From: Tremella fuciformis
Taxonomy: Eukaryota > Basidiomycota > Tremellomycetes > Tremellales > Tremellaceae
DNA: 64,000 nucleotides
Direction of reading: 5' to 3'
Assembly: GCA_032768795.1 (NCBI GenBank)
Contig: CP136490.1
Location: 7,378,001 to 7,442,000, forward strand
Positions 1 to 64,000 of this stretch are shown piece after piece. Below the pieces are notes generated by a model that worked only from the letters and a program-made list of their open reading frames with translations, searched no databases and had not been told where the DNA came from. Made by a program: the position numbers and the translations under genes. Position 1 is the stretch's first letter. Every line of letters begins with the position of its first letter.

Positions 1-139
1 CAGCAGGGAACTGACGACGCAGAGCAACGCCATCATGCCGTTCGGTGTCCCTGCCGGCCCTCCCGGCCGACCCGACTCCCCCAAGACCTTCGAGCCCATT
101 GAGAACCGGGTCAAGGTCCACTTCGGCTCGTCCGCCTAG
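1..139 (+). CDS. C-terminal end of an unrecognised protein (5' partial)
   Basis: An open frame enters the window at base 2 and ends at a TAG at 137-139, giving about 45 residues rich in Pro and Gly (PFGVPAGPPGRPDSP) and ending KVHFGSSA. I do not recognise the tail, and nothing shows a domain. The bases after the stop have no further coding signal on this strand and the next gene faces it, so this reads as the 3' end of a gene that starts outside the window. The frame is inferred from being open with a codon pattern like the neighbouring genes. Confidence 0.5.
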   Translation, partial: SRELTTQSNAIMPFGVPAGPPGRPDSPKTFEPIENRVKVHFGSSA

Positions 140-333
140 ACACCTGCATCCGTTTACGATTCGTCAGAGAGAAGTTGATTGTAGAGCGTAGATTCACCAC
201 ATGCATGTCGGTAAAAGCTACATCGTGAGCAATACAGTGCTTCTTTCACGCCGAGGCGGCTTTTGGCTCGTCCTTTTTCTTGCCTGAAGCCGAAGCAGTC
301 ACAAGAAACTGGTTTGTCAGCTAGAATCGAATT

Positions 334-1239
334 TCAAGACAATTGGCATACCATAAATGCGATAACGCTGGGCACAATGGAGCCCAGAACCACCCACCCG
401 GACCAGAACGCCCAAAGTTCTACACCCCACGACCCCTCATCGTACGTTGCACGTTTCCAAGATAGCGACGCAGACGCAGACGCAGACGCAGTGACGGATC
501 CTCCCCCAAAACCGCTTGAGGAAGACTCATGACTAGCTGGAGGTCTGTGCGTCAGCGCTGCGGCGGCCACAGAGGTAGGACTGACTGATGTGATCCGTTT
601 CGCAAACCATAGAACGATTGCTGCATGTAGAGTGTGACGATGAAGAGCTTGAGCCAGGCATTCGCGGCGACATAGTACAGCATGCGCGACTTTTGGTCCC
701 TCTCTCCGGTCATGATGCCGGAAACGTAGAATGCTGACGAGTCAGCGTGAGCAACCCAGGTAATACTGGAGACGTCTTCCTCACCGGATACGTATCTGTT
801 ACCGTAGTCGCCGTATTGACCGCTGCGCCAGCCAAAGTCCGCCACGAGAGCCATGGTGGCCCAGATGATGATCGACAACTCATCGCTCAGCTAGGCCTTG
901 CTTATCGAGGGACTTACCTGATAGAACAAAGTCCACACGATCGATCCGACGTGCTTGGGCGCGTTGGTGTACTCTACAAACCCGCACCCTGCCTCGCCAT
1001 CGTAGCCTCTCGCGGCTGTCAGTAAGCGGCGACTCGGCTTGCCTAACATCGTACAGCTCACGGTAAGAGTAGCCGTACGCTCGATGATAGGTGATCCAAT
1101 TGTTGACGATGACGACGAACTCGGCCGCTACGAGCATGACCAGTGCAAGGATTCCGACCCAGTTAAAAAGCACGCAGATCCATAGCCAAATGGTCGGAAA
1201 AGTGTCTTCACCCAGCCAGTGCTTCTTGTCGTCCGCCAT
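334..1239 (-). CDS. Multi-span membrane protein of unknown function
   Basis: The protein starts MADDKKHWLGED and goes straight into a hydrophobic segment (about residues 15-45, IWLWICVLFNWVGILALVM). A second exon carries YDGEAGCGFVEYTNAPKHV and runs into further hydrophobic stretches (VGSIVWTLFYQLSIIIWATM; LYYVAANAWLKLFIVTLYM). The last exon has a Ser/Ala/Gly-rich loop and a final hydrophobic segment ending MVCQLS. Four or so membrane segments are therefore likely. Introns with GT...AG ends of about 40 bases separate the exons (for example near 1030-1050 and 880-915); the acceptor of the last exon is the least certain. I do not recognise the family. It lies just downstream of, and on the same strand as, the copper transporter gene, but nothing links them functionally. 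Confidence 0.6.
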
Positions 1240-1631
1240 TGCGCTTACAGAAGGCAGTCACGTCAGAAAGAATAATCTGAGAACGAGATCTGGCCGTCGG
1301 CGGAGAAGTCGGCAAGCGGAGCGGGTTGTGCTAAGTTGGAATGAGAAGGGGGCGAGGGACAGAAGGCGCCCAGGCGGCATGGCGGCTCATATAGCTCGCC
1401 TGTAAGGCCTTCGTTGGTCGGACTTGTGATGCGTGGATCGGAGTTGAGGTGAGACGTGTGATGACCAGGTGAGGCAAGTGTGAGGCAGGAATGGGGTCGG
1501 TGAAAGGACGGCGTAGGAAAGTGAGAAGTGGGCGTCAGAGGCGTGAGAGCGGCATTGGCTGCAATGGCGGTTGTCTATGTCGCAGATCGCATGCTTACAC
1601 ACATTGTCACAACAGGGATGTATACAGATAT
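1240..1631. other. Intergenic, no gene seen
   Basis: This 392-base gap lies between the start codon of the unknown membrane protein and the last exon of the copper transporter, both on the minus strand. It should hold the promoter of the former and the 3' UTR of the latter. I see no conserved coding frame or repeat in it. Confidence 0.5.
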
Positions 1632-2471
1632 CAGTGACACGCCAGGCCCTTGCTGCCTGCGCCACCCAGGACCGCTCTGATCGTCAGCTGATGAGCAGAC
1701 ACGGGGAGCGGCGGGCTCACCCAACATCGATCTCTCCTTCGTACAGGATATGCCCGACAAACGCCCCAATGATGATCGAAGTGAAGAGGAAGGTGTTGTA
1801 GGTCATGGCCACCAACATGAGCTACCCATCAGCGTTCTGCCTCGTGTATCATAGGGATGAGCGCCGACTTACCCAGAACGATATTGCCACCGATATCGCA
1901 TACAGCGCTGCCCTGGTAATGCGCATGTGGAAGGGCAGCTTCGTACTGCGTGTCAACTTGCATCCTTCCTCCCTGATCGCAAAGTCGACTCACACGCCCA
2001 TCTTTACAGTGCCGGTCTCAATGGCGTTGTACCCATTTGGTATGGGCGGAATCAGGCTCTCCCTCCTCGGCACCATGCTTTCTCGCCGACTCGTCGATCC
2101 TCCCGAGCCACCTTTCGAGTCGGCGTGGAGGGAATAGGCGAGAGCGATGTCGAGGCGCTTCATCTGGTGCAGCAGGAAGGAGTAGAGGATGGCTACGCCG
2201 AAGATGACCAGGCTGCATGTCAGCCTGACCCGGAGGTCCGACCGTGAGACGCACCAGGACAGGATCATGGTGAGAGGACCTCGCACATGCCACGACCTGA
2301 AGACGACGCAGACGTTCTCCACATCGTTGTTCCATAGCATGTTCATCTGAGCATAAGTCAACTTGACGTCCCGAGGTTTGTGGTGAGTCTTACCGAGCAC
2401 ATCGCTGGCATGGGGTCATCTGAGGGCATGGGCATACCGTGGCCCGCATGGCCAGAATGATCGTGCTCCAT
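1632..2471 (-). CDS. Ctr family copper transporter
   Basis: High-affinity Cu(I) transporters of the Ctr family form trimeric pores in the plasma or vacuolar membrane. The N-terminus is His/Met-rich (MEHDHSGHAGHGMPMP, then MPAMC), the usual copper-collecting region. After an intron (2347-2393) come MNMLWN and VCVVFRSWHV, typical of fungal Ctr2/Ctr4 proteins. Splicing 2213-2254 joins TM1 (MILSCLVIFGVAILYSFLL). A Ser/Arg cytoplasmic loop follows, then TM2 (RITRAALYAISVAISFW) and TM3 with the TYNTFL..GAFVGH region carrying a GxxxG-like packing motif. A last short exon, joined across a 44-base intron beginning at the GTGAGC after DVG, ends in KGLACH; a Cys-His terminus is common in fungal Ctr proteins. 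Without that intron the protein would stop at 1717. Five introns in all. Which membrane it serves cannot be told from sequence. Confidence 0.88.
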
Positions 2472-2829
2472 ATCGTCCACCAAAGACAGGATGAATCGCT
2501 GCAGCGAGAAGGTATATGAGTGTGACAATGTGATGGAGACGAATGCTTCGTCGGTCAGGAATAGGAGATTAGAAGGCCACGGGGTGGGCACTAATACGTT
2601 TTGTCTCGGCAGTCGGCCGATTAGTAGTTCTCTTCGCCGGTAGATCAGGCACAATCCAAGGTTTCCATTTCCGGATGTCTCATCTTCTCTGGGAGAAGCC
2701 TGGCCACACGATACAGACATGCAGGTGACAGCCCAGAAGTCGTGCATGATCCGAATACACTCAGTGCTCAACAGAGCCACGTAGGTAGAGATCGTCATGT
2801 CGTCAAAATTACTCTTGGAAACTGTCTAA
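2472..2829. other. Intergenic: copper transporter promoter and SEC12 3' side
   Basis: The 358 bases between the copper transporter start and the SEC12 stop, both minus strand, must contain the transporter promoter. No coding frame here resembles a protein family. I could not identify a copper-response element by eye. Confidence 0.5.
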
Positions 2830-4461
2830 CTACCTTCGGAGAACCAGGGCGATGATGATCGCAAGAATGGCGAGGACAATCGCCACGAGAGTCATGGACA
2901 CTAGCTGCGTCAGCTGAGAGATCTTGAGGTGGGTGGAGCGAGGACCTACCGCCGGCAAAAGATGCAGGCACCACAATGGCGCGAATCGTGTTGTCCGCAC
3001 TTGCCGATACGATCAGCGAAGCAGAAGGGTTGAATTTCAGGGCAGTCGGGGGGAAAGAATGAGCATGCAGGATCTTGAGAAGAGGCTGCGGGTTAGAGAA
3101 GAACAGCGCCAATCTGGTATACGTACAGCTAGCGTGCGAGCATCGAGAATGCCGATCGACAGATCCGAACAACCGTAACAAAGCAGCTGCCCATCGGCAC
3201 TGGTTGTGAGTTCCCTTTGACAAGCGCGCTTTGGCTCGGTCTGACCTAACGTCAAACACGGTGACTGGTTTTGCAGCTACCTCTCTCCGTGCGAGAATAT
3301 CCCATTTGCCCATCTCCGGTCCCGCCTTCTCTTTCCCCTTGACCGAAACTGACTTCTCACTCGATCCCTCCGTAGCGGTACTGGGGTCTGCTACTATCCC
3401 AAACGAAACGATGAAGGATTTTCGGGGAGCGCCTCTTTTCGGCGGCGGCTTTGCCAGATTGAGGACAGCATGGATGGTGGGCGGTGAGGTCTTCACGGGC
3501 GAGAACCTGTTGTCAGCCTCACGCAGCCGCGGACGGGCGACCTACCTGGCAGAACGGAATGCGACGGGCGTGATATCCAAGCTAGGCGGATATATCGTTT
3601 GCTTGAGCTCTAATGTGATTTTCTCACTTCGAGGCACATGATACAGTGCCATGGCAGATGACGTCGTCACAGCCAGCTATATCATTAGCCAAATCCCTCG
3701 CGAGTCTGAATGACCCGCCCATTCTCCGTCCTCCCCGCCCCAGTCCAGATCCACTAGCTCTCCATCCAGTGTCAAGGGAGGCGCTACCTGCTCGAGCTCG
3801 GGCAGCGAGAGCACCGAGACTCGATTGTCCGTCGTTCCCACAGCCACCAAAGACAGCTTGCTGGAGATGGCAGTGAGTTTCTCGACAGTCAGCGAATCTC
3901 CCTTGCCTTGCTGCTCACGTACCTGATATGGATAGTCATCGGACCATGCGGCATCAATGGTACCTGCCGCTCGGACGAAAGACAGCCTCGTCATGAGCGC
4001 TGTTCGGCGCATTCCAGCGAGAGATGAGATAGCTACTTTTGGTCGGCAAAGGAGAACGATCGGCACTGCTCGTTCTTCCCGGCTTGAACACTGACAGTGC
4101 TGGCGTTGATTCCCGTCACCAGCTGTTTGCGCTGCTCTATGAGCCGCTGTACGCATTCACGGCCAGCGAGACACCCACGTCACGATCTACAGCCAAAGTC
4201 ATCGGGGCATCTTCCTCGTTGCTAAGCTTGAGCTCATCGACGTATTTGACGGATCTGCCGTTCTTTGAGACCTTGCATAGTTTCTTGGACATCAGCATGT
4301 CTTCATCAGCAGGACGGACTCCCTCTGACCAGCTTATTCTCGATACCCGACCTGGAGGCCCCGCCGCCGCCACCCAGAATGAGTGTCTCATCATCGACCC
4401 AATCTAGACAGTAGACGGGAAAAGCAGGCGTGTTGTGGTGATGATGTTGCGTGCGGGTCAT
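2830..4461 (-). CDS. SEC12: Sec12-like guanine nucleotide exchange factor for Sar1
   Basis: Sec12 is an ER membrane WD40 protein that loads GTP onto Sar1 to start COPII vesicle budding. The N-terminus (MTRTQHHHHNTPAFPVY then LDWVDDETLILGGGGASRSG) has the glycine-rich first-blade motif of Sec12/PREB. A 47-base intron joins NKL to KLCKVSKNGRSVKY, restoring the family order, followed by DAPMTLAVDRD. The last WD-type blade is clear (HSFPPTALKFNPSASLIVSA, then SADNTIRAI). The protein ends in one membrane segment (MTLVAIVLAILAIIIALVL) and two arginines, the expected ER tail anchor with almost nothing lumenal. Several introns; exons between about 3250 and 4100 were not all resolved. It is head to head with the ETF beta gene, with 299 bases between starts. 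Confidence 0.85.
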
Positions 4462-4760
4462 CTCGCCATCCGACAGAGCCGCCGCGTCGAAGTTTCAGCT
4501 GCTGTACAAGCGTGATATCACTTTGTAACTCGTGTCGGCGCCGCCATTCTCACCGTCGACGCTGTGTCGCGTCGCGTGGGGCCCACAGTTGACGTGGCAT
4601 TACATTTCACCGACAACCCCGACCGGTTCCGGAGCGCCGTGATAAGGCAGTCATCGGCCGGTTCAGTCCGGCTACTCGCGGATACTCGAACTCGATTGAC
4701 TTGCTGTTAGCAACTCTCAAAGCACCCCTGGCAGATTCGACCTTCGACCATTCAGCCAAG
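4462..4760. promoter_or_regulatory. Shared divergent promoter region, SEC12 / ETF beta
   Basis: The two start codons point away from each other across 299 bases, so both promoters must lie here. I see no clear TATA box. Assignment rests on gene layout only. Confidence 0.5.
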
Positions 4761-5872
4761 ATGCAGCCAACATCTTCGAGACTCATCAATATCCTCGTGC
4801 CAGTCAAGCGCTCTATTGACTATGCCGTGTAGGTCAATTCAACTGGAAAGACTTGTCAGCTCACGCGTCGCAGGAAGATCCGGGTAGCTTCAAATGGGAA
4901 GGGCGTGGACACGAGCGTGAAGCACTCCATGGTAGGATGAGCCCCCATCTTCCGGACTTATGAGCTGAACCACCGTAGAATCCGTTCGATGAGATCGGTC
5001 AGGAGACCTCTCGGCTCGCTGGCTTCGGACTGACGATCAGCTGTTGAAGAAGCCATCCGACTCCGGGAAAAGAGCCCGAAACTGGTCACTTCCATCACCG
5101 CTCTTTCTATCGGACCCGCGAAAGCGGCAGACACAATCAGAACTGCACTCGCCATGGGCGCTGATGCTGGAATCCACATCACCACCCCAGAAGGCGCAGT
5201 TGTTGAGCCAATCTCGGTCGCACATGCGATCAAGAAGGTAGTCGATCGGTCTGCGGAGGACAAGGACAAGATCGACTTGATAATCTGCGGCAAGCAGGCC
5301 ATTGATGACGATTCGGGAAGTACGGGAGGCATGTTGGCGGGGATGCTCGGGTGGGGACAAGGCAGCTTTGCAAGCAAAGTTGCGGTAGAGGAAGGAGGCA
5401 AAGTTGAGGTGACCCGGGAGATTGATGGTGGTCTTGAGAAGGTAGAGGGCAAACTGCCATTCATCGTCACAACAGACTTGCGATTGAACGGTACGTGCTT
5501 CTACTCATACCATCGATCTCAACTGAACTTTTCAGAGCCCCGTTATGCCTCTCTGGTTCGTGACAGCGGCCCGCCAGATCTCTTGATTGTTTTGACTCAC
5601 GTTCAGCCGAATATCATGAAGGCAAAGAAGAAGAAGATCGAGACACTCAAACCGGAGGATTTAGGATTGGACTTTGTAAGCGTACCGCTTGCCATCGGCG
5701 ACAATTGACATCCGAGGCGCCCAGATTGGAAACACTGTCCGTATCGGAGCCCCCGAAGCGTCAGGGAGGTGGGAAGGTCAGTTTCTCGCTCACTCCTTCT
5801 TGAGATACTCATGGTCAGGTGGAGAGCGTGGACGAACTCGTGGCGAAGATGAAGGAGGCTGGTGTTCTGTGA
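4761..5872 (+). CDS. Electron transfer flavoprotein beta subunit (mitochondrial)
   Basis: ETF beta pairs with ETF alpha in the mitochondrial matrix and carries electrons from acyl-CoA and other flavin dehydrogenases to ETF-ubiquinone oxidoreductase. The start ([20 protein letters not shown]) is the family N-terminus. Exons then give [38 protein letters not shown], and a long exon with [34 protein letters not shown] and [19 protein letters not shown], which are diagnostic AMP/FAD-domain motifs. The third-last coding segment ends [20 protein letters not shown]. Two short terminal exons supply [20 protein letters not shown] and the end [14 protein letters not shown]. At least six introns, all short GT...AG. 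Length and order match the family. Confidence 0.93.
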
Positions 5873-6105
5873 TTGATACAGCATCATTGTCTTCAAGACC
5901 ACCCGTCTTTTCTCTCATGCTGACGGTGTCGATGACCATGCATAGATACTATGTCAGATACGTACAATTCGCAATTCCCTCCCAAAATTGAGTAGCTTGA
6001 GCCAAATGGCTTCAAGCTTTGTTGTCTGATCGGCATGGCGTGGGCAGGATTCTCATTGCGGCCGAGCAGAGGTTGGCAACAGCTATGCACAAGACCGCAA
6101 CGGCA

Positions 6106-7665
6106 TCAATAGTCACGTCCGGTCCTCGTCCGCTTGACTCTGCTTGGCTCTCCTTCATCCTTATCGGAGCTCTGCGGCGTCCGGACCCTCTTCGTATTTT
6201 CGTCCGGGAGAGGTGCGAGCATCGAATAGTATTGTGATTTGAGCTCGTCCCAGAGCCAGGACCACGCACGGGGCAGTTTGCTGACTGTATTGCACTCGGG
6301 CGTCCAGTCCGTATGAGGCGATATTTTGATGCTAATCGAAGGAGGATATAAGATACCCTTTCGTCTCGGCAAATTGACTACCAAAGACGAGAGGCTGTCG
6401 CTGCCCGACCCGTGCGTATACCTGTCGGGACGCGACTCCTTGACCCTTTTCATTGACAAGTGCACTGCCTGTGAGATATCGCCGCGAGTTATCATCGAGG
6501 TGCCGGCGTTCCAAAGCGACTCGATGCCCCTGACCAAGCTTTCAGCTTCCTTTGCAAATAGGAACATGGCAGAGGTTTTTTGGGTTTTTGACTCTTCCAC
6601 AGCACGATCGAAGATCATTAGCAACGGCGGATTCATGTCATCATATTCAGCATCGTTGGATTGCGAGTCGTCCTTTGATCTTGCCGGCTCCTCTGATGGT
6701 TCATCAGAAGCAACGTGTCCTGATTGCACTTGCTGCTGCCGGTCAGCCTTGACTTGATCCCGCGATCCAATATCAGCCCGGCCCCCGGCTGTGGGTTCCA
6801 TCTGCGTGAGTCTGTAAAAAAGCTGGCTCCATTCATGAATTTTACTGGGATCTTCGAGTTGTGAGCAAGCCACCTTTTCGAGCCAAACCTCATAGGCCTC
6901 CGGGTGCTCATGCATCATGACCAACGAACGCAGGAAGCTGTGAGTCCATCGCTCTTCGCGCAGTTCGCTTTCGAGTTTGGTCTTGTCAGGGACATCTTCA
7001 ATCAGGTCGCCAATGCTGGCGGTTGGACCTTCCCACAACGGGATGTGGGCTCGAACTGATTTTGACGCATAGACTTGACTTGATGTGTAAAGCTGAGGTT
7101 TTCCTCGCACCCACTCGACAGGTACGACGTTCGGGAAGCAGCGATTATCTTTGTCCATATAGTGGAGCAGTACAGCATCCCCCAAACCAGGCGCATGTTG
7201 CTGTGGAGTGATCGGTATGCCACCTCCGTCTTCTTCGTCTTCTTCGTCTTCCTCGCGCATGCGACGCTTCCAGTCGATCTCTGCTTCGATGGCGCGACGT
7301 GAAGCCCTCTCACTTGCGAGCTTTGCGAGCTCTTTGGCCTTTTCAGCATCCTCCCGTCTCTTTTCGGCGCGATTCTTGATCGCTGTCACGCCCTCTTCGA
7401 AGAGCTCTCGAGGCGTCATCCCAGTCAGATTGGCGTGCGTCTCCGGGTCGATGTTTTCGGGCCAGGTGGCCGGATCGTCCGCGTATATCTCCATCGCTGA
7501 GAGGTCAAGGTTCAAGCCCGTGATACCAGCAGTGTCCGGAGCCTCAGTATAACATGTTTCGGGACAGAGCGGCTCCAAGTCATCGAAAGTGTCGTCATGA
7601 GCTGGAGGTTTGCTGCCATTGGACACAGAGCCCGAGTAAGTGTTCTTTCTGGCTGAATCAAGCAT
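6106..7665 (-). CDS. Unrecognised protein, tandem paralogue A
   Basis: A single-exon protein of 519 residues, starting at the first ATG after an in-frame stop near 7708. The N-terminal third is acidic, followed by a charged coiled-coil-like stretch (FEEGVTAIKNRAEKRREDAE to about residue 140) and a run of Glu/Asp. Conserved blocks shared with the neighbouring gene at 8044-9663 include GLGDAVLLHYMDK, ERWTHSFLRSLV, MNPPLLMIFDRAV, MFLFAKEAESLVRGIESLW and ISIKISPHTDWTPE. The C-terminus is basic (SRVKRTRTGRDY), like a nuclear localisation signal. I know no family with these motifs and give no function. The pair is tandem and same-strand, so it arose by local duplication and has diverged widely since. 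Confidence 0.75.
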   Translation of the reverse strand: MLDSARKNTYSGSVSNGSKPPAHDDTFDDLEPLCPETCYTEAPDTAGITGLNLDLSAMEIYADDPATWPENIDPETHANLTGMTPRELFEEGVTAIKNRAEKRREDAEKAKELAKLASERASRRAIEAEIDWKRRMREEDEEDEEDGGGIPITPQQHAPGLGDAVLLHYMDKDNRCFPNVVPVEWVRGKPQLYTSSQVYASKSVRAHIPLWEGPTASIGDLIEDVPDKTKLESELREERWTHSFLRSLVMMHEHPEAYEVWLEKVACSQLEDPSKIHEWSQLFYRLTQMEPTAGGRADIGSRDQVKADRQQQVQSGHVASDEPSEEPARSKDDSQSNDAEYDDMNPPLLMIFDRAVEESKTQKTSAMFLFAKEAESLVRGIESLWNAGTSMITRGDISQAVHLSMKRVKESRPDRYTHGSGSDSLSSLVVNLPRRKGILYPPSISIKISPHTDWTPECNTVSKLPRAWSWLWDELKSQYYSMLAPLPDENTKRVRTPQSSDKDEGEPSRVKRTRTGRDY

Positions 7666-8043
7666 GAGTGTAGCGCAGGAAGGACGATCGTCAAGATTGA
7701 GGCAATGTCATGGGAGGAAGCACTCGAGGGCACCCGGGAACCGTAGGGGCTGGGGAAGGCGGCGAGAGAAGACGGCTGGGGCTACGCCGACTTTCCCTTC
7801 ACAACAATTCCTTTCATACGAATACCGAAACACTCATGGAAGCCTACACTTCTGCTATCCCTGGCGGCTTCCCCTCCCATTTTGTTCATGGCGACTTTCG
7901 AAAAGGGACTGCGGCAGAGCTCAGGAAAAGATCATGCCAGCCGCGACCGTGTTGTCAGGAAAGGTCAGGATGTGAAGACATAGGACAATAGAAGAATCAG
8001 ATTCGAAGCGCAGCGAGCCGGCCCTGTTCCTCTCCGTCAGCTT
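7666..8043. other. Intergenic between the tandem paralogues
   Basis: A 378-base gap separating the two paralogues. It presumably holds the promoter of paralogue A and the 3' UTR of paralogue B. No upstream exon for paralogue A could be found: its frame is closed by a TGA near 7708 and no acceptor site precedes its ATG. Confidence 0.4.
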
Positions 8044-9663
8044 CTACACCTTCACCCTCTTGACCGGAATGCTTTGTTCCGCGTCATCCTCTTCACTAGA
8101 TGGGCTCCTGCGATGGACCCTCACCCTGCGATCTACACTGATTCGTCTCGACTCCAGTGGTTTCTCGCACGTCGATGGATCTGAGACCGGCTCCGTATGG
8201 ACCACATCCTCTTTCTGGGCAAGCCGCTCATTATATCCCGGCATGAGCTGATCAGAAAGGAGCAGCCACGACTTGGGCAACGTATCCCTCTTGGGTGTCC
8301 AGTTTGTATGAGGACGAATCTCGATGCTGAAGCCGGAGGGGTACTGAAGGGCGCGTGGCGGCATGTCGATTCTTTCGGAACACTGCTGGTCGCCTCCCTC
8401 CTCATGGATGTGGGCCATCGGGCCGGGAGAGGCCATGTCTGCCACCGCCTTGTACATGACTTTCCGGGCGTCCAAGACTATCATCATCTCGGAACCCGTC
8501 TTCCATTGAGACTCTAGGCTCTTGACGATGCCCTTGACCTCACTCGGAAACAGCCACATGGAGCCGTACCCGTGGATGGTCGAAGCCGGTATAGCGCGGT
8601 CAAGGATGGCCATGAGGGCGGGATTCCAGATGCTATCATCCTCGTCCGAGTCATCCTCCATCGTGCCGTTTCCAGAGATAGCTGCTGCACTCTGGCGTTC
8701 AACGGCGACCAGCTTCAAGAAGGGGGTCTCTCTCCTGCTTATGAAGCTGTCAGTGGCTAAAGCATGTTGAGTGGCCACTTTCTGGACCCATGTAAGGTAG
8801 CTTGCCGGGGCTTCGCTGAGTTGCACGAGCAATCTCAGGAACTGACTGGTCCAGCGGTCCTCATCTGTCAGCGTAGTAGCATGAGCATCCTTTGCCTTGT
8901 CCTCGGAAGTAAAGGTGGGCCCTCGATGAGTCGGCGGATCTTCGCAAACGCAAAGGCTTTCAGCTCCTGGACCTTTGCTTGGGCCCTGCGCCATGTAATG
9001 TAGCAAGACGCCGTCGCCCAACGAAGGCTTGATGGGGGGCAAGTAGCGCCACGGCTTTGAGGCAGAACGGTTCCAGAAGCCAGTGAAATCGTTTTCCGGC
9101 TCGGAGCGGATGCTGTCTGAGTCGAAACTTACTTTGTCGTTGACCAGTGCGGCAGTACGACGTATTTGCACAACATTGAGGCCAAGCTCATATAGCTCGC
9201 GGTGATCCAAGTTGACCAAGTCCGACTTGTAGTCAAATGTCTCGAGGCAAGTCGCTAGATCCTGCCCCGCATCCGCTCCGGCATTCACCGTCTCCATCAG
9301 CCGATCGGATACAGCCGCGTCGAGAAAGTCGATATCAGCAATGGGGTCCAGATCTGACCAGAAATCATCGACGTCAGCATTTTGAGTCACGTTGATCCCT
9401 TTCGTGTCAGTGCCTGCTGTCGAAGAACGGCGATTGTGGGTGACCGCATTGGACGCTCCGCCCAAGAGATCGTTCTCGAGCATCCTCACTGAATGATGAG
9501 TCAGTACAATGATCTGATGTATCAGCGGTAGCTCACTTACTGCCACGTCGGAGGTCCCAGTTGGGAAGGCCGTCTTGACAATGCTTGTATCTCCATTCAT
9601 TTTCTTCCCTTCTAACATCTTCAGTTCTGTGCAGTGAGTGAGAGGGAAGTGGAAGGTCAACAT
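8044..9663 (-). CDS. Unrecognised protein, tandem paralogue B
   Basis: Homologous to the gene at 6106-7665 over most of its length: SLGDGVLLHYMAQ, EDRWTSQFLRLLVQL, WNPALMAILDRAI, MWLFPSEVKGIVKSLESQW and FSIEIRPHTNWTPK match blocks of paralogue A in the same order. It lacks the long charged coil of A and instead has an acidic N-terminal region (DVDDFWSDLDPIADID). One intron near 9485-9530 joins a short first exon (MLEGKKMNGDTSIVKTAF) to MRMLENDLLGGASN. The start is uncertain between the ATG at 9661-9663 and the one at 9616-9618. The C-terminus is basic (IPVKRVKV), as in A. Function unknown; nuclear location is only a guess from that tail. Confidence 0.7.
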   Translation of the reverse strand: MLTFHFPLTHCTELKMLEGKKMNGDTSIVKTAFPTGTSDVAVSELPLIHQIIVLTHHSVRMLENDLLGGASNAVTHNRRSSTAGTDTKGINVTQNADVDDFWSDLDPIADIDFLDAAVSDRLMETVNAGADAGQDLATCLETFDYKSDLVNLDHRELYELGLNVVQIRRTAALVNDKVSFDSDSIRSEPENDFTGFWNRSASKPWRYLPPIKPSLGDGVLLHYMAQGPSKGPGAESLCVCEDPPTHRGPTFTSEDKAKDAHATTLTDEDRWTSQFLRLLVQLSEAPASYLTWVQKVATQHALATDSFISRRETPFLKLVAVERQSAAAISGNGTMEDDSDEDDSIWNPALMAILDRAIPASTIHGYGSMWLFPSEVKGIVKSLESQWKTGSEMMIVLDARKVMYKAVADMASPGPMAHIHEEGGDQQCSERIDMPPRALQYPSGFSIEIRPHTNWTPKRDTLPKSWLLLSDQLMPGYNERLAQKEDVVHTEPVSDPSTCEKPLESRRISVDRRVRVHRRSPSSEEDDAEQSIPVKRVKV

Positions 9664-9729
9664 GCAGAGTGAGGTGTGCCGCGTCTACTATGCAGATCGA
9701 GAGTGCTGCAGTAATCCATACAGCGATCC

Positions 9730-12416
9730 TCAAAAAGGGGCAACATTCCCCCACGAATGCTCCTTCAGCCACTCTCCGCCATGTTCCTCGTACTCGGCTT
9801 TTGTGACTCTAGCCTGCTTGGCTTCTTCCGTTATCGACCACTGCGCCATGCCTTTCCACGCCTCTAGTCGGGGATCACCGCCGTCCAACGAGGTGACGAT
9901 CTTTAGTGGTGCTCGGAAGGGCAAAATCGGTGTCAAGGTGTTCCGCATTTTGGTGACGAGACCGGGCAGATTCGAGCATCCGCCTGTAAGGAAGATACTC
10001 TACCAGGTAAGTTCCTCATAACCATCGTAGCTAGACACCTGACCTGCATCATGCGCCGGCGTTGCTCCTCCTCGTACCCGTTCAAAACCCATCCCGCCAA
10101 CTCTCCAAGACCGGCCGAGTCGATGCCGAACATACTGGGTTGGAACCATGTTTCTGGAACGCGGATGCGTTCGACATTGAGATGAAGCTGATGAGTCTGC
10201 TCGAGATCACCGGGGTCAAACTTTTGGTCCGAGCCGCCACGGACAAAAGCGTTGACAAGCGCATTCTTAGCATGGGCGCGACCTTGCATGGTATCGTCCT
10301 CTGTGAATGCGGGATCATATTGCAAAAGGCGACTTTCGATACTGTCGAGCAAGGTCTGGTCGTCCTCCTCTGCCTCAGATTCGTCCTCGCCGCCCTGCGC
10401 GTCAGCAGAGATGACAGCACTGAGACCCGATACCTACAACTTCACGGTAGACTGCCCAATCCGAATCATCTCGACCGAAACCGTCATCGACTTCTCCTTT
10501 CTTCCTCTTCTTAGTCTTCGGGTCATCGGCAGCGAGATTGGCGAGAGTCTTCATGCGACTCTGGGCAGCAGCTGATTTGCGGTTACTCATTTGGGAACGC
10601 CTCTTCTTGCGCTCCTCGATACGCGAAATAACGGACAGAAGGTCAGCCCTTATACGCGCTCGACTCGCATGCTCACGTCCTGCTCGGATCGAAGCCTTGT
10701 TGCCCACCCCCGTGGGTCTGACAAGCGCTCTTGCTCCTCTTGGCGTTGAATCTCCTCCTGTTCCCGTGAGCAGCACCCTTGTGCAAGTCGCGATCATCTG
10801 ACCTGCCGTTCCTTCTCCCGACGCTTTTCTTCCCGCACCTTCACCCTTGCTTCCCACCCGGCCTTCATCAGCCGTTGACGCCGTTTCTCCTTGACCTCAT
10901 CCTCGTTCAATTCCTCATCTGGTCGATCAACCAAAGGGAATACCGGATCTTCCTCCACCTCCTCTTCGCCCAAGTCCTTTTTCTGCTTGCGCTTGATCTC
11001 CACTTCCGTGCGCTTCACCCAATTTTCGAGCTCAGCTCCTGTTTCAAATGGAGTCATTTCTGTAATCTGAGCAAGGAAATCGGCTCGCCGGAGAGTCGCT
11101 CGTTGATCCAGAATGGCCTTGTATTCCTCCAGCTCTGCCGCTTTGGCCGCCAACTGGGAACGTCAGCCCATCCCTGAGACACCAGACCTTGGCTACCTTT
11201 TCTGCCCTTTGCTTGGCCTGCATCTCCTGGAGACGTTTGCCCTGTTCTCTACGCCGCTCCGCTGCCGCTGCGACCTCCGCCTCCGTCTTCTCCACCACAT
11301 CCTGCAGATTGTCAGCGACATGCGGGTTGCTGTGATCCGCTTACGGGTTGATTATATGTAAATTGAACAATTTTGGTCATGGCAGCGAGTGCCTCTGGCT
11401 CTGCAAGGCTGCGAATTTCTTCCTCGTAATTTGGGGAGAAATAGCAGGTCTCTCGGTACATGAACTGAAGCTTAGTGCGGATTACGCGGTTTCGACCTGA
11501 CTGACTGTTGCTTGCGGCAATGTGACCTTGACAGGGAAGGAAGGATACTTCAGCTGTGCAAGCTTAAGCAGAAGTTCGGCGGCGTGTGCCCCGCCCCACG
11601 GTATCCTTCACCTCGTCAGCTGGATAGCAATTGAGAGGAGGGGTCGATTACCGTTTGGAGCGGCTCATGATCCCTCTGCCACCAACGATCGGTATTACCG
11701 TTGAAGCGTTGTGACCTAGACTGATCGACAAGCCATCTTTATGCCTCTGCCGAGAGAAGGCGAACAGCGAGTCGATACCATAAGTCACCGATGGGGCACC
11801 GTACATCTCGAACAGCAATTCCGAAGTCACTGACGTGAGATCAAGCTGGGGCATCACATCCACTCACTAGCTCTCGTATAGAGAGGATTTGCTAGTCGTT
11901 CGGTCATCACGACCGGCAGCTCTACCTTGTCCCCATTCAATCCCAGACATCCGAAGGTGAAGTCTAAGGCAGTCTCCTGTCCGTCAGTCTGGTTGCTTTC
12001 AAGCGACTCGATGCTGACCAGCAGATCAGCATGTATGAGCATGTCCCCGTCGAACATCTGCCTCGCATTTGATCTCGAATTCGCGTCTGCGTCCGTGTCT
12101 CGCCCGAAGAGTATGAGATTCCGCCCCTGTTTTCGCTCTCTGTATCGAGCGATCGTGTTTAGGCGGTCGATATATGGCGTATTCATGGACGAGAACCCGG
12201 CTCTCCACGAGTGAGATCCTCAAATGTGAGCATTAATATCAAGCTGATGACCGGATACCCACCATTGTCGATACATATTGCTTGCTCGGTTCCGTCTAGT
12301 GAGTGATAGTCGAAAGGCGACTGAGGAGAGGTAGGTATCGGAGAGTCGGACAGCCGGATGATCTGCCTTCGCCTTGAGCTTGATGCGAGACCCGAGGGCC
12401 CGCCATCCACGTCCAT
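9730..12416 (-). CDS. ARP5: Actin-related protein Arp5 (INO80 complex subunit)
   Basis: Arp5 binds the INO80 chromatin remodeller with Ies6 and couples ATP hydrolysis to nucleosome sliding. The first exon (MDVDGGPSGLASSSRRRQII) leads into the actin fold start YHSLDGTEQAICIDNG. Later exons give the subdomain motifs LDFTFGCLGLNGDKVELPVV, LLFEMYGAPSVTYGIDSLFA and LSISLGHNASTVIPIVGG. The middle holds the long charged coiled-coil insertion typical of Arp5 (EVEIKRKQKKDLGEEEV and surrounding Lys/Glu/Arg-rich sequence, about 10400-11300). After it come QLHLNVERIRVPETWFQPSM, FGIDSAGLGELAGWV and the C-terminal signature KAEYEEHGGEWLKEHSWGN, ending VAPF. About ten short introns. The start chosen is the ATG at 12414-12416; the longer upstream reading has no family support. 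Head to head with MSH1. Confidence 0.9.
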
Positions 12417-12593
12417 GGTCAGCGTCGCTGCTGAAAAGCATGTATGAAGGCCTCCAGTACAGCGCGTACAGTGCCAGATTGAGTGATGGACATCAAGCAC
12501 AACTCCGTGGTGCCTGAACCTCCACCCTGCAGCGATCCGAGCTGATGGCGACAACTCGTCTTTACTTTTGATGATGTTAAGCGTGACCAGGAC
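12417..12593. promoter_or_regulatory. Shared divergent promoter, ARP5 / MSH1
   Basis: Only 177 bases separate two divergent start codons, so the two genes must share this region for transcription start. No individual factor site can be named from sequence alone. Confidence 0.45.
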
Positions 12594-15500
12594 ATGCTGG
12601 CTAGGCATGTCAGAAGGAAGCTGACATGGCATCTGCGGCTCCTCGATCCATCTATTACAAGTTCACGATTTTATTCGGCAGCCGGGCCGACATCAAGAAG
12701 CAAACAAGTCAAAACAACCACTTTATTCGATCTTCTGCCGACAAGCCGACTTGACGATGAAGGCAGACCAGCAGACGCCCTGCCTCCCCGCGCGGACGAG
12801 GTCAGATCGCGAAGAAGGAGCCCGAGGCTATCCAGTAATTGTCGAGCACATCAGATCCCCGCCACAGCGCTGACTGAGGAGATAAAACCCCAGTCGCACT
12901 TGCACACAACCTTCCCGCTGACTCGACGAAAGATGACGACGATGCTGCTTGGAGAGGAGCGATACACAGCCGCGAAGTGCCGGATACTCCACTGGCGAAG
13001 GAGATCTACCTCAATTATAGGCGGTTCCCGGGTTGCATAGTCCTTACTCGAGTTGGCAAGTTCTATGAGGTAAGGGCCCCCCCGTAAATCATGCTCCTGT
13101 TAGAGCTAAGCTGTAGGCGTATTTTGCACCGGCTGTTCAGCTCTCTTCCCTCCTCTCCCTCAAGCTGGCTTATCGACGTTATACGGATGGAAATTGGCCG
13201 TTCTCGGGCTTTCCGGTGCCTCAGCTCGACAAGTATCTCAAGATACTCGTGCAAGACTTGCAGCAGACTGTTGTTCTGGTCGAGGAGTATGGTCATCGCG
13301 ACTCGATGGGCAACATGGTGGGATCTAACAATGAGCTCAAAGAGCGGAGAGTAGGTCGAGTCGTCACCCCCGGCACTCTCATCGACGAAGGATGGTCGAG
13401 TACCAGCGAGAGTCGGTATCTATTGTCGATCGCCCTTGACGAAAGCACGCTCGAGACAACCGATCCGCAGCAGGTCCCTCTGTTTCTTGCTTACACTGAT
13501 GTCTCGACTGGAGAAATCTTTTCGAAAGAATCGAGTTTGGATCAGCTGGAGAATGACCTTGCGCGCATCGCGCCTCGAGAGGTGGTCCTGAATCAAGCTC
13601 TCAAGCTCGCCGTCTCTGGCGGCGGCAAGTCTGAACCAAGTATGACCTTCCTCATCGATCCGCTGCGAGCTGCAAATATATACGTATCGTTTGCCGATCC
13701 CCTTGCGCGTGAAGGCCCAACTCCGGTCTCAAGCTTGGTGCAATCGCCGAATATAACGGGTATAGAAGCGATGGCTTTTGCGCAGCTTCGTTACCATCTT
13801 CAATACGCCCTTCGCGACGCTATGCCTACAATGATGCAGGCTAACAGGGAGAAAAGGAGCTCGACGATGCAGATAGACGCTGCGACATTACACGCCCTCG
13901 AGATCAGGCATTCTATCCTGCCTGGCGCTCCTCTGGACCACCTGTCTTCCAGTCCCGGGCGCATCGGATCTCCTCTATCCTCTCGAGGCACCCTGCTATC
14001 TGTCATCGACCGCACAAAGACACCCGCAGGTCACCGACTTCTAGTTAGGACGCTGACCGCCCCCTCGACCGACGTCCCCACGATCAATTCTCGATTGTCA
14101 TTGGTCCAAGCTTTTGTTGACCGAGAAGATCTCCGCCTCGAGCTTCAAGCAGCGATAAAAGGCGTTGCAGATATCATGAAGATCATTCAGCGTCTTCGGG
14201 GTCGGCGCGGGGATGGACGGGAAGTCTGGGATGTCGCGAAGTGGATACGTTCTGTTGAACGTCTTTTGCAGCGGGTCCAGGAGGATGCAATCTCGTCTCA
14301 GGATATTTCGCAGACCCAAAGGCTTGAGCAGCTGTCGCGCTCGCTCCATCCCCTGTCCGACCTGGCCGACATGATCGAGGCATCTGTCGATGAGGAGGCG
14401 GTTGTGCGAAACGCTACAGACTTGAGAGAAGACGGCGAAGGAGGGGGAGATGACATAGAGCTGAGTGAGGTGGTACTAGGAGCCCGGAAAGGGGGGGAAA
14501 CGAAGAAGGAAGCACAACAACGTCGCGCGTCAGAGCTGGACTCAATGAGATGGTGGATAAAATCAAGGTCGGCTGGCTCAAGTGATCAATCGCAAGGACT
14601 TGCGCTGATGGAGCAGCTTTTCTCCGTTGCTTGCGGAAAAGACGGCGAGGCTTGACCGACTACGAGAGGAGAGAAAAGTTCTGGAAGAGCGACTACGCAA
14701 GCGGGTTGGCAAGTCCACTGTGTTTCGTGCACTTGAGGATGCTGACAATCAGGTTCGGATAAACTTTTCCTGTCGAAAAGCTTCAAAAGCGGCTATCACG
14801 TTGTTGTCACCAGCAAAGATGTCTATGTCCAAGCCGACAGGTCCAGAGTCTTTGAGGCGCTATCTGAGTCGAAAGGCCAGAAAAACTACGCATACGGGGT
14901 ATGCTGCTCCTCTCTTATTTCCACTGTAGCTGACAAGTAGCCTTGGTCGGCGCTAGGTGCGCGGACGGAGGCAGCTGTCGAGGAATTGTGGCAAGCACAG
15001 CGCGTCGCTGCGGAGGATCTACAGCAGCTGGTCAGTAACAGCTGGATTACAAATTGTAGCCTTATCTTACCGTTTCAGGTTGTGGCCCGCGCCGAGGATA
15101 TCCAACAGAACGCCCAGTTGGTCAACGAGATGGACTTGACGCTTGGATTCGCGCAAGCTGCCGTCGACCTCGACTTTGTTCGGCCAGTATTGCTCAACGA
15201 GTCAACCATACTCTTTCCCCCGCAAGCGACACTGACAGGCAGTGCGTCGTTGAATATTGTCAATGGCCGCCATCCGGCGGTGGAATCTGGCTTGCTATCC
15301 TCGGCTCGCTCTTTCACTCCGAACTCCACAAAGATGTCCCCGGAGTCCCGATTGCACATCATCACCGGTCCCAATCAAGGCGGAAAATCCACGCTCTTGA
15401 GACAAACGGCTGTGATCGCCATTTTGGCTCAGTCGGGCAGCTTTGTGCCTGCAGACAAGGCTGAGATTGGGATTGTGGACAAGGTCTTCTCGAGGATTGG

Positions 15501-16121
15501 TGCGCGAGATGATCTTTTCCGGGACCGCAGCACCTTCATGCTTGAGATGGTCGAGTGAGTCTTTGAGCAAGCGATTCACGGGCGTGTGAGTGATATCTAG
15601 GACGGCTGCCATCCTACGACACGCCACCGAAAGGTCCCTGGTCATCATGGACGAGTAAGTGTCGGGCATCACCAACTATGGCTATAGCTAACGGCAGAAT
15701 CGGGAGGGGCACAACCCTCAATGCGGGCATCTCCATCGCATACGCGACGCTGCAGTACATTCTGGACAACATCAGATGCCGAACACTCTTCGCTACGCAC
15801 TATCACGAGCTGGCCGAAATGCTCAAGGCTCATGGCAAAGATCTGCCCGGCGTCAGCTTCTGGTGCACAGACGTGGATGATAGCGTTTGTTTGGCGTTGA
15901 ACCCGAGCAGTCTGGTGTTCTGATCAGCAGGACGGCGCATTCTCGTATCGCTACAAGCTTCATCCTGGCGTCAACAACAATTCTCACGCAATCGTAAGAG
16001 ATCCTTGTCATACCTACTCCTTGTTTGCTGATAGGCGTAGCGGGCTGCTCAGCTTGCAGGCATGCCTCAGCCATTCCTTGATGTGGCTCAGGCAACCCTC
16101 AAGAAGCTGAATCACAAATGA
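12594..16121 (+). CDS. MSH1: Mitochondrial DNA mismatch repair protein MSH1 (MutS homologue)
   Basis: A full MutS-type ATPase that binds DNA mispairs, here probably in mitochondria. The N-terminus ([18 protein letters not shown], then RFYSAAG) is basic and lacks acidic residues, as in a presequence. The mismatch-binding domain starts with [15 protein letters not shown] and [19 protein letters not shown]; the core and lever domains fill the long exon to about 14575. The ATPase has Walker [10 protein letters not shown], the MutS segment [16 protein letters not shown], Walker B VIMDE split by an intron from [10 protein letters not shown], and [11 protein letters not shown]. The end is [20 protein letters not shown]. 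The presequence plus a single-motif clamp indicate MSH1 rather than nuclear MSH2-6. Open points: the junction near 12830-12930, and a possible 26-base intron at 14727-14752. Confidence 0.88.
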
Positions 16122-16295
16122 ACGATCACTGGACGACATTCATGACACTTATGCCAATTGACGATCACAGCATCACTCAACAATCATCTGCATAATCTCT
16201 GAAATGGACAGTCCAGTATTGATCGATGCATGGCATAACGTGAAGCGCCAAAGTGATCGAGGGATCGCAGGACAGCTGCGCACGTATCTGCTCCC

Positions 16296-17400
16296 CTATC
16301 TGGAGTATTGGAGCTCCTTCACCCTCTGGCTGATCCTGTCTCGGCACGTCTCGAGGGTGTCGCGTCTCGGATCCCACGCCAATCGAGAGAGCCATCCATC
16401 TAACGGTTGTTCGAAAGATCCGAGGTGATGCCCCGAGAGCCGCCTGGATTTGGTCTGAAGGTTCGAGCCGGCATCTGCACCCGAAGAGATGGCTTTCGTG
16501 CGCTTGTGTTCGCCTGATTGAGCTCTTGGACCATCGTCTCGATCATTGTTCTCGGTGATGACGTCCTGGGTGACAAACATCCAGTCGGGCAGGTCGAGCG
16601 GAAGCTTCTGAATGCTCAGCACTTCCTTCTTCGCGCCTCAACCTGAAGTACAACCTTACCTTGACCGAAAACTCCAGGTTGTCAATGATGCTCTCGGGGA
16701 AGATCCTGCCGTAGAACAAGACCTCACCGCTGCTTCGCGCCGCGCGCTGTGCCGATTCGAACTGCTGACCAAGCTGAACCGTGCGGAAGGGTCGCAATTC
16801 GGGCAAGAGTCGCAAGTCGACTTCCACCGTTGGTACGACGTGAAGCTCGCCAAAGCCCCTGACAGATCGCTGTCCCTCTGTCCTGTCAGGCGGCTCGTCG
16901 CGCAGCTTGGAGTGGGAGTGATGGGCCGGTTTCGGCTCGTATGAGATGACGGCCAATCCGACCTTGTCGACATACATGTCGTCGTCGTCTCTGACGCTCA
17001 AACGACGGGCAATCTCCCAGATGCACCAGATGAGATCGGTCGAGGTGCTGATCCACGGGATGAGATCGTCGCCTGGTATGTCTACGCCCTGCTGGAGAGT
17101 CATGGGTATTTGCACGCAAGACTGGCGCCATTTGCGGAGGATGTGGTCGACCATGGTGTAGCGGCCGTAGAGCGTACGAAGCAGCCGGGGCTCGAGCAGG
17201 GCGTACGAGTGGGGTGTCAAGCTGGACAGATACGCGTGGGGGGAGCGAAACCCGGAGTCGTTCGCAAGGCCTGTCCAAACGAGGGGCGAGGCCGACAGGC
17301 CGTCGTGCACGCGGAAGACGACCTTGGAGGCTTTTGCCCGGCTCGACAAGTCGTCGTATGAGCGCGAGCGTGGGTGACGAAGCGGGGCATCGGTTGACAT
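16296..17400 (-). CDS. Unknown protein resembling fungal ADP-ribosyltransferase-fold domains
   Basis: Two exons joined across an intron at about 16612-16661 (EFSVK to KLPLDLPDWMFVTQD). Residues about 25-165 read like the fungal DUF7587 / ART-fold pattern: KVVFRVHDG with a lead arginine, then WISTSTDLIWCIWEIARRLS with an STS motif followed by a helix, then VGLAVISYE. The C-terminal half has VEVDLRLLPELRPFRTVQLG, then VLFYGRIFPESI, and a hydrophilic tail ending RISQRVKELQYSR. In such domains these pieces surround an NAD-like pocket, but whether this protein is an enzyme is unknown, and the family call is from memory of the pattern only. It lies tail-to-tail with MSH1 and downstream of the acid phosphatase gene. 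Reading frame confidence is high; function confidence is low. Confidence 0.6.
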
Positions 17401-17591
17401 GGCAAAGACGTAGTGCGCAAACCTCGGAATCCCCCAGCAGCGTCCTATTGCGCGAGTGTCTGTCAGGGGTACGTCATAGAGATACGGGACAGATCAATTG
17501 GTATGTCGTTGTTACAACAAGTGGGTCCAAGTCGAGTCCGGTAAACGTTACAATACAAAGGGCCCGTGCGTTGACGTACGACGTGCAGCAA

Positions 17592-19715
17592 TTACCGGCC
17601 AGTCTGTGCCTTTTCTCCGCTCTCCACCTCGCAGATGCCCCAATCTACATCTTGCAAAGCCCAAGCTTGGCTGGCCTGTACAAGCTCGACCTCGCAGAGA
17701 TGATGCTCCATCAGTCCACTCTGCTTGCAGTTGATCTCGTCTATCCGGTGGGCCTTGTCGCTGACAATCAGCGACGTGGCGCTACTGTGTGAGGAGCTTA
17801 CTTGATCAGGACCCTCATGTAATCTTTGCGCCCGTCTTTGCCGTGGGGATCAGACCCGTTCGGATCTGGTTCCCAGCCGGCAAGGTCGCAAGAGATTCTT
17901 TCAAACACGATCTGAGCACCGAAGGGTATGATTTCAGAGAGGATGTAAGAGCGTTTATCGGCTACTGCTGAAGTTGGGAGGTGATTGTATTGCTGAACAG
18001 ATGAGTATATGCTGTAACCTGGAATCAACTGTCGTGACTCACCTTGAGGAGATGCATAGCGGTCAGGATCTCGATGATCTCATTGTCGTGCGTAAAGTCC
18101 TGGTCTCAGTAACGGCTCAACACGACCCTCGAGATACCCACGACGAAGAAACGCTTGCCCCCTCTGGGGAAGGTGGCGGACGATCCAACAAGCGTGGTGT
18201 TGATGGTGGGGAATGCCTCCGGCACAGAATCCGTGAGACGAGCCACCAGCTCGCGAACATATCCCGCCTGATATCAGTACGAGCCAGCGTATTCGAAAGC
18301 ATGAGCTGACCCCCAGAGTGGCACCGTATGTCTAATTCCATCAGCTCTCGATACCGCTAAGAATGGTTGGACTTACACTGCCCTGCCCAACCTCATAGTA
18401 ACGTTCCACATCGCGACGATAACCGAGAATCTCCCACTCGTCACGAGTGAAAATACCACACCACTTGCTCCAGGCTCCAGATCCCGTCCAGTCCTCGCTG
18501 GATGCATGGGAATCATACGGGCACATGTCTCCCAAACAGACCAGGTCGTCCACATCAAGCGGGGGCGACGGTCTCAGTAGGGTGTTGAGCCTATGCGCTA
18601 TCGGTTCCAGAAGCGAGTCCAGCTCATGTTTCTCGGTGTAGCCGGGCTTAGGGTCTCTGTGCATGAGTTTCCACCACCAACGCACAGTGTTTTTCCTCAC
18701 GCCGCCTCGTATGCCGGACAATTGTGCACGGAAAGAGTGTTGTTGGCTGTCTCGCCTTCCGGTATGATTACATCCACGAGCGGGAGGTGATCAGATCTCT
18801 GTATCTTGAACGGCTTGCCCTCAAATCCCTATCATGAGCGTCCGCAAGAGCTTTTAAAGCAATACCCTACCTCCAACCAGTAGGATCCGGTCTCCACTAC
18901 TCGAGCCCCTCCAGCAGAGCGACTGAAGAGGCCCTCTGCGTGCTGCAAGAAAGTACGATATCGATCCTTTGCCCGGCGACCCGCTCGCCATGCACTGGCG
19001 TAATAAGCACAAACCCACAGCATCGCCCATGGATTGTGCTCACGACTTTCGTCCATTGTCCATTAAATGCTCGAATCTCCAGTCTCGCATCCGCAAGTCG
19101 GCATGCGATAGGAAAGCAAGCTCAGGGTGTCGTCGAGGAACAGCGACAGAGCGGTTCGCGAGCTTGTCGAGCGCTTTCTGAAGGCACTCGCCCGCATTCG
19201 AGGTCGGAAATCGGGCGGTGTGGCGTTGCAGCTGGGCGTAAGCAAGCGAAGGGATGCTAAGGCTTACGCACGACATTGACTTGGTCGAGTTTGCAGCCCC
19301 TAGGTAAGCCTTTCGGTCCGCCCCCAGCCCCCAGAGACTTCCAGGGCGCATACGGTCCCGCATTCCGCCAGTACACCTCTGCCATTGGATCTTTGTGGTT
19401 CAACGCCTTGCACAAAGGACTAAGATAGCACCTGCCAATGGGACTGACATCCCAAGTGACCAGTGCAATGAGTGTGACAAGTGCTACTGTTATAAGAGCG
19501 GGATGAACATGACGGGTTGGGGACCGGCGTCTTCGTCTGACGTATTCGCCTAGCAGGGGCTCGGAGGACGGTGACCGACGCAGATTAGGGGAGACGGCGC
19601 GGCGAAGAGGTGACGGCGAACGCGAGCGCGAGCTGTTTGGTTCCAACAATGGCGTCGTCGATGAGGCGGCTGCGGCCGCCGCCGGTGCCGATCTATTCGG
19701 ATGGTTCGAAGCCAT
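17592..19715 (-). CDS. Membrane-anchored histidine acid phosphatase (phytase-type)
   Basis: Histidine acid phosphatases cleave phosphomonoesters, including phytate, through a phosphohistidine. The catalytic motif is LQRHTARFPTSNAG (RHxxRxP, Thr in place of the usual Gly) and the proton-donor motif is FFVDFTHDNEI (HD). Between them lie FSRSAGGARVVETGSYWLEG, NNTLSVHNCP, the helix region LVCLGDMCPYDSHA with CGIFTRDEWEILGYRRDVER, and YYEVGQG. After the HD exon come IPFGAQIVFERISCD and VLINDKAHRIDEINC. The N-terminus is unusual: about 75 residues rich in Ser, Arg and Pro, then one membrane segment (HPALITVALVTLIALVTW) before the catalytic domain. That suggests a type II anchor in the plasma or vacuolar membrane instead of a secreted enzyme. 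About ten introns; the exon between 18970 and 19180 is not settled. Confidence 0.85.
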
Positions 19716-19945
19716 TTGGAGCGGTACTTGACACCGTTAAACGCACTGATCCAAGGCTGCGTTCCAGGCTGAATGGAGCAGCTGCACGCACGTGGCTGCT
19801 TGGGGATCAATGCGGGGGAATGCGGGGTAGCACGGGGTAGCCGTCCGAAATCATCCACAAAGACAAAGCAATACCGGACAGGTGGTACACCTATAGGCTG
19901 TGTTACATCGCAAGATGTGATTTGGCCCTTACACAAGCTCTCAAC

Positions 19946-22334
19946 ATGCGGATGGAAGTTCAGGAAGTCTGTCTGGCCGGAAATGAGGCAGACTCGTCCC
20001 TGCGCCTGCCCCTCAGCTTTCCCAACGACATCTTGCCAAACCCACTGGACTGGAAGGTGCTTACGCTTGTCCGGGTCAAGTAGGTTCCGAACTTCTCGAG
20101 TCGTGAAGACTCACGATAGACCAACATGGATCCAGGGAGAAGTGTACTCGTCGCTATCTGGCCATCCCCGCCTTATTTCTTCTCTTCTATTGTTCAAGTC
20201 ACCCGACAAATGGGACGAGACCATTGCCGTGTACCCGGCTGGTTCCCTAGGGGTCAATGCCAACCTTGTCGTTGATGCTGGGAAGCGCGAGGTACAAGCG
20301 AACATCCGCAGTGCGACGCCTGGTGGCAAAGGCAAAGCTGTCATCGTGTGCGTCAGAGCGTCAGGGGCAACACAGGAGAGAGCTGTGGTCGCCAAAGCCG
20401 TGGAGGCGGCGCGAAAGCTACTTGGAGGTCGACCGCATCAGGGCGGCGGCAATGACTTTTGGGACGAGCTTGGGGTATGCACTTGGGAGAGCTTCCGCGA
20501 GGGTAAGTCAGGCGGTCTTTTGGCGTGTTCGCAAGCTGATGGGCAGGAGACGAAAGAACCAGGCCGTCCAAGGATATGCTGCTCGGATTGGTTCCCGACT
20601 TGCCCATCAAGTCCTTCCTGATTGACGACGGGTGGCAGGACACACGGACCATCCGACTTTCCCGGGGGGAAAAGAAAGTCCTATACTCTTTCGAAGGCTG
20701 GGACGGCATGGGAGCGCCCATGCACGACGTCGTCTCGTCGCTGAAGAAGAAAGGAGTAGAAGAAGTGGGAGTGTGGTTGACCCTCCAGGGGTATTGGTGT
20801 GGGATTCATCCCGACAGCCCACTCATCAAGAAGTACGATTGCCAAGCCCACCCGAGTGCCGCCCGGGGTCAGCCGAGAGGCGGAGTAAACGTGCCACTGG
20901 AGAAGGGAGATTGGGAGCAATGGCTGCCGAGCTTGGACAAGGCAGGGCAGTTCTGGGAAGACTGGTTTACCGAGATGAAGAGCTGGGGCGTCGGGTTTCT
21001 CAAAGTGACAGCAGCCCATTGACGGTCAATGGGAGAGTGCTGAATGAAGGTCGACAATCAAGCCCATTACGATGCCATAACCGGCCCTCAGGCTGCTGCG
21101 ATCCACCAGGCCATGTGGTCCGGAATGCTTGCAGCGTTTGAGAAAGTGTGGGACGGCGACATGTCACGCCTAATCATGTGCATGTCCCACAATGAGCGCA
21201 TGCTCAACGGTGCAGGTGGTCTAGACTTCGATCGCCCGCCTGGGAACCTCGTCTTCCGGTGAGCTCTTAGCTATACCCCATTGTTTGTGGTGATACTCAG
21301 CAATAGCAATTCGGACGACTTCAACATGTCGTTTGGCAACAAGCACACGCATTTTGTTCATTGGAATCTTCATATGTCGATCCTCACGTCCCACTTGTCC
21401 TTGGTACAAGATTACGATATGTTCTCGACAAATCCAGAAGAGCGATGGCCGCTGTACAACGCACTCCTGCGCTCTCTGTCGCCAGGTCCAATCCTCCTCT
21501 CCGATGCCCACGGTGTCCAATCTGATCGCGCTTTACTGGGCCGTATGACAGCAAAGGACAAAAGTGGGCGGGTCAAAGTTGTCAGGACTAGTACGGCTGC
21601 GACTGCTCTGGCGGGCAGGTGGTTCTGGGACAACTTGCAGGGTTCAGAGGACGGGCCAGCGTTAGTCGGGGGCGCGAGCTTGCTTCAGGCCAAGGGGGCG
21701 CTGCTTGGCGTGTGGAATGGCCGCGACGCGGACTCGGACGCTCGGGCAATCGACCACATCGGTGCCCAGGACGTTGCGGATGTGTTGAGCACGAGCGAAG
21801 GAGAGGAGGGAGAGTACGCATTGTACACTCTCGGTCTCTCAAAGGAGAACGGCCGAAAAGTCTCGCTTGTGGACTTGGCAAAAGACGAAGGGAAGGGCAT
21901 GACAATGGAGCTGGAGCTCAATAAAGGGGAATGCGAGTTAGTCATCGTTGCCAAGGTCTGGCATTTGCCAGGAAAAAAGGTTGCTTTGCTCGGCATGCTG
22001 GACAAGCTCGCCCCGCTTGCCGGTATTGAGGTTGTGGGTGTGCAGCATGGTGAGCAGATTCTGGGATAACGATACGTCGCACTGATGCATAGATGAGCTT
22101 GTCGTCAAGGTCACTTATGAGACCGAGCAGCTGTCCGTTCTCGTCTTTGCCGACGAGAGTATGACTACAGACAGTTTCAGCGTCTCAGTAGATGGCCAAT
22201 CGAGGACGCTGGACGAAGAGAAGCATACAACTTTACCCTTCGGTGCCAGGCTGTACTCTGTGGCTGTTGGTGGAAGCGGTTGCCTGTCTAAGGGCGATAT
22301 GGGCGCGTACGAAGTGCGCTGGAAGATCATGTAG
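19946..22334 (+). CDS. Raffinose synthase / Sip1-type glycoside hydrolase family 36 protein
   Basis: Proteins of this family are alpha-galactosidases or galactosyltransferases with a TIM barrel. The start MRMEVQEVCLAGNEADSS leads to SFPNDILPNPLDWKVLTLV. The barrel begins FWDELGVCTWESF, then LPIKSFLIDDGWQDT with the DDGWQ motif, VGVWLTLQGYWCGIHPDSP, and KVDNQAHYD, formed by removing a 46-base intron at about 21005-21049; its Asp is the expected nucleophile. Further on are RLIMCMSHNERML, RNSNSDDFN and DYDMFSTNPE. The C-terminal region (ALLGVWNGRD to VAVGGSGCLSKGDMGAYEVR) is the beta domain. Gene context gives no substrate; plants use related proteins on raffinose-family sugars, and fungal members are poorly known. 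Exon borders near 20150-20215 are uncertain. Confidence 0.85.
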
Positions 22335-22494
22335 ACGAGGACGATGGCAGACACTACCATGGCGAAATGGAAGATGCAAAAGAAGTCAGGCACGCTGCAA
22401 CCGAACTTGTCGCCAGTTCGTCCTCGCTGACCGTTCGTTTTGGCTTCGTTTTGGCTTCGTACATCTGCGCAGAACGCTTGTAACAACTCTGAGC

Positions 22495-22974
22495 ATGAGT
22501 GAGCATCCCTGCGGCACCAGCTCGTCCACTGCGACATCTGCCTCGGCTAGTCTCGAGACCAACAACACACCTACCACACCCACACCGACCTCGCGGGCCG
22601 CCGAGCCCACATCAGCGCAGAGCAGCGCCATCGCCTACCTCTCCACCCTGCTCGACCGGCCCCTGCGCCTCACAGCCATCGACGGGCGGACGTTCATAGG
22701 GCCCCTCATCTGCGTCGACAAATCCAGCAACGTCGTCCTCTCGCCCGCCGAAGAGTTCCCGGCGCCGGTCCCCCCGGCCGACACGGAGGCGTGGCCCGCG
22801 CGCAGGCGACACGACGCGCTCTGGCCGAAGAGCGAGGCGTTTGACGGCCCGGCACTCGGGTGGGGCGGGAGGCCGTTGTCGATGATCCTGCTGGAGGGCG
22901 ATAAGATTGTCAAGGTCGAGGTGATGGATGAGCCTGGCGCGCGGGGGCAGGGGGAGGCGGATCGGTATACCTGA
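22495..22974 (+). CDS. LSM-domain protein, probable NatC auxiliary subunit (Naa38/Mak31-like)
   Basis: A 159-residue single-exon protein. After a Thr/Ser/Pro-rich leader of about 45 residues comes an Sm fold: LSTLLDRPLRLTAIDGRTF, GPLICVDKSSNVVLSPAEEF (Sm1), a loop of about 45 residues, then GRPLSMILLEGDKIVKVEV (Sm2). This order, with the long insertion between strands and the LEGDKIVKVEV ending, fits LSMD1/Naa38, the small subunit of the NatC N-terminal acetyltransferase, better than canonical Lsm proteins. A different LSM-like role cannot be excluded. Start chosen at the ATG just upstream of the Ser/Thr leader; the frame is open further up but there overlaps the 3' region of the GH36 gene. 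Confidence 0.72.
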   Translation: MSEHPCGTSSSTATSASASLETNNTPTTPTPTSRAAEPTSAQSSAIAYLSTLLDRPLRLTAIDGRTFIGPLICVDKSSNVVLSPAEEFPAPVPPADTEAWPARRRHDALWPKSEAFDGPALGWGGRPLSMILLEGDKIVKVEVMDEPGARGQGEADRYT

Positions 22975-23415
22975 GCGAAGCGCCGTTTGGGAGTTTGATG
23001 GCGGCTCTCGTTCCGCTACGACACGCCTGACGCGACGTTCGAGCACTCGCTCGACTACGTTGCGGATATTCGACGGCATGAGGACTCCCGCGGCCGATCA
23101 CCACGGTGAAGCCCTTCCCGGGAAGGACGAGGCCTGACTCCGAGAATCATCGCAACCGAGGGACGAGAAGCATTGCGCAGTGATGGATCGGAAGTGCCAG
23201 ACTCGGATGGCCCTCCAAGCTCTCCTCAAACAAATGACAAGCCGAATCGAACCCCCGCAACCGCGACCGCACGATGAGCATGCAACGGTTACCCGGAATT
23301 ATCACCGCAGATGGCAGCAGGCTTCGAGACAGATTCACATCAACACAGCAGAGGCATCTTCATTACCGGTTGCATGCGTCTTCTACGTGTCTCTCGACCT
23401 GCCGAAAACGAAAGA
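22975..23415. other. Convergent intergenic region
   Basis: The 441 bases lie between two stop codons facing each other (LSM protein and MFS transporter) and should hold both 3' UTRs and polyadenylation sites. I see no gene in it. Confidence 0.5.
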
Positions 23416-25345
23416 TCAATTCTTGGTTGCGCGGCTCGAGCGTTCCCTGATCTTGCCGCCCTTGAGGAAGAAGGCGTAGGGGATGGCCATGATGAGGCAC
23501 GAGACGAGCGCGAGGAAAAGGCCAGCGTACTGGAAGCCGAGGTTGTGCTAGGGATCAGCGACCGTGTCTTGCATCACACTGCGACGGATGCATCCGGAGC
23601 CATGAAGCAAGACTCACGAAGAGCTGAGTGATCCAGAGCGGCACAGTTGCCCCGATGCAACTCCGCATGAGCGTCTTGGCTGCAATGGCGGACGCCGCAT
23701 AGTCCGAATACGAGTCGACGATGTAGCTGTTGGCCGAGACGTAGATGATGATCATGGAGAAGCCAAAGAGGACGCCGGCGGCGCACGGACCGACCCAGAT
23801 GATGCCGGGGTAGCTGGTGAACGCGAATATGAACAATGAGATGGGGAGGACGCTGCAGGTCAGCCCTGCTATCTCGACTGCTGCACGGTACCCGGAAACA
23901 GAAGGCAAACTCACATGGCGCCGAGCATCATTGGGTACAGGCGAGCTTCGGGAATGGGGCCGTTGCGGCACGCCTTACTGTACAGACGTTCTTGGATCGG
24001 CATGCACGCCATGGCGAGCATGATGCCGAGCTGCACTCATAAGCACCCGCTCTCAAACTTTAAGGAGATACGCACGATGATGGATACGAATGCCACGCCG
24101 ACCATACCAGAGTTCCAGCCTCGGATCTCGCCAAACGCGATGGGGAACGCAAAGAACAGGCCGTACAGCAGCGAGTAAACGAACGAAAGGTAGAACGACA
24201 TGCACAAGATGATCGGCTCGAGGAACATGAGCTCGAACGGCCTGGCGAGGCTGGCGCGCAGTCTTTGACCAAGCGGGACGTGGTGCAGGTCGTGTTTCGA
24301 CACATGGACTTTGGTGTGGTCGCGCTTGTTGAGACGAGCGGCTTTGCGGCGCAAGAGGACGGGCGCGAGGGTTTCGGGCATGAGGAGGGTCACGCCAAAT
24401 ACGACGCCGCAGAGGATGAACAGGACCCAGTAGATCCACCGCCACTGGCCGGTCTTGAGCGATATCCATCCTCCAAACAGGGGCCCTACGTCTCAGTCCG
24501 TCGTGCTTAGTACTGATGTGATGCTTACCCAGACAAGGACCCATGAATATGGTCGCGCTGAACACGGCCATGGGGATGCCCCGGTCGGCCGTGTCCCAAA
24601 TATCGGCAATAGACCCGCCGACATTGGTCATGGGTGCCGAGCTGGCGATGCCTGCGATCATGCGGCCGGCGAGCATGGTGGCGATGCCGTTGTTGTGAAT
24701 GCCGGCGAGGCACGAGGGGAGAGTGAAGATGAAGTAGAAGAAGAGCGAGATCGAGTAGACGACCTTACGACCAAGCACCTCGGACACTGCGGGTCAGCGG
24801 GTGTCACGTCGATATGGCGGTCATATGCCTCACGAGGGGCAAAGAGGAGTGGGCCTACGCCGAACCCGAGAACAAAGAGGCTAATGCTGAGGTAGATGGC
24901 CTCGTCGGACACGTGCAGCTCCTTGGCGGCGCCAGGTAAGTCGCCGGTGGGCATAGCGGACCCGAGCGCCACGGTCAGACAGAGACTCGAGCAGGCCAGT
25001 GTGACGCCCCTGGACTCATCAACCCAGCTCGTTGACATGTCGGGGCGGAGCGACTCACCACTTGCTCAGCTTTGACCATTCCTTCGGGTTCTCCCCGGCG
25101 CCTTGCTCGAACTCGACGACGATGACCTTCTCGCCGCCGCGCTCGGCGAGACCCGCATCGACGGGAGTCGCGTCGTTCAGAGTAGATGTCGTGGACGGTT
25201 CCGAGGAGGAGGAGGAGGCAAAGGGCGCAGCGGCGGCATCAGAGACCGCGTGCGGGCTCTCAATGTCCTCGTCCTCAAGGACGGCCTCTTGGCGATCCGA
25301 AAGGACCGGCGGCCTGCTCATGGACGCTTCGAGTGGTTCGATCAT
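23416..25345 (-). CDS. MFS transporter, DHA1-type (drug/polyamine exporter family)
   Basis: A 12-TM major facilitator. A hydrophilic N-terminus of about 95 residues (MIEPLEASMSRPPVLS to NPKEWSKLSKW) precedes TM1 (VVTLACSSLCLTVALGSAM). Next come LSISLFVLGFGVGPLLFAP and the motif-A segment VSEVLGRKVVY, characteristic of DHA1 exporters. TM4-6 contain MLAGRMIAGIASSAPMTNVG with motif C-like glycines, then PLFGGWI...RWIYWVLFILCG. The central loop is Lys/Arg/His-rich, and the second half has MSFYLSFVYSLLYGLFFAFP, GVLFGFSMIIIYVSANSYIV and a final NLGFQYAGLFLALVSC helix, ending RSSRATKN. Seven or so short introns. DHA1 members export azoles, polyamines or other small molecules; the substrate cannot be read here. 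Confidence 0.88.
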
Positions 25346-26315
25346 GGTACTACGGGATACGGGATACGGGATACGGGTGATGGAGTGGATGAGGGTGGGA
25401 GGTATAGACAGCGGAGCGAGGGGGTGGACCAGTGGCCAGTGGGCTCTGTCGTTCATATACCCAGCGGCTGGACGGTGCCACACCGAAGAAAAGGACGTCG
25501 AGATGTACGACGGCCGTAATTTTCCACTCAGGCACACGGCCGATCAGGTGCCGCCGATCTAAAATCCTTGTTTTCAGGAACGGCCCCGCAACTCGGCAGG
25601 CCTCGGCATCGCCCATCTTCGCTGTTCACCCCCTGTTGCCTCGGTTTGTGCTTCGATCGCTCCGTGTCCGCCTGCCTGCCTGTCGAGCGCGGCAGCGGTA
25701 GCGGCGGCGGCATGCATGAATGATCGGGTCAGGTGCGCGTTCAGGTCGGGTCGGTCATGACTAATTCTTAGCAGCGTGATGCAGGTCGTTCTTCTCCTCG
25801 CTGGATCCAGCCTGTCCGCGGCCGGACACTCGACTGCGTCTGATGAGCCATCGAGAATTACGGATGGCGGACCGTCGAGCCGGGGACACGACGTGGACCG
25901 CGGGCAAGCTCCTCCCAGTCGATGTGACACAAGCGACCGATGGCCTTTGTCGTTGATCGCGAGGGACATGCGGGGGACAATCCTTTACGTCCACGTTGCG
26001 CCCGCAATGGTCTTGGCAGTGCGACTTACGACATCAACTAGACCCGATTTGACGCAAGCACCTCTCGCAAGCCCTGTGAGCCGACTGGTGAAGCACTACT
26101 CTATGACATGCGGCCTGCGTCTCGCGCATTACGATGTATGTTATATACTGCCTTCTCCTGGCGGGTCGTCCGCCGACATTCTCTTCTTCTCCCGTGACGT
26201 CTCGCGCGTATGCAGAATGTGTCTAAGAACGTCCGTGTTTTGTGTATGTGTGTGTGTACCTCGTCTGCTCATATATGAGAGAACAATGTCCAAAAGCATG
26301 CGACAAATCCCTGAT
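25346..26315. promoter_or_regulatory. MFS transporter upstream region
   Basis: This 970-base gap precedes the transporter start and follows the stop of the next minus-strand gene. It contains tandem copies of a GGGATAC heptamer immediately before the ATG (25355-25379) and a short GT run near 26240-26258. No ORF here has protein-like sequence. The length is unusual for the compact part of this window and may hold upstream regulatory sites. Confidence 0.4.
25355..25379. repeat. GGGATAC heptamer repeat next to the MFS start codon
   Basis: Three and a half copies of the heptamer GGGATAC lie about ten bases upstream of the transporter ATG, so they are in its mRNA leader. The copy number may vary between strains. 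Confidence 0.7.
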
Positions 26316-27889
26316 TCAAGCCGCCGAAGGCCGCTTCAGCACAGTGGCCGGGTCGGCCACCTGTTCGCTGGGTCTTTGGGGCGGTTGTGAGCGGGATGGG
26401 ATGGATTGGGTGGATGGGATGCGGGAATGGTGTGGATAAGGACCGGGACTGAAATCTGTATCGTCAGCGAGAAATTGAGGGGCGGAACAGATCAACCGAC
26501 CTGGCTCGAAATTCGGCTGGCTGCCCATCCGTCGATGCCGCTCGTCAAAGGGTACCTGAAATCCTCCTCCTATCCTGGGAACGGTGTGGAAGAAGTCTCC
26601 GCTGGCATCCGGTCGTGCACCCAGCGGTTTGGGCATCTCGAGCTGAATCGGGCGTCCCTGATGAGGCGCGCCGCCCGCAGGAGGGTGCAGATACCGACTA
26701 GAGCCCATTGAAGTCATGGACAACGGCCGATGTGAGGGGCCCAAGTTGGAAGAGAAGGAGGGACGGGGGAGGTTGTTGGGCACGGGAAACCCGTGCATTG
26801 ACGGGTGGGGGGATGTGGTGCGCGAGTCGCCTGTCTGCGATCCACTGACGGAAGAAGGCGACGGTGCACGGTCGGAGCCGGGTCCAGATCCCGTCACGGC
26901 TTCGTTGCGCAGTCGGTCCACAGACGACTTGTGTCTAGCTTGCTGCTGCTCGCCAGAGCTGAACGACCCTTCGCGGTGCAGTCTCGTGTCAATGGGAGTC
27001 AACACTGGCTTGGCAGCCGGAGTGCTCTGTCCTGTGAAGGGCGGTGAATCGCCGGACGCAGTTGAAGGCGGCATTGGCGGAGAAGCCTCATGCGAGCCTG
27101 AGGAAGGGGTTGCAATGGGGTAGGTGGCGTAGTAGGAGGTTTGTCGGGAGTGTGAGGGATACTGGGAAGACGGCCTGCCAGCGGCGAGGACTGCTTTATC
27201 AGCGCACGCTGTGCGTGTTAAACTCATGACGTACGGGTGGAATATGAGCTGGCCCGCCGACCGCTCATCATATTGTTCGACTGCGACCGAGGGCGGATCG
27301 TCGACCCTGCATAACCCATCTCGCGCGGCGGTCTGCTGGTCAGCGGGGCGAGCAAAGCTCCCGGTGCTTGCACTCACGGAGGAGGCATCTTCTCCCCTCT
27401 ATTCCGCAGATTTCTGCGGAAAAGCCATATGAGAATCGCCAGAACGATCAATCCCACGACGCCACCGGCCACAATACCGCCGATCGCGCCCCCACTCAGA
27501 GTGGATTTTGAGGATGAGGTGGATGTGGTCGCATCGGCGAGAGAGGCGGATGTTGTACCCGACGCAGAGATAGAGCTCGATGTCGAGGCAGATGTCGAGG
27601 ATGCGGAAGCCGATGCCGATGCCGAGGCGGAAGCGGATGTGCTGGTGGATGCGGCCGATGTAGACCCCGCGGAGCTGGATGTTGATGCCGCAGCAGAGCT
27701 CGCAGCTGCCGAAGCGGAAGTGCTCGCGGCGGGGGCAGCTGAAGTCGAGGCTGCAGCAGTCGAGGTGGTGGACGCTGCGGCGGCTACTGTTGAGGTGGCC
27801 GCTTGGCTGGATGCAGCCACCTGGCTAGAGGTTGTCGCTGCCGCCGCAGCAGACGATGCCGCCGTTGACCCAGCGACCGAGGAAGACAT
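26316..27889 (-). CDS. Ser/Ala/Thr-rich single-span surface protein (Mid2-like architecture)
   Basis: The N-terminal 130 residues are almost only Ser, Ala and Thr (MSSSVAGSTAASSAA onward), a mucin-like stalk that would be heavily O-mannosylated. A single membrane segment follows (GGIVAGGVVGLIVLAILIWL), then FRRNLRNRGEK, a stop-transfer sequence. A middle exon gives PPREMGYAGSTIRPRSQSNN, and the last long exon is a Pro/Ser/His-rich tail with GFPVPNNLPRPSFSS, ending PATVLKRPSAA. Two introns (about 27330-27372 and 27184-27228), fixed by keeping the frame open. This layout matches wall-stress sensors of the Mid2/Wsc type and other fungal mucin-like membrane proteins. No classical signal peptide is visible, so topology is inferred from the stalk and basic flank. 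Confidence 0.7.
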
Positions 27890-29929
27890 GCTTGTCTAGA
27901 GTTGATGCGAGACGGCGATGCAGACGTGAAAAGGGCGGGTTGTTTGCAGGCTTGCAGGCGCTCTCAGGAATGAGCGTTGCGAGAGTCGCAAGTCGAGCTT
28001 CGCAACTACGCCCTGTCCACAACCCACGCAGCCTGTCCACAGACACACAGCCCACAAAAGACTGACGAGCCGGAGTCGCCGCTGAAGATCGGCGGTATCG
28101 ATGAGGATGAGAAGACGAGGATCGAGTGTGCACAGAGACTAGAGCTACAGTCGGCGAGGTCGACAAGGATTGGAGGGTATCAGATGCGGTGTTCCGCAGC
28201 GAGGTGGAGTCGAACGTGGACGAGGGAAAAGCGAGGTCGGTTGCGGCGTGGTGATGAGGTAGAGGCGATGACCTGCTGTTGTGGCTCCGATCAGCGCTGG
28301 ATCTTTCGTGAGGGAAGAGGTGTGTGTTGATGCGGATGACGGTGCGATGATGTCAAGACTTGTGGAGAGAGGGATGAATGGGGTCGGGGGAAGGAACGAG
28401 ATGAGACAAGGAATGGACGGAAGGGGAACCGGGCGAGAGGTCCATGCGCTGCAAACGGGAGTTGTGATGGGATGGTCGTAACAGACACGTGCCGCATATA
28501 CGACCGCGGAGCGCCGAGCCCAGAGGTGAGATGGGATGGTGCTGATGCGAGACCCGACGTCTTCCAAGCAGCCCGGTCAAGGCCAGATCCCAAAACCTCG
28601 TCGCCCGCCACTCCCTTGTTGTCTGGCTACCGGCGATGTCGCTCACCTGATGGATGGACCGTACGTAACCTCCTTCCTTTCAACACATTGTCGTTGTCGT
28701 GGGTCGGCTCTGCTCGTACCGTCAACGTCGAAGAAGAAGCAAAGAGTTGCGCAGAAAACAGTCGGTGAAAAGTGTTGTCTCTGAGCTGCAAGCTATGGCC
28801 GAGGGTCGTGGTTTGGAACTGTACAGTACGGCTACGGTACGGTACGGTGCGGCAGCTTGCACAGGATGACACAAACGGTGCGAAAGGGCGCTAAAGCCGG
28901 AGAGGGTGCAGGGAAGTCAGAGCAGGTTACGAACGGGGGGTTACAAACGAAGAAGGGGCAGGAGAGAGGCTACGGTGGAAAGAGCCAGGGTCAAGCCACC
29001 CGTGGTGGTGACCCGTACCCTGTACCTGGATCATGGAACCTCGTCTCTCTTTGCCTGCAGCTGCAGAGCTATCGCTTGGACGGTTGTCAGTTTTCCCAGA
29101 TCCTGCGATTTGCGCTACGCTCAAACACACGGGGCCCACGCAGACCCGTCCTCGAGATAGAGCAGCGTCGACCTGAGATTCTGAGATTTCCACCAGAAGA
29201 AACGGCCAGGGGCGACGAGGGGTGAGGGGGGTTCAACAGGACAGGCCTCTGCCCTGATTTGTTCATTCGCTGGGTCTAATAGTGGGCGCAGTCGGATGAC
29301 GTCGGGGGCAGCACCGTAGCATGCATCCCGGACAGAATGCAAGAAGACAGGAAGGCCACAGAGACGGGCATTATCTCGCGCGCGATAGGCGGGGGATCCG
29401 TGGCGATCGAGCAGTGTTATTGCCCCCCTTGATGCATGTCTCTCGTCTCCTGGATGGGAGATTCCCGCAGACCGGCCCCAGCAGCTTGCGAGCGTGCTGT
29501 GGACGCAGTTACTGCTGTCTGCGCTACTCGTAGTGATAAGCATGTGAGAAGCGCCGCGCTGCACAGCTTGGTCAAGTCCAGCCAGGGAAGGAGCGGGCCA
29601 GGGAATAGAAATGGAAACCTCGGGTACCTGCTCAAACCATGTCGGAACAGATCCCCCTCGCCCCACCACCACAGAACTTGTTGTCATTGCATCAATGATC
29701 TGCATAGACGCCAAGCATCGTCGCGAGCATTGTCAGGCTGTATGACCGATGACTGATGAACGCGGGTGACTACCTCGAGGCTCTCCTGCCCCTTGCCGAT
29801 CCCTCCAGCATGGAGCATCCTTTGTCGCCCCCGTCCCGCAAGTCCGTCACCCCGTCAGCGCGCACATCATAAACGTCAACGGATGTCGCTCTTCCTCCTG
29901 AAGTCGACCTTTCTCTTTGCCCCTTCACG
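27890..29929. promoter_or_regulatory. Large divergent intergenic region, surface protein / ALG12
   Basis: About 2 kb between two divergent start codons, the longest clearly regulatory gap in the window. Several open frames cross it (one of 197 codons at 29121-29714, minus) but all look like random reading of GC-rich DNA: no conserved motif, poor hydrophobic pattern, no splice-supported partners. A short TACGG-rich run lies near 28825-28853. Nothing else could be assigned. Confidence 0.4.
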
Positions 29930-32203
29930 ATGGGCGAGCTTCCTCAGTACCGCCCGGCCCCTCGCCCCTGCCCATGCTGCCCGCAACCCAGCGGGCTAGA
30001 GGTATCGGGGCCAGGGCCGGACGTGGACGCGTACTCATCTTATACTTACCCCTCGGGCAGCACAGACAGCCTGCCGTCCTGGTATTTCCGACTACAGCGC
30101 TCTGACCCTGTAAGAACGATGCAGGCGGCTGCGTACGCGCTCCCTCTTGCCCACGCTACTCCGCCGAATTCGCCTCATTGGCCACGCGACCGCAAGCGCG
30201 ATGGGCCGAAGGACTCAACGTCAGCCACCAGCGGCGCCATGGACCACTACAGGGCGAGCAAGTCACACGAGATCTACTCCCATCCCCTAAACGACTGGGC
30301 AGAGGTACCCTGTCCCAGCCGTCCGAGTATATTCTGGCTCGCCCTGCCTCTCATTGTTACCTTCGCCCACGTTCTCTGGTCGCCTTACACCAAGGTCGAA
30401 GAGACTCCCGCACTGCACGCGGTCCACGACATGCTGGCTTATGGTATCTCCCCTTCGGCTTCACAGAACGTGAGCATCTACAGGTACTGACACGACTATG
30501 GGCTGAGCACCAGTACGATCACGTCCTATATCATGGGGCGGTACCCCGAACTATGATCCCCTCACTTTTACTGGCACTCACGACATATCCCCTGTCCGCG
30601 ATAGGCAAGACCATCGGTCTGATACAATCACAGACAGACGTGCAGACTCTAGGTCGGTCCCTCCTTGATACAAGGGACAGTATTGACGAGTAGTCCGACT
30701 CGTCCTGGCCGCCGCCTTCTCGGCATCCTTTGCAAACCTCACCAGCTCGGTCCACAAGACTTTCTCGCCCCTTACGGCCAGATTGTTCGTGCTGGTGTCG
30801 ATGACACAATTTCATATACCCTACTATGCCGGTCGCACACTGCCCAATTTTCTCGCTCTTCCGCTAGGTGCGCAATTCTCCTGACTCTATTGGCGAGCTT
30901 ATCTGACTTGGCAGTCCTGCTTGCGTTCTCGAATGTTCTCAGGGCATCGGTCGTCCCCCAAGGAGCGGCACAGGGGAAACTCCACTGTGCGCTGGCGATA
31001 ATGACATTTACTGCCACGGTCGTCAGACTCGAGCTCGCGCCCTTGGCAGTAGCTCTCGCGGCGGGTGCAGTCCTTCAACGACGCCTCAAACTGCGTTCCG
31101 CTCTGGAAGCAGGTGCGATCGGTGGCGTCCTGGGCTTGCGTGAGTCTTCGTCGAGGCGAGGCCGGGAGGTTGGCTGAGAGCAGTCGCCACTGCCGCTGTC
31201 GACTCGTACTTCTACTACCCGCTGCGGTCGACATTTTGTCTGACCTGGTGGCCCGAGCTGTCGGCATTCTGCTTCAACATTCTACAAGGCAGGTCGACAG
31301 AGTGGGGCACGCTGCCACTGTACTATTACCTTTTTGCATTGCTCAAAATGGGCATGGCCGCCGTCCCGCTCGCACTGTTCGGCCTGATGGCTCCGGCGGA
31401 GGCGGATCACAAGGAAGAGAAGCGCCTAGCGAGACTCCTTGGAGGGTCTTGTGTCGTGCTTGTGGCGGCGCTTAGCTGCATCGGCCACAAGGTGAGGCAT
31501 CACTTTATGCTGGATTGCCTAGGCTGAGGACAGGAATGGCGTTTCGTGGTCTACGTAATACCCGTGCTCAACATCCTAGCAGCTCACGGCGCAGCGTTGG
31601 CGTGAGTCGCCTCATCTCCATCTAAGCCTTCTCCACTGACGCTGATCTAGGTGGACCGACCCTGCCCGGGTCTGGCGCTACATCCTCCGATTCGGCATCA
31701 TCAGCGGGCTCATTGCCCAGCTCTTGCTATCCCTCTGCGGGGCGTACATCTCGGCGCTCAATTACCCAGGGGGAGAAGTAGCACCTATGCTACAGGCGCT
31801 CGTGGCAGGTATGCCGGCGCAGAAAGTATGGCTGCCCGCGGCGGCCCTGCACAGTGGCACTACCCTCTTCACCTTGCCCGAGATGGCTCCGACCTACTCC
31901 TTGGACTCCCTGAAGGGTGGCAGCATGGACGTGGTGCATCCGGAATCGGCACACGAGCGGTGCTCGCATCCCTCTGGCAACTCGCCTGCTGAACTGTGGG
32001 AAGAGGGGTATGGGATGGTGGTGACTGATGGTTGGGAGACGTTCGAGCAGTGGGCAGGCGACGAGGGCCAGTGGCGGGTGGTAGGTGAGGTGGATGGGCT
32101 GAAGGGTGTGAGTCTGGATAGGGAGACGTGGGGGCCGAGAGTCGAGGTGGGGCGGGTGTTGGCTGTGATGGGCCGAGTGGAGTATCCGCCGTGCGACGAG
32201 TGA
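29930..32203 (+). CDS. ALG12: Alg12-like alpha-1,6-mannosyltransferase (GT22)
   Basis: Alg12 adds the eighth mannose, from dolichol-phosphate-mannose, to the lipid-linked N-glycan precursor in the ER lumen. Family features in order: FAHVLWSPYTKVEETPALHA, where the usual lumenal acidic motif is expected; YDHVLYHGAVPRTMIPSLLL; multi-span segments such as FVLVSMTQFHIPYYAGRTLP and LLAFSNVLRAS; MTFTATVVRLELAPLAVA; YYPLRSTFCLTWWPELSAFC; then STEWGTLPLYYYLFALLKM and HKEWRFVVYVIPVLN, both diagnostic of GT22. The end EVGRVLAVMGRVEYPPCDE is hydrophilic. At least six introns. The first exon is open from the ATG at 29930 and carries about 140 residues before the first membrane segment, with a PCPCCP cluster; a start at 30239 would be nearer the family norm. 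Confidence 0.82.
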
Positions 32204-32291
32204 GCCGAGCTGTAGGTTATGCATCTGTACTGCATGCTCGAAACGCTGCCATGGTGCTGTGTGCTGTATGCCTAGCCATGCCGCCCATGCC

Positions 32292-33322
32292 TCACATCGA
32301 GCTCTTGCTATTTCTCGCTTCCAGCCACGCGTTGTACTTGTCCCACCCCCACGCTCTGCCACCCGCCCTTCCTCGAGCATGCACAAAGCGCTGCACCTCC
32401 TCCCGTTCCGCTTCATCGCGAAAACAGTTCGCCCACCATCTCTCCAGACTATCGCCCCGCATGCCGGTCATCGGGAGGACTCCCTCAGAATGGAGGGCTA
32501 CGAAGTACAAGACGAGCGGGGCGGCGTGCGGCTGGAGGCTATCGAACAGGGAGAGGCACTTGATCATACGCGTGAGGCGGAGGAGGTTGTGTGGTCGTGC
32601 GGCGAGGTTGGAGACTGCTCTTCAGCGAAGACTCTGCTTTTCTCTTGAAGAGGACTGACGGCGGTCAGTGTAGTCTGCGGTTGGGCGAAGATGGCCGTTG
32701 TTGAAGTCTATCCCGTAGAACCGGAGCATCTGTCACTCAGCGACCTGCAGAGAAGGGAGGGTAGGGCTGGCCATTATGTACGACCGAAGCAGCCGCTTGA
32801 GGATATCATCGTCCCCTGCCATAGCCTCCATCTCGGCCTGCATGAGTGGCGAGGCATAAGGGTTGACACCCTGCTCCGGGATGGGAAAAAACCCTGGTCG
32901 TTAGCTGTTGCCGCTACCTCACTCGTCTCGGACTCACACTGGATGTACGAACTGCCATTAGCAAGTGGTGGCAAAGGCGGGTGCCGGCTCACTGGTTCGA
33001 CTCGAGCTCTTCGTAGTCTCTCTCGTATCGCTCCATCCAGTCTTCGTACAATAGCTCGTCAGGGCGGCACGGCGTGGCGTTGCGGTAAAAGTCGAGGTTT
33101 GGCGTCGACGAGGACGAGCGCTCTTGGTCCGGGTACCCGCGCAGAAATTGCTGCACGTCTGGAGTGAGCTATATCTCACGGCCTCTCACGAGCTAATTCA
33201 CCCCGCGGGATTGACATGGTGCTGCTGGAACTGCTCGAGCTTGCGGTCCGGGGTCGGAGTACGCCCAGAGAAAGGGGACGAGGGATGAAACGGGTCTGTG
33301 CGGGACGCAAGGCTGCCAGCAT
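32292..33322 (-). CDS. OGFr_N domain protein
   Basis: The opioid growth factor receptor conserved region occurs in animals, fungi and bacteria; its biochemical role is not known. Order seen: a basic leader (MLAALRPAQTRFIPRPLSLG) that looks like a mitochondrial presequence; DVQQFLRGYPDQE; NLDFYRNATPCRPDELLYED; WMERYERDYEELESNHSYIQ joined by splicing to WFFPIPEQGVNPYASPL; LKRLLRSYIM then MLRFYGIDFNNGHLRPTADY; NLAARPHNLLRLTRMIKCLS; and APLVLYFVALHSEGVL. All of this matches the domain along its length. The junction at 32730-32771 needs a GC-AG intron to keep the frame. The tail is rich in Trp, Glu and Arg. A second possible start is the Met before SIPRD. Confidence 0.82.
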
Positions 33323-33685
33323 GGGCCGAGTATCGAGCACCTTTGCGAGTCCGCTTTGCCCTCTTGCCTAACTAGACTGTGTGTGCTCTGCTTTATAAAT
33401 TCAAGCCTGCCTAGAGACACTTCCAACATCATCAGCACACCCTGCCTGTCGCAGCCTCCCCACTCTCCCCCACTCTGTCATAAGCCTCCACCTCCACCCC
33501 TGTGAGTCACCGCTCCGGACACCGATCTCGACGGCGTTCTCCTCTGTCCTCCCCAGACCGAGGCGGGCGACGTCTAGGCCCAACGCTGACCAAGCGTTTC
33601 CATTGTTGACATTGCCTTCCTCTCATCTGTACATAGACAAAAGCCAGCCTCCAAGCTGTCGCAGTCATCCAAAACACTCTCCAAA
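33323..33685 (+). promoter_or_regulatory. Divergent promoter, OGFr protein / aldo-keto reductase, with a TATA-like box
   Basis: The 363 bases between divergent starts contain CTTTATAAAT at 33391-33400. It is followed at a suitable distance by a pyrimidine-rich stretch, as expected of a fungal 5' UTR for the aldo-keto reductase. The TATA assignment is by sequence and position only. Confidence 0.4.
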
Positions 33686-34744
33686 ATGGCGCTGACGATC
33701 GACTCGGCCGTCAAGCTGTCGTCGGGCGCGATGATGCCTCGGCTAGGCTTCGGGGTGTACCAGGCGCGCGGGAAAGACTGCGAGGACGGAGTCAAGGTGG
33801 CTCTTCAGGCGGGATACAAGCACTGTGCGCTCCTCTCCCCTTGTACATAAGTATCTGGGGCTTAGTGTACAGTTGACTCGGCACAGTTCTACCATAACGA
33901 GCACTGTCCGTGTTTCCCGGCATTCCAAGGGGGAGGGGAAGGCTGATCGTCAGTGGTCGCTCGTGGACTCGCATCGACCGGCACTGCGCGGAAAGATCTG
34001 TTCTTGACGACCAAGTTCATGCCTGGGCACGGCGGCGTGCCCGTGAGCGACGTGCTGAGCGTCATCAAGCAGTGCCGCAAGAACTTTGACAAGTTCCCCG
34101 ACAGTGGCGTGGACGGCGGCTACATCGACCTGCTCTTGATTCACGCGCCGTGGGGCGGGAAGAAAGGGCGGGCGCAGCACTGGGATGCGTTCAAGCAGGC
34201 TCAGGAAGCGGGCTGGGTGAAGGACATCGGGGTGTCAAACTTGTGCGTCCCCTTTCTATCCTAAATGCCTTATGCGAGGCTGAGAGAGAGCGGTGTCAAG
34301 CACCTGCAGGACTTGCCGGCCCCGACGCCCGCTGTCAACCAGATCGAGCTCCACCCGTGGTGCCAGCAAAGAGAGATCGTCGACTACTGCAACCAGCACG
34401 GCATCGTCGTGCAGGCATACTGCCCCCTCGTGCGGGCGGACAGGAAGCGATTCCAAGATCCGGTCTTGGTGTCCATCTGCAAGAAGCACGACAAGGAGCC
34501 GGCACAGGTGCTCATCCGATGGAGCCTGCAGAAAGGGTGAGTGGCGCATATTGCCCCCCAATGACTGGAAAGCACTTCTGACTGCAGCTTTGTGCCATTA
34601 CCCAAGAGTGTCACGCCGTCAAGGATCAAGTCGAATGCCGAGGTGTACGATTTCGAGCTGGACACAGATGACATGAAGAGGCTGGACGGCTTGGATGAGG
34701 GCGCCGCCGGTGCATGTAGCTGGAATCCTGTCGACCAGGCTTAG
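33686..34744 (+). CDS. Aldo-keto reductase
   Basis: A NADPH-linked reductase of the AKR superfamily. N-terminus MALTIDSAVKLSSGAMMPRL then GFGVYQARGKD. Splicing builds GYKHFDSAQFYHNEH, with the catalytic Asp and Tyr of the AKR tetrad; LFLTTKFMPG supplies the Lys and IDLLLIHAPW the His, so all four catalytic residues are present. Further on: GVSNL, VNQIELHPWCQQREIVDYC, GIVVQAYCPL and the cofactor-binding FVPLPKSVTPSRIKSNAEVY, ending AGACSWNPVDQA. Five introns, the first two at about 33826-33883 and 33905-33952. This arrangement resembles fungal 2,5-diketogluconate/glycerol-type reductases, but the substrate is unknown. Confidence 0.9.
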
Positions 34745-35248
34745 CTTCCTATTGTATGCAGGAGTGAATGCATCTGGGACCCTGGGAGACGTTTGTATGT
34801 ACCATGCCGGCGGCCAATTGTCCGATAGATTACGTCCTGATAAGGCTTGGCTGGCTGGACTCCGTGGGATTTTGTAATTCGTTTGCATCTCCACGGGCTC
34901 GAGCATGGAGTCGCCCAGGCAGGTCAAGCGCAGAAAGACGCATTCGAGGAGCAAGACGGGATGCTTGACGTGCAGGCAGCGTAAATTATCGATCGCTTGA
35001 GATGCTTCCTGGCACCGCTGAGTGCAGGGCATAAACGATGCGACGAGCAATATTTGAACGGCGCTTGTGAGCGATGGTGAGCGATAGAGATCCAGGTACA
35101 TCGAAGTCGAAGCTGCTCACGCCCCAGCCGATGGTGTGGATCGAAGTGTGAACGGCCACCTGCTGTACAGTCGCCTACTACGGCATGTCCACCGTCTGTT
35201 ACGCCAACAGACGCAGCTGTCGCTCCTCTTGCCAGGGATCCGGTAACA
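34745..35248. other. Intergenic between aldo-keto reductase and regulator genes
   Basis: A 504-base gap on which both flanking genes are plus strand. It should hold the reductase 3' UTR and the regulator promoter. No Zn2Cys6 motif could be found here that would extend the regulator upstream. Confidence 0.45.
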
Positions 35249-36993
35249 ATGGCAACGTCTCAGTCGTCCTCTCGCCCTATATGGCCAGCTGTAGGCTCTG
35301 CAAGCTCCACAAGTCATATTGATGCCTCGGCATCGGCCCCTAGGTCAAGCACAGCGGGCGAAGCTGTCGAAATAACAGGCGAGAACGTGCTCGACTTCAT
35401 CCTCGGACTCGAGGATTCCTCCCTCGCCGACTTGGGGTTCCTCTTGCCCTGGCCAGAGAGCGAGGCCGGACCAAGCGGGACCACCGCAGGCCCTGAAGAG
35501 AATGATCAAACGCACCCGGTCGTGCTCTCGAGCTATGGCGATGGTGATCTAGCCAGCACGCGGTCTCCTACAGACACACTTGGGGCGGAGAGCGACACCG
35601 CAAGACGCGTGGAGATTCCCGATGCTCTTATACATGATCCTGACGTCTCTGCGGCCTTCCTTGTCGCTCTAAGGCATCAAAATGCGCCAGAGGGAGCAGC
35701 GACGTTCGAAGCGGATATTAGGACGCTGGGAGATGGTTCCCTGGGTGATGGGCTTGACGGCCATGGACAGCGATGGGAGATCATTGCTCGGAGCTGTGGG
35801 TACACACATCGCAAGATAAGCTAGTGGCTGAGCTGATTGCAGACCAAGCATATCAGAGTGGGCCATGTCACCTCCAGATCACCAAGCAGCTGACCGGCAG
35901 AGTCATGGCGCAAAGACTCGCACGAGCGGGTACGCGATCATTCAGCTCGGCGCAAGACTTCCGAAAGCCCTATAATTCCCACTACTCGAGGCGCAGTTGT
36001 CGAAGCGCTTCGCTCACGAGCGGGTGTGCAGTTGGCCGGCAGCTCTCTAGGAGCTGTCTTTCATGACTTTGCCATGTCCCTCTTGAAGGAGCCGGGCTGT
36101 GTATCCCTGTCAGATACCCTGCATGCCGTATGCGATCTGCGTAAGTCTCGCTTGTGGGCCGAGATGTACACTCTGATACGCAGAGGCATACAATTACTTG
36201 CTTGCTGGTGCTGAGGCCTGCTACAAGGCATTGCAGGTGGCCGAGCTGCTGGTAGGGGCGACACTCGGCCCGCAGCCGGTGCTCAATCTTGACGAAGCCG
36301 TCAAGGCGCACGACGTCTCGCTGATCATGTTCGCGGAGAGCAATCTCTGCCGAGCGCTCACGACTGAACAGTGTAGACCGCTGTGAGTATCGTTTTTGTC
36401 AGAGCTCTCAAACTGAGACAGGTCGCAGATTCACATTGGCCGCCAGCGACATAATGGCATTGCATCGTCGCTCTCATGGCGACGTCGTGGACGATCGTAC
36501 CTTCACCGTCCCACTGGCAGTGCACGAAGTGCTGCATCGTATTTGCTGTGCAGCAGTCCGTGTGGACGGCACGCAAGGCGTCGACCGAGCCGTGGCGGAT
36601 GCTCTCGACCGAGACGTTCGGGCTCTGTTCAACGAGCCCACTGTTCCCAAAGTATGGTCTAGAGCAGCGATGATCGTGCTGTATCAGCGACTGCATCGTG
36701 CGGGTCCGCTGCACCCGCTCATACGCGCCATGGCGTGGGACATCATCATGTCTCTCGACCCGGCACCGTGCCACAAATCCGAGGTGTTCCCGCTCTTCCT
36801 GGCGGGCACGGTGGCGATCCTGGAGACGCAGAGGCTGGCGGTGGTCACTCGCTGGGTGCAGGCTCCCGAGGTAGGGCTCGAAGAGCCGCTTGTCTTCCTC
36901 AAGCAGTTGTGGGAGGAGATGACCCGGACAGGAGACACGATACATTGGCTGAGCTTCAAGGAGCAGCGTGGAGTCTCTCTGGCATTCTTCTGA
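35249..36993 (+). CDS. Fungal_trans_2-like transcription regulator without a visible zinc cluster
   Basis: The N-terminal exon (MATSQSSSRPIWPAVGS on) is Ser/Thr/acidic and includes VLDFILGLEDSSLADLGFLL, a possible activation-type segment. Later exons read EALRSRAGVQLAGSSLGAVF, HDFAMSLLKEPGCVSLSDTL and AYNYLLAGAEACYKALQVAE. The final exon has FTLAASDIMALHRRSHGDVV, LFNEPTVPKVWSRAAMIVLY and HKSEVFPLFLAGTVAILETQ followed by RLAVVTRWVQAP. That last pattern is the C-terminal half of fungal-specific transcription factors of the Fungal_trans_2 class. No CX2CX6C cluster is seen from the chosen start, although such proteins usually carry one. Five or so introns. It ends 57 bases from the stop of the convergent permease gene. 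Confidence 0.65.
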
Positions 36994-37049
36994 TTCTCAT
37001 GTGACTGCCAGCAGATGCATCATTGTACATCTTGAAGCGGTGTACGTGG

Positions 37050-39044
37050 TCACTCATTCACCCTTTCCTCAATTTCCGAGTCGATCTGCGCTTCTGGGGG
37101 GCCAACATATGTGTGACGAGCGCCAATATAGTACCACAAGGCGAAAAGACCTGTAAAGCCCACCAGCATGACCGAAGCGTAATTCATCCCTGAGACAGTA
37201 ACGGGGTACGTGACTGGCTGGACAAGCTATCAGCTTCCGACCGCAGGTGGCGAGGACACGACCCACAAAGCAGAAGAGGACCGTGACGAACAGGGTCCAG
37301 ACGATGGTGACGTGATTCGAGAGACGACAGACCAAGCGAAAGCCAGCACCGAAAGTCGCAAACGAAACAACTTTGCGCCCTTGTAGCAGACTCGCCAGAA
37401 TGGGGATAAAGTACGAAGTCGTGTACGACACGACAGCCACGCCGATAAAGGTGTTGTACGCCAGCGTGCTGCCGAGGTCGATGAGCACCACTGCCGCTTG
37501 CACGGCATAGGTGAGGCCGATGGCGGGGAGGATGTTGCCGTCCGGCCCGGCGCGAGACCAGAACGACCACCCGGGGATGGCCTTGTCGCGTGCGAAAGCC
37601 CACACGACCCGCGAGGCGGCCTGATTGCCGGCGACGGCGCAGAAGTAGACCGTGATGAGGATGCAGACCATGATGACGATCGCCCCTGCGTCATTGCCGA
37701 TGATCAGCTTGATCATGTACGGCAAGACGTTGCCGTTTGCTGCACACAGTCAACAGTGCCTTTTGGTTGGGAAAAGGGGAGACTTGCGCGCAGATAAGAG
37801 TTTGTCCGGGTCGGGCAGGGTGAATGTCAGGGGCAGGTAGAACAGCCATTCGAGGACGAGCGAGATGGGCACGGTCCACGTGAGCGCCCGCGGCAGGCTG
37901 CGTTCGGGCTGCACGACCTCTTCTGCCATGCCGGTCACCATGCCGATACTGGCGATGGACTGCGATTCAGTACTTCGGCCTCATATCTCCTGACGGGTCG
38001 GCGGGACTTACCCATATGGGCGGCAGGATCCCGAGGAAGAAGGTCCACCCGGCATTCCAGCCCGAGAAGGACGGGTCAAAGTGGAAGAACGCATAGGATG
38101 GAGAGCGGTAGCCCTCCTTGGCGCGCACGAGGATGACGATGGCGAAAACTACCTGGAAGCACACGCTGAAGATGGCATTGTACAGATCCATGATCGGTAC
38201 CCATTGAGGAGTCTTCCGTGTCAGTCAAGCTTATGTCTGATCCAGAGGCGAGACCTACTAAGGCTAGCGGTGCAGCACTGCAGAGGAGGACGGCCCATGT
38301 GATGAGGACATAGACCCATTGCGCTGGTGCCCAGTCGGGGTTGACGATGTTGAATGTACCGACCAGCAGTGTTGCCAGCCCGAATGACACAGACAGCACG
38401 GCCAGAATACTTGCGGTGACAATCTAGTGGCCGACGTCAGACTCCGACCGCACGACTCTTGCGAGACTCACGAGCCAGCCCACGATATACGAAGCGAGAG
38501 TGCGGTACCGAGGGGAGCATAGCTTGAAGGTCCAGTAGCTCGTGGTTCAGCTAGGTCTCCAGGCAATTAGCCGATGCCGATACTCACTATAGCCCTGAAG
38601 ACGTAGGGTAGACCGACACCAGCTCGCTCAGCGCGATGGCGACCATCGAGTAGACCGCGAAGACAATCACGCAACCCCAGATCATAGCGGCCGGACCGCC
38701 GCCGATGATAGCGTTGTACATAGTCGAGCCGAGCGCGAATGGCGTGGCGAGCACTATGAGGGTTATTAGTGGGAAGGTCCGTGCGACCAGCGGCATCCTT
38801 TGGGTCGAGACTCACGGCTGATCAGCATGCCCAGCATGTGTCTGAAGCTCATGCGCCGAACGAGCTCTTGCTTGTACCCGAGCCGAGCGAGGCTACCAGC
38901 CTCTCGCGTCGCGCTGGACTCATTGCCGACCTCAAGGACATAGTCGGACGGCACGATTGCCTCTTCTAGCTTGAGTCCTTTGGGGTCGCCGTCGATCCCA
39001 GCCGCGGGCGTCAAGGCGACACTGCCGGTAGAAATATCTGACAT
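37050..39044 (-). CDS. Amino acid / GABA / choline permease (APC family)
   Basis: A 12-TM amino-acid-polyamine-choline permease. Start MSDISTGSVALTPAAG; the cytoplasmic leader includes LGYKQELVRRMSFRHMLGML, the usual pre-TM1 segment of the GABA/choline branch. TM regions include ALGSTMYNAIIGGGPAAMIW then FAVYSMVAIALSELVSVYPT, ASILAVLSVSFGLATLLVGT, and GMVTGMAEEVVQPERSLPRA, a well conserved loop. Next are VVWAFARDKAIPGWSFWSRA and LPAIGLTYAVQAAVVLIDLG, followed by YNTFIGVAVVSYTTSYFIPI. The last exon gives VTYPVTVSGMNYASVMLVGF, then ALWYYIGARHTYVGP and an acidic tail. About eight introns. Placement in the GABA/choline clade is from these motifs, not a tree. It shares its upstream region with the acetyltransferase gene. 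Confidence 0.88.
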
Positions 39045-39479
39045 GAGGTTTTGAGGGTATAGCGATGCAGTGGGCGTCAGGACTTATCCTGCCAACTCGA
39101 CATTCGTCTTGCGTATAAGTACTTTGCAAAGCCTCTCGCATGCTATCGGCGTCAATGTCAGGCGTGTATCGTACAGCTGGAAGAGCGATGATAGCAGACA
39201 AAACGGGTTACGATTTCATTGCCAATCTGGTTCCGCCACGCCACCTACGCTTTACGCTTGACGCTTGACGCCTGACGCCCACGCCCTATAGCAGACGCTG
39301 CACGAATCAGAGCGATTCAAGGTCGTGAGAGTTGCGAGCAGCCCCATGCGAGAGGCTAGGAAAAGGAACACGAACCGCCATTCATCCATATCGCAGTCCC
39401 AATATGAGTGGACCAGAGCGAAAGGCTACCGCGCTCATCTGAGTCGCAAGTGAACATTGGGGGAACGCCCTCTGCAGTC
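39045..39479. promoter_or_regulatory. Divergent promoter, permease / acetyltransferase
   Basis: The 435 bases between divergent starts would serve both genes. They contain a four-unit heptamer array at 39249-39276. No other site is obvious. Confidence 0.45.
39249..39276. repeat. Four-unit heptamer array GCTTGAC-like
   Basis: Units GCTTTAC, GCTTGAC, GCTTGAC and GCCTGAC run in tandem inside the shared promoter of the permease and acetyltransferase genes. They could be binding sites for a regulator or merely a microsatellite. Confidence 0.55.
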
Positions 39480-40387
39480 ATGTCCTTTTCGCAAGCGAGC
39501 GCCTCGGTGGCCGAGACCGACAGCGGAGCTCTCGAACGTGAGGCCCGTCAAGGGAAGTCCGAGCGCGAGTGCATGGAAGAAGGTGAGTATAACGCTTCTG
39601 AGCAGCCTTTGAGCTGAGAGATGAACATTGTTAAGAGCCAGGCCTCCCATACCTGCCCTATGCCGATCAGGCCATGACGGACGCTCGGACGGCGGTCAAA
39701 TCGCTTGTCAAAGCATACAACGACTTCCCATGGCCGCAGCCGCCAGCAGAATACTTTGGCCCGGACGAGAGGCGTGACCTGCTCGCCAAGATCTTCGGTC
39801 TCAGCCTCGATGAGGTGAAGAGTCGACCGATTGATATTGAGCCTCCTCTATGGGTAGACTATGTGAGCCTTTGCACCACATGGAGGCTAGCAGGATAGCA
39901 TGCTGAGGCGAGTATAGGGATCCCAGGTAGAGTTCGCAGGCTCGTTCTACGCAAACACAGGCCTCGTCATACTGGACGCAGCCAAAGTCAAGATCGGTAC
40001 GCGGGTACTTTGCGGGCCTCGGGTTGGCATCTACTCAGCGACGCATTCCAGTAAGTCTCCTCGACCCTCTTCACATTCGCGAGCAAGGACAACAGACTGA
40101 GGCACAGCCGATATTGCGGAACGTGCCGCAGGATACGAGCGGGCATACCCAATTGAGATTGGGGACGACTGCTGGATCGGAGCTGGGGTCATCATCAACA
40201 GCCCGACCAAGCTGGGCAAAGGGTGTACTGTCGCTTCTGGCGCGGTCGTACGTGTCTCGTTCTCTACTTTTCCGCCTGTGCACAAAGCTGACTTTGCGAG
40301 CTACGGGGAATCTATCCCGATCATTGCGTCATAGGCGGTGTTCCTGCAAGGGTCTTGAAACGGCTACCGGCGGGACAGTCGTCGTAG
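39480..40387 (+). CDS. Maltose O-acetyltransferase-type hexapeptide acetyltransferase
   Basis: A left-handed beta-helix acetyltransferase using acetyl-CoA on a sugar or other small hydroxyl compound. The start exon MSFSQASASVAETDSGALER is spliced to GLPYLPYADQAMTDARTAVK, which is the Mac domain. Next: PPAEYFGPDERRDLLAKIFG, IDIEPPLWVDYGSQVEFAGS, FYANTGLVILDAAKVKIGT, CGPRVGIYSATHSTDIAERA, and the active-site region AYPIEIGDDCWIGAGVIINS with the hexapeptide repeats. The end is HCVIGGVPARVLKRLPAGQS. The His of YSATHS fits the catalytic His of this family. About five introns. The start at the ATG of 39480 is preferred over an in-frame non-ATG codon further up. The acceptor sugar is unknown. Confidence 0.88.
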
Positions 40388-40474
40388 AGCAAACAATATG
40401 CATTGAGAATCTGGCTCTTGACGTTCCGATTTCCAGACTGACTAGTATCTCTGACCTCAGGACGGGCATCATGA

Positions 40475-42350
40475 ATGGCCAATCATGACATCGGGAGCCA
40501 ACGTCGGGTGACCATGAGTCTGTCCTCCAGCTTAGTTGGGCGTGTAGCGTGTAGCGGTAGGGCACGCTCGGCCCTGCACACCCGTGGGTCTGTCCGCAGC
40601 TTGACCATGAGGCGAGCTCCAACTGCGACGTGGCCTGCCAGCTATCACATAATTGCGAGCACAGACGCAGCGGCAGCAGCACGCCAGCACATACCCGTCA
40701 GCAATATGACTCGACCACTCTCGCAAATAATCTCTGCCAATGGCGACGACAACCCTCAAGATGAGGTTGATGTCATCGTCATCGGTGCTGGTCTGGCCGG
40801 GCTCTGTGCGGCCGTGGCATTGCATCAAGCTGGCAAGAAAGTCCTCGTTCTCGAAGCTGCAAGCCGGGTAAGATTACTCGGGTTTTCTTGCCTGGCTTCG
40901 CTGAGCTTTGTCCAGGTTGGAGGTAAGACGCTCAGCGTTGACACTTCGTCCGGAGGCAGAGTAGACCTAGGTGCAGCATGGCTGAATGAGTGCATCCAAT
41001 CTTGCGGTATCGTGGACAGCAGCTGACCATAGATACACCCAGCCAGAGGTGTACAAGCTCTCGCTGGAATCGGGCAACACGGTCATCCGTCAAAACAGCA
41101 CAGGCGTGTCGGTGTGGGAGATGGGCGACCGCGTCTTTCGCTTCCCAGGTCAGAACCATACTGAGATGCTGTGGGGCAGTGCTGATAAAAAGAGGGGCAA
41201 GAACCGAATATGAGCGAAGAAGACGATGCAGACCGCGATCGGCTCTTTGAACTGCTGGACAGCTTGTCAACCAAGCTTGACCTGGATGCCAGCTTCGCAG
41301 AAGCGCCGATGGCTGCTGAGCACGACGCGATGACCGTCTCTGCCTGGCTAGACAAAGTCAGAGCCAGAGATTCTACGCGTCTGATCATGTCGCCTCTTAT
41401 CGCCGTCCTGCTCGGGGCAGACATGCGTGAAGTGTCGATGCTGTACTTGTTACATTACATTAAGACAGCCGGTCAGCATGCCGTATGTAGCGGCGCACCA
41501 GCCGTGTAGCTGACATATAGGCGGGTGGAACAGCCTGATCGCGTCCGACAAGACTGGCGGCCAGTTCCAGCGGACACGACAAGGCAATCAGACCATGTCC
41601 ACATGGATGGCCAAGTCTGTGCTGCCACCTGGAACGGTCCTCCTGGACACTCCGGTTTCAGCGATCCATCAAGACGGCTCTGGTGGTCAGGTCACAGTTG
41701 TCACTCGGACCATGCGGCGATTGACCGCCAAGAGGGTCATCTGCACCGTACCTTCGCCCCTTTTGAATGCCATCGAGTGGTCGCCGCAGCTGCCCGTAGA
41801 GCAGCGTCTCCTGGCGGCCCGGTCATACCTCGGCATAACGACCAAAGTCATCCTGCTATACGAACGTGCGTGGTGGCGAGAGGCAGGACTAGCGGGATCG
41901 TGCGTGTCGTCAGAGTTTCCCGTCTGTGTCGTGTTCGATACTTGCGATGGCGAGCTTGAGGGGCCAGACCACCGACTGGGAATCCGCCAACATAGCCTCA
42001 CCTGCTTCATCATGGGTGATCATGCGGCCAAGTATGCCGAATCGGCTCCTCAGAAGCGTCAGCGAGCGGTCAAAAACCAACTGGCTCGTCTTTTTGATGA
42101 CCACGGAGACGAGATAGACAACACGCTTGAGGTGATTGAACATCAATGGATTTTGGATGAGTGGAGTCAAGGCGCCCCAGTCCCGGTTACAGCTTGCGGT
42201 GCACTGTCGCTGTACGGTGGCTCGCATGGCGCCGCACATGGCCTCGTCCACTTTGCGGGCACGGAATATGCGACCAGGTGGAAAGGGTATATGGAGGGCG
42301 CGATCCTGTCCGGGCGGCACACGGCGGTGAAGGTGCTAGAGGCGATGTAG
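40475..42350 (+). CDS. Flavin-dependent amine oxidase (monoamine oxidase family)
   Basis: The FAD-binding Rossmann motif is DVIVIGAGLAGLCAAVALHQ, followed by KKVLVLEAASRVGGKT, GGRVDLGAAWLN and, after removing a 43-base intron at about 40993-41035, EYTQPEVYKLSLESG. Substrate-domain helices include LDSLSTKLDLDASFAEAPMA and MTVSAWLDKVRARDS. The long last exon has STWMAKSVLPPGTVLLDTPV, LTAKRVICTVPSPLLNAIEW and the C-terminal FAD loop HFAGTEYATRWKGYMEGAIL. The Cys that binds FAD covalently in mammalian MAO is not at the usual place. The reading frame is open from the ATG at 40475, only 87 bases after the acetyltransferase stop; the ATG at 40706 (MTRPLSQIISANGDD) may be the true start. The oxidised amine cannot be named. 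Confidence 0.85.
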
Positions 42351-42707
42351 ATCAGATATGGCGACCCTATATGCACAGAACGCTATACGATCGGCCTCAA
42401 TTCGATGTCCACAGGGTCCGTCAGCGCTTCGCTCTTGTATGTCGTTCTTTCGCAGAAGTAGGGCAAGAAGCAGAGAACATACTGTAATCGACTGCAAGCT
42501 CAGCGCGTTCGTCAGACGAATTTCGGGGTCCAACTTTTTCGGAGTCTCTGTTGTCGTTGCTTTTCATACTGTACATCACCACTGCTCACCGCCTGAATAG
42601 GGACGAGAGCGGTCTGTTGGACGGTCGCAGCGTCTTCTCAGACTCTCACAAACCGTACAGACCCTCAGAGATTGCACACAGCCCGCCTGAGCCGCTCACT
42701 CGCCACG
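42351..42707. other. Intergenic between amine oxidase and Mba1-like genes
   Basis: A 357-base gap, both neighbours on the plus strand. No gene is seen in it; it should hold the amine oxidase 3' UTR and the promoter of the next gene. Confidence 0.45.
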
Positions 42708-43779
42708 ATGTCCTTCCTCCCAATTTCGAGCATACGGGCGAGCTCATCCCGCCTGGCCCACGCCTCTACGTACCTCGCACGCCCCAAGCCGAGCACCGCT
42801 AGGCTATACGCATCCAAGGCGGATGCTCCCGAGCCCAAAGCGAAATCATATACCGCCCAGGCTGCCGACGAGCAGCTCGAGGAGATCGCCCGACGCACCG
42901 CGCAACTGAAGCGCATGGGCAGGAATATCGATTTCACCAGTGTGGACATGCCCCCGCTCGGTACGCTGCTTGTTTGATGGGTCGAAGGTACAGGAAGCTG
43001 ACTCTGAACAGAATATATAGTTGAACCACCGTTTTCGGCGCAGTTCCTACTTGGCAAAGGCCGGTGGACCTACTGGCAGGACCGAGGCAGGCGGTACATC
43101 AACACCCGGAGGTGGTCAGTGTCGGCTGCGCTATGACCCCCTCAACACGCTGATATAGCTAGCATGGCCGAAACTCGAAGGCGGGGCGGATTCGAGCCAC
43201 CCTCGCCCGAAGGACGGATGGCCAGATTTGTTCAATTCTTCGCCAATATTCGCCAGGCAAGCTTGGGTCGCGATTTGATCGAAGAACTTTTCAGCATCTA
43301 CACCAAGTATAACGCCGCTCAGGCTATGTGAGTATCGCATGATTTCTGCATGGTGCTCTTCACCTGTGGCTGACCGGGCAGAGGGGATGAGGGCATCCTG
43401 CGCCAGCTATCGTCGGGACAGGCGCTCTCGGATGCTTTGCGTTTGGCCCCCACTGCTCGTTCAAAGCGCATGTCGTGGGAGCTGGTCAGGCGGGATGCAG
43501 TCCACCTCAAGAGCGCCCGCATATCACCGGTGGACACGGACAGCCAGATCTTCATGTCGCAGGTAGTGCTCCGAATCGAGACTGAACAGGTCGGTCGTCG
43601 CGGACGGAACAAGACCAGCAGATACTGATAGCAGGCTTTGAGCACCGGCACAAATGGCCAGAAGAGCAGGAGACAGCAGAAAGTCGTCGAGAATTGGATG
43701 TTTGAGCGCGTTCTTCCGCCACGGGTAGGATGGAAAATCAAGCAGAAGCTCGAGACTACGCCTCCGCCATTTGAGTAAT
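42708..43779 (+). CDS. Tim44-domain mitochondrial protein of the Mba1/mL45 family
   Basis: Mba1 and mL45 tie the mitochondrial ribosome to the inner membrane so that new proteins insert as they are made. The N-terminus MSFLPISSIRASSSRLAHAS with STARLYASKA is a typical mitochondrial presequence. After linkers (QLKRMGRNIDFTSVDMPPL; IVEPPFSAQFLLGKGRWTYW) comes the domain: FVQFFANIRQASLGRDLIEE, LFSIYTKYNAAQA, LRQLSSGQALSDALRLAPTA, then RSKRMSWELVRRDAVHLKSA and FMSQVVLRIETEQALSTGTN. It ends KVVENWMFERVLPPRVGWKI. The VVENWMFER stretch and conserved Trp match the Tim44-like fold of mL45/Mba1. Five introns. Assignment to Mba1 versus mL45 is open. Confidence 0.7.
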
Positions 43780-43907
43780 GACCAGTCACGTACTCATCTC
43801 TCGTTATGCATGGCGATGCACATCTCTCTGGACCGAATGCAATGCAAACTGACATGCGGATTATGATACAAGGTCTCTACAGGTCTGGCAGATAGAATAT
43901 GTGATGT

Positions 43908-45904
43908 CTACTGCACCTCCTCTCCGCCGTCAAGCTCATCGCCCATGTCCATTTCCTCAAAGTGCTCCAGCAGTTCGTCCATCTCGATCTCCGGGAAGTC
44001 GTCGTCTTCCTCGACCGACTCGGCGTCCCCATCTGTCCCCTTGAGATCTTCCTCCACCTCCATGGCCGCAACGGGAGCGGCGGGCTTGGCAGCCTTGCCC
44101 CTTCTCTTGCCTCCCTTGAGGCCCGAGCCAGCTTTCCCGCTGACGCCGGCGCCGGCGCCCATGGCGATATCGCCATCCTCTTCTTCCTTGGGCGCATTCT
44201 TCTCTTCTGCGCCCCGCTTGTAAAGATTGATCGCCGCACGCATCTCCTTGTCCTCCTCCAGATCCCGCAAGAACAGCTCGTAGTCTCTCTCGACATTCTT
44301 TTGGTCCACACCTCCGCGCCTGCCAAGTGCACCACGTCCAACGGTCGATTCCCCAACATCCTCGGCCTCTTTGGCGATTGACCGGAGCTTCCAGTTCCTC
44401 GGCTTATTCTTCTTCCGACGGTTCGGGTGCGTCTTCTTGACCAGAACCACGTCGGGCATGTTCTCCCCCGAGCGCTCGAGCGCCTCATACGCGTCATTGT
44501 TAAAGTTCGCGTTGGTCAGGTGGTAACCCAAGACCGTGTCTCCCGGTTGCAAAATACCGCCTAGATGGGTCCGAGTGTAGAAGATACCGTCGTGGCCCAT
44601 CTCCTCGTCTTCTCCTGCGGGTCGGGACGACGCAGTCCCAGCAGCCCGCATGACTTGCACATCTGCAAGGACGTACTTCCCGCGAGCGATATTTGAGTAC
44701 TCCACATCCAGCACGACGAACTCGACAAGGTCGGAAACGGTCGCGAGCGACTCGAAAGGCTGTCGCCAGTACACAGGTGCGGTCACGTCGGTCTGTTGAA
44801 GGGTGTTGGGGTCAAGGAGGTGGATGGTGTTGCCGACGCGGGAGCAGATTGTCAATGGTCTTTGCCCGTCAGTATCGAGGCAGGATGGAGCCCAGCGGAC
44901 GTACGTGATGTTTCCCCATGCCTTGGCTAAAGGACGGGGAATGCAGACAAGGTCGTCTTTGCATACCGGTACGATCTCAACGGAGTAGGTGAACTTGTAA
45001 TTGGAAGTATTGCTGTGCGTATCAGACGAGATGAGCTGTTCGGAGCCTTTCGATCTGCCAGTCAGCTTTGCCGGATTGAGTCCTGGATCACGACCCACCG
45101 TACAGGAACTACTCCTGCCAGAAACTCGACCATCTTGATCGCATCGTTCCTTTCTGAATAAAAGAAATCCAATCCGTCTCGTTTCTCTGAAATGTTGATC
45201 GTATCCCTGCAACATTAACTATAGTTCGAGGTCACCCCAGTCTGGCTCACTTGTGGGCATTGTGCTTCAAGATCAATTGCTCAAGCCACAAGAACGTCCG
45301 CTTGTGAGTGACTTTTTGCCGCACTTGCACTGTCGCCTTCCAAGTGTTTTTGGCCGCGAGTCGAGTACACGAAGGACACTGGCCGGTGTGCACAACTAGC
45401 AGCAAGATGAAGTCGTCTTGCAGGACTGTGTTCGCCAACACCTCCTTTTGAATCGTCACCTTCACTTTGATACGCCGAGAGTGAGGTTCTGTCCAGACAA
45501 ATGAAGCGTCGACAAGTCGTACTTTCATCAAGGGTCGTGAGATCTTCTTCAAGCAGATAGCTGTTTCATAAGCTCAACCCGATGACAGCAACATTGTCAG
45601 ACCTACCGAGCAGTTCTCGCGATTCAGGCTGGGCATGCACCCATGTTTGTGGCGGCGAGAGGAACCTTTCGCAGCCTCGACAGAAGTTGAGTGTGGCCTC
45701 TTTTGGGATCCCGTCCGTAATGTCCACCGAGTTCTTCAAGCAGCCAACACCTGAATCCCGTCAGCTGACCAACCACTTCCTACAAGGTGGCAAGAACGTA
45801 CACAGACCTGCCCCATTGGCAGACGATATGGGGGTGCCGCAATCGGCGCAGAGGATGTAGCTCTGCAATCCCGCCGCATCGGGCTCGTAATCCGTGGTCA
45901 CCAT
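43908..45904 (-). CDS. NMD3: 60S ribosomal export protein Nmd3
   Basis: Nmd3 is the adaptor that brings Crm1 to nascent 60S subunits for export from the nucleus. First exon MVTTDYEPDAAGLQSYILCA has CADCGTP; splicing supplies the next Cys pairs (CLNC, CRGCERFL and later CPSC), the N-terminal zinc sites. Then KVRLVDASFVWTEPHSRRIK, TIQKEVLANTVLQDDFILLL, FLWLEQLILKHNAHKDTINI and GLDFFYSERNDAIKMVEFL follow in family order. The second half has YKFTYSVEIVPVCKDDLVCI, ANFNNDAYEALERSGENMPD and VVLVKKTHPNRRKKNKPRNW. The C-terminus is acidic (DDFPEIEMDELLEHFEEMDM), fitting the leucine-rich export signal region. Four or five introns. Head to head with the fused lyase-kinase gene. Confidence 0.95.
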
Positions 45905-46200
45905 AGCTCAGTCTGCTGTCAATCGACAAGGTATAGTGATCACAAGGTCTGTCCTCTGGAAATTTACAGATGCTCGATTGCCGGTGGCAACTTTGTTACG
46001 TAAGGCCACGTGTTTCGTCGTTCGGAGTGCGCCGATCAGTCCGAGAATCCTTTGGAATGGCGTTATCGTTTTCGACTCTGCGTTTGGAAAAGCAGTCTCC
46101 GCTTTGTGTCTTTCTATACCACCCTCAAATCCTTCTCGAGTGGAGTGTGAGCTTGACTTGTACGTCTGAGGCGGCTGGAGAGCCAGTCATACACGGCATC
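45905..46200. promoter_or_regulatory. Divergent promoter, NMD3 / lyase-kinase fusion
   Basis: The 296 bases between divergent starts would serve both genes. A reading frame in phase with the plus-strand gene is open back to about 45970, but nothing there resembles protein; the ATG at 46201 is preferred. Confidence 0.45.
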
Positions 46201-49200
46201 ATGACTTTTCCGCCATCTCCTACCGATACCTCCCTCGCAACATCCATCTTCGACTCCACTCCTTCCAAATCTCATTCCGATGATTCGCACTTGGCACGCT
46301 CTGCCAACTGGCGTTTCTCGACTCTCTGCGCAAATGTGGATACGAAAGATCAATATGGCGCGAGCTCTACTCCAATCTACCAGACGGCCACATTTAAGGG
46401 GATGGACGGTCAATATGATTACACCCGCTCTGGTAACCCCACTCGAGGAGCCTTAGGTGAGATACACAGCACACCCTGAAGTGTCTGCTTCTGACTTGAT
46501 GTAGAATCACATCTTGCAAGGCTGTACGGGGCGGACGCATGCTTTGCCTTGTCGACCGGTATGACCTGCCTGGACGTTATCCTCCGGCTTGTACGACCCG
46601 GAGACACCGTCCTGGCCGGCGATGATCTGTATGGTGGGACTAACCGGTTGCTCACCTATCTGAAAGAGCACGTGGGAGTCGACGTCCGTCATGTGGACAC
46701 CACATCCGTCAAGGAATTGCTGCCCCATCTACATGAAGGTAACAAGTGAGCTGGTCTGCTCCTATCTGGGCAATCAACTGACATTCCTAGAGTTACTATG
46801 GTCCTGCTCGAGTCTCCCACCAACCCTTTGCTGAAGATTGCCGACATCCCATACATTTGCTCTACCGTGAAAACGGCGGCTCCAAATGCTCTCGTGGTCG
46901 TCGACAACACTATGATGTCGCCGTATCTCCAACGGCCGCTTGACCTCGGCGCCGACATCGTTTATGATTCCGGGACAAAGTACCTCTCGGGACACCACGA
47001 TGTCATGGCGGGTATCGTTGCTACAGGAGCACCGGAAATCAGCAAGCGCATCGCATTTTTGATCAACTCAGTCGGATCCGGGCTGGCGCCATTCGACTGT
47101 TTCTTGCTGCTGCGAGGCGTGAAAACGATGAGCCTGAGGATGGACAAACAGATGGAGAACGCTCATCTCGTGGCGTTGTATCTCAACGAGCTGGGCTTCT
47201 TGGTGCACTATCCGGGCCTCAAGAGACATCCTTTGAGGGATGTGCATTACAAGCAAGCGAAGGGGGCCGGTGCAGTCCTCAGCTTCGTGACAGGGGACAA
47301 AGCTTTGAGCGAGAAAATCGTCGGCGGCACCCGCCTGTGGGGCATAAGCGTATCTTTCGGAGCCGTCAATAGTCTGATCTCGATGCCTTGTCTGATGTCG
47401 TGAGTTTGTCGCTGTAGCGGAATCGATCAGGGCTCATATCGTCAGTCACGCATCGATTTCCGCTGCCGTGAGAGCCGAACGAGGCCTTCCGGAGAACCTG
47501 ATTAGGCTCTGTGTGGGCATCGAGGATCCACGAGACCTGCTCGACGACCTAGAGCATTCGTTGATATCTGCTGGAGCAATCACGCCCAATCTCTCTTACC
47601 CGGCGCACTCGGAAAAGAAATTAGCCGAGCTGTTCGACTCCGACCCTACAATCTGGGTGCTCGAACGCGCTCGGTCATTCAAACGACGCGGGGAGAGTCT
47701 CATAGAGAACCTCGTTGATGGCGTGAAACGCGGCCTCGGCTTGGGAGATGTGCGCCGAAAAAAGGTGGTCGAGGAGGTCGTCGTGTCGGCGCCTGGGAAA
47801 GTCATCTTGTTCGGCGAGCATGCGGTAGTACACGGAGTCGTCAGTGTGCCTCCGAGAGAGTGTATGCCTTGCTGATGGTCAGACGGCAATCGCCACGAGT
47901 GTTGACCTGCGATGCTACTCGGTGCTTAGTGCACGCTCTGACCACAAAGTTGCCCTTGAAGCGCCAAACCTGAACGCCGACCTCGAATGGGATATTTCAT
48001 CTCTTCCCTGGAACCTCTTGCCGGTCGCCACTCCCGGTGGACCGAAAAAGGTAGCAGACAAAGAGCTGGACTCTGCGCTCTTGCAAGCCATTGAATCCGT
48101 CGTGGGCGAGCAGGAAGTTGGGAAGAAAGGTCTCGCTGCCAGTGTCGCATTCCTCTACCTCTACATGGTCATGGCCGGCAGCAACTCGAACGCGTCAGTT
48201 GGCCATGCTTTTTGACTGCCCAAGCTGACCAGTAGTCCCGCCTTGACATTGACAGCATCTGCCAATCTGCCAATCAGCGCCGGTCTCGGCTCTTCAGCTG
48301 CGTTTTCAACTTGTGTTGCCACATCGTTATTGTCGGTCCACTCGCATCTCTCGGCCCAGAATGCGTTGTCGCCAGAGGACACAGGTTTGATCGACGGCTG
48401 GGCATTCCTGAGCGAGAAGGTACTGCACGGAAGCCCCAGTGGAATCGACAACGCTGTGTCCGTGCGCGGAGGAGCGGTTGCCTTTACTCGCGCGGTAGGC
48501 GGCCGGACCGGGGGTCTCGAGGGAATGCATGGGTGAGTGAAGACTGGCTTGGCAAAATTCTTGCTGATCGCTCAGCTTCTCTTCGATCCGTCTATTGTTG
48601 ACAAACACTCTCGTCCCGCGAGACACGAAATCACTCGTTGCCGGCGTCAGTGCAAAGCGCCTCGCCGAGCCACATATTGTGGATCCGATACTGTCTGCCA
48701 TCCAGTCTATATCAGACGAGGCGAAGGTGCTATTGGGAGGAACAAGCCATGTCGACCGCACTGCTCTTGTCGCGCGGCTAGAGGTGAGCCCCTGGCGCGG
48801 ATTTTCCGGGTACCATAGCTGATCATCAGGCTCTCATCAAGGAGAATCAGCAGCACCTGGTCAATCTGGGCGTCTCCCACCCCAGTCTCGAGATGATCGT
48901 CGCTGCTACCGCCGCGGACCCCTTCAACCTTCCTACCAAGCTCACCGGCGCCGGAGGCGGTGGCTGCGCACTGACCCTCATTCCCGATGGTCAGCTTTCA
49001 TCTTCTCGAATTGTAGTCAAGCTGACGTCCAGACTTTCCCGACGCGACGCTGGACGAGCTCATCCTCTCGCTCGAGAAGATGGGCTTCCAGCCGCACCTC
49101 ACGACCCTCGGAGGCCCCGGCGTGGGCATCTTGGTGCCCACTGGCCGGGTGAGTGAGAGCACAGACCAAGTGGCCGAAGGTGAAGAAGGCGAGGGGAGAG

Positions 49201-49286
49201 TCGTGCCGAAGCGCGCGGGCTTCCGGGAGTGCAGTATCGACGGTCTACACAGCTGGGCAGAGAGCCTGGGCCAGTGGACGTACTGA
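46201..49286 (+). CDS. Fusion of cystathionine beta-lyase and mevalonate kinase
   Basis: One gene encodes two complete enzymes. The N-terminal half is a PLP enzyme of the Cys/Met family: FSTLCANVDTKDQYGASSTP, IYQTATFKGMDGQYDYTRSG, ALSTGTM-like ALSTGMTCLDV, LESPTNPLLKIADI, VVDNTMMSPYLQRP, and the PLP-lysine motif SGTKYLSGHHDVMAGIV. It fits the Str3 cystathionine beta-lyase type, which forms homocysteine. The domain ends at LIRLCVGIEDPRDLLDDLEH and a linker of about 70 residues runs, with no stop or Met, into VVSAPGKVILFGEHAVVHG, the start of mevalonate kinase. The kinase keeps LPISAGLGSSAAFS, HGSPSGIDNAV and TGAGGGGCALTL. Exon 4 (47446-47839) spans the junction unbroken. Introns seen include 46457-46504, 46746-46790, 47400-47445 and 47840-47882. 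No separate kinase start exists upstream of its first motif. Confidence 0.93.
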
Positions 49287-49778
49287 GTGTGTCTTGTCTT
49301 GACGGGACGACGGATAGACTTGTAATTCTTACAGCGGACGTGCGGACGTTGGTGTGCCGAGGGCCGGAGGGAAGGGGCCAGGTCGACTCGTCGGACAGGC
49401 GAGGGCGTTGTACCAATCACACATTATGCAGATTATTCTTGCCAGTCGCCCTCAGAGTCAAGCTGTTCTTCACAGTCGTGCATGCCTGTACAAATGAGTA
49501 TGCTGGGTACAACGATTGCACAAAGTATCTCTGGAAATATGATCAACATGGTGACAGTGTACACAGATGCGACGCCTCCCTCTCCCCTTCCCCTGCGCAG
49601 CCTTTTCTCCTGGGATATGGCGTAGTGCGTTGCGGTTGGAAAACCTATGGTACGAATGTGTGTGATTGAGTGCGGTATGTACATTTTTGGTGCAGACGAC
49701 AGAGCCCGATAGAGGCGTATGTATGCGTGTGTAGACCTGATGCAGAATTGCGGAATTTCGGCAATTGTGAAGGCTTGT
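49287..49778. other. Convergent intergenic region
   Basis: The 492 bases between two facing stop codons (lyase-kinase gene and the CxxC protein) hold both 3' UTRs. No gene is seen. Confidence 0.5.
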
Positions 49779-51873
49779 TCATCGAGCCGCGCGGACAGTC
49801 CGGTCTCGTCCTCGGCCTTCACGAGTCCTGCTGCCTGCCGCAGACCGACCGCGAGAGTCGGTGGTGGCAGCCGGAGTGACGTCGGCGGTGATCGCTTTTC
49901 CGCGACGGCTCCTGCCGCGTCGACCCTCGTCGCCCTCGTCGCTCTCGTCCGCATCGTACGACCAGTGACGCGCATGCCGGATGTCTTTGGCAGGGCTGTC
50001 GTGGCGACTCGGCGCAGGCGAGGGTGACTCGGGCTTGAACGCCATTGGCGAGCGAGGAGGCGACTTGGAGCGACGCGAGCGAGATCGCTCGATCCACTGT
50101 CGCACTTCGCGCTCGCGCTGGCGTTGCTCGATCACCTCCTCGCCGCCGGGCGGGATGACAATGTCCATCGGCAGACTGCGCACCATCTGCTGAGCCGGGG
50201 TCTCTTCGGGACTTTGCGGTCGCGAGGTGGCAGGCATAGGCGCGGCTGTCGGTCGAAGCTTGGAAGGAGACGGCGCGGCGACAGTGGGGGCAAACTTGAC
50301 AGGCGAAGTGGCTGTCGTAGTAGCAGCAGGCTGCGAAGGCGCAAGAGCAAAAGGCGAGAACGAGCGCAGGTACGCTGAGAGATTGAACAGCGTTGAGATC
50401 GGTCGATAGACGGCCGAAGTACGAGCAACCGGTGGCTGAGGCGCCGCTGCCTTGTACGGCTTGGCAGATGCCGAGAAGCGACGCGCAAAGGCCGAAGAGG
50501 ATGCTGCCGACTGGTCGTCCGTGAAGATGTCCGCCTGCTCGACCGGGTCGGTCATGATGGACGGGTCGATTGCCTCTGAGAATGAGACGGTCGATAGAGT
50601 CGGCGTGCCGGCACTGAGCATGTAAGACGGCATGACAGGCGAGTCGTCGACATTCATAGGAGACGCGAGTACCTGGACCCTAGACACCTCGGCGGCAGCG
50701 GGAACAGACTGAAGACCAAGTGTCGAGGTCGCCGGTGGGGCAGCGGTAGAGGCGGTGACGGATGAAAGTACCTTGACGAGCGGACCGACGCCAAAGGCAC
50801 TGAGGTGACTGAGGCCAGCTAGCGCAGACTCGATCCTGCCCTTGGGCGTTGTGCCAGGACCAGTCGTGTCGGCCTCATCGGTCCCCTCTTGAGCGGGCTC
50901 GTAGATGGGCATCTCTTTCCTGGTCCTGGACCTGCCGCGAGGCCTGGCAGTAGGTCGTTCGTCTTCGCTGGTCGACGACTCGGCAGGACGAAGCTTGACA
51001 GCCTTAGCCCACGAGATGATGTCTTCGCGGCTCCTCGAAGAGGCAGACGAGGCCACCAATGCGGCGACGGGACTCTGCGAGCTCTTGCGAGCGGGAAGGT
51101 GCGATGGCGACAGGTGAGAGGTAAGAGTGAGCTGACTCGTGGGAACGGACGAGTGCTCGATATGATGGACTGGGAGAGGGAGTGACTTGTGGTTGTGCAT
51201 AGGCATGGCGGCAGGGAAGGAGGACTGCGGAGAGCCGATCTCAATGGCATGTTCGTTGTCGCTGCTCTCGGACGTCGAGCAAAAGACCGAGTCGAGGGCG
51301 GCAGGAGTATTGGCGCCCGTCGACTTGGCGAGTTTGGCGAAGCCTTCAGCCCTAGGCTGGCCTTCTCGGATCCCGGTGAGGATGGGGGTGGTGGTGCACG
51401 AGAGGGCGACACCGGTGCTCTTGCGAGCGAAACGGGGCATGACCATGCTTTGTCGGGTGTCTCTGCGTCGTTTGGAGATGGGAACGGGCTCCGCCATCTG
51501 AGCAGGAAACGAGTAGGCTCGACGGTCGCGAGTCGCCGGTTTGGACAGCGTCAGACCCGACTCGGGTGCGTGGAGCGGGGTGACTGGTGGTCGAACGGCA
51601 GGTTTGACCGGGGACACGGAACGGTCCTTCGTGAGGGTGAGTGGAATGATGGGCGGGAGAGTCGATGACAGAGCCATCGGCGCAGCAGCGAGAGCAGAGG
51701 TAGAAGTGGACGCTTGATCGCGGCTTTGATCCTCAGCGCGACACGCCTCGGAGCAGTAGACATCTCGAGCGGAACGCTGAACATCAGAGCAAACTCCTTG
51801 GCTGCCGAGGAAAACTTACCGTGCGCTTCGAGCAGGTCAAGCACCAGGCAACATCCATATCCATGCCGCTCAT
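49779..51873 (-). CDS. Ser/Pro-rich protein with an N-terminal Cys zinc motif, function unknown
   Basis: The first exon MSGMDMDVAWCLTCSKRT and the second, beginning RSARDVYCSEACRAEDQSRD, together give CxxC and CxxxC, likely one zinc site of a kind seen at the N-terminus of fungal regulatory proteins. The remaining 650 or so residues are low complexity: many Ser/Thr/Pro, short SxxS and SPxR sites, KRRRDTRQS near residue 110, EQRQREREVRQWIERSRSRR about 100 residues before the end, and an Arg/Gly/Asp-rich tail ending RGRDRTVRAAR. One intron (about 51754-51819), fixed by the frame of the Cys motif. It is probably nuclear and disordered, but I do not recognise the family or assign a role. Confidence 0.7.
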
Positions 51874-52315
51874 CTTGGTTGCGGGACAGACGGAAACTGT
51901 CGATCAGTATTGCCAGCTATATAGGTTGCGCGATTGCAAGGCGAGGGACTCACGCTTTCTCGGCCGCTTGCTTCAGTGTGCCCCAATCTCGTTGAGAACG
52001 GTCCTTTGAGGGGTGACCCTCAAGCGCGGCCCGCTGCTGTCAGAAGCGAAGGATAGGTGATCATGGGATGGGCGAAGGATGTTGAAGTATTGGGGGGCGT
52101 GAGCCGTTGCGGGGGGCGAACAAAGGAGACAAGGATCACAGGCGTTGGTCGAGGCGAGGGCGATCGAGACAGGGGCGTGACAGGTGGGTTGGATAGGTTT
52201 GAGGGTAAGGGTCGAGGCGTGAGAGATCGAGTCGGGTACGGTATGAAGGAGTAGAGCGAACAGGGTGGATTGACGAGTGAAGAAGAGCACGGTCAGCGCT
52301 GAACTCGACAGATGT

Positions 52316-52316
<1 letters not shown>

Positions 52317-52348
<32 letters not shown>
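52317..52348. repeat. (CTGG)8 microsatellite
   Basis: Eight perfect CTGG units upstream of the CxxC protein gene on the opposite sense. Simple repeat; no function implied. Confidence 0.9.
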
Positions 52349-52869
52349 GTCTTGTCTAAAATAGTCTAAATGGCCAATGATTGTCGATGGGTGCAAATGT
52401 GAGGGGAGGGAGGCAGAGGTGATCACGCCATGCAATCAAATCCCAGGCGCTATCGTGGAAGACACGCTCCAATGGGTCCAGCGATCACTGGACCTTTTCT
52501 CACAGGCCCTCCCTCCTCGAGTCCAACCTCGCGGCGCAGCAAGAGTGCGCACGTCGAGGGGGCGAGCAGAGGAGAGGGCGAGAGGAGTGGGAATGATGCG
52601 TGACGGATAGCGAGCGACGGGGCGCGTGCAGACGACGGCAACGAGGTGAGGTGGTGAAGGCAGAGAGACACCGAAAGGCAGGTGACGCCAGCCGAGTTCC
52701 TCGTGCCTCCTCCTCTGTGCCGTGTCTGGAATGTGAGGGGTGGTGGTCTGGACTGAGACGTCGCGCAGAGAGGTGTGGATGGCGAGTGGGAGGGGAAAGA
52801 AGCAGCAAGCGATGGGTGGGAAAAGAGGAAAGATGATGGCGAGAATGTCTTTGTATGCGACTAACTCAC

Positions 52870-53146
52870 CTCCTTTGATCGGCCCCAAAAAGAACAAGAT
52901 TGCAGCCACACCCAGACCCACGATATCGTACCACCACTGCACTACCACCAGATCTCCCTTTGGAATGCCCTCGCCCTGATCGTAGTCGAGGACACAAAAA
53001 GGCGATACCGCGTTGACGGGTCGAGAAGCGGTGGCGAGGACGGGGAGGGGTGATTGGGTTCTCTCAAAGGACGAGGCAGATGACGAAGAGGACAATGGCG
53101 TGCTCGCTTTGGCTTTGGCGTTGGCGCTGATCTCGGCGAGAATGGG
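52870..53146 (-). CDS. Possible exon of an unrecognised small membrane protein
   Basis: Bounded by a splice acceptor (CAG before 53146) and a strong donor (GTGAGT after 52870), this stretch reads in one frame as PILAEISANAKAKASTPLSS, a Ser-rich region, then FCVLDYDQGEGIPKGDLVVV, QWWYDIVGLGVAAILFFLGP and IKGG. The hydrophobic segment and protein-like order stand out in an otherwise empty region. I could not find convincing partner exons on either side, so the gene limits are unknown and it may be a coincidence. Confidence 0.3.
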
Positions 53147-55544
53147 CTGCGGCGTCCGTTAGCATTCTTTCCACTCGTGTACTCGTGTAAGGATGTCGGC
53201 GGCCGACGTGTGTCACGGGAACATGGGGAGACGGAGACCAGGGGTGATCAAGTCCGACACTCCGAGTCTCCCGAGTCTACTCGAGGGCCAGGGGAATGGA
53301 GGTTCATGAAACGCGGGATGGGACGAGGAGGCTGTAGCTGAAGCACGGTAACGCAAATGACATCAAGTGGATGGAAGGGGGAGGGGGATGATCGCATCAG
53401 ACTGCGTCGCCCGCTCGTGCCCTCGTTCCCTCGGCCTGCAGCCCGGATTTCGTGGCTTTTGGTCGCGTTGAACAATTGGCCATGATCGGACATCTCGCCT
53501 TGGCACGGCGACGAGATGGAATGCGCAATGATCACGGTACGACCAGGGCGGGCATGAGGAACAGAGAAGATGGGCACGATGGCTCGAGAGTTTCGAGAGG
53601 GATTTCGGCACGGTGACCCCCCGGGAAGAAGAAACAGAGACATCTGCCTTACTCACCTCTAAATCTGACGACTCTCGTCCCTGCACTCCTCACTGCTGAA
53701 TGACTTCCGCAGAATGACCTGCTTCTACCTTCTCGATACTCGATGGCGGTGGCGGGCGAAAGAAGGGGTGAGTGAATGTCAAGGACGTATATGAATCATG
53801 ATCACGGTCGAAAGTGTCGGGCACCAGGCTCGATCTCGGCAGGGGCGGAGGGGGTTCAAGCCAAGACGCTCATCGTGTCGGATACGTCGAGTCGAGTGCA
53901 AGAGCGAGTCTGAAGGATGAGGGATGAGGGAGGATGGCGGAATGGCCACCTGTCGGTCAAAAGCGAAAGCGAAAGCGATGGGCGCAGCCAGGCAGGCAGA
54001 TCGGACCGTTCGGAGTGCAAGTTTTGCCGTGTCTCTTCAGTGCAAGTACTCGTAGTTACAGAAGAGGGTGTTGGGTATGGTTGGGTTTGCTGGAAGACCG
54101 AGGGGAGACGGGGAACCGGAGTATGTAAGCGCGTAAGCTCTACAGGACAAGAGATTAATGACGCGGGGGCAGGGGCGACGAGGGAATATAAGTCCCGGTG
54201 GGCGCTCGATCTCAAGAATGTATGGCGTGCCCGACAGTCTTCTCATTGGTCAGAGGCCAAGCTGGACAAGAAATAGCACAGCGCGGCTGGCGGGTGCTTT
54301 GCTCCACGACGAAACGACGTGCGATGCGCGACGACGTACGTCGCATCGCCCTGCCCTGCCCCACCCCTGCGAGTTCAGAGTTCTCGTCTGCGTCTGGCCA
54401 TCTCGCGAGCGAGCTTGCCGTCGCCAAGGACACCCCGTCCTACCCGACACATACACTGGGACTCCCGCCTCCAGAGGGAGGGGGGACGTGCAGATCTCTC
54501 GCGAAACCTACAACACTCGAAAAAGCATGTCTCATGTCTCACTTGCCTGCCTGCCTTGCTGAGCCTTGCCACTTGCCCACTTTGAAGGGCGGAGGCGCGC
54601 AATTTCGGCTCCTCCCTCGGGCTCGGGGTCTTTTCCGGCAGGCAGCAGGGAACCCGGTTGGGCGAGCAGGAGGTCTCGCGCCTGAACGAGACAACCCCCG
54701 CTACAAAGTTCAAGTGGCGTAAATGACCTTACGACACCCCGCACCCCCAATCTACCCGAACGGCTCGGGGCACCTCCTCTCCTGCTGCTGCCTGCCCACC
54801 CAGCGTCATATATCCCTTCTTGGGCACGCAGAATCGCGCACGCACTCTCCGTCGGAATCCCGGGGCTCAGCGGGGAGACCGGCGGGTGTCTATGCCTCTT
54901 CCTCTCTTCCTCTCTGCCCAAAGGGCGGTGGGGAACCGGCAGTCGGCCCGTCCTGCCGTACACCCAAGCGCCAAATCACCTGCCAGGCGCCCAGGCGCCT
55001 CTCGGCCAGCCAGTGATGAATGACATGACTGGAGTGGTCATCGATTTGGCAGTATGGTAGGCAGGCAGGGCCGGATTCTAGAACATACGTCAGGACCAAG
55101 GCCCGTCCGTCCGATCAGCGCTAGTGCACTGCGAGCGATCCTGCGGGTCGAGACTCCAATGTGGGCAGAGCGGAACGGCCTATCCGCCCGCCGAGCCCGA
55201 CGACGTAATGCTCAACCCATCCCATCCCGTCGCATCACATCGCCTGGCGATGAGATGATCGCTGATGATGCTCGGAGTCACGGCCCGGAACACCGAACCG
55301 TCAGTGCTAGTCCGCTCCGCTGTCCCCTCGAAAATTTCCTACCCTTGCACCCTTTGAGCGGTGTGAATGCCAAGAGGCCAAGGGAGGCGGTCCTGTGATG
55401 GGCCCAAGTGGCTGCTCAACTCCGAGCGGGCTGAGCAGCGTGTGCATGTGATGTGATGTGATGCCTTGCACGTGTGATCCCAAGCATCCCGGGTAAACTA
55501 TCGCTACAACATCGAAAAAAAAGGATAAAATACACTTGGATAAA

Positions 55545-58243
55545 CTACGCAGCAGCCATCAGCTGGCCGTGCAACGGGTCCACGACCGTCCGCAGCGTGT
55601 CGAGCAGGACCTCGGCGCCGCGCTGGATGCCCCAGAAGCTCACTTGACGGATACGTTTCGAGTTGGCCGCCTCGGACGAGACGTGATAGGCGAGCGCATC
55701 GTAGATCTGGTCAGAGATAGAGGTGGTGAGGCCGGCTCATATATCAGTTCCACGTCAAAGCCAAGTCAACCTTCTAGACTCACTCTCAAACAGAGTCCAC
55801 GAGCCGTCAAAGTCAGACTGCTAGTCAGCAGGTATCCTTGAAAACAGGACGCCACTCACAAGGTCAGCGGCCACCTGACAGTGAATTGGCACTAATGTTC
55901 GATTCGCGCTGCTGATGAGCCGTGTACTTCCCAGCCGACATGTTACCAACTTGATGAACGCCACGATTGGGCGGATGATTGCGTTATTCCTGACGCTGAG
56001 ATCACTGGTGAAAACAGGTACAGCAGCCTTCAAGTCTCTGAACCTGAGATCGATGTCCACGACCACCTTGCGACCAGCCAACTGCTCGCTCGCGCCTATT
56101 TCTCGATCCGGACTATTCGGTGCTCGCAGAGGCGGTCGGGCCAGTCGCGCCTGACCGGGGTTGAGCTGATCACCCGCCAATTCGGCAGCAATGGCGTTGT
56201 GGTCTCGGTGAGCATGGTGCGGAGCATCGTCCGGATGGGATCCTTGAGCAATGGTAACAACATTCCGCGAAATCTCCTCAAAGATCGCCTTGATATCGAC
56301 TTGCTCGTCCGGGTGGAAGGGGAATTTGATGTCGAGTACCGCGTCAACCCTGCCAGATGTGATCCAGGACATGGGCGCAGTGTGACCAGTAGCGTATTGA
56401 GCATGTTCTATCGGCAACCCGTCTATGCGGAATCGAGCCTGATCGTGAGCTCGTGGCCATTGCAAAATCCTGACGCCTGACCATACGCTTCACGGCGCTG
56501 TCATCCCTCTTGCTCTCGCCATTCGCCTTGCCCAACTTCTGCGGCATGTGCAGACTGAAAAGACAGTTGTCCATCTGTCCTGTAATGCCCTCGGCATTGA
56601 GCAGGTCATAGAACAGCCATCGTTTTCTCAATGGCCCGATGGCCGCATTGAAGATCGACAAGTTGTATGGCTTTTGACCGGCAGGTTGGTAGACGGTGAC
56701 CAAAGCATCCTCCACATGGAATGATTCCAGCTCGAAATCACCTGTTCTTGTAGGGTGGCGGAAATCGGCTGGCACAAGAGGTTTGGACATGTCCCACCAG
56801 ACCGAGCGGCGATCTGGGGTCAGTATGAACCATGCCATGTGATAATGACGTACCAATCACACCTCGAACACCTTTCACTTTGGCGTCTTTGACCAATCCC
56901 TTGCCATCCAACCATCGCATGAAGCTGAGTGTCACCTCCACCTCCTCCAGGTTCACGTCGAACATGGTGTAATTCTCCGCGTCTGAAGCAGGCGGCACGG
57001 CGAGATACGTGTCGGGCGAGATATTTGACGACATGAAAGGGACCGGTGATGGCGGTTTGGCAGTGGCCGACTTCTGGGGCGTGCCCGACGAGTCCGAAGG
57101 TCTGCGTGATACAAAGACGTTGCGGAATGTGATCGTGGATGCTCCCCATTTGGGGACGATGGCCGATTCGAAGCTTCCCATAAGCCATGATGTCCACTCC
57201 AGATCGACTCACATGACGGTCACTCCTGTTTCCGAGGTCATGTAGTCCGAGATCCATCGGGCGACATACTCTTGCAGGGAGAGGGAGTTGAGCGTCGCAA
57301 ATACGGCAGAGACGAACGTTGTCCTTGACATAAGCTGGATCGATCCAGGGGAAGGCAAACTGCAGCTCACGTTCCGATCAAGATCCAAAGGGCTTCTCGT
57401 CAGCTCGGTGCGAGTGTTGTCAATGGGGGACTGACTGTTTCCTACCACGAACCAGCTGGCGAATGCGCTCAGATCATCCGTGTTGAACCGTCGCCATCCT
57501 CGAATCGTAAACCACTTAAGTCGGATACGAAGTCGCTCCCACCAGCCACTAGCTGCTGCGAGCAATTCCTCCTTCGAAGGGCGATGTAAAGCGTTCGGTG
57601 CCTGTAGGCTCGTGCGGCGAATCAAACGCTGGATGAATGGCACATAGTCTTGGGCATGACCGCGAGGATCGAGAGGAGTCTTCGGCTTGTCTTCGGTCTT
57701 GACCTTGTCCTCTGAGGATAATGGAGGCAAAGATGATACCGGAGTCGCAGGGGTGTCGGGCTTTGAGGGCTGAGGTGGTGGTTCAACTAATCCTTCCGAC
57801 GATGGAGCCGGTGTCTTCGATGAGGAAGAGGCTGATCTGTGCCGATTTGCCCATGATTCCGCTGAGATACCTGGCGGCGGGCCGTATGGTGCAATACGAT
57901 CGGAGCTCTCGATAGCAGCGTCAAGCTTGCTTCGACCCAGGGAGGAACGCTGTGGCGAATTGGCGGAAGTCGGCGGTGGTGTGAAGCGGGGATAAGGCGA
58001 ACGAGGGTTTGGAGGCGATTTTGATGAAGCCCATCGCCTCTGTGCAGCGGACGCGACAGACCGTTCAGCGCCTAGATACCACAAGATAGGGGCTCGAGGG
58101 GTGTATAAGATAGATGCAGGGCGAGTACTTGGCGTCACTCCATATACCACTCGCCAGGAATGCATGGAGCCAGCTGCCGAGCTAGATGAGGCGAAACTCG
58201 AGGTCGTGGCGATCCTAGCTATGCGCGTGGAAGTCGCCTGCAT
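55545..58243 (-). CDS. MDM31: Mitochondrial inner membrane protein Mdm31/Mdm32 family
   Basis: Mdm31 and Mdm32 sit in the mitochondrial inner membrane and are needed for normal organelle shape, inheritance of mtDNA nucleoids and lipid homeostasis. The N-terminus MQATSTRIARIATTSSFASS with RRWASSKSP is a presequence; a Pro/Ser linker follows. The family core starts at IRGWRRFNTDDLSAFASWFV, joined by splicing to LWILIGTTTFVSAVFATLNS (TM1). Later blocks are FESAIVPKWGASTITFRNVF, NYTMFDVNLEEVEVTLSFMR, VKDAKVKGVRGVIDRRSVWW, HVEDALVTVYQPAGQKPYNL, SIFNAAIGPLRKRWLFYDLL, APMSWITSGRVDAVLDIKFP and GRKVVVDIDLRFRDLKAAVP. The end is GIQRGAEVLLDTLRTVVDPL and HGQLMAAA. Several introns. Its start faces the prolyl hydroxylase gene. 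Confidence 0.9.
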
Positions 58244-58472
58244 CTTGCTCGCGTATGGTCACCTGCCTCCAGTGTATGGAGCTCTTCAAGTCGTCATGTT
58301 CGTGCTCTGTACGAGGATGATGTGAGGAACAATGGTGGAGATCAAGATCTGCTGGCGGCCAAAACTGACGTATCGGCTGGTTCTTCGTATAACCGTGCCT
58401 GGAAGAGGTGGAGGCAAAGAATTTCTCTCCGTTCTCGGCTGTCATTTTCATCTCTTGACAGCTTGAACCGTC
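58244..58472. promoter_or_regulatory. Divergent promoter, MDM31 / prolyl hydroxylase
   Basis: Two divergent starts lie 229 bases apart, so both promoters must fit here. No factor sites can be named. Confidence 0.45.
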
Positions 58473-60671
58473 ATGACAGCAACAGTACGCGCCCGTTCGC
58501 CCAGCCCGGCAGAAGCGTCGAGCAGCAAGAGGGCACGAGTCGAGTCGACCGAGAGCAAGGGGATCCAAATCCCATCGCCCGAGCAATTGCAGCAGTATCG
58601 ACAAGCATATGTCGACGCTACTCCGTATCGCCATGCCGTCATCCCGGGTCTGTTGAGCGATGAGCTTGTGAGTCTCCCCAAAAAAAGTTCCCAGATGCTG
58701 TGAGCTGATAGTCAGCTCGAGGGTGTCGTGGAGGAGAGCCGAACGTATGGCATCAGAGGTGAAGAGGGCAGCCTGCAAGGATGGGGATGGGAGCAGAAAG
58801 AAACGGACATTTACAAGGTCGGTTGATGCGACAGCACCAAGGCTCGGTTGATTGACCGAGGCAGATACAGCAGACGCCAGATCTCTCTTCGCTGGATCCC
58901 GAGCATCTCCCAGAAGAGACTCTACGAGCCCTGCCGTACATCACCAAGCTGCGCAACGCCCTGTATGCCAAAGAGTTCCGGGAGCTGGTGCAGAAAGTGA
59001 CAGGCTGCGGCCCGTTGTCGGGGAAGAAGACAGATGGGTCGGTGGGGCTGTATACACAAGGGTGAGATACCTGAAGCCATCGTGAGAAGAGTGCTGAGCG
59101 GACAGGTCTCATTTGCTTTTGCACGATGACTCCATCTCATCACGCCTCATATCGTTCATTCTCTATTTGCCGAATTCACCTACGGACGCACCGGCACCTC
59201 CAGCATGTCTTGAGCCCTCTGCGAACGGCAAGTTTTCGAAGGGCTGGGTCCCAGAATGGGGAGGTGCTTTGGAGCTCTTCCCGGTCGAAAATGGGAAAGA
59301 GACCGGACTGCCGGGGGTCAAAGCTTCGTGGCGCGTGGACGTCAAGTGGGGCCAAATCGTCTTTTTCGAAGTCCAGCCGGGGCGAAGCTATCATTCGGTC
59401 GAAGAGGTCATCGTTGGCGATGGCAGGCAGCGTCTAGGCGTATCAGGATGGTAAGCGATTTGTCAAGCTTGTTGGCTCAAGACCTAAATACAGGTTCCAT
59501 CGCCCAGTCGAGGGCGAAGAAGGCTACGAGCCTGAAGATGTGACCTTGAAACAAAAGAATCTCAGCTCACTCACTCAAATCGTCAGTTCAACTCAAATGC
59601 ATTACTGACGACTGCTAACTCCTCAAGACCTCGACACCCACGATCCCCCTCACACCGTACACGTCTGACCCTCCTACCGGCCTCACCTCGGCGCACCTTT
59701 CCGCCTTGTCGCCATTTCTCGCACCGTCGTACCTATCGGCGTCGACTCTAGAACGCCTTTCGCAGCAGTTTGCGGCGGCATCCGAGATCGTCTTGCACAA
59801 CTTCCTGCATCCCGAGTTGGCGAGCAAGGTCAAAGCCGAGACCGAAAAGGTCGACAAAGATGACTACGCCTCAGTCAATGGGCTGCCACCACAAGATTTG
59901 GGCGAGACCGACGGCTGGACCCTACAAGGACCAAGTTCCAAACATCGATATGCGGCTTTGACTGGCGAGTCCTCGCGCACACCGACGGTACAGCGAGTCG
60001 TGAAGGAGCTTATACCCTCCGAAGCGTTCCGAGCCTGGCTGTCGGTGGTCTCGTCTCTCGCGCCAACAGGCTACCGCGCTGAGGCCCGTCGATTCAGACG
60101 TGGCCTGGACTACACCCTTGCAGCCGGCGAGGAGAAGGCGGGAGACGCGCGTCTCGACGTTTGCCTAGGCATGACGTGGTGGGCCGATGTCCCTGCTGGG
60201 AGCGACGAGGAGGATACTCTGGTCGACCATGGGGGATGGGACTGCTATCTCGCCGCTCCGGATGAGGATGAGGATCCGGCTGTGTTCCAAAGCGCTCTGG
60301 CGAAGAAGGCCAACGGGAATCATCAGGAGACTGAAGACGAAAACGCCGAGAACGGACATCCCGGTCACGACAATGACGTTGGAGAGGCAGCTACGAAGGG
60401 CGGTCCTGTCGAGCTGGAGATTGACCCAGATCAACTATCGCCCTCGGATTTCGATTCTGACTCTGACGACGACGACGATGGACCGCTCCTCACCCAGGCG
60501 GTATCGTTCAACAAGCTCATGCTTGTCCTGCGTGACCCGGGTGTCATGAAATTCACCAAATACCTCAGTGCGGCCGCGCCCGGGTCACGCTGGGACGTTG
60601 GTGGCGAATGGGAAGTGGGAGTGCTGGAAGAGGACGAGGGTGGCGAGGAGAACGACAACGAGGAAGCCTGA
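58473..60671 (+). CDS. Ofd1/Tpa1-type prolyl 3,4-dihydroxylase
   Basis: Fe(II)/2-oxoglutarate enzymes of this family hydroxylate a proline of ribosomal protein uS12 and affect translation termination; in fission yeast Ofd1 also controls the SREBP homologue Sre1 in response to oxygen. Order seen: MTATVRARSPSPAEASSSKR with a basic nuclear-type stretch; YVDATPYRHAVIPGLLSDEL; SLDPEHLPEETLRALPYITK; the iron ligands in SHLLLHDDSISSRLISFILY (His and Asp) and QPGRSYHSVEEV (His), with the 2OG Arg in RQRLGVSGWFHRP. The C-terminal second domain (HLSALSPFLAPSYLSASTLE; SEIVLHNFLHPELASKVKAE) matches the catalytically silent half. An acidic insertion (SPSDFDSDSDDDDD) lies near the end. Seven introns or so. 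Confidence 0.9.
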
Positions 60672-61393
60672 GACCCGACATGTCTCATCCTTACCATGAA
60701 CCAATCTGTACACAAATCGACCTTGGTATTACCGCCGGCGGCTCTCAAAGGCGGAAACGCATTCCACCAAGTAGCAACCTCACATGCCATCTCATGCCCC
60801 ATCCCCGCACTGACCCATTCACTCACCTCTCCGTTCGCAACGCACATCCTTACATGCCCGCTCCACGCAAAAATGTCCAATGAGCGAAATCGAAATACCC
60901 TCGGTCTGCGCACGGCGCGCGCCATGTGCAACTGCGCCGGGATCCTTTCTGCGCGCGGAAACGCGCAAGAGATTCGCTGACCTTTCTCGGTGGCGACTGC
61001 CTCCTTTCATTCACCCTCATTGTGGCTCGGTGGGCGGGAGCGGCAGGAAGGGAGGAGCGATGTGGGACGTTAGAGGGTGGGAGTGCGAGCCTGCAGCACA
61101 GAGGGCGAAGCGCCATATAGCCCCTGCGCTCCTCTGGGCGTCTCTGGCCGTCGCTCCAGTCAGAGCACTCTTGCGACTTGCACAAAAACAGGCCAGTGGG
61201 ACCGGGTGGCAAACCCAAAAGAAACGCACGAGCCATTCGCCGAAGACACACACACACACACAAGGGCGAGTGGGCAAATACAACTTGGCTAGAACTACAT
61301 CCTCGACAACCTCTTCACCTGCTTGAAGCCCAGCAGACCGTATCGTACAGAATCGCGTAGTAAAGACCCTTACGGCCGCTGCCACCCATCGCT
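60672..61393. promoter_or_regulatory. Intergenic upstream of the His-rich protein, with a CA repeat
   Basis: A 722-base gap between two plus-strand genes. It contains a short (AC)8 run at 61246-61262. The rest is GC-rich with no conserved frame; it should hold the promoter and leader of the His-rich gene. Confidence 0.45.
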
Positions 61394-62632
61394 ATGCCGA
61401 CAGAAGTCACGCCCGCGCCGTTCAAGTACGCCCAGATGCTCCCCACAGGGCTGGAATACCAAGACTCCCTCCACGGTCACGCTCGCGGCTGGGCGTCCCT
61501 CCCGCCTCTCGGCCCTGCCCCCATCCACTCACTCATCCCCGGCATCCCACCCACCGGCCCGGCGCGCGCATCGGAGTGCATGTCTGTCTCGCGAGGAAGG
61601 GGAGACATACTGCCCAATGGAATGCGGAACCCGTGGGCGCCCAACGCCAGAGAGGCGTGCGACCCAGATAGCGAGGCGTACGGCCCCTCTGCCGTTGCGG
61701 CTTCGCCTGCCGGGGCATACGGGCTCGCCAGTCAGTTTGGCGCACTCAGCATCGCTGGCAGTGGGTTGGGAGGCAGCGCAATCGTCCCCCGCTCGAGAGC
61801 GCTCTCCTTTGCTGGCTCGGCGCACGGCGGAGGAGGATGGGGCGAGCGCGGTGGATCGATGTACCCCGCGCACCATGTCCCCATTGGCGGATTGGGAGGC
61901 GCCAGACCCGACGATGGATGGGCAGGAGCAGCCGGTCGCGCACACCATGGGCATGCTCCCGACATGGCGTCCACAGTTGGCGGCACACCTCGTCCGCCTG
62001 CAGCTTCAAATTGGCTGCACGCCCCGTCGTCATACCACAACCACGCAGCCATGAGCCGCATCGCCGAGTCGGCATCGTACACCGGGTCAGCGGCGCCTGT
62101 CCCTATACCCATCCCGAGCTCGCAGGGGCCGTACCTCCTCCCGCCTGGCGCAGACCACCATCATCATCGTCAACACCATCACCACCATCAACACCCACAA
62201 GTGCAGCACCAGTCCCATGATGGGACTGGATACCGGTCGGTCTCACCGTCAAGCATTGTACCACGGCGCATCCCCATCGAGGCATGTGGCGAGTGCGAGC
62301 GGGAGCGAGACCGGGATCGCGCCGGGCAACAGCATTACAGGAAACTGGGCAATTCGCCGGCTGTGAGCTCGCCACTCCGTCCGGCGCCACACGATCTCCT
62401 TCCGCCCAACAAACAACATCAACATCAACACCATCAACATCAACATCAACAGGGCGCTGGCGCTGGCGCGACATTGGCGCGACACGGTTCGAGGCGGTCT
62501 CACGGGACGGCAGACAGCGACGGCAAGGATGGCCGGACCTGCAGAGAATGCGCATCTCGTTCTCGTTCTCAATCCCACTCCCGATCTGGGTCTCACTCTC
62601 GTTCGGGCTCTTGGCAGGGTCATTCCCGCTAA
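61394..62632 (+). CDS. His/Gln-rich low-complexity protein of unknown function
   Basis: An intronless 412-residue frame starting MPTEVTPAPFKYAQMLPTGL. Residues 1-130 are Pro/Gly/Ala/Ser rich with SQFGALSIAGSGLGGSAIVP. Around residue 250 is a run of histidines (HHHHRQHHHHHQHPQVQHQS) and around 340 a second (KQHQHQHHQHQHQQGAG), the latter from repeated CAACAT triplet pairs. Two CxxC pairs, ACGECERE and TCRECASR, flank the second His/Gln tract. The tail is a repeated Ser/Arg/His module (SRSQSHSRSGSHSRSGSW). His and paired Cys suggest metal binding or phase separation, but I recognise no domain. The long open frame and organised composition support a real gene. Confidence 0.6.
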   Translation: MPTEVTPAPFKYAQMLPTGLEYQDSLHGHARGWASLPPLGPAPIHSLIPGIPPTGPARASECMSVSRGRGDILPNGMRNPWAPNAREACDPDSEAYGPSAVAASPAGAYGLASQFGALSIAGSGLGGSAIVPRSRALSFAGSAHGGGGWGERGGSMYPAHHVPIGGLGGARPDDGWAGAAGRAHHGHAPDMASTVGGTPRPPAASNWLHAPSSYHNHAAMSRIAESASYTGSAAPVPIPIPSSQGPYLLPPGADHHHHRQHHHHHQHPQVQHQSHDGTGYRSVSPSSIVPRRIPIEACGECERERDRDRAGQQHYRKLGNSPAVSSPLRPAPHDLLPPNKQHQHQHHQHQHQQGAGAGATLARHGSRRSHGTADSDGKDGRTCRECASRSRSQSHSRSGSHSRSGSWQGHSR

Positions 62633-62967
62633 TGCCAATGCTGTCGCGCAACGATAGGATCAACACGCCTCCAGCACCGGCGTTTCGTAGCTGTGTATTG
62701 TATGTATAGTAACCTTGTTGGCGATCATGGGTCTGTTGCTCCTGGTCGGGGCGATCGTCATAGCCTTTTGGCTCCTGGCGAAGTGACGTGGCGCGAGACT
62801 CAGATTCCAAATTTGAATGGTCGTTTCATAGGCTTCAAGTATATAGCAGGATTGGAAATGGCATACCATGCACGGTCATTTCATCAGTGCCCTTTGTCAG
62901 CCGACACGCGCCGTCAGTTTCGTCAATGATCCACTGCCGCTCGCCCATGTAGCATACTCACGCGTGT
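62633..62967. other. Convergent intergenic region
   Basis: 335 bases between two facing stop codons (His-rich protein and the ER DnaJ gene). It should hold both 3' UTRs; I see nothing else. Confidence 0.5.
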
Positions 62968-64000
62968 CTATAGCTCATCTTTGTGTCTATATGACCCGGA
63001 CGTCTCGCCAAAGACGTCGAGCAGCTTATTACGGGCCGCAGCGGAGACTTCCACCGGTAGGACGACGCTGTACTCGATGTACATGTCGCCCTGGGGGACA
63101 TCGTGAAAGCTCGGCATCTGAATGTAAGCTCTCTGCGTTCTGGTGGGGGTTTGTCATGACTTACCCCCTCCCCCTCTACTACCTCCACCTCGCCAGGCTG
63201 CGTCGTCCCCTTTCTGCCTATAGGTATTGTCCGCCCGTCCAGATGCGTCAGATTCCGCTCGAATCCCAACAGAGCCTACCCATGAGCTTCAGACGCCCAG
63301 ACAACTTCCGTCGCAGCAAGCTCACCTCTGCCACACTGAGCGTGACACGACCAACGAGACCCGACTCTTTTCTCGCCCAAGCTCCTTGGGCCTCGGACCG
63401 TTGACTCCTGACGCGTACAATCACGTCTCCCGCCTCCCAGTCCACGCCCTCGTCCGCCTCGCCGTGAAAGACCTCTTCGTAACCTTCAGGCGCACCAGCG
63501 GGGATATGCACCGCCAGCGTGTGCTGCGTATCGAGCGTCTTCTGTCCTCGACAGAGGTGACATTGCCGGTGTATCTGCTTGCCCTTTCCACCGCACGACG
63601 GGCACCTTTCCATGAGCTCCATGACTCGTTGCGATAGTTGAGCTCACGTCATCTGCACGTTGCCTACCATACCCGGGAAGAACTGCTGCCTCTGCACGAT
63701 CACACCCTGCCCATGACACTGTCCACACTGGTGTATATCCCCGTCCGACTCAGCTCCCGATCCGTGACAGTGCGTGCAGATGACTTTGCGAGGTATTTGG
63801 AACTTCCCATCAGCCCCAAATGCTTCCTTCCAGCTGTGGGAGAACTCACCTCGACCGTCCGGCCGGTATACATGTCAGCGAGGCTCACTTCGAGATTCGT
63901 GATCAGCCCCGGGCCCCTCTGTGCATCCTGGCCCCCGCCGCCGCCGAAAAAGCGAGAGAAGAGGTCGTGTGGGTTCCGGCCCCCGCCCTGCTTCTGCGCC
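62968..64000 (-). CDS. ER-lumenal DnaJ co-chaperone (Scj1/ERdj-like), 5' partial
   Basis: A class I Hsp40 that stimulates the ER Hsp70. The window begins, on this strand, inside the G/F region (GGGRNPHDLFSRFFGGGGGQ). Then TNLEVSLADMYTGRTVEFQI leads into the zinc domain with four CxxCxGxG-type repeats: CTHCHGSG, CGQCHGQG, CPSCGGKG and CHLCRGQK. The peptide-binding part has VHIPAGAPEGYEEVFHGEAD, GDVIVRVRSQ and LLGFERNLTHLDGRTIPIGR. The last exon ends GMPSFHDVPQGDMYIEYSVV, LPVEVSAAARNKLLDVFGET and finally RHKDEL, an ER-retention signal read directly from the sequence before the TAG at 62968-62970. Introns include about 63828-63852 and 63622-63663. The J domain and signal peptide lie beyond the window edge. 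Confidence 0.92.

Follow-up and report, generated by a model that had tools for sequence, protein, structure and literature searches.

A basidiomycete fusion of cystathionine beta-lyase (CBL) and mevalonate kinase (MVK) is already known and has been in print since 2012. The available text of PMC3342255 describes it under the name 'metC-MVK' in 12 basidiomycetes except Laccaria bicolor, where it is the sole K00869 homologue. In the available sections of PMC3468542, a C-terminal mevalonate kinase is reported for the STR3 orthologues of every basidiomycete examined apart from Postia placenta; STR3 is present as a single copy, and a stand-alone kinase was not found in basidiomycetes. The excerpted PMC4129116 adds Lignosus to the metC-MVK reports, and that of PMC3720577 describes a mycelial unigene of Pleurocybella with both domains; therefore, one transcript spans the junction in Pleurocybella. 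The original prediction for the DNA studied here had suggested that the pair might be undescribed, which PMC3342255 and PMC3468542 contradict. A functional study of the fusion was not recognised in the literature by title or abstract, a survey with most subscription journals outside its scope. The portions available of PMC8058980 and PMC10269642 do not mention the fusion, and that of PMC4393869 lists ERG12 of Xanthophyllomyces without naming one.

We found CBL and MVK joined in one polypeptide in a window of 64,000 nucleotides from Tremella fuciformis, the window being the whole stretch of DNA analysed. The fused gene occupies positions 46201-49286 of the forward strand, to which all features of the gene given below belong, and was modelled from its spliced translation and full-length relatives as nine exons encoding 910 aa, with the stop codon at 49284-49286. 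Exons 1-5 lie at 46201-46456, 46505-46745, 46791-47399, 47446-47839 and 47883-48193, and exons 6-9 at 48233-48532, 48576-48783, 48830-48989 and 49033-49286. They are separated by eight GT-AG introns of 39-48 nt each, and the spliced gene forms a single open frame of 910 aa. The junction between lyase and kinase lies without a stop within exon 4 (47446-47839), which comprises the end of the lyase, the entire linker and the first kinase motif, and intron 4 (47840-47882) follows directly after HAVVHGV. In the spliced translation, an in-frame Met is absent between residues 369 and 594 of the fusion. The in-frame fusion that had been predicted is thereby borne out, with one frame, both domains complete and a junction inside exon 4 free of stop and Met, and its predicted span (46201-49286) and joining exon (47446-47839) agree with the nine-exon model. 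The start of the kinase motif had been placed in the right region, at 47783, but this is the preceding Val codon, and SAPGK itself starts one codon later, at 47786. The expectation of one transcript and an equal dose of both enzymes fits the single frame and the complete halves, as far as the sequence can tell.

To find the same fusion in other fungal proteins, as had been proposed, we scored 7992 candidates against the whole fusion and obtained 834 matches at E <= 0.001, the best 120 of which provide the figures for relatives of the fusion. The architecture was kept in all of them: the fusion aligned over 95-100% of its length in 120/120 of the best 120 of 834, at 51-74% identity and with protein lengths of 878-962 aa. 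Named relatives among these 120 include the Tremellomycetes Kwoniella, Tremella, Cryptococcus, Naematelia, Kockovaella, Cutaneotrichosporon, Naganishia and Phaffia, as well as Dacrymycetes, many Agaricomycetes and Microbotryomycetes (Pucciniomycotina), where we assume the class placement of most organism names. The top 18 matches carry Tremellales names and share 70-74% identity with the window protein, which falls among the Tremellomycetes in trees of both halves, in keeping with a basidiomycete host. This distribution is drawn from the best 120 of 834 matches, which do not settle Ustilaginomycotina, Pucciniomycetes and Wallemiomycetes.

The idea that an assembly or gene-model artefact united two neighbouring genes has practically no probability left and was rejected, as the same architecture recurs in 120/120 relatives (best 120 of 834) from many separate genomes; according to the available text of PMC3720577, the Pleurocybella unigene also covers both domains. 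Loss of a stop codon through an assembly error, which had been named beforehand as a possible refutation, is likewise excluded by the 120/120 full-length best relatives. Among the 109 source-named fusions in the best 120 of 834, the names of just two, P0034 and P0054, indicate a kinase, so that with naming in 2/109 the kinase is easily overlooked in fusion records. We also noted P0171 (Phaffia rhodozyma, 315 aa), which is named mevalonate kinase, lacks SAPGK, opens with letters that lie within the kinase part of the Phaffia fusion P0034 and looks like a fragment of that fusion.

The lyase half spans 46327-47578 (residues 43-413, over introns 1-3) and includes the PLP lysine K229. Pfam Cys_Met_Meta_PP (PF01053) covers residues 43-408 of the fusion, and the lyase half alone scores 529.9 bits over residues 40-412 with the NCBIfam model of eukaryotic cystathionine beta-lyase, TIGR01329 (cut-off 487.5). 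By sequence, its best solved relative is Arabidopsis CBL (1ibj, E 2.4e-115). The kinase half spans 47786-49145 (residues 483-864, over introns 4-8) with the motifs SAPGK, GLGSSAA, SPSGIDN and GAGGGG. Here, Pfam GHMP_kinases_N covers residues 606-684, the kinase half alone reaches 202.3 bits with the NCBIfam mevalonate kinase model TIGR00549 (cut-off 163.05), and by sequence it most resembles the solved mevalonate kinases of rat (1kvk) and human (2r3v).

We checked eleven active-site residues, whose positions were placed via alignments with the Arabidopsis 1ibj and rat/human MVK structures and whose roles and numbering we take to be those expected from plant CBL and rat MVK. K229, Y74, R76, Y128, D204 and R389 of the lyase and K487, E493, S625, E665 and D676 of the kinase are identical in 121/121 sequences (the window and the best 120 of 834 relatives). 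Both halves therefore look active throughout this aligned set of 121, the lyase predicted to convert cystathionine to homocysteine and the kinase to phosphorylate mevalonate. Following the kinase is a C-terminal tail (49146-49283, residues 865-910), which ends in a motif with two Trp. The mean top-residue frequency over residues 901-910 is 0.70, and at least 90% of 49 fusions retain two Trp and one Gly near the C-terminal end.

The two halves are connected by a linker of 69 aa (47579-47785, residues 414-482, between A413 and S483), which contains neither a stop nor a Met; resemblance to mevalonate kinase structures starts already inside it, at about residue 478. Over the 121 sequences (window and best 120 of 834 relatives) linker length ranges from 36 to 107 aa, with a long form of at least 65 aa in 26/121, the named ones being Tremellomycetes. 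Its positions are mostly variable, which led us to reject a joint motif, apart from the columns of R449 (Arg 0.96) and L458 (Leu 0.88), which stand out. The AlphaFold model of the Kwoniella newhampshirensis relative P0001, based on 49 sequences, had a mean pLDDT of 77.9 and a pTM of 0.52; both domains were visible, and their relative placement was not fixed at this pTM. In its linker, two confident helices at residues 421-450 (block means 86-94) were followed by a low-confidence stretch at 456-475, and in its lyase half residues 37-82 and 352-377 fell below pLDDT 50. Foldseek with this model ranked 1ibj first, 2r3v third and 1kvk ninth.

The plainest reading of the linker is that of a tether between independent domains. 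Most likely, the gene encodes a bifunctional enzyme in which a Str3/MetC-type CBL is tethered at its C-terminus by a variable linker to an Erg12-type MVK, providing both activities at 1:1. The two halves, both presumably active, would work as independent domains on a string, and no metabolite would be handed from one to the other because their substrates are unrelated. The fusion would fix both enzymes at 1:1 and subject the amount of lyase to the same control as the kinase.

We also considered whether the gene gives rise to two products, lyase alone and kinase alone, by intron retention, an internal start or proteolysis, which we regard as very improbable. In 11 of 147 database proteins with the first kinase motif, HAVVHGV is followed by V, as expected if the intron were read through, and seven of the 11 stop 2-15 residues past this motif (P0241 from Vanrija humicola, P0242, P0246, P0247, P0249, P0251 and P0256), as separate lyase products would. 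Most simply, these seven lyase records of basidiomycete type, which end at the place of intron 4 in the window, may be taken as gene models reading into the intron. Retention of any of the eight introns in the window yields a stop; therefore, intron 4 is not special, and its retention as a switch was rejected for want of a signal that the other seven do not have. P0121 and P0243 form a split pair, suggestive of a single gene that the gene caller divided at introns, and thereby argue against two products. A Met is present in 32/121 linkers, as an internal start would require, but absent from 89/121, the window among them; an AUG-started kinase is therefore not conserved, and an internal AUG was rejected on this ground.

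A change of compartment has even less in its favour. In such a scenario, the fusion would hide a peroxisomal signal at the C-terminus of the lyase and keep the enzyme cytosolic, in line with yeast Str3p, which is peroxisomal with a terminal SKL according to the available text of PMC9929924. However, PTS1-like C-terminal tripeptides were found in 0/120 fusions (best 120 of 834), in 0/120 matches of the lyase half (best 120 of 7990, mostly other fungi) and in 0/69 kinase matches (P0172-P0240). With such ends absent from all three sets, relocation was rejected as a general account and appears extremely unlikely; the lyase-half list has no close S. cerevisiae relative, and the signal may be a feature of that lineage alone.

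The fusion is the sole mevalonate kinase gene found in the genome: the kinase half, searched against the 28.1-Mb assembly at E <= 0.1, found its own locus alone, and a search with the GHMP family returned two further loci that are homoserine kinase and diphosphomevalonate decarboxylase by best match. It is also the sole locus with the eukaryotic CBL model as its best match, three other loci having been scored piecewise. The best models of the other PF01053 loci were O-acetylhomoserine sulfhydrylase, cystathionine gamma-lyase/gamma-synthase, BesB (weak) and 5-aminolevulinate synthase, and none of those scored in the genome reached the TIGR01329 cut-off; since three of them were scored in pieces, with exons L015 and L016 left out and low bits as a result, the best-matching family is a fairer guide than the cut-off.

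For the history of the fusion we built trees of each half from 25 fusions, chosen to represent four classes, and 14 stand-alone outgroups. In both, the fusions were monophyletic, with support of 0.775 for CBL and 0.998 for MVK, and Ascomycota stand-alone enzymes adjoined the fusion clade in each. Within the fusion clades, the branching order disagrees with the accepted classes; in the tree of the kinase half, Naganishia stands apart from the other Tremellomycetes and Dacrymycetes fall among Agaricomycetes. The trees fit one fusion event before the split of the four classes seen, in the basidiomycete stem. In the kinase-half list (best 120 of 4653), the stand-alone kinases that carry a name belong to Mucoromycota and allied lineages, Ascomycota, a chytrid and animals. 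Where named basidiomycete entries of the lyase-half list (best 120 of 7990) lack a complete kinase, most continue into the linker or kinase before their stop, and P0317 (Hericium) stops earlier, at a point equivalent to where exon 3 of the window gene ends; such lyase records look like truncated gene models. We propose that the fusion most probably originated a single time, in the basidiomycete stem, and would have been retained because the separate lyase and kinase genes were gone.

Alternatively, the fusion could be kept for functional coupling, tying the supply of sulfur amino acids and SAM to sterol synthesis through shared transcription or cross-talk between domains. SAM methylates sterols at C24, and the wide conservation of the fusion (best 120 of 834) would suit such a role. 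In Ganoderma lingzhi, the available text of PMC9810662 reports a 'mevalonate kinase', g3941, as a direct SREBP target that rises upon SREBP overexpression, which also speaks for coupling. From what PMC3342255 implies for Ganoderma in its available text, we infer that g3941 is the fusion gene; if so, sterol control would also set the lyase dose in Ganoderma lingzhi. On the sulfur side, the available part of PMC3716945 describes the stand-alone lyase gene of Neurospora, met-2, as induced by sulfur limitation through CYS3, a further point for coupling, so two controls would have to be reconciled in a fused gene.

Near the start of the fusion gene, two one-mismatch CYS3-type sites lie just before or at the start codon (46057-46066 and 46193-46202), where coupling would place them, but the window as a whole contains 28 such sites against 22.2 expected, a count reached by 11/100 shuffles, and no exact site. 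Being at chance level, they were rejected as a regulatory sign. One CACGTG lies 194 nt upstream of the fusion ATG and would also favour coupling; as a single site known from this window alone, it was not taken as a regulatory sign. The upstream DNA thus gives no clear sign for or against sulfur-sterol control. Across the whole window CACGTG looks depleted, with seven sites against 19.95 expected and at least seven in all 100 shuffles.

CBL is not the sole fungal route to homocysteine, and the presence of an O-acetylhomoserine sulfhydrylase type locus in the genome counts against coupling, as does the linker, variable in length and sequence; its range of 36-107 aa speaks against a precise joint function. 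Regulatory coupling of sulfur and sterol metabolism through the fusion is thus possible, although we consider it unlikely. Less likely still is a control device kept across Basidiomycota, in which the lyase assembly would scaffold the kinase, one signal (SREBP in some lineages) would set the capacity for both homocysteine and mevalonate-phosphate, and the two-helix linker segment of Tremellomycetes would dock on the lyase and might pass its state to the kinase.

We surveyed the genomic neighbours by a Pfam scan of 19 of the 25 long frames in the window. An Ofd1 C-terminal domain (PF10637, 203.4 bits) was found at 59619-60671 (+), at a distance of some 10 kb from the fusion gene; the sterol regulator Sre1 is a target of Ofd1 in fission yeast. 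A long frame on the reverse strand facing the end of the fusion gene (49779-51815) gave a weak match to the Ecl1 family, at 22.3 bits below the cut-off of 28.3. In fission yeast, proteins of this family have been linked with sulfur starvation. On the other side, an NMD3-type gene (PF21192, 108.2 bits; 43908-45218, reverse strand) diverges from the fusion gene, so that both may use a common upstream region. Further Pfam assignments were a MutS-type protein (13117-14655, +), an LSM domain (22192-22974, +), an amine oxidase (41514-42350, +) and MDM31/32 (57209-58258, reverse strand).

Should the kinase prove essential, a lyase deletion in a basidiomycete would take mevalonate kinase with it, and this joint loss bears on the interpretation of methionine-auxotroph experiments and on the engineering of terpenes in basidiomycete yeasts. 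What has kept two unrelated pathways on one polypeptide over such a span is a testable question.

Compared with enzymes outside the Basidiomycota, the first half of the fusion shares family and active-site residues with Arabidopsis CBL (1ibj) and Ascomycota Str3, and the second half with rat and human MVK (1kvk, 2r3v) and fungal Erg12. Unlike the two halves here, all of these are stand-alone enzymes, and most of the kinases aligned begin just before SAPGK. The STR3-MVK of PMC3468542 agrees with the present gene, as far as the available text goes, in architecture, single copy and the failure to find a separate kinase; the experiments there were on the ascomycete Magnaporthe, the basidiomycete fusion being noted from sequence. 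That text places fungal stand-alone kinases in Ascomycota only, whereas our kinase-half list adds Mucoromycota and chytrids. Closest is metC-MVK as portrayed in the available text of PMC3342255 (Ganoderma), PMC4129116 (Lignosus) and PMC3720577 (Pleurocybella), with an N-terminal CBL and a C-terminal MVK as here. The published set averages about 886 aa, against 910 aa here, and metC-MVK is the sole K00869 homologue in its genomes, just as the fusion is the sole MVK found here. The present gene differs from the published metC-MVK in coming from another species and in its linker of the long form (at least 65 aa, 26/121), whose named bearers are Tremellomycetes.
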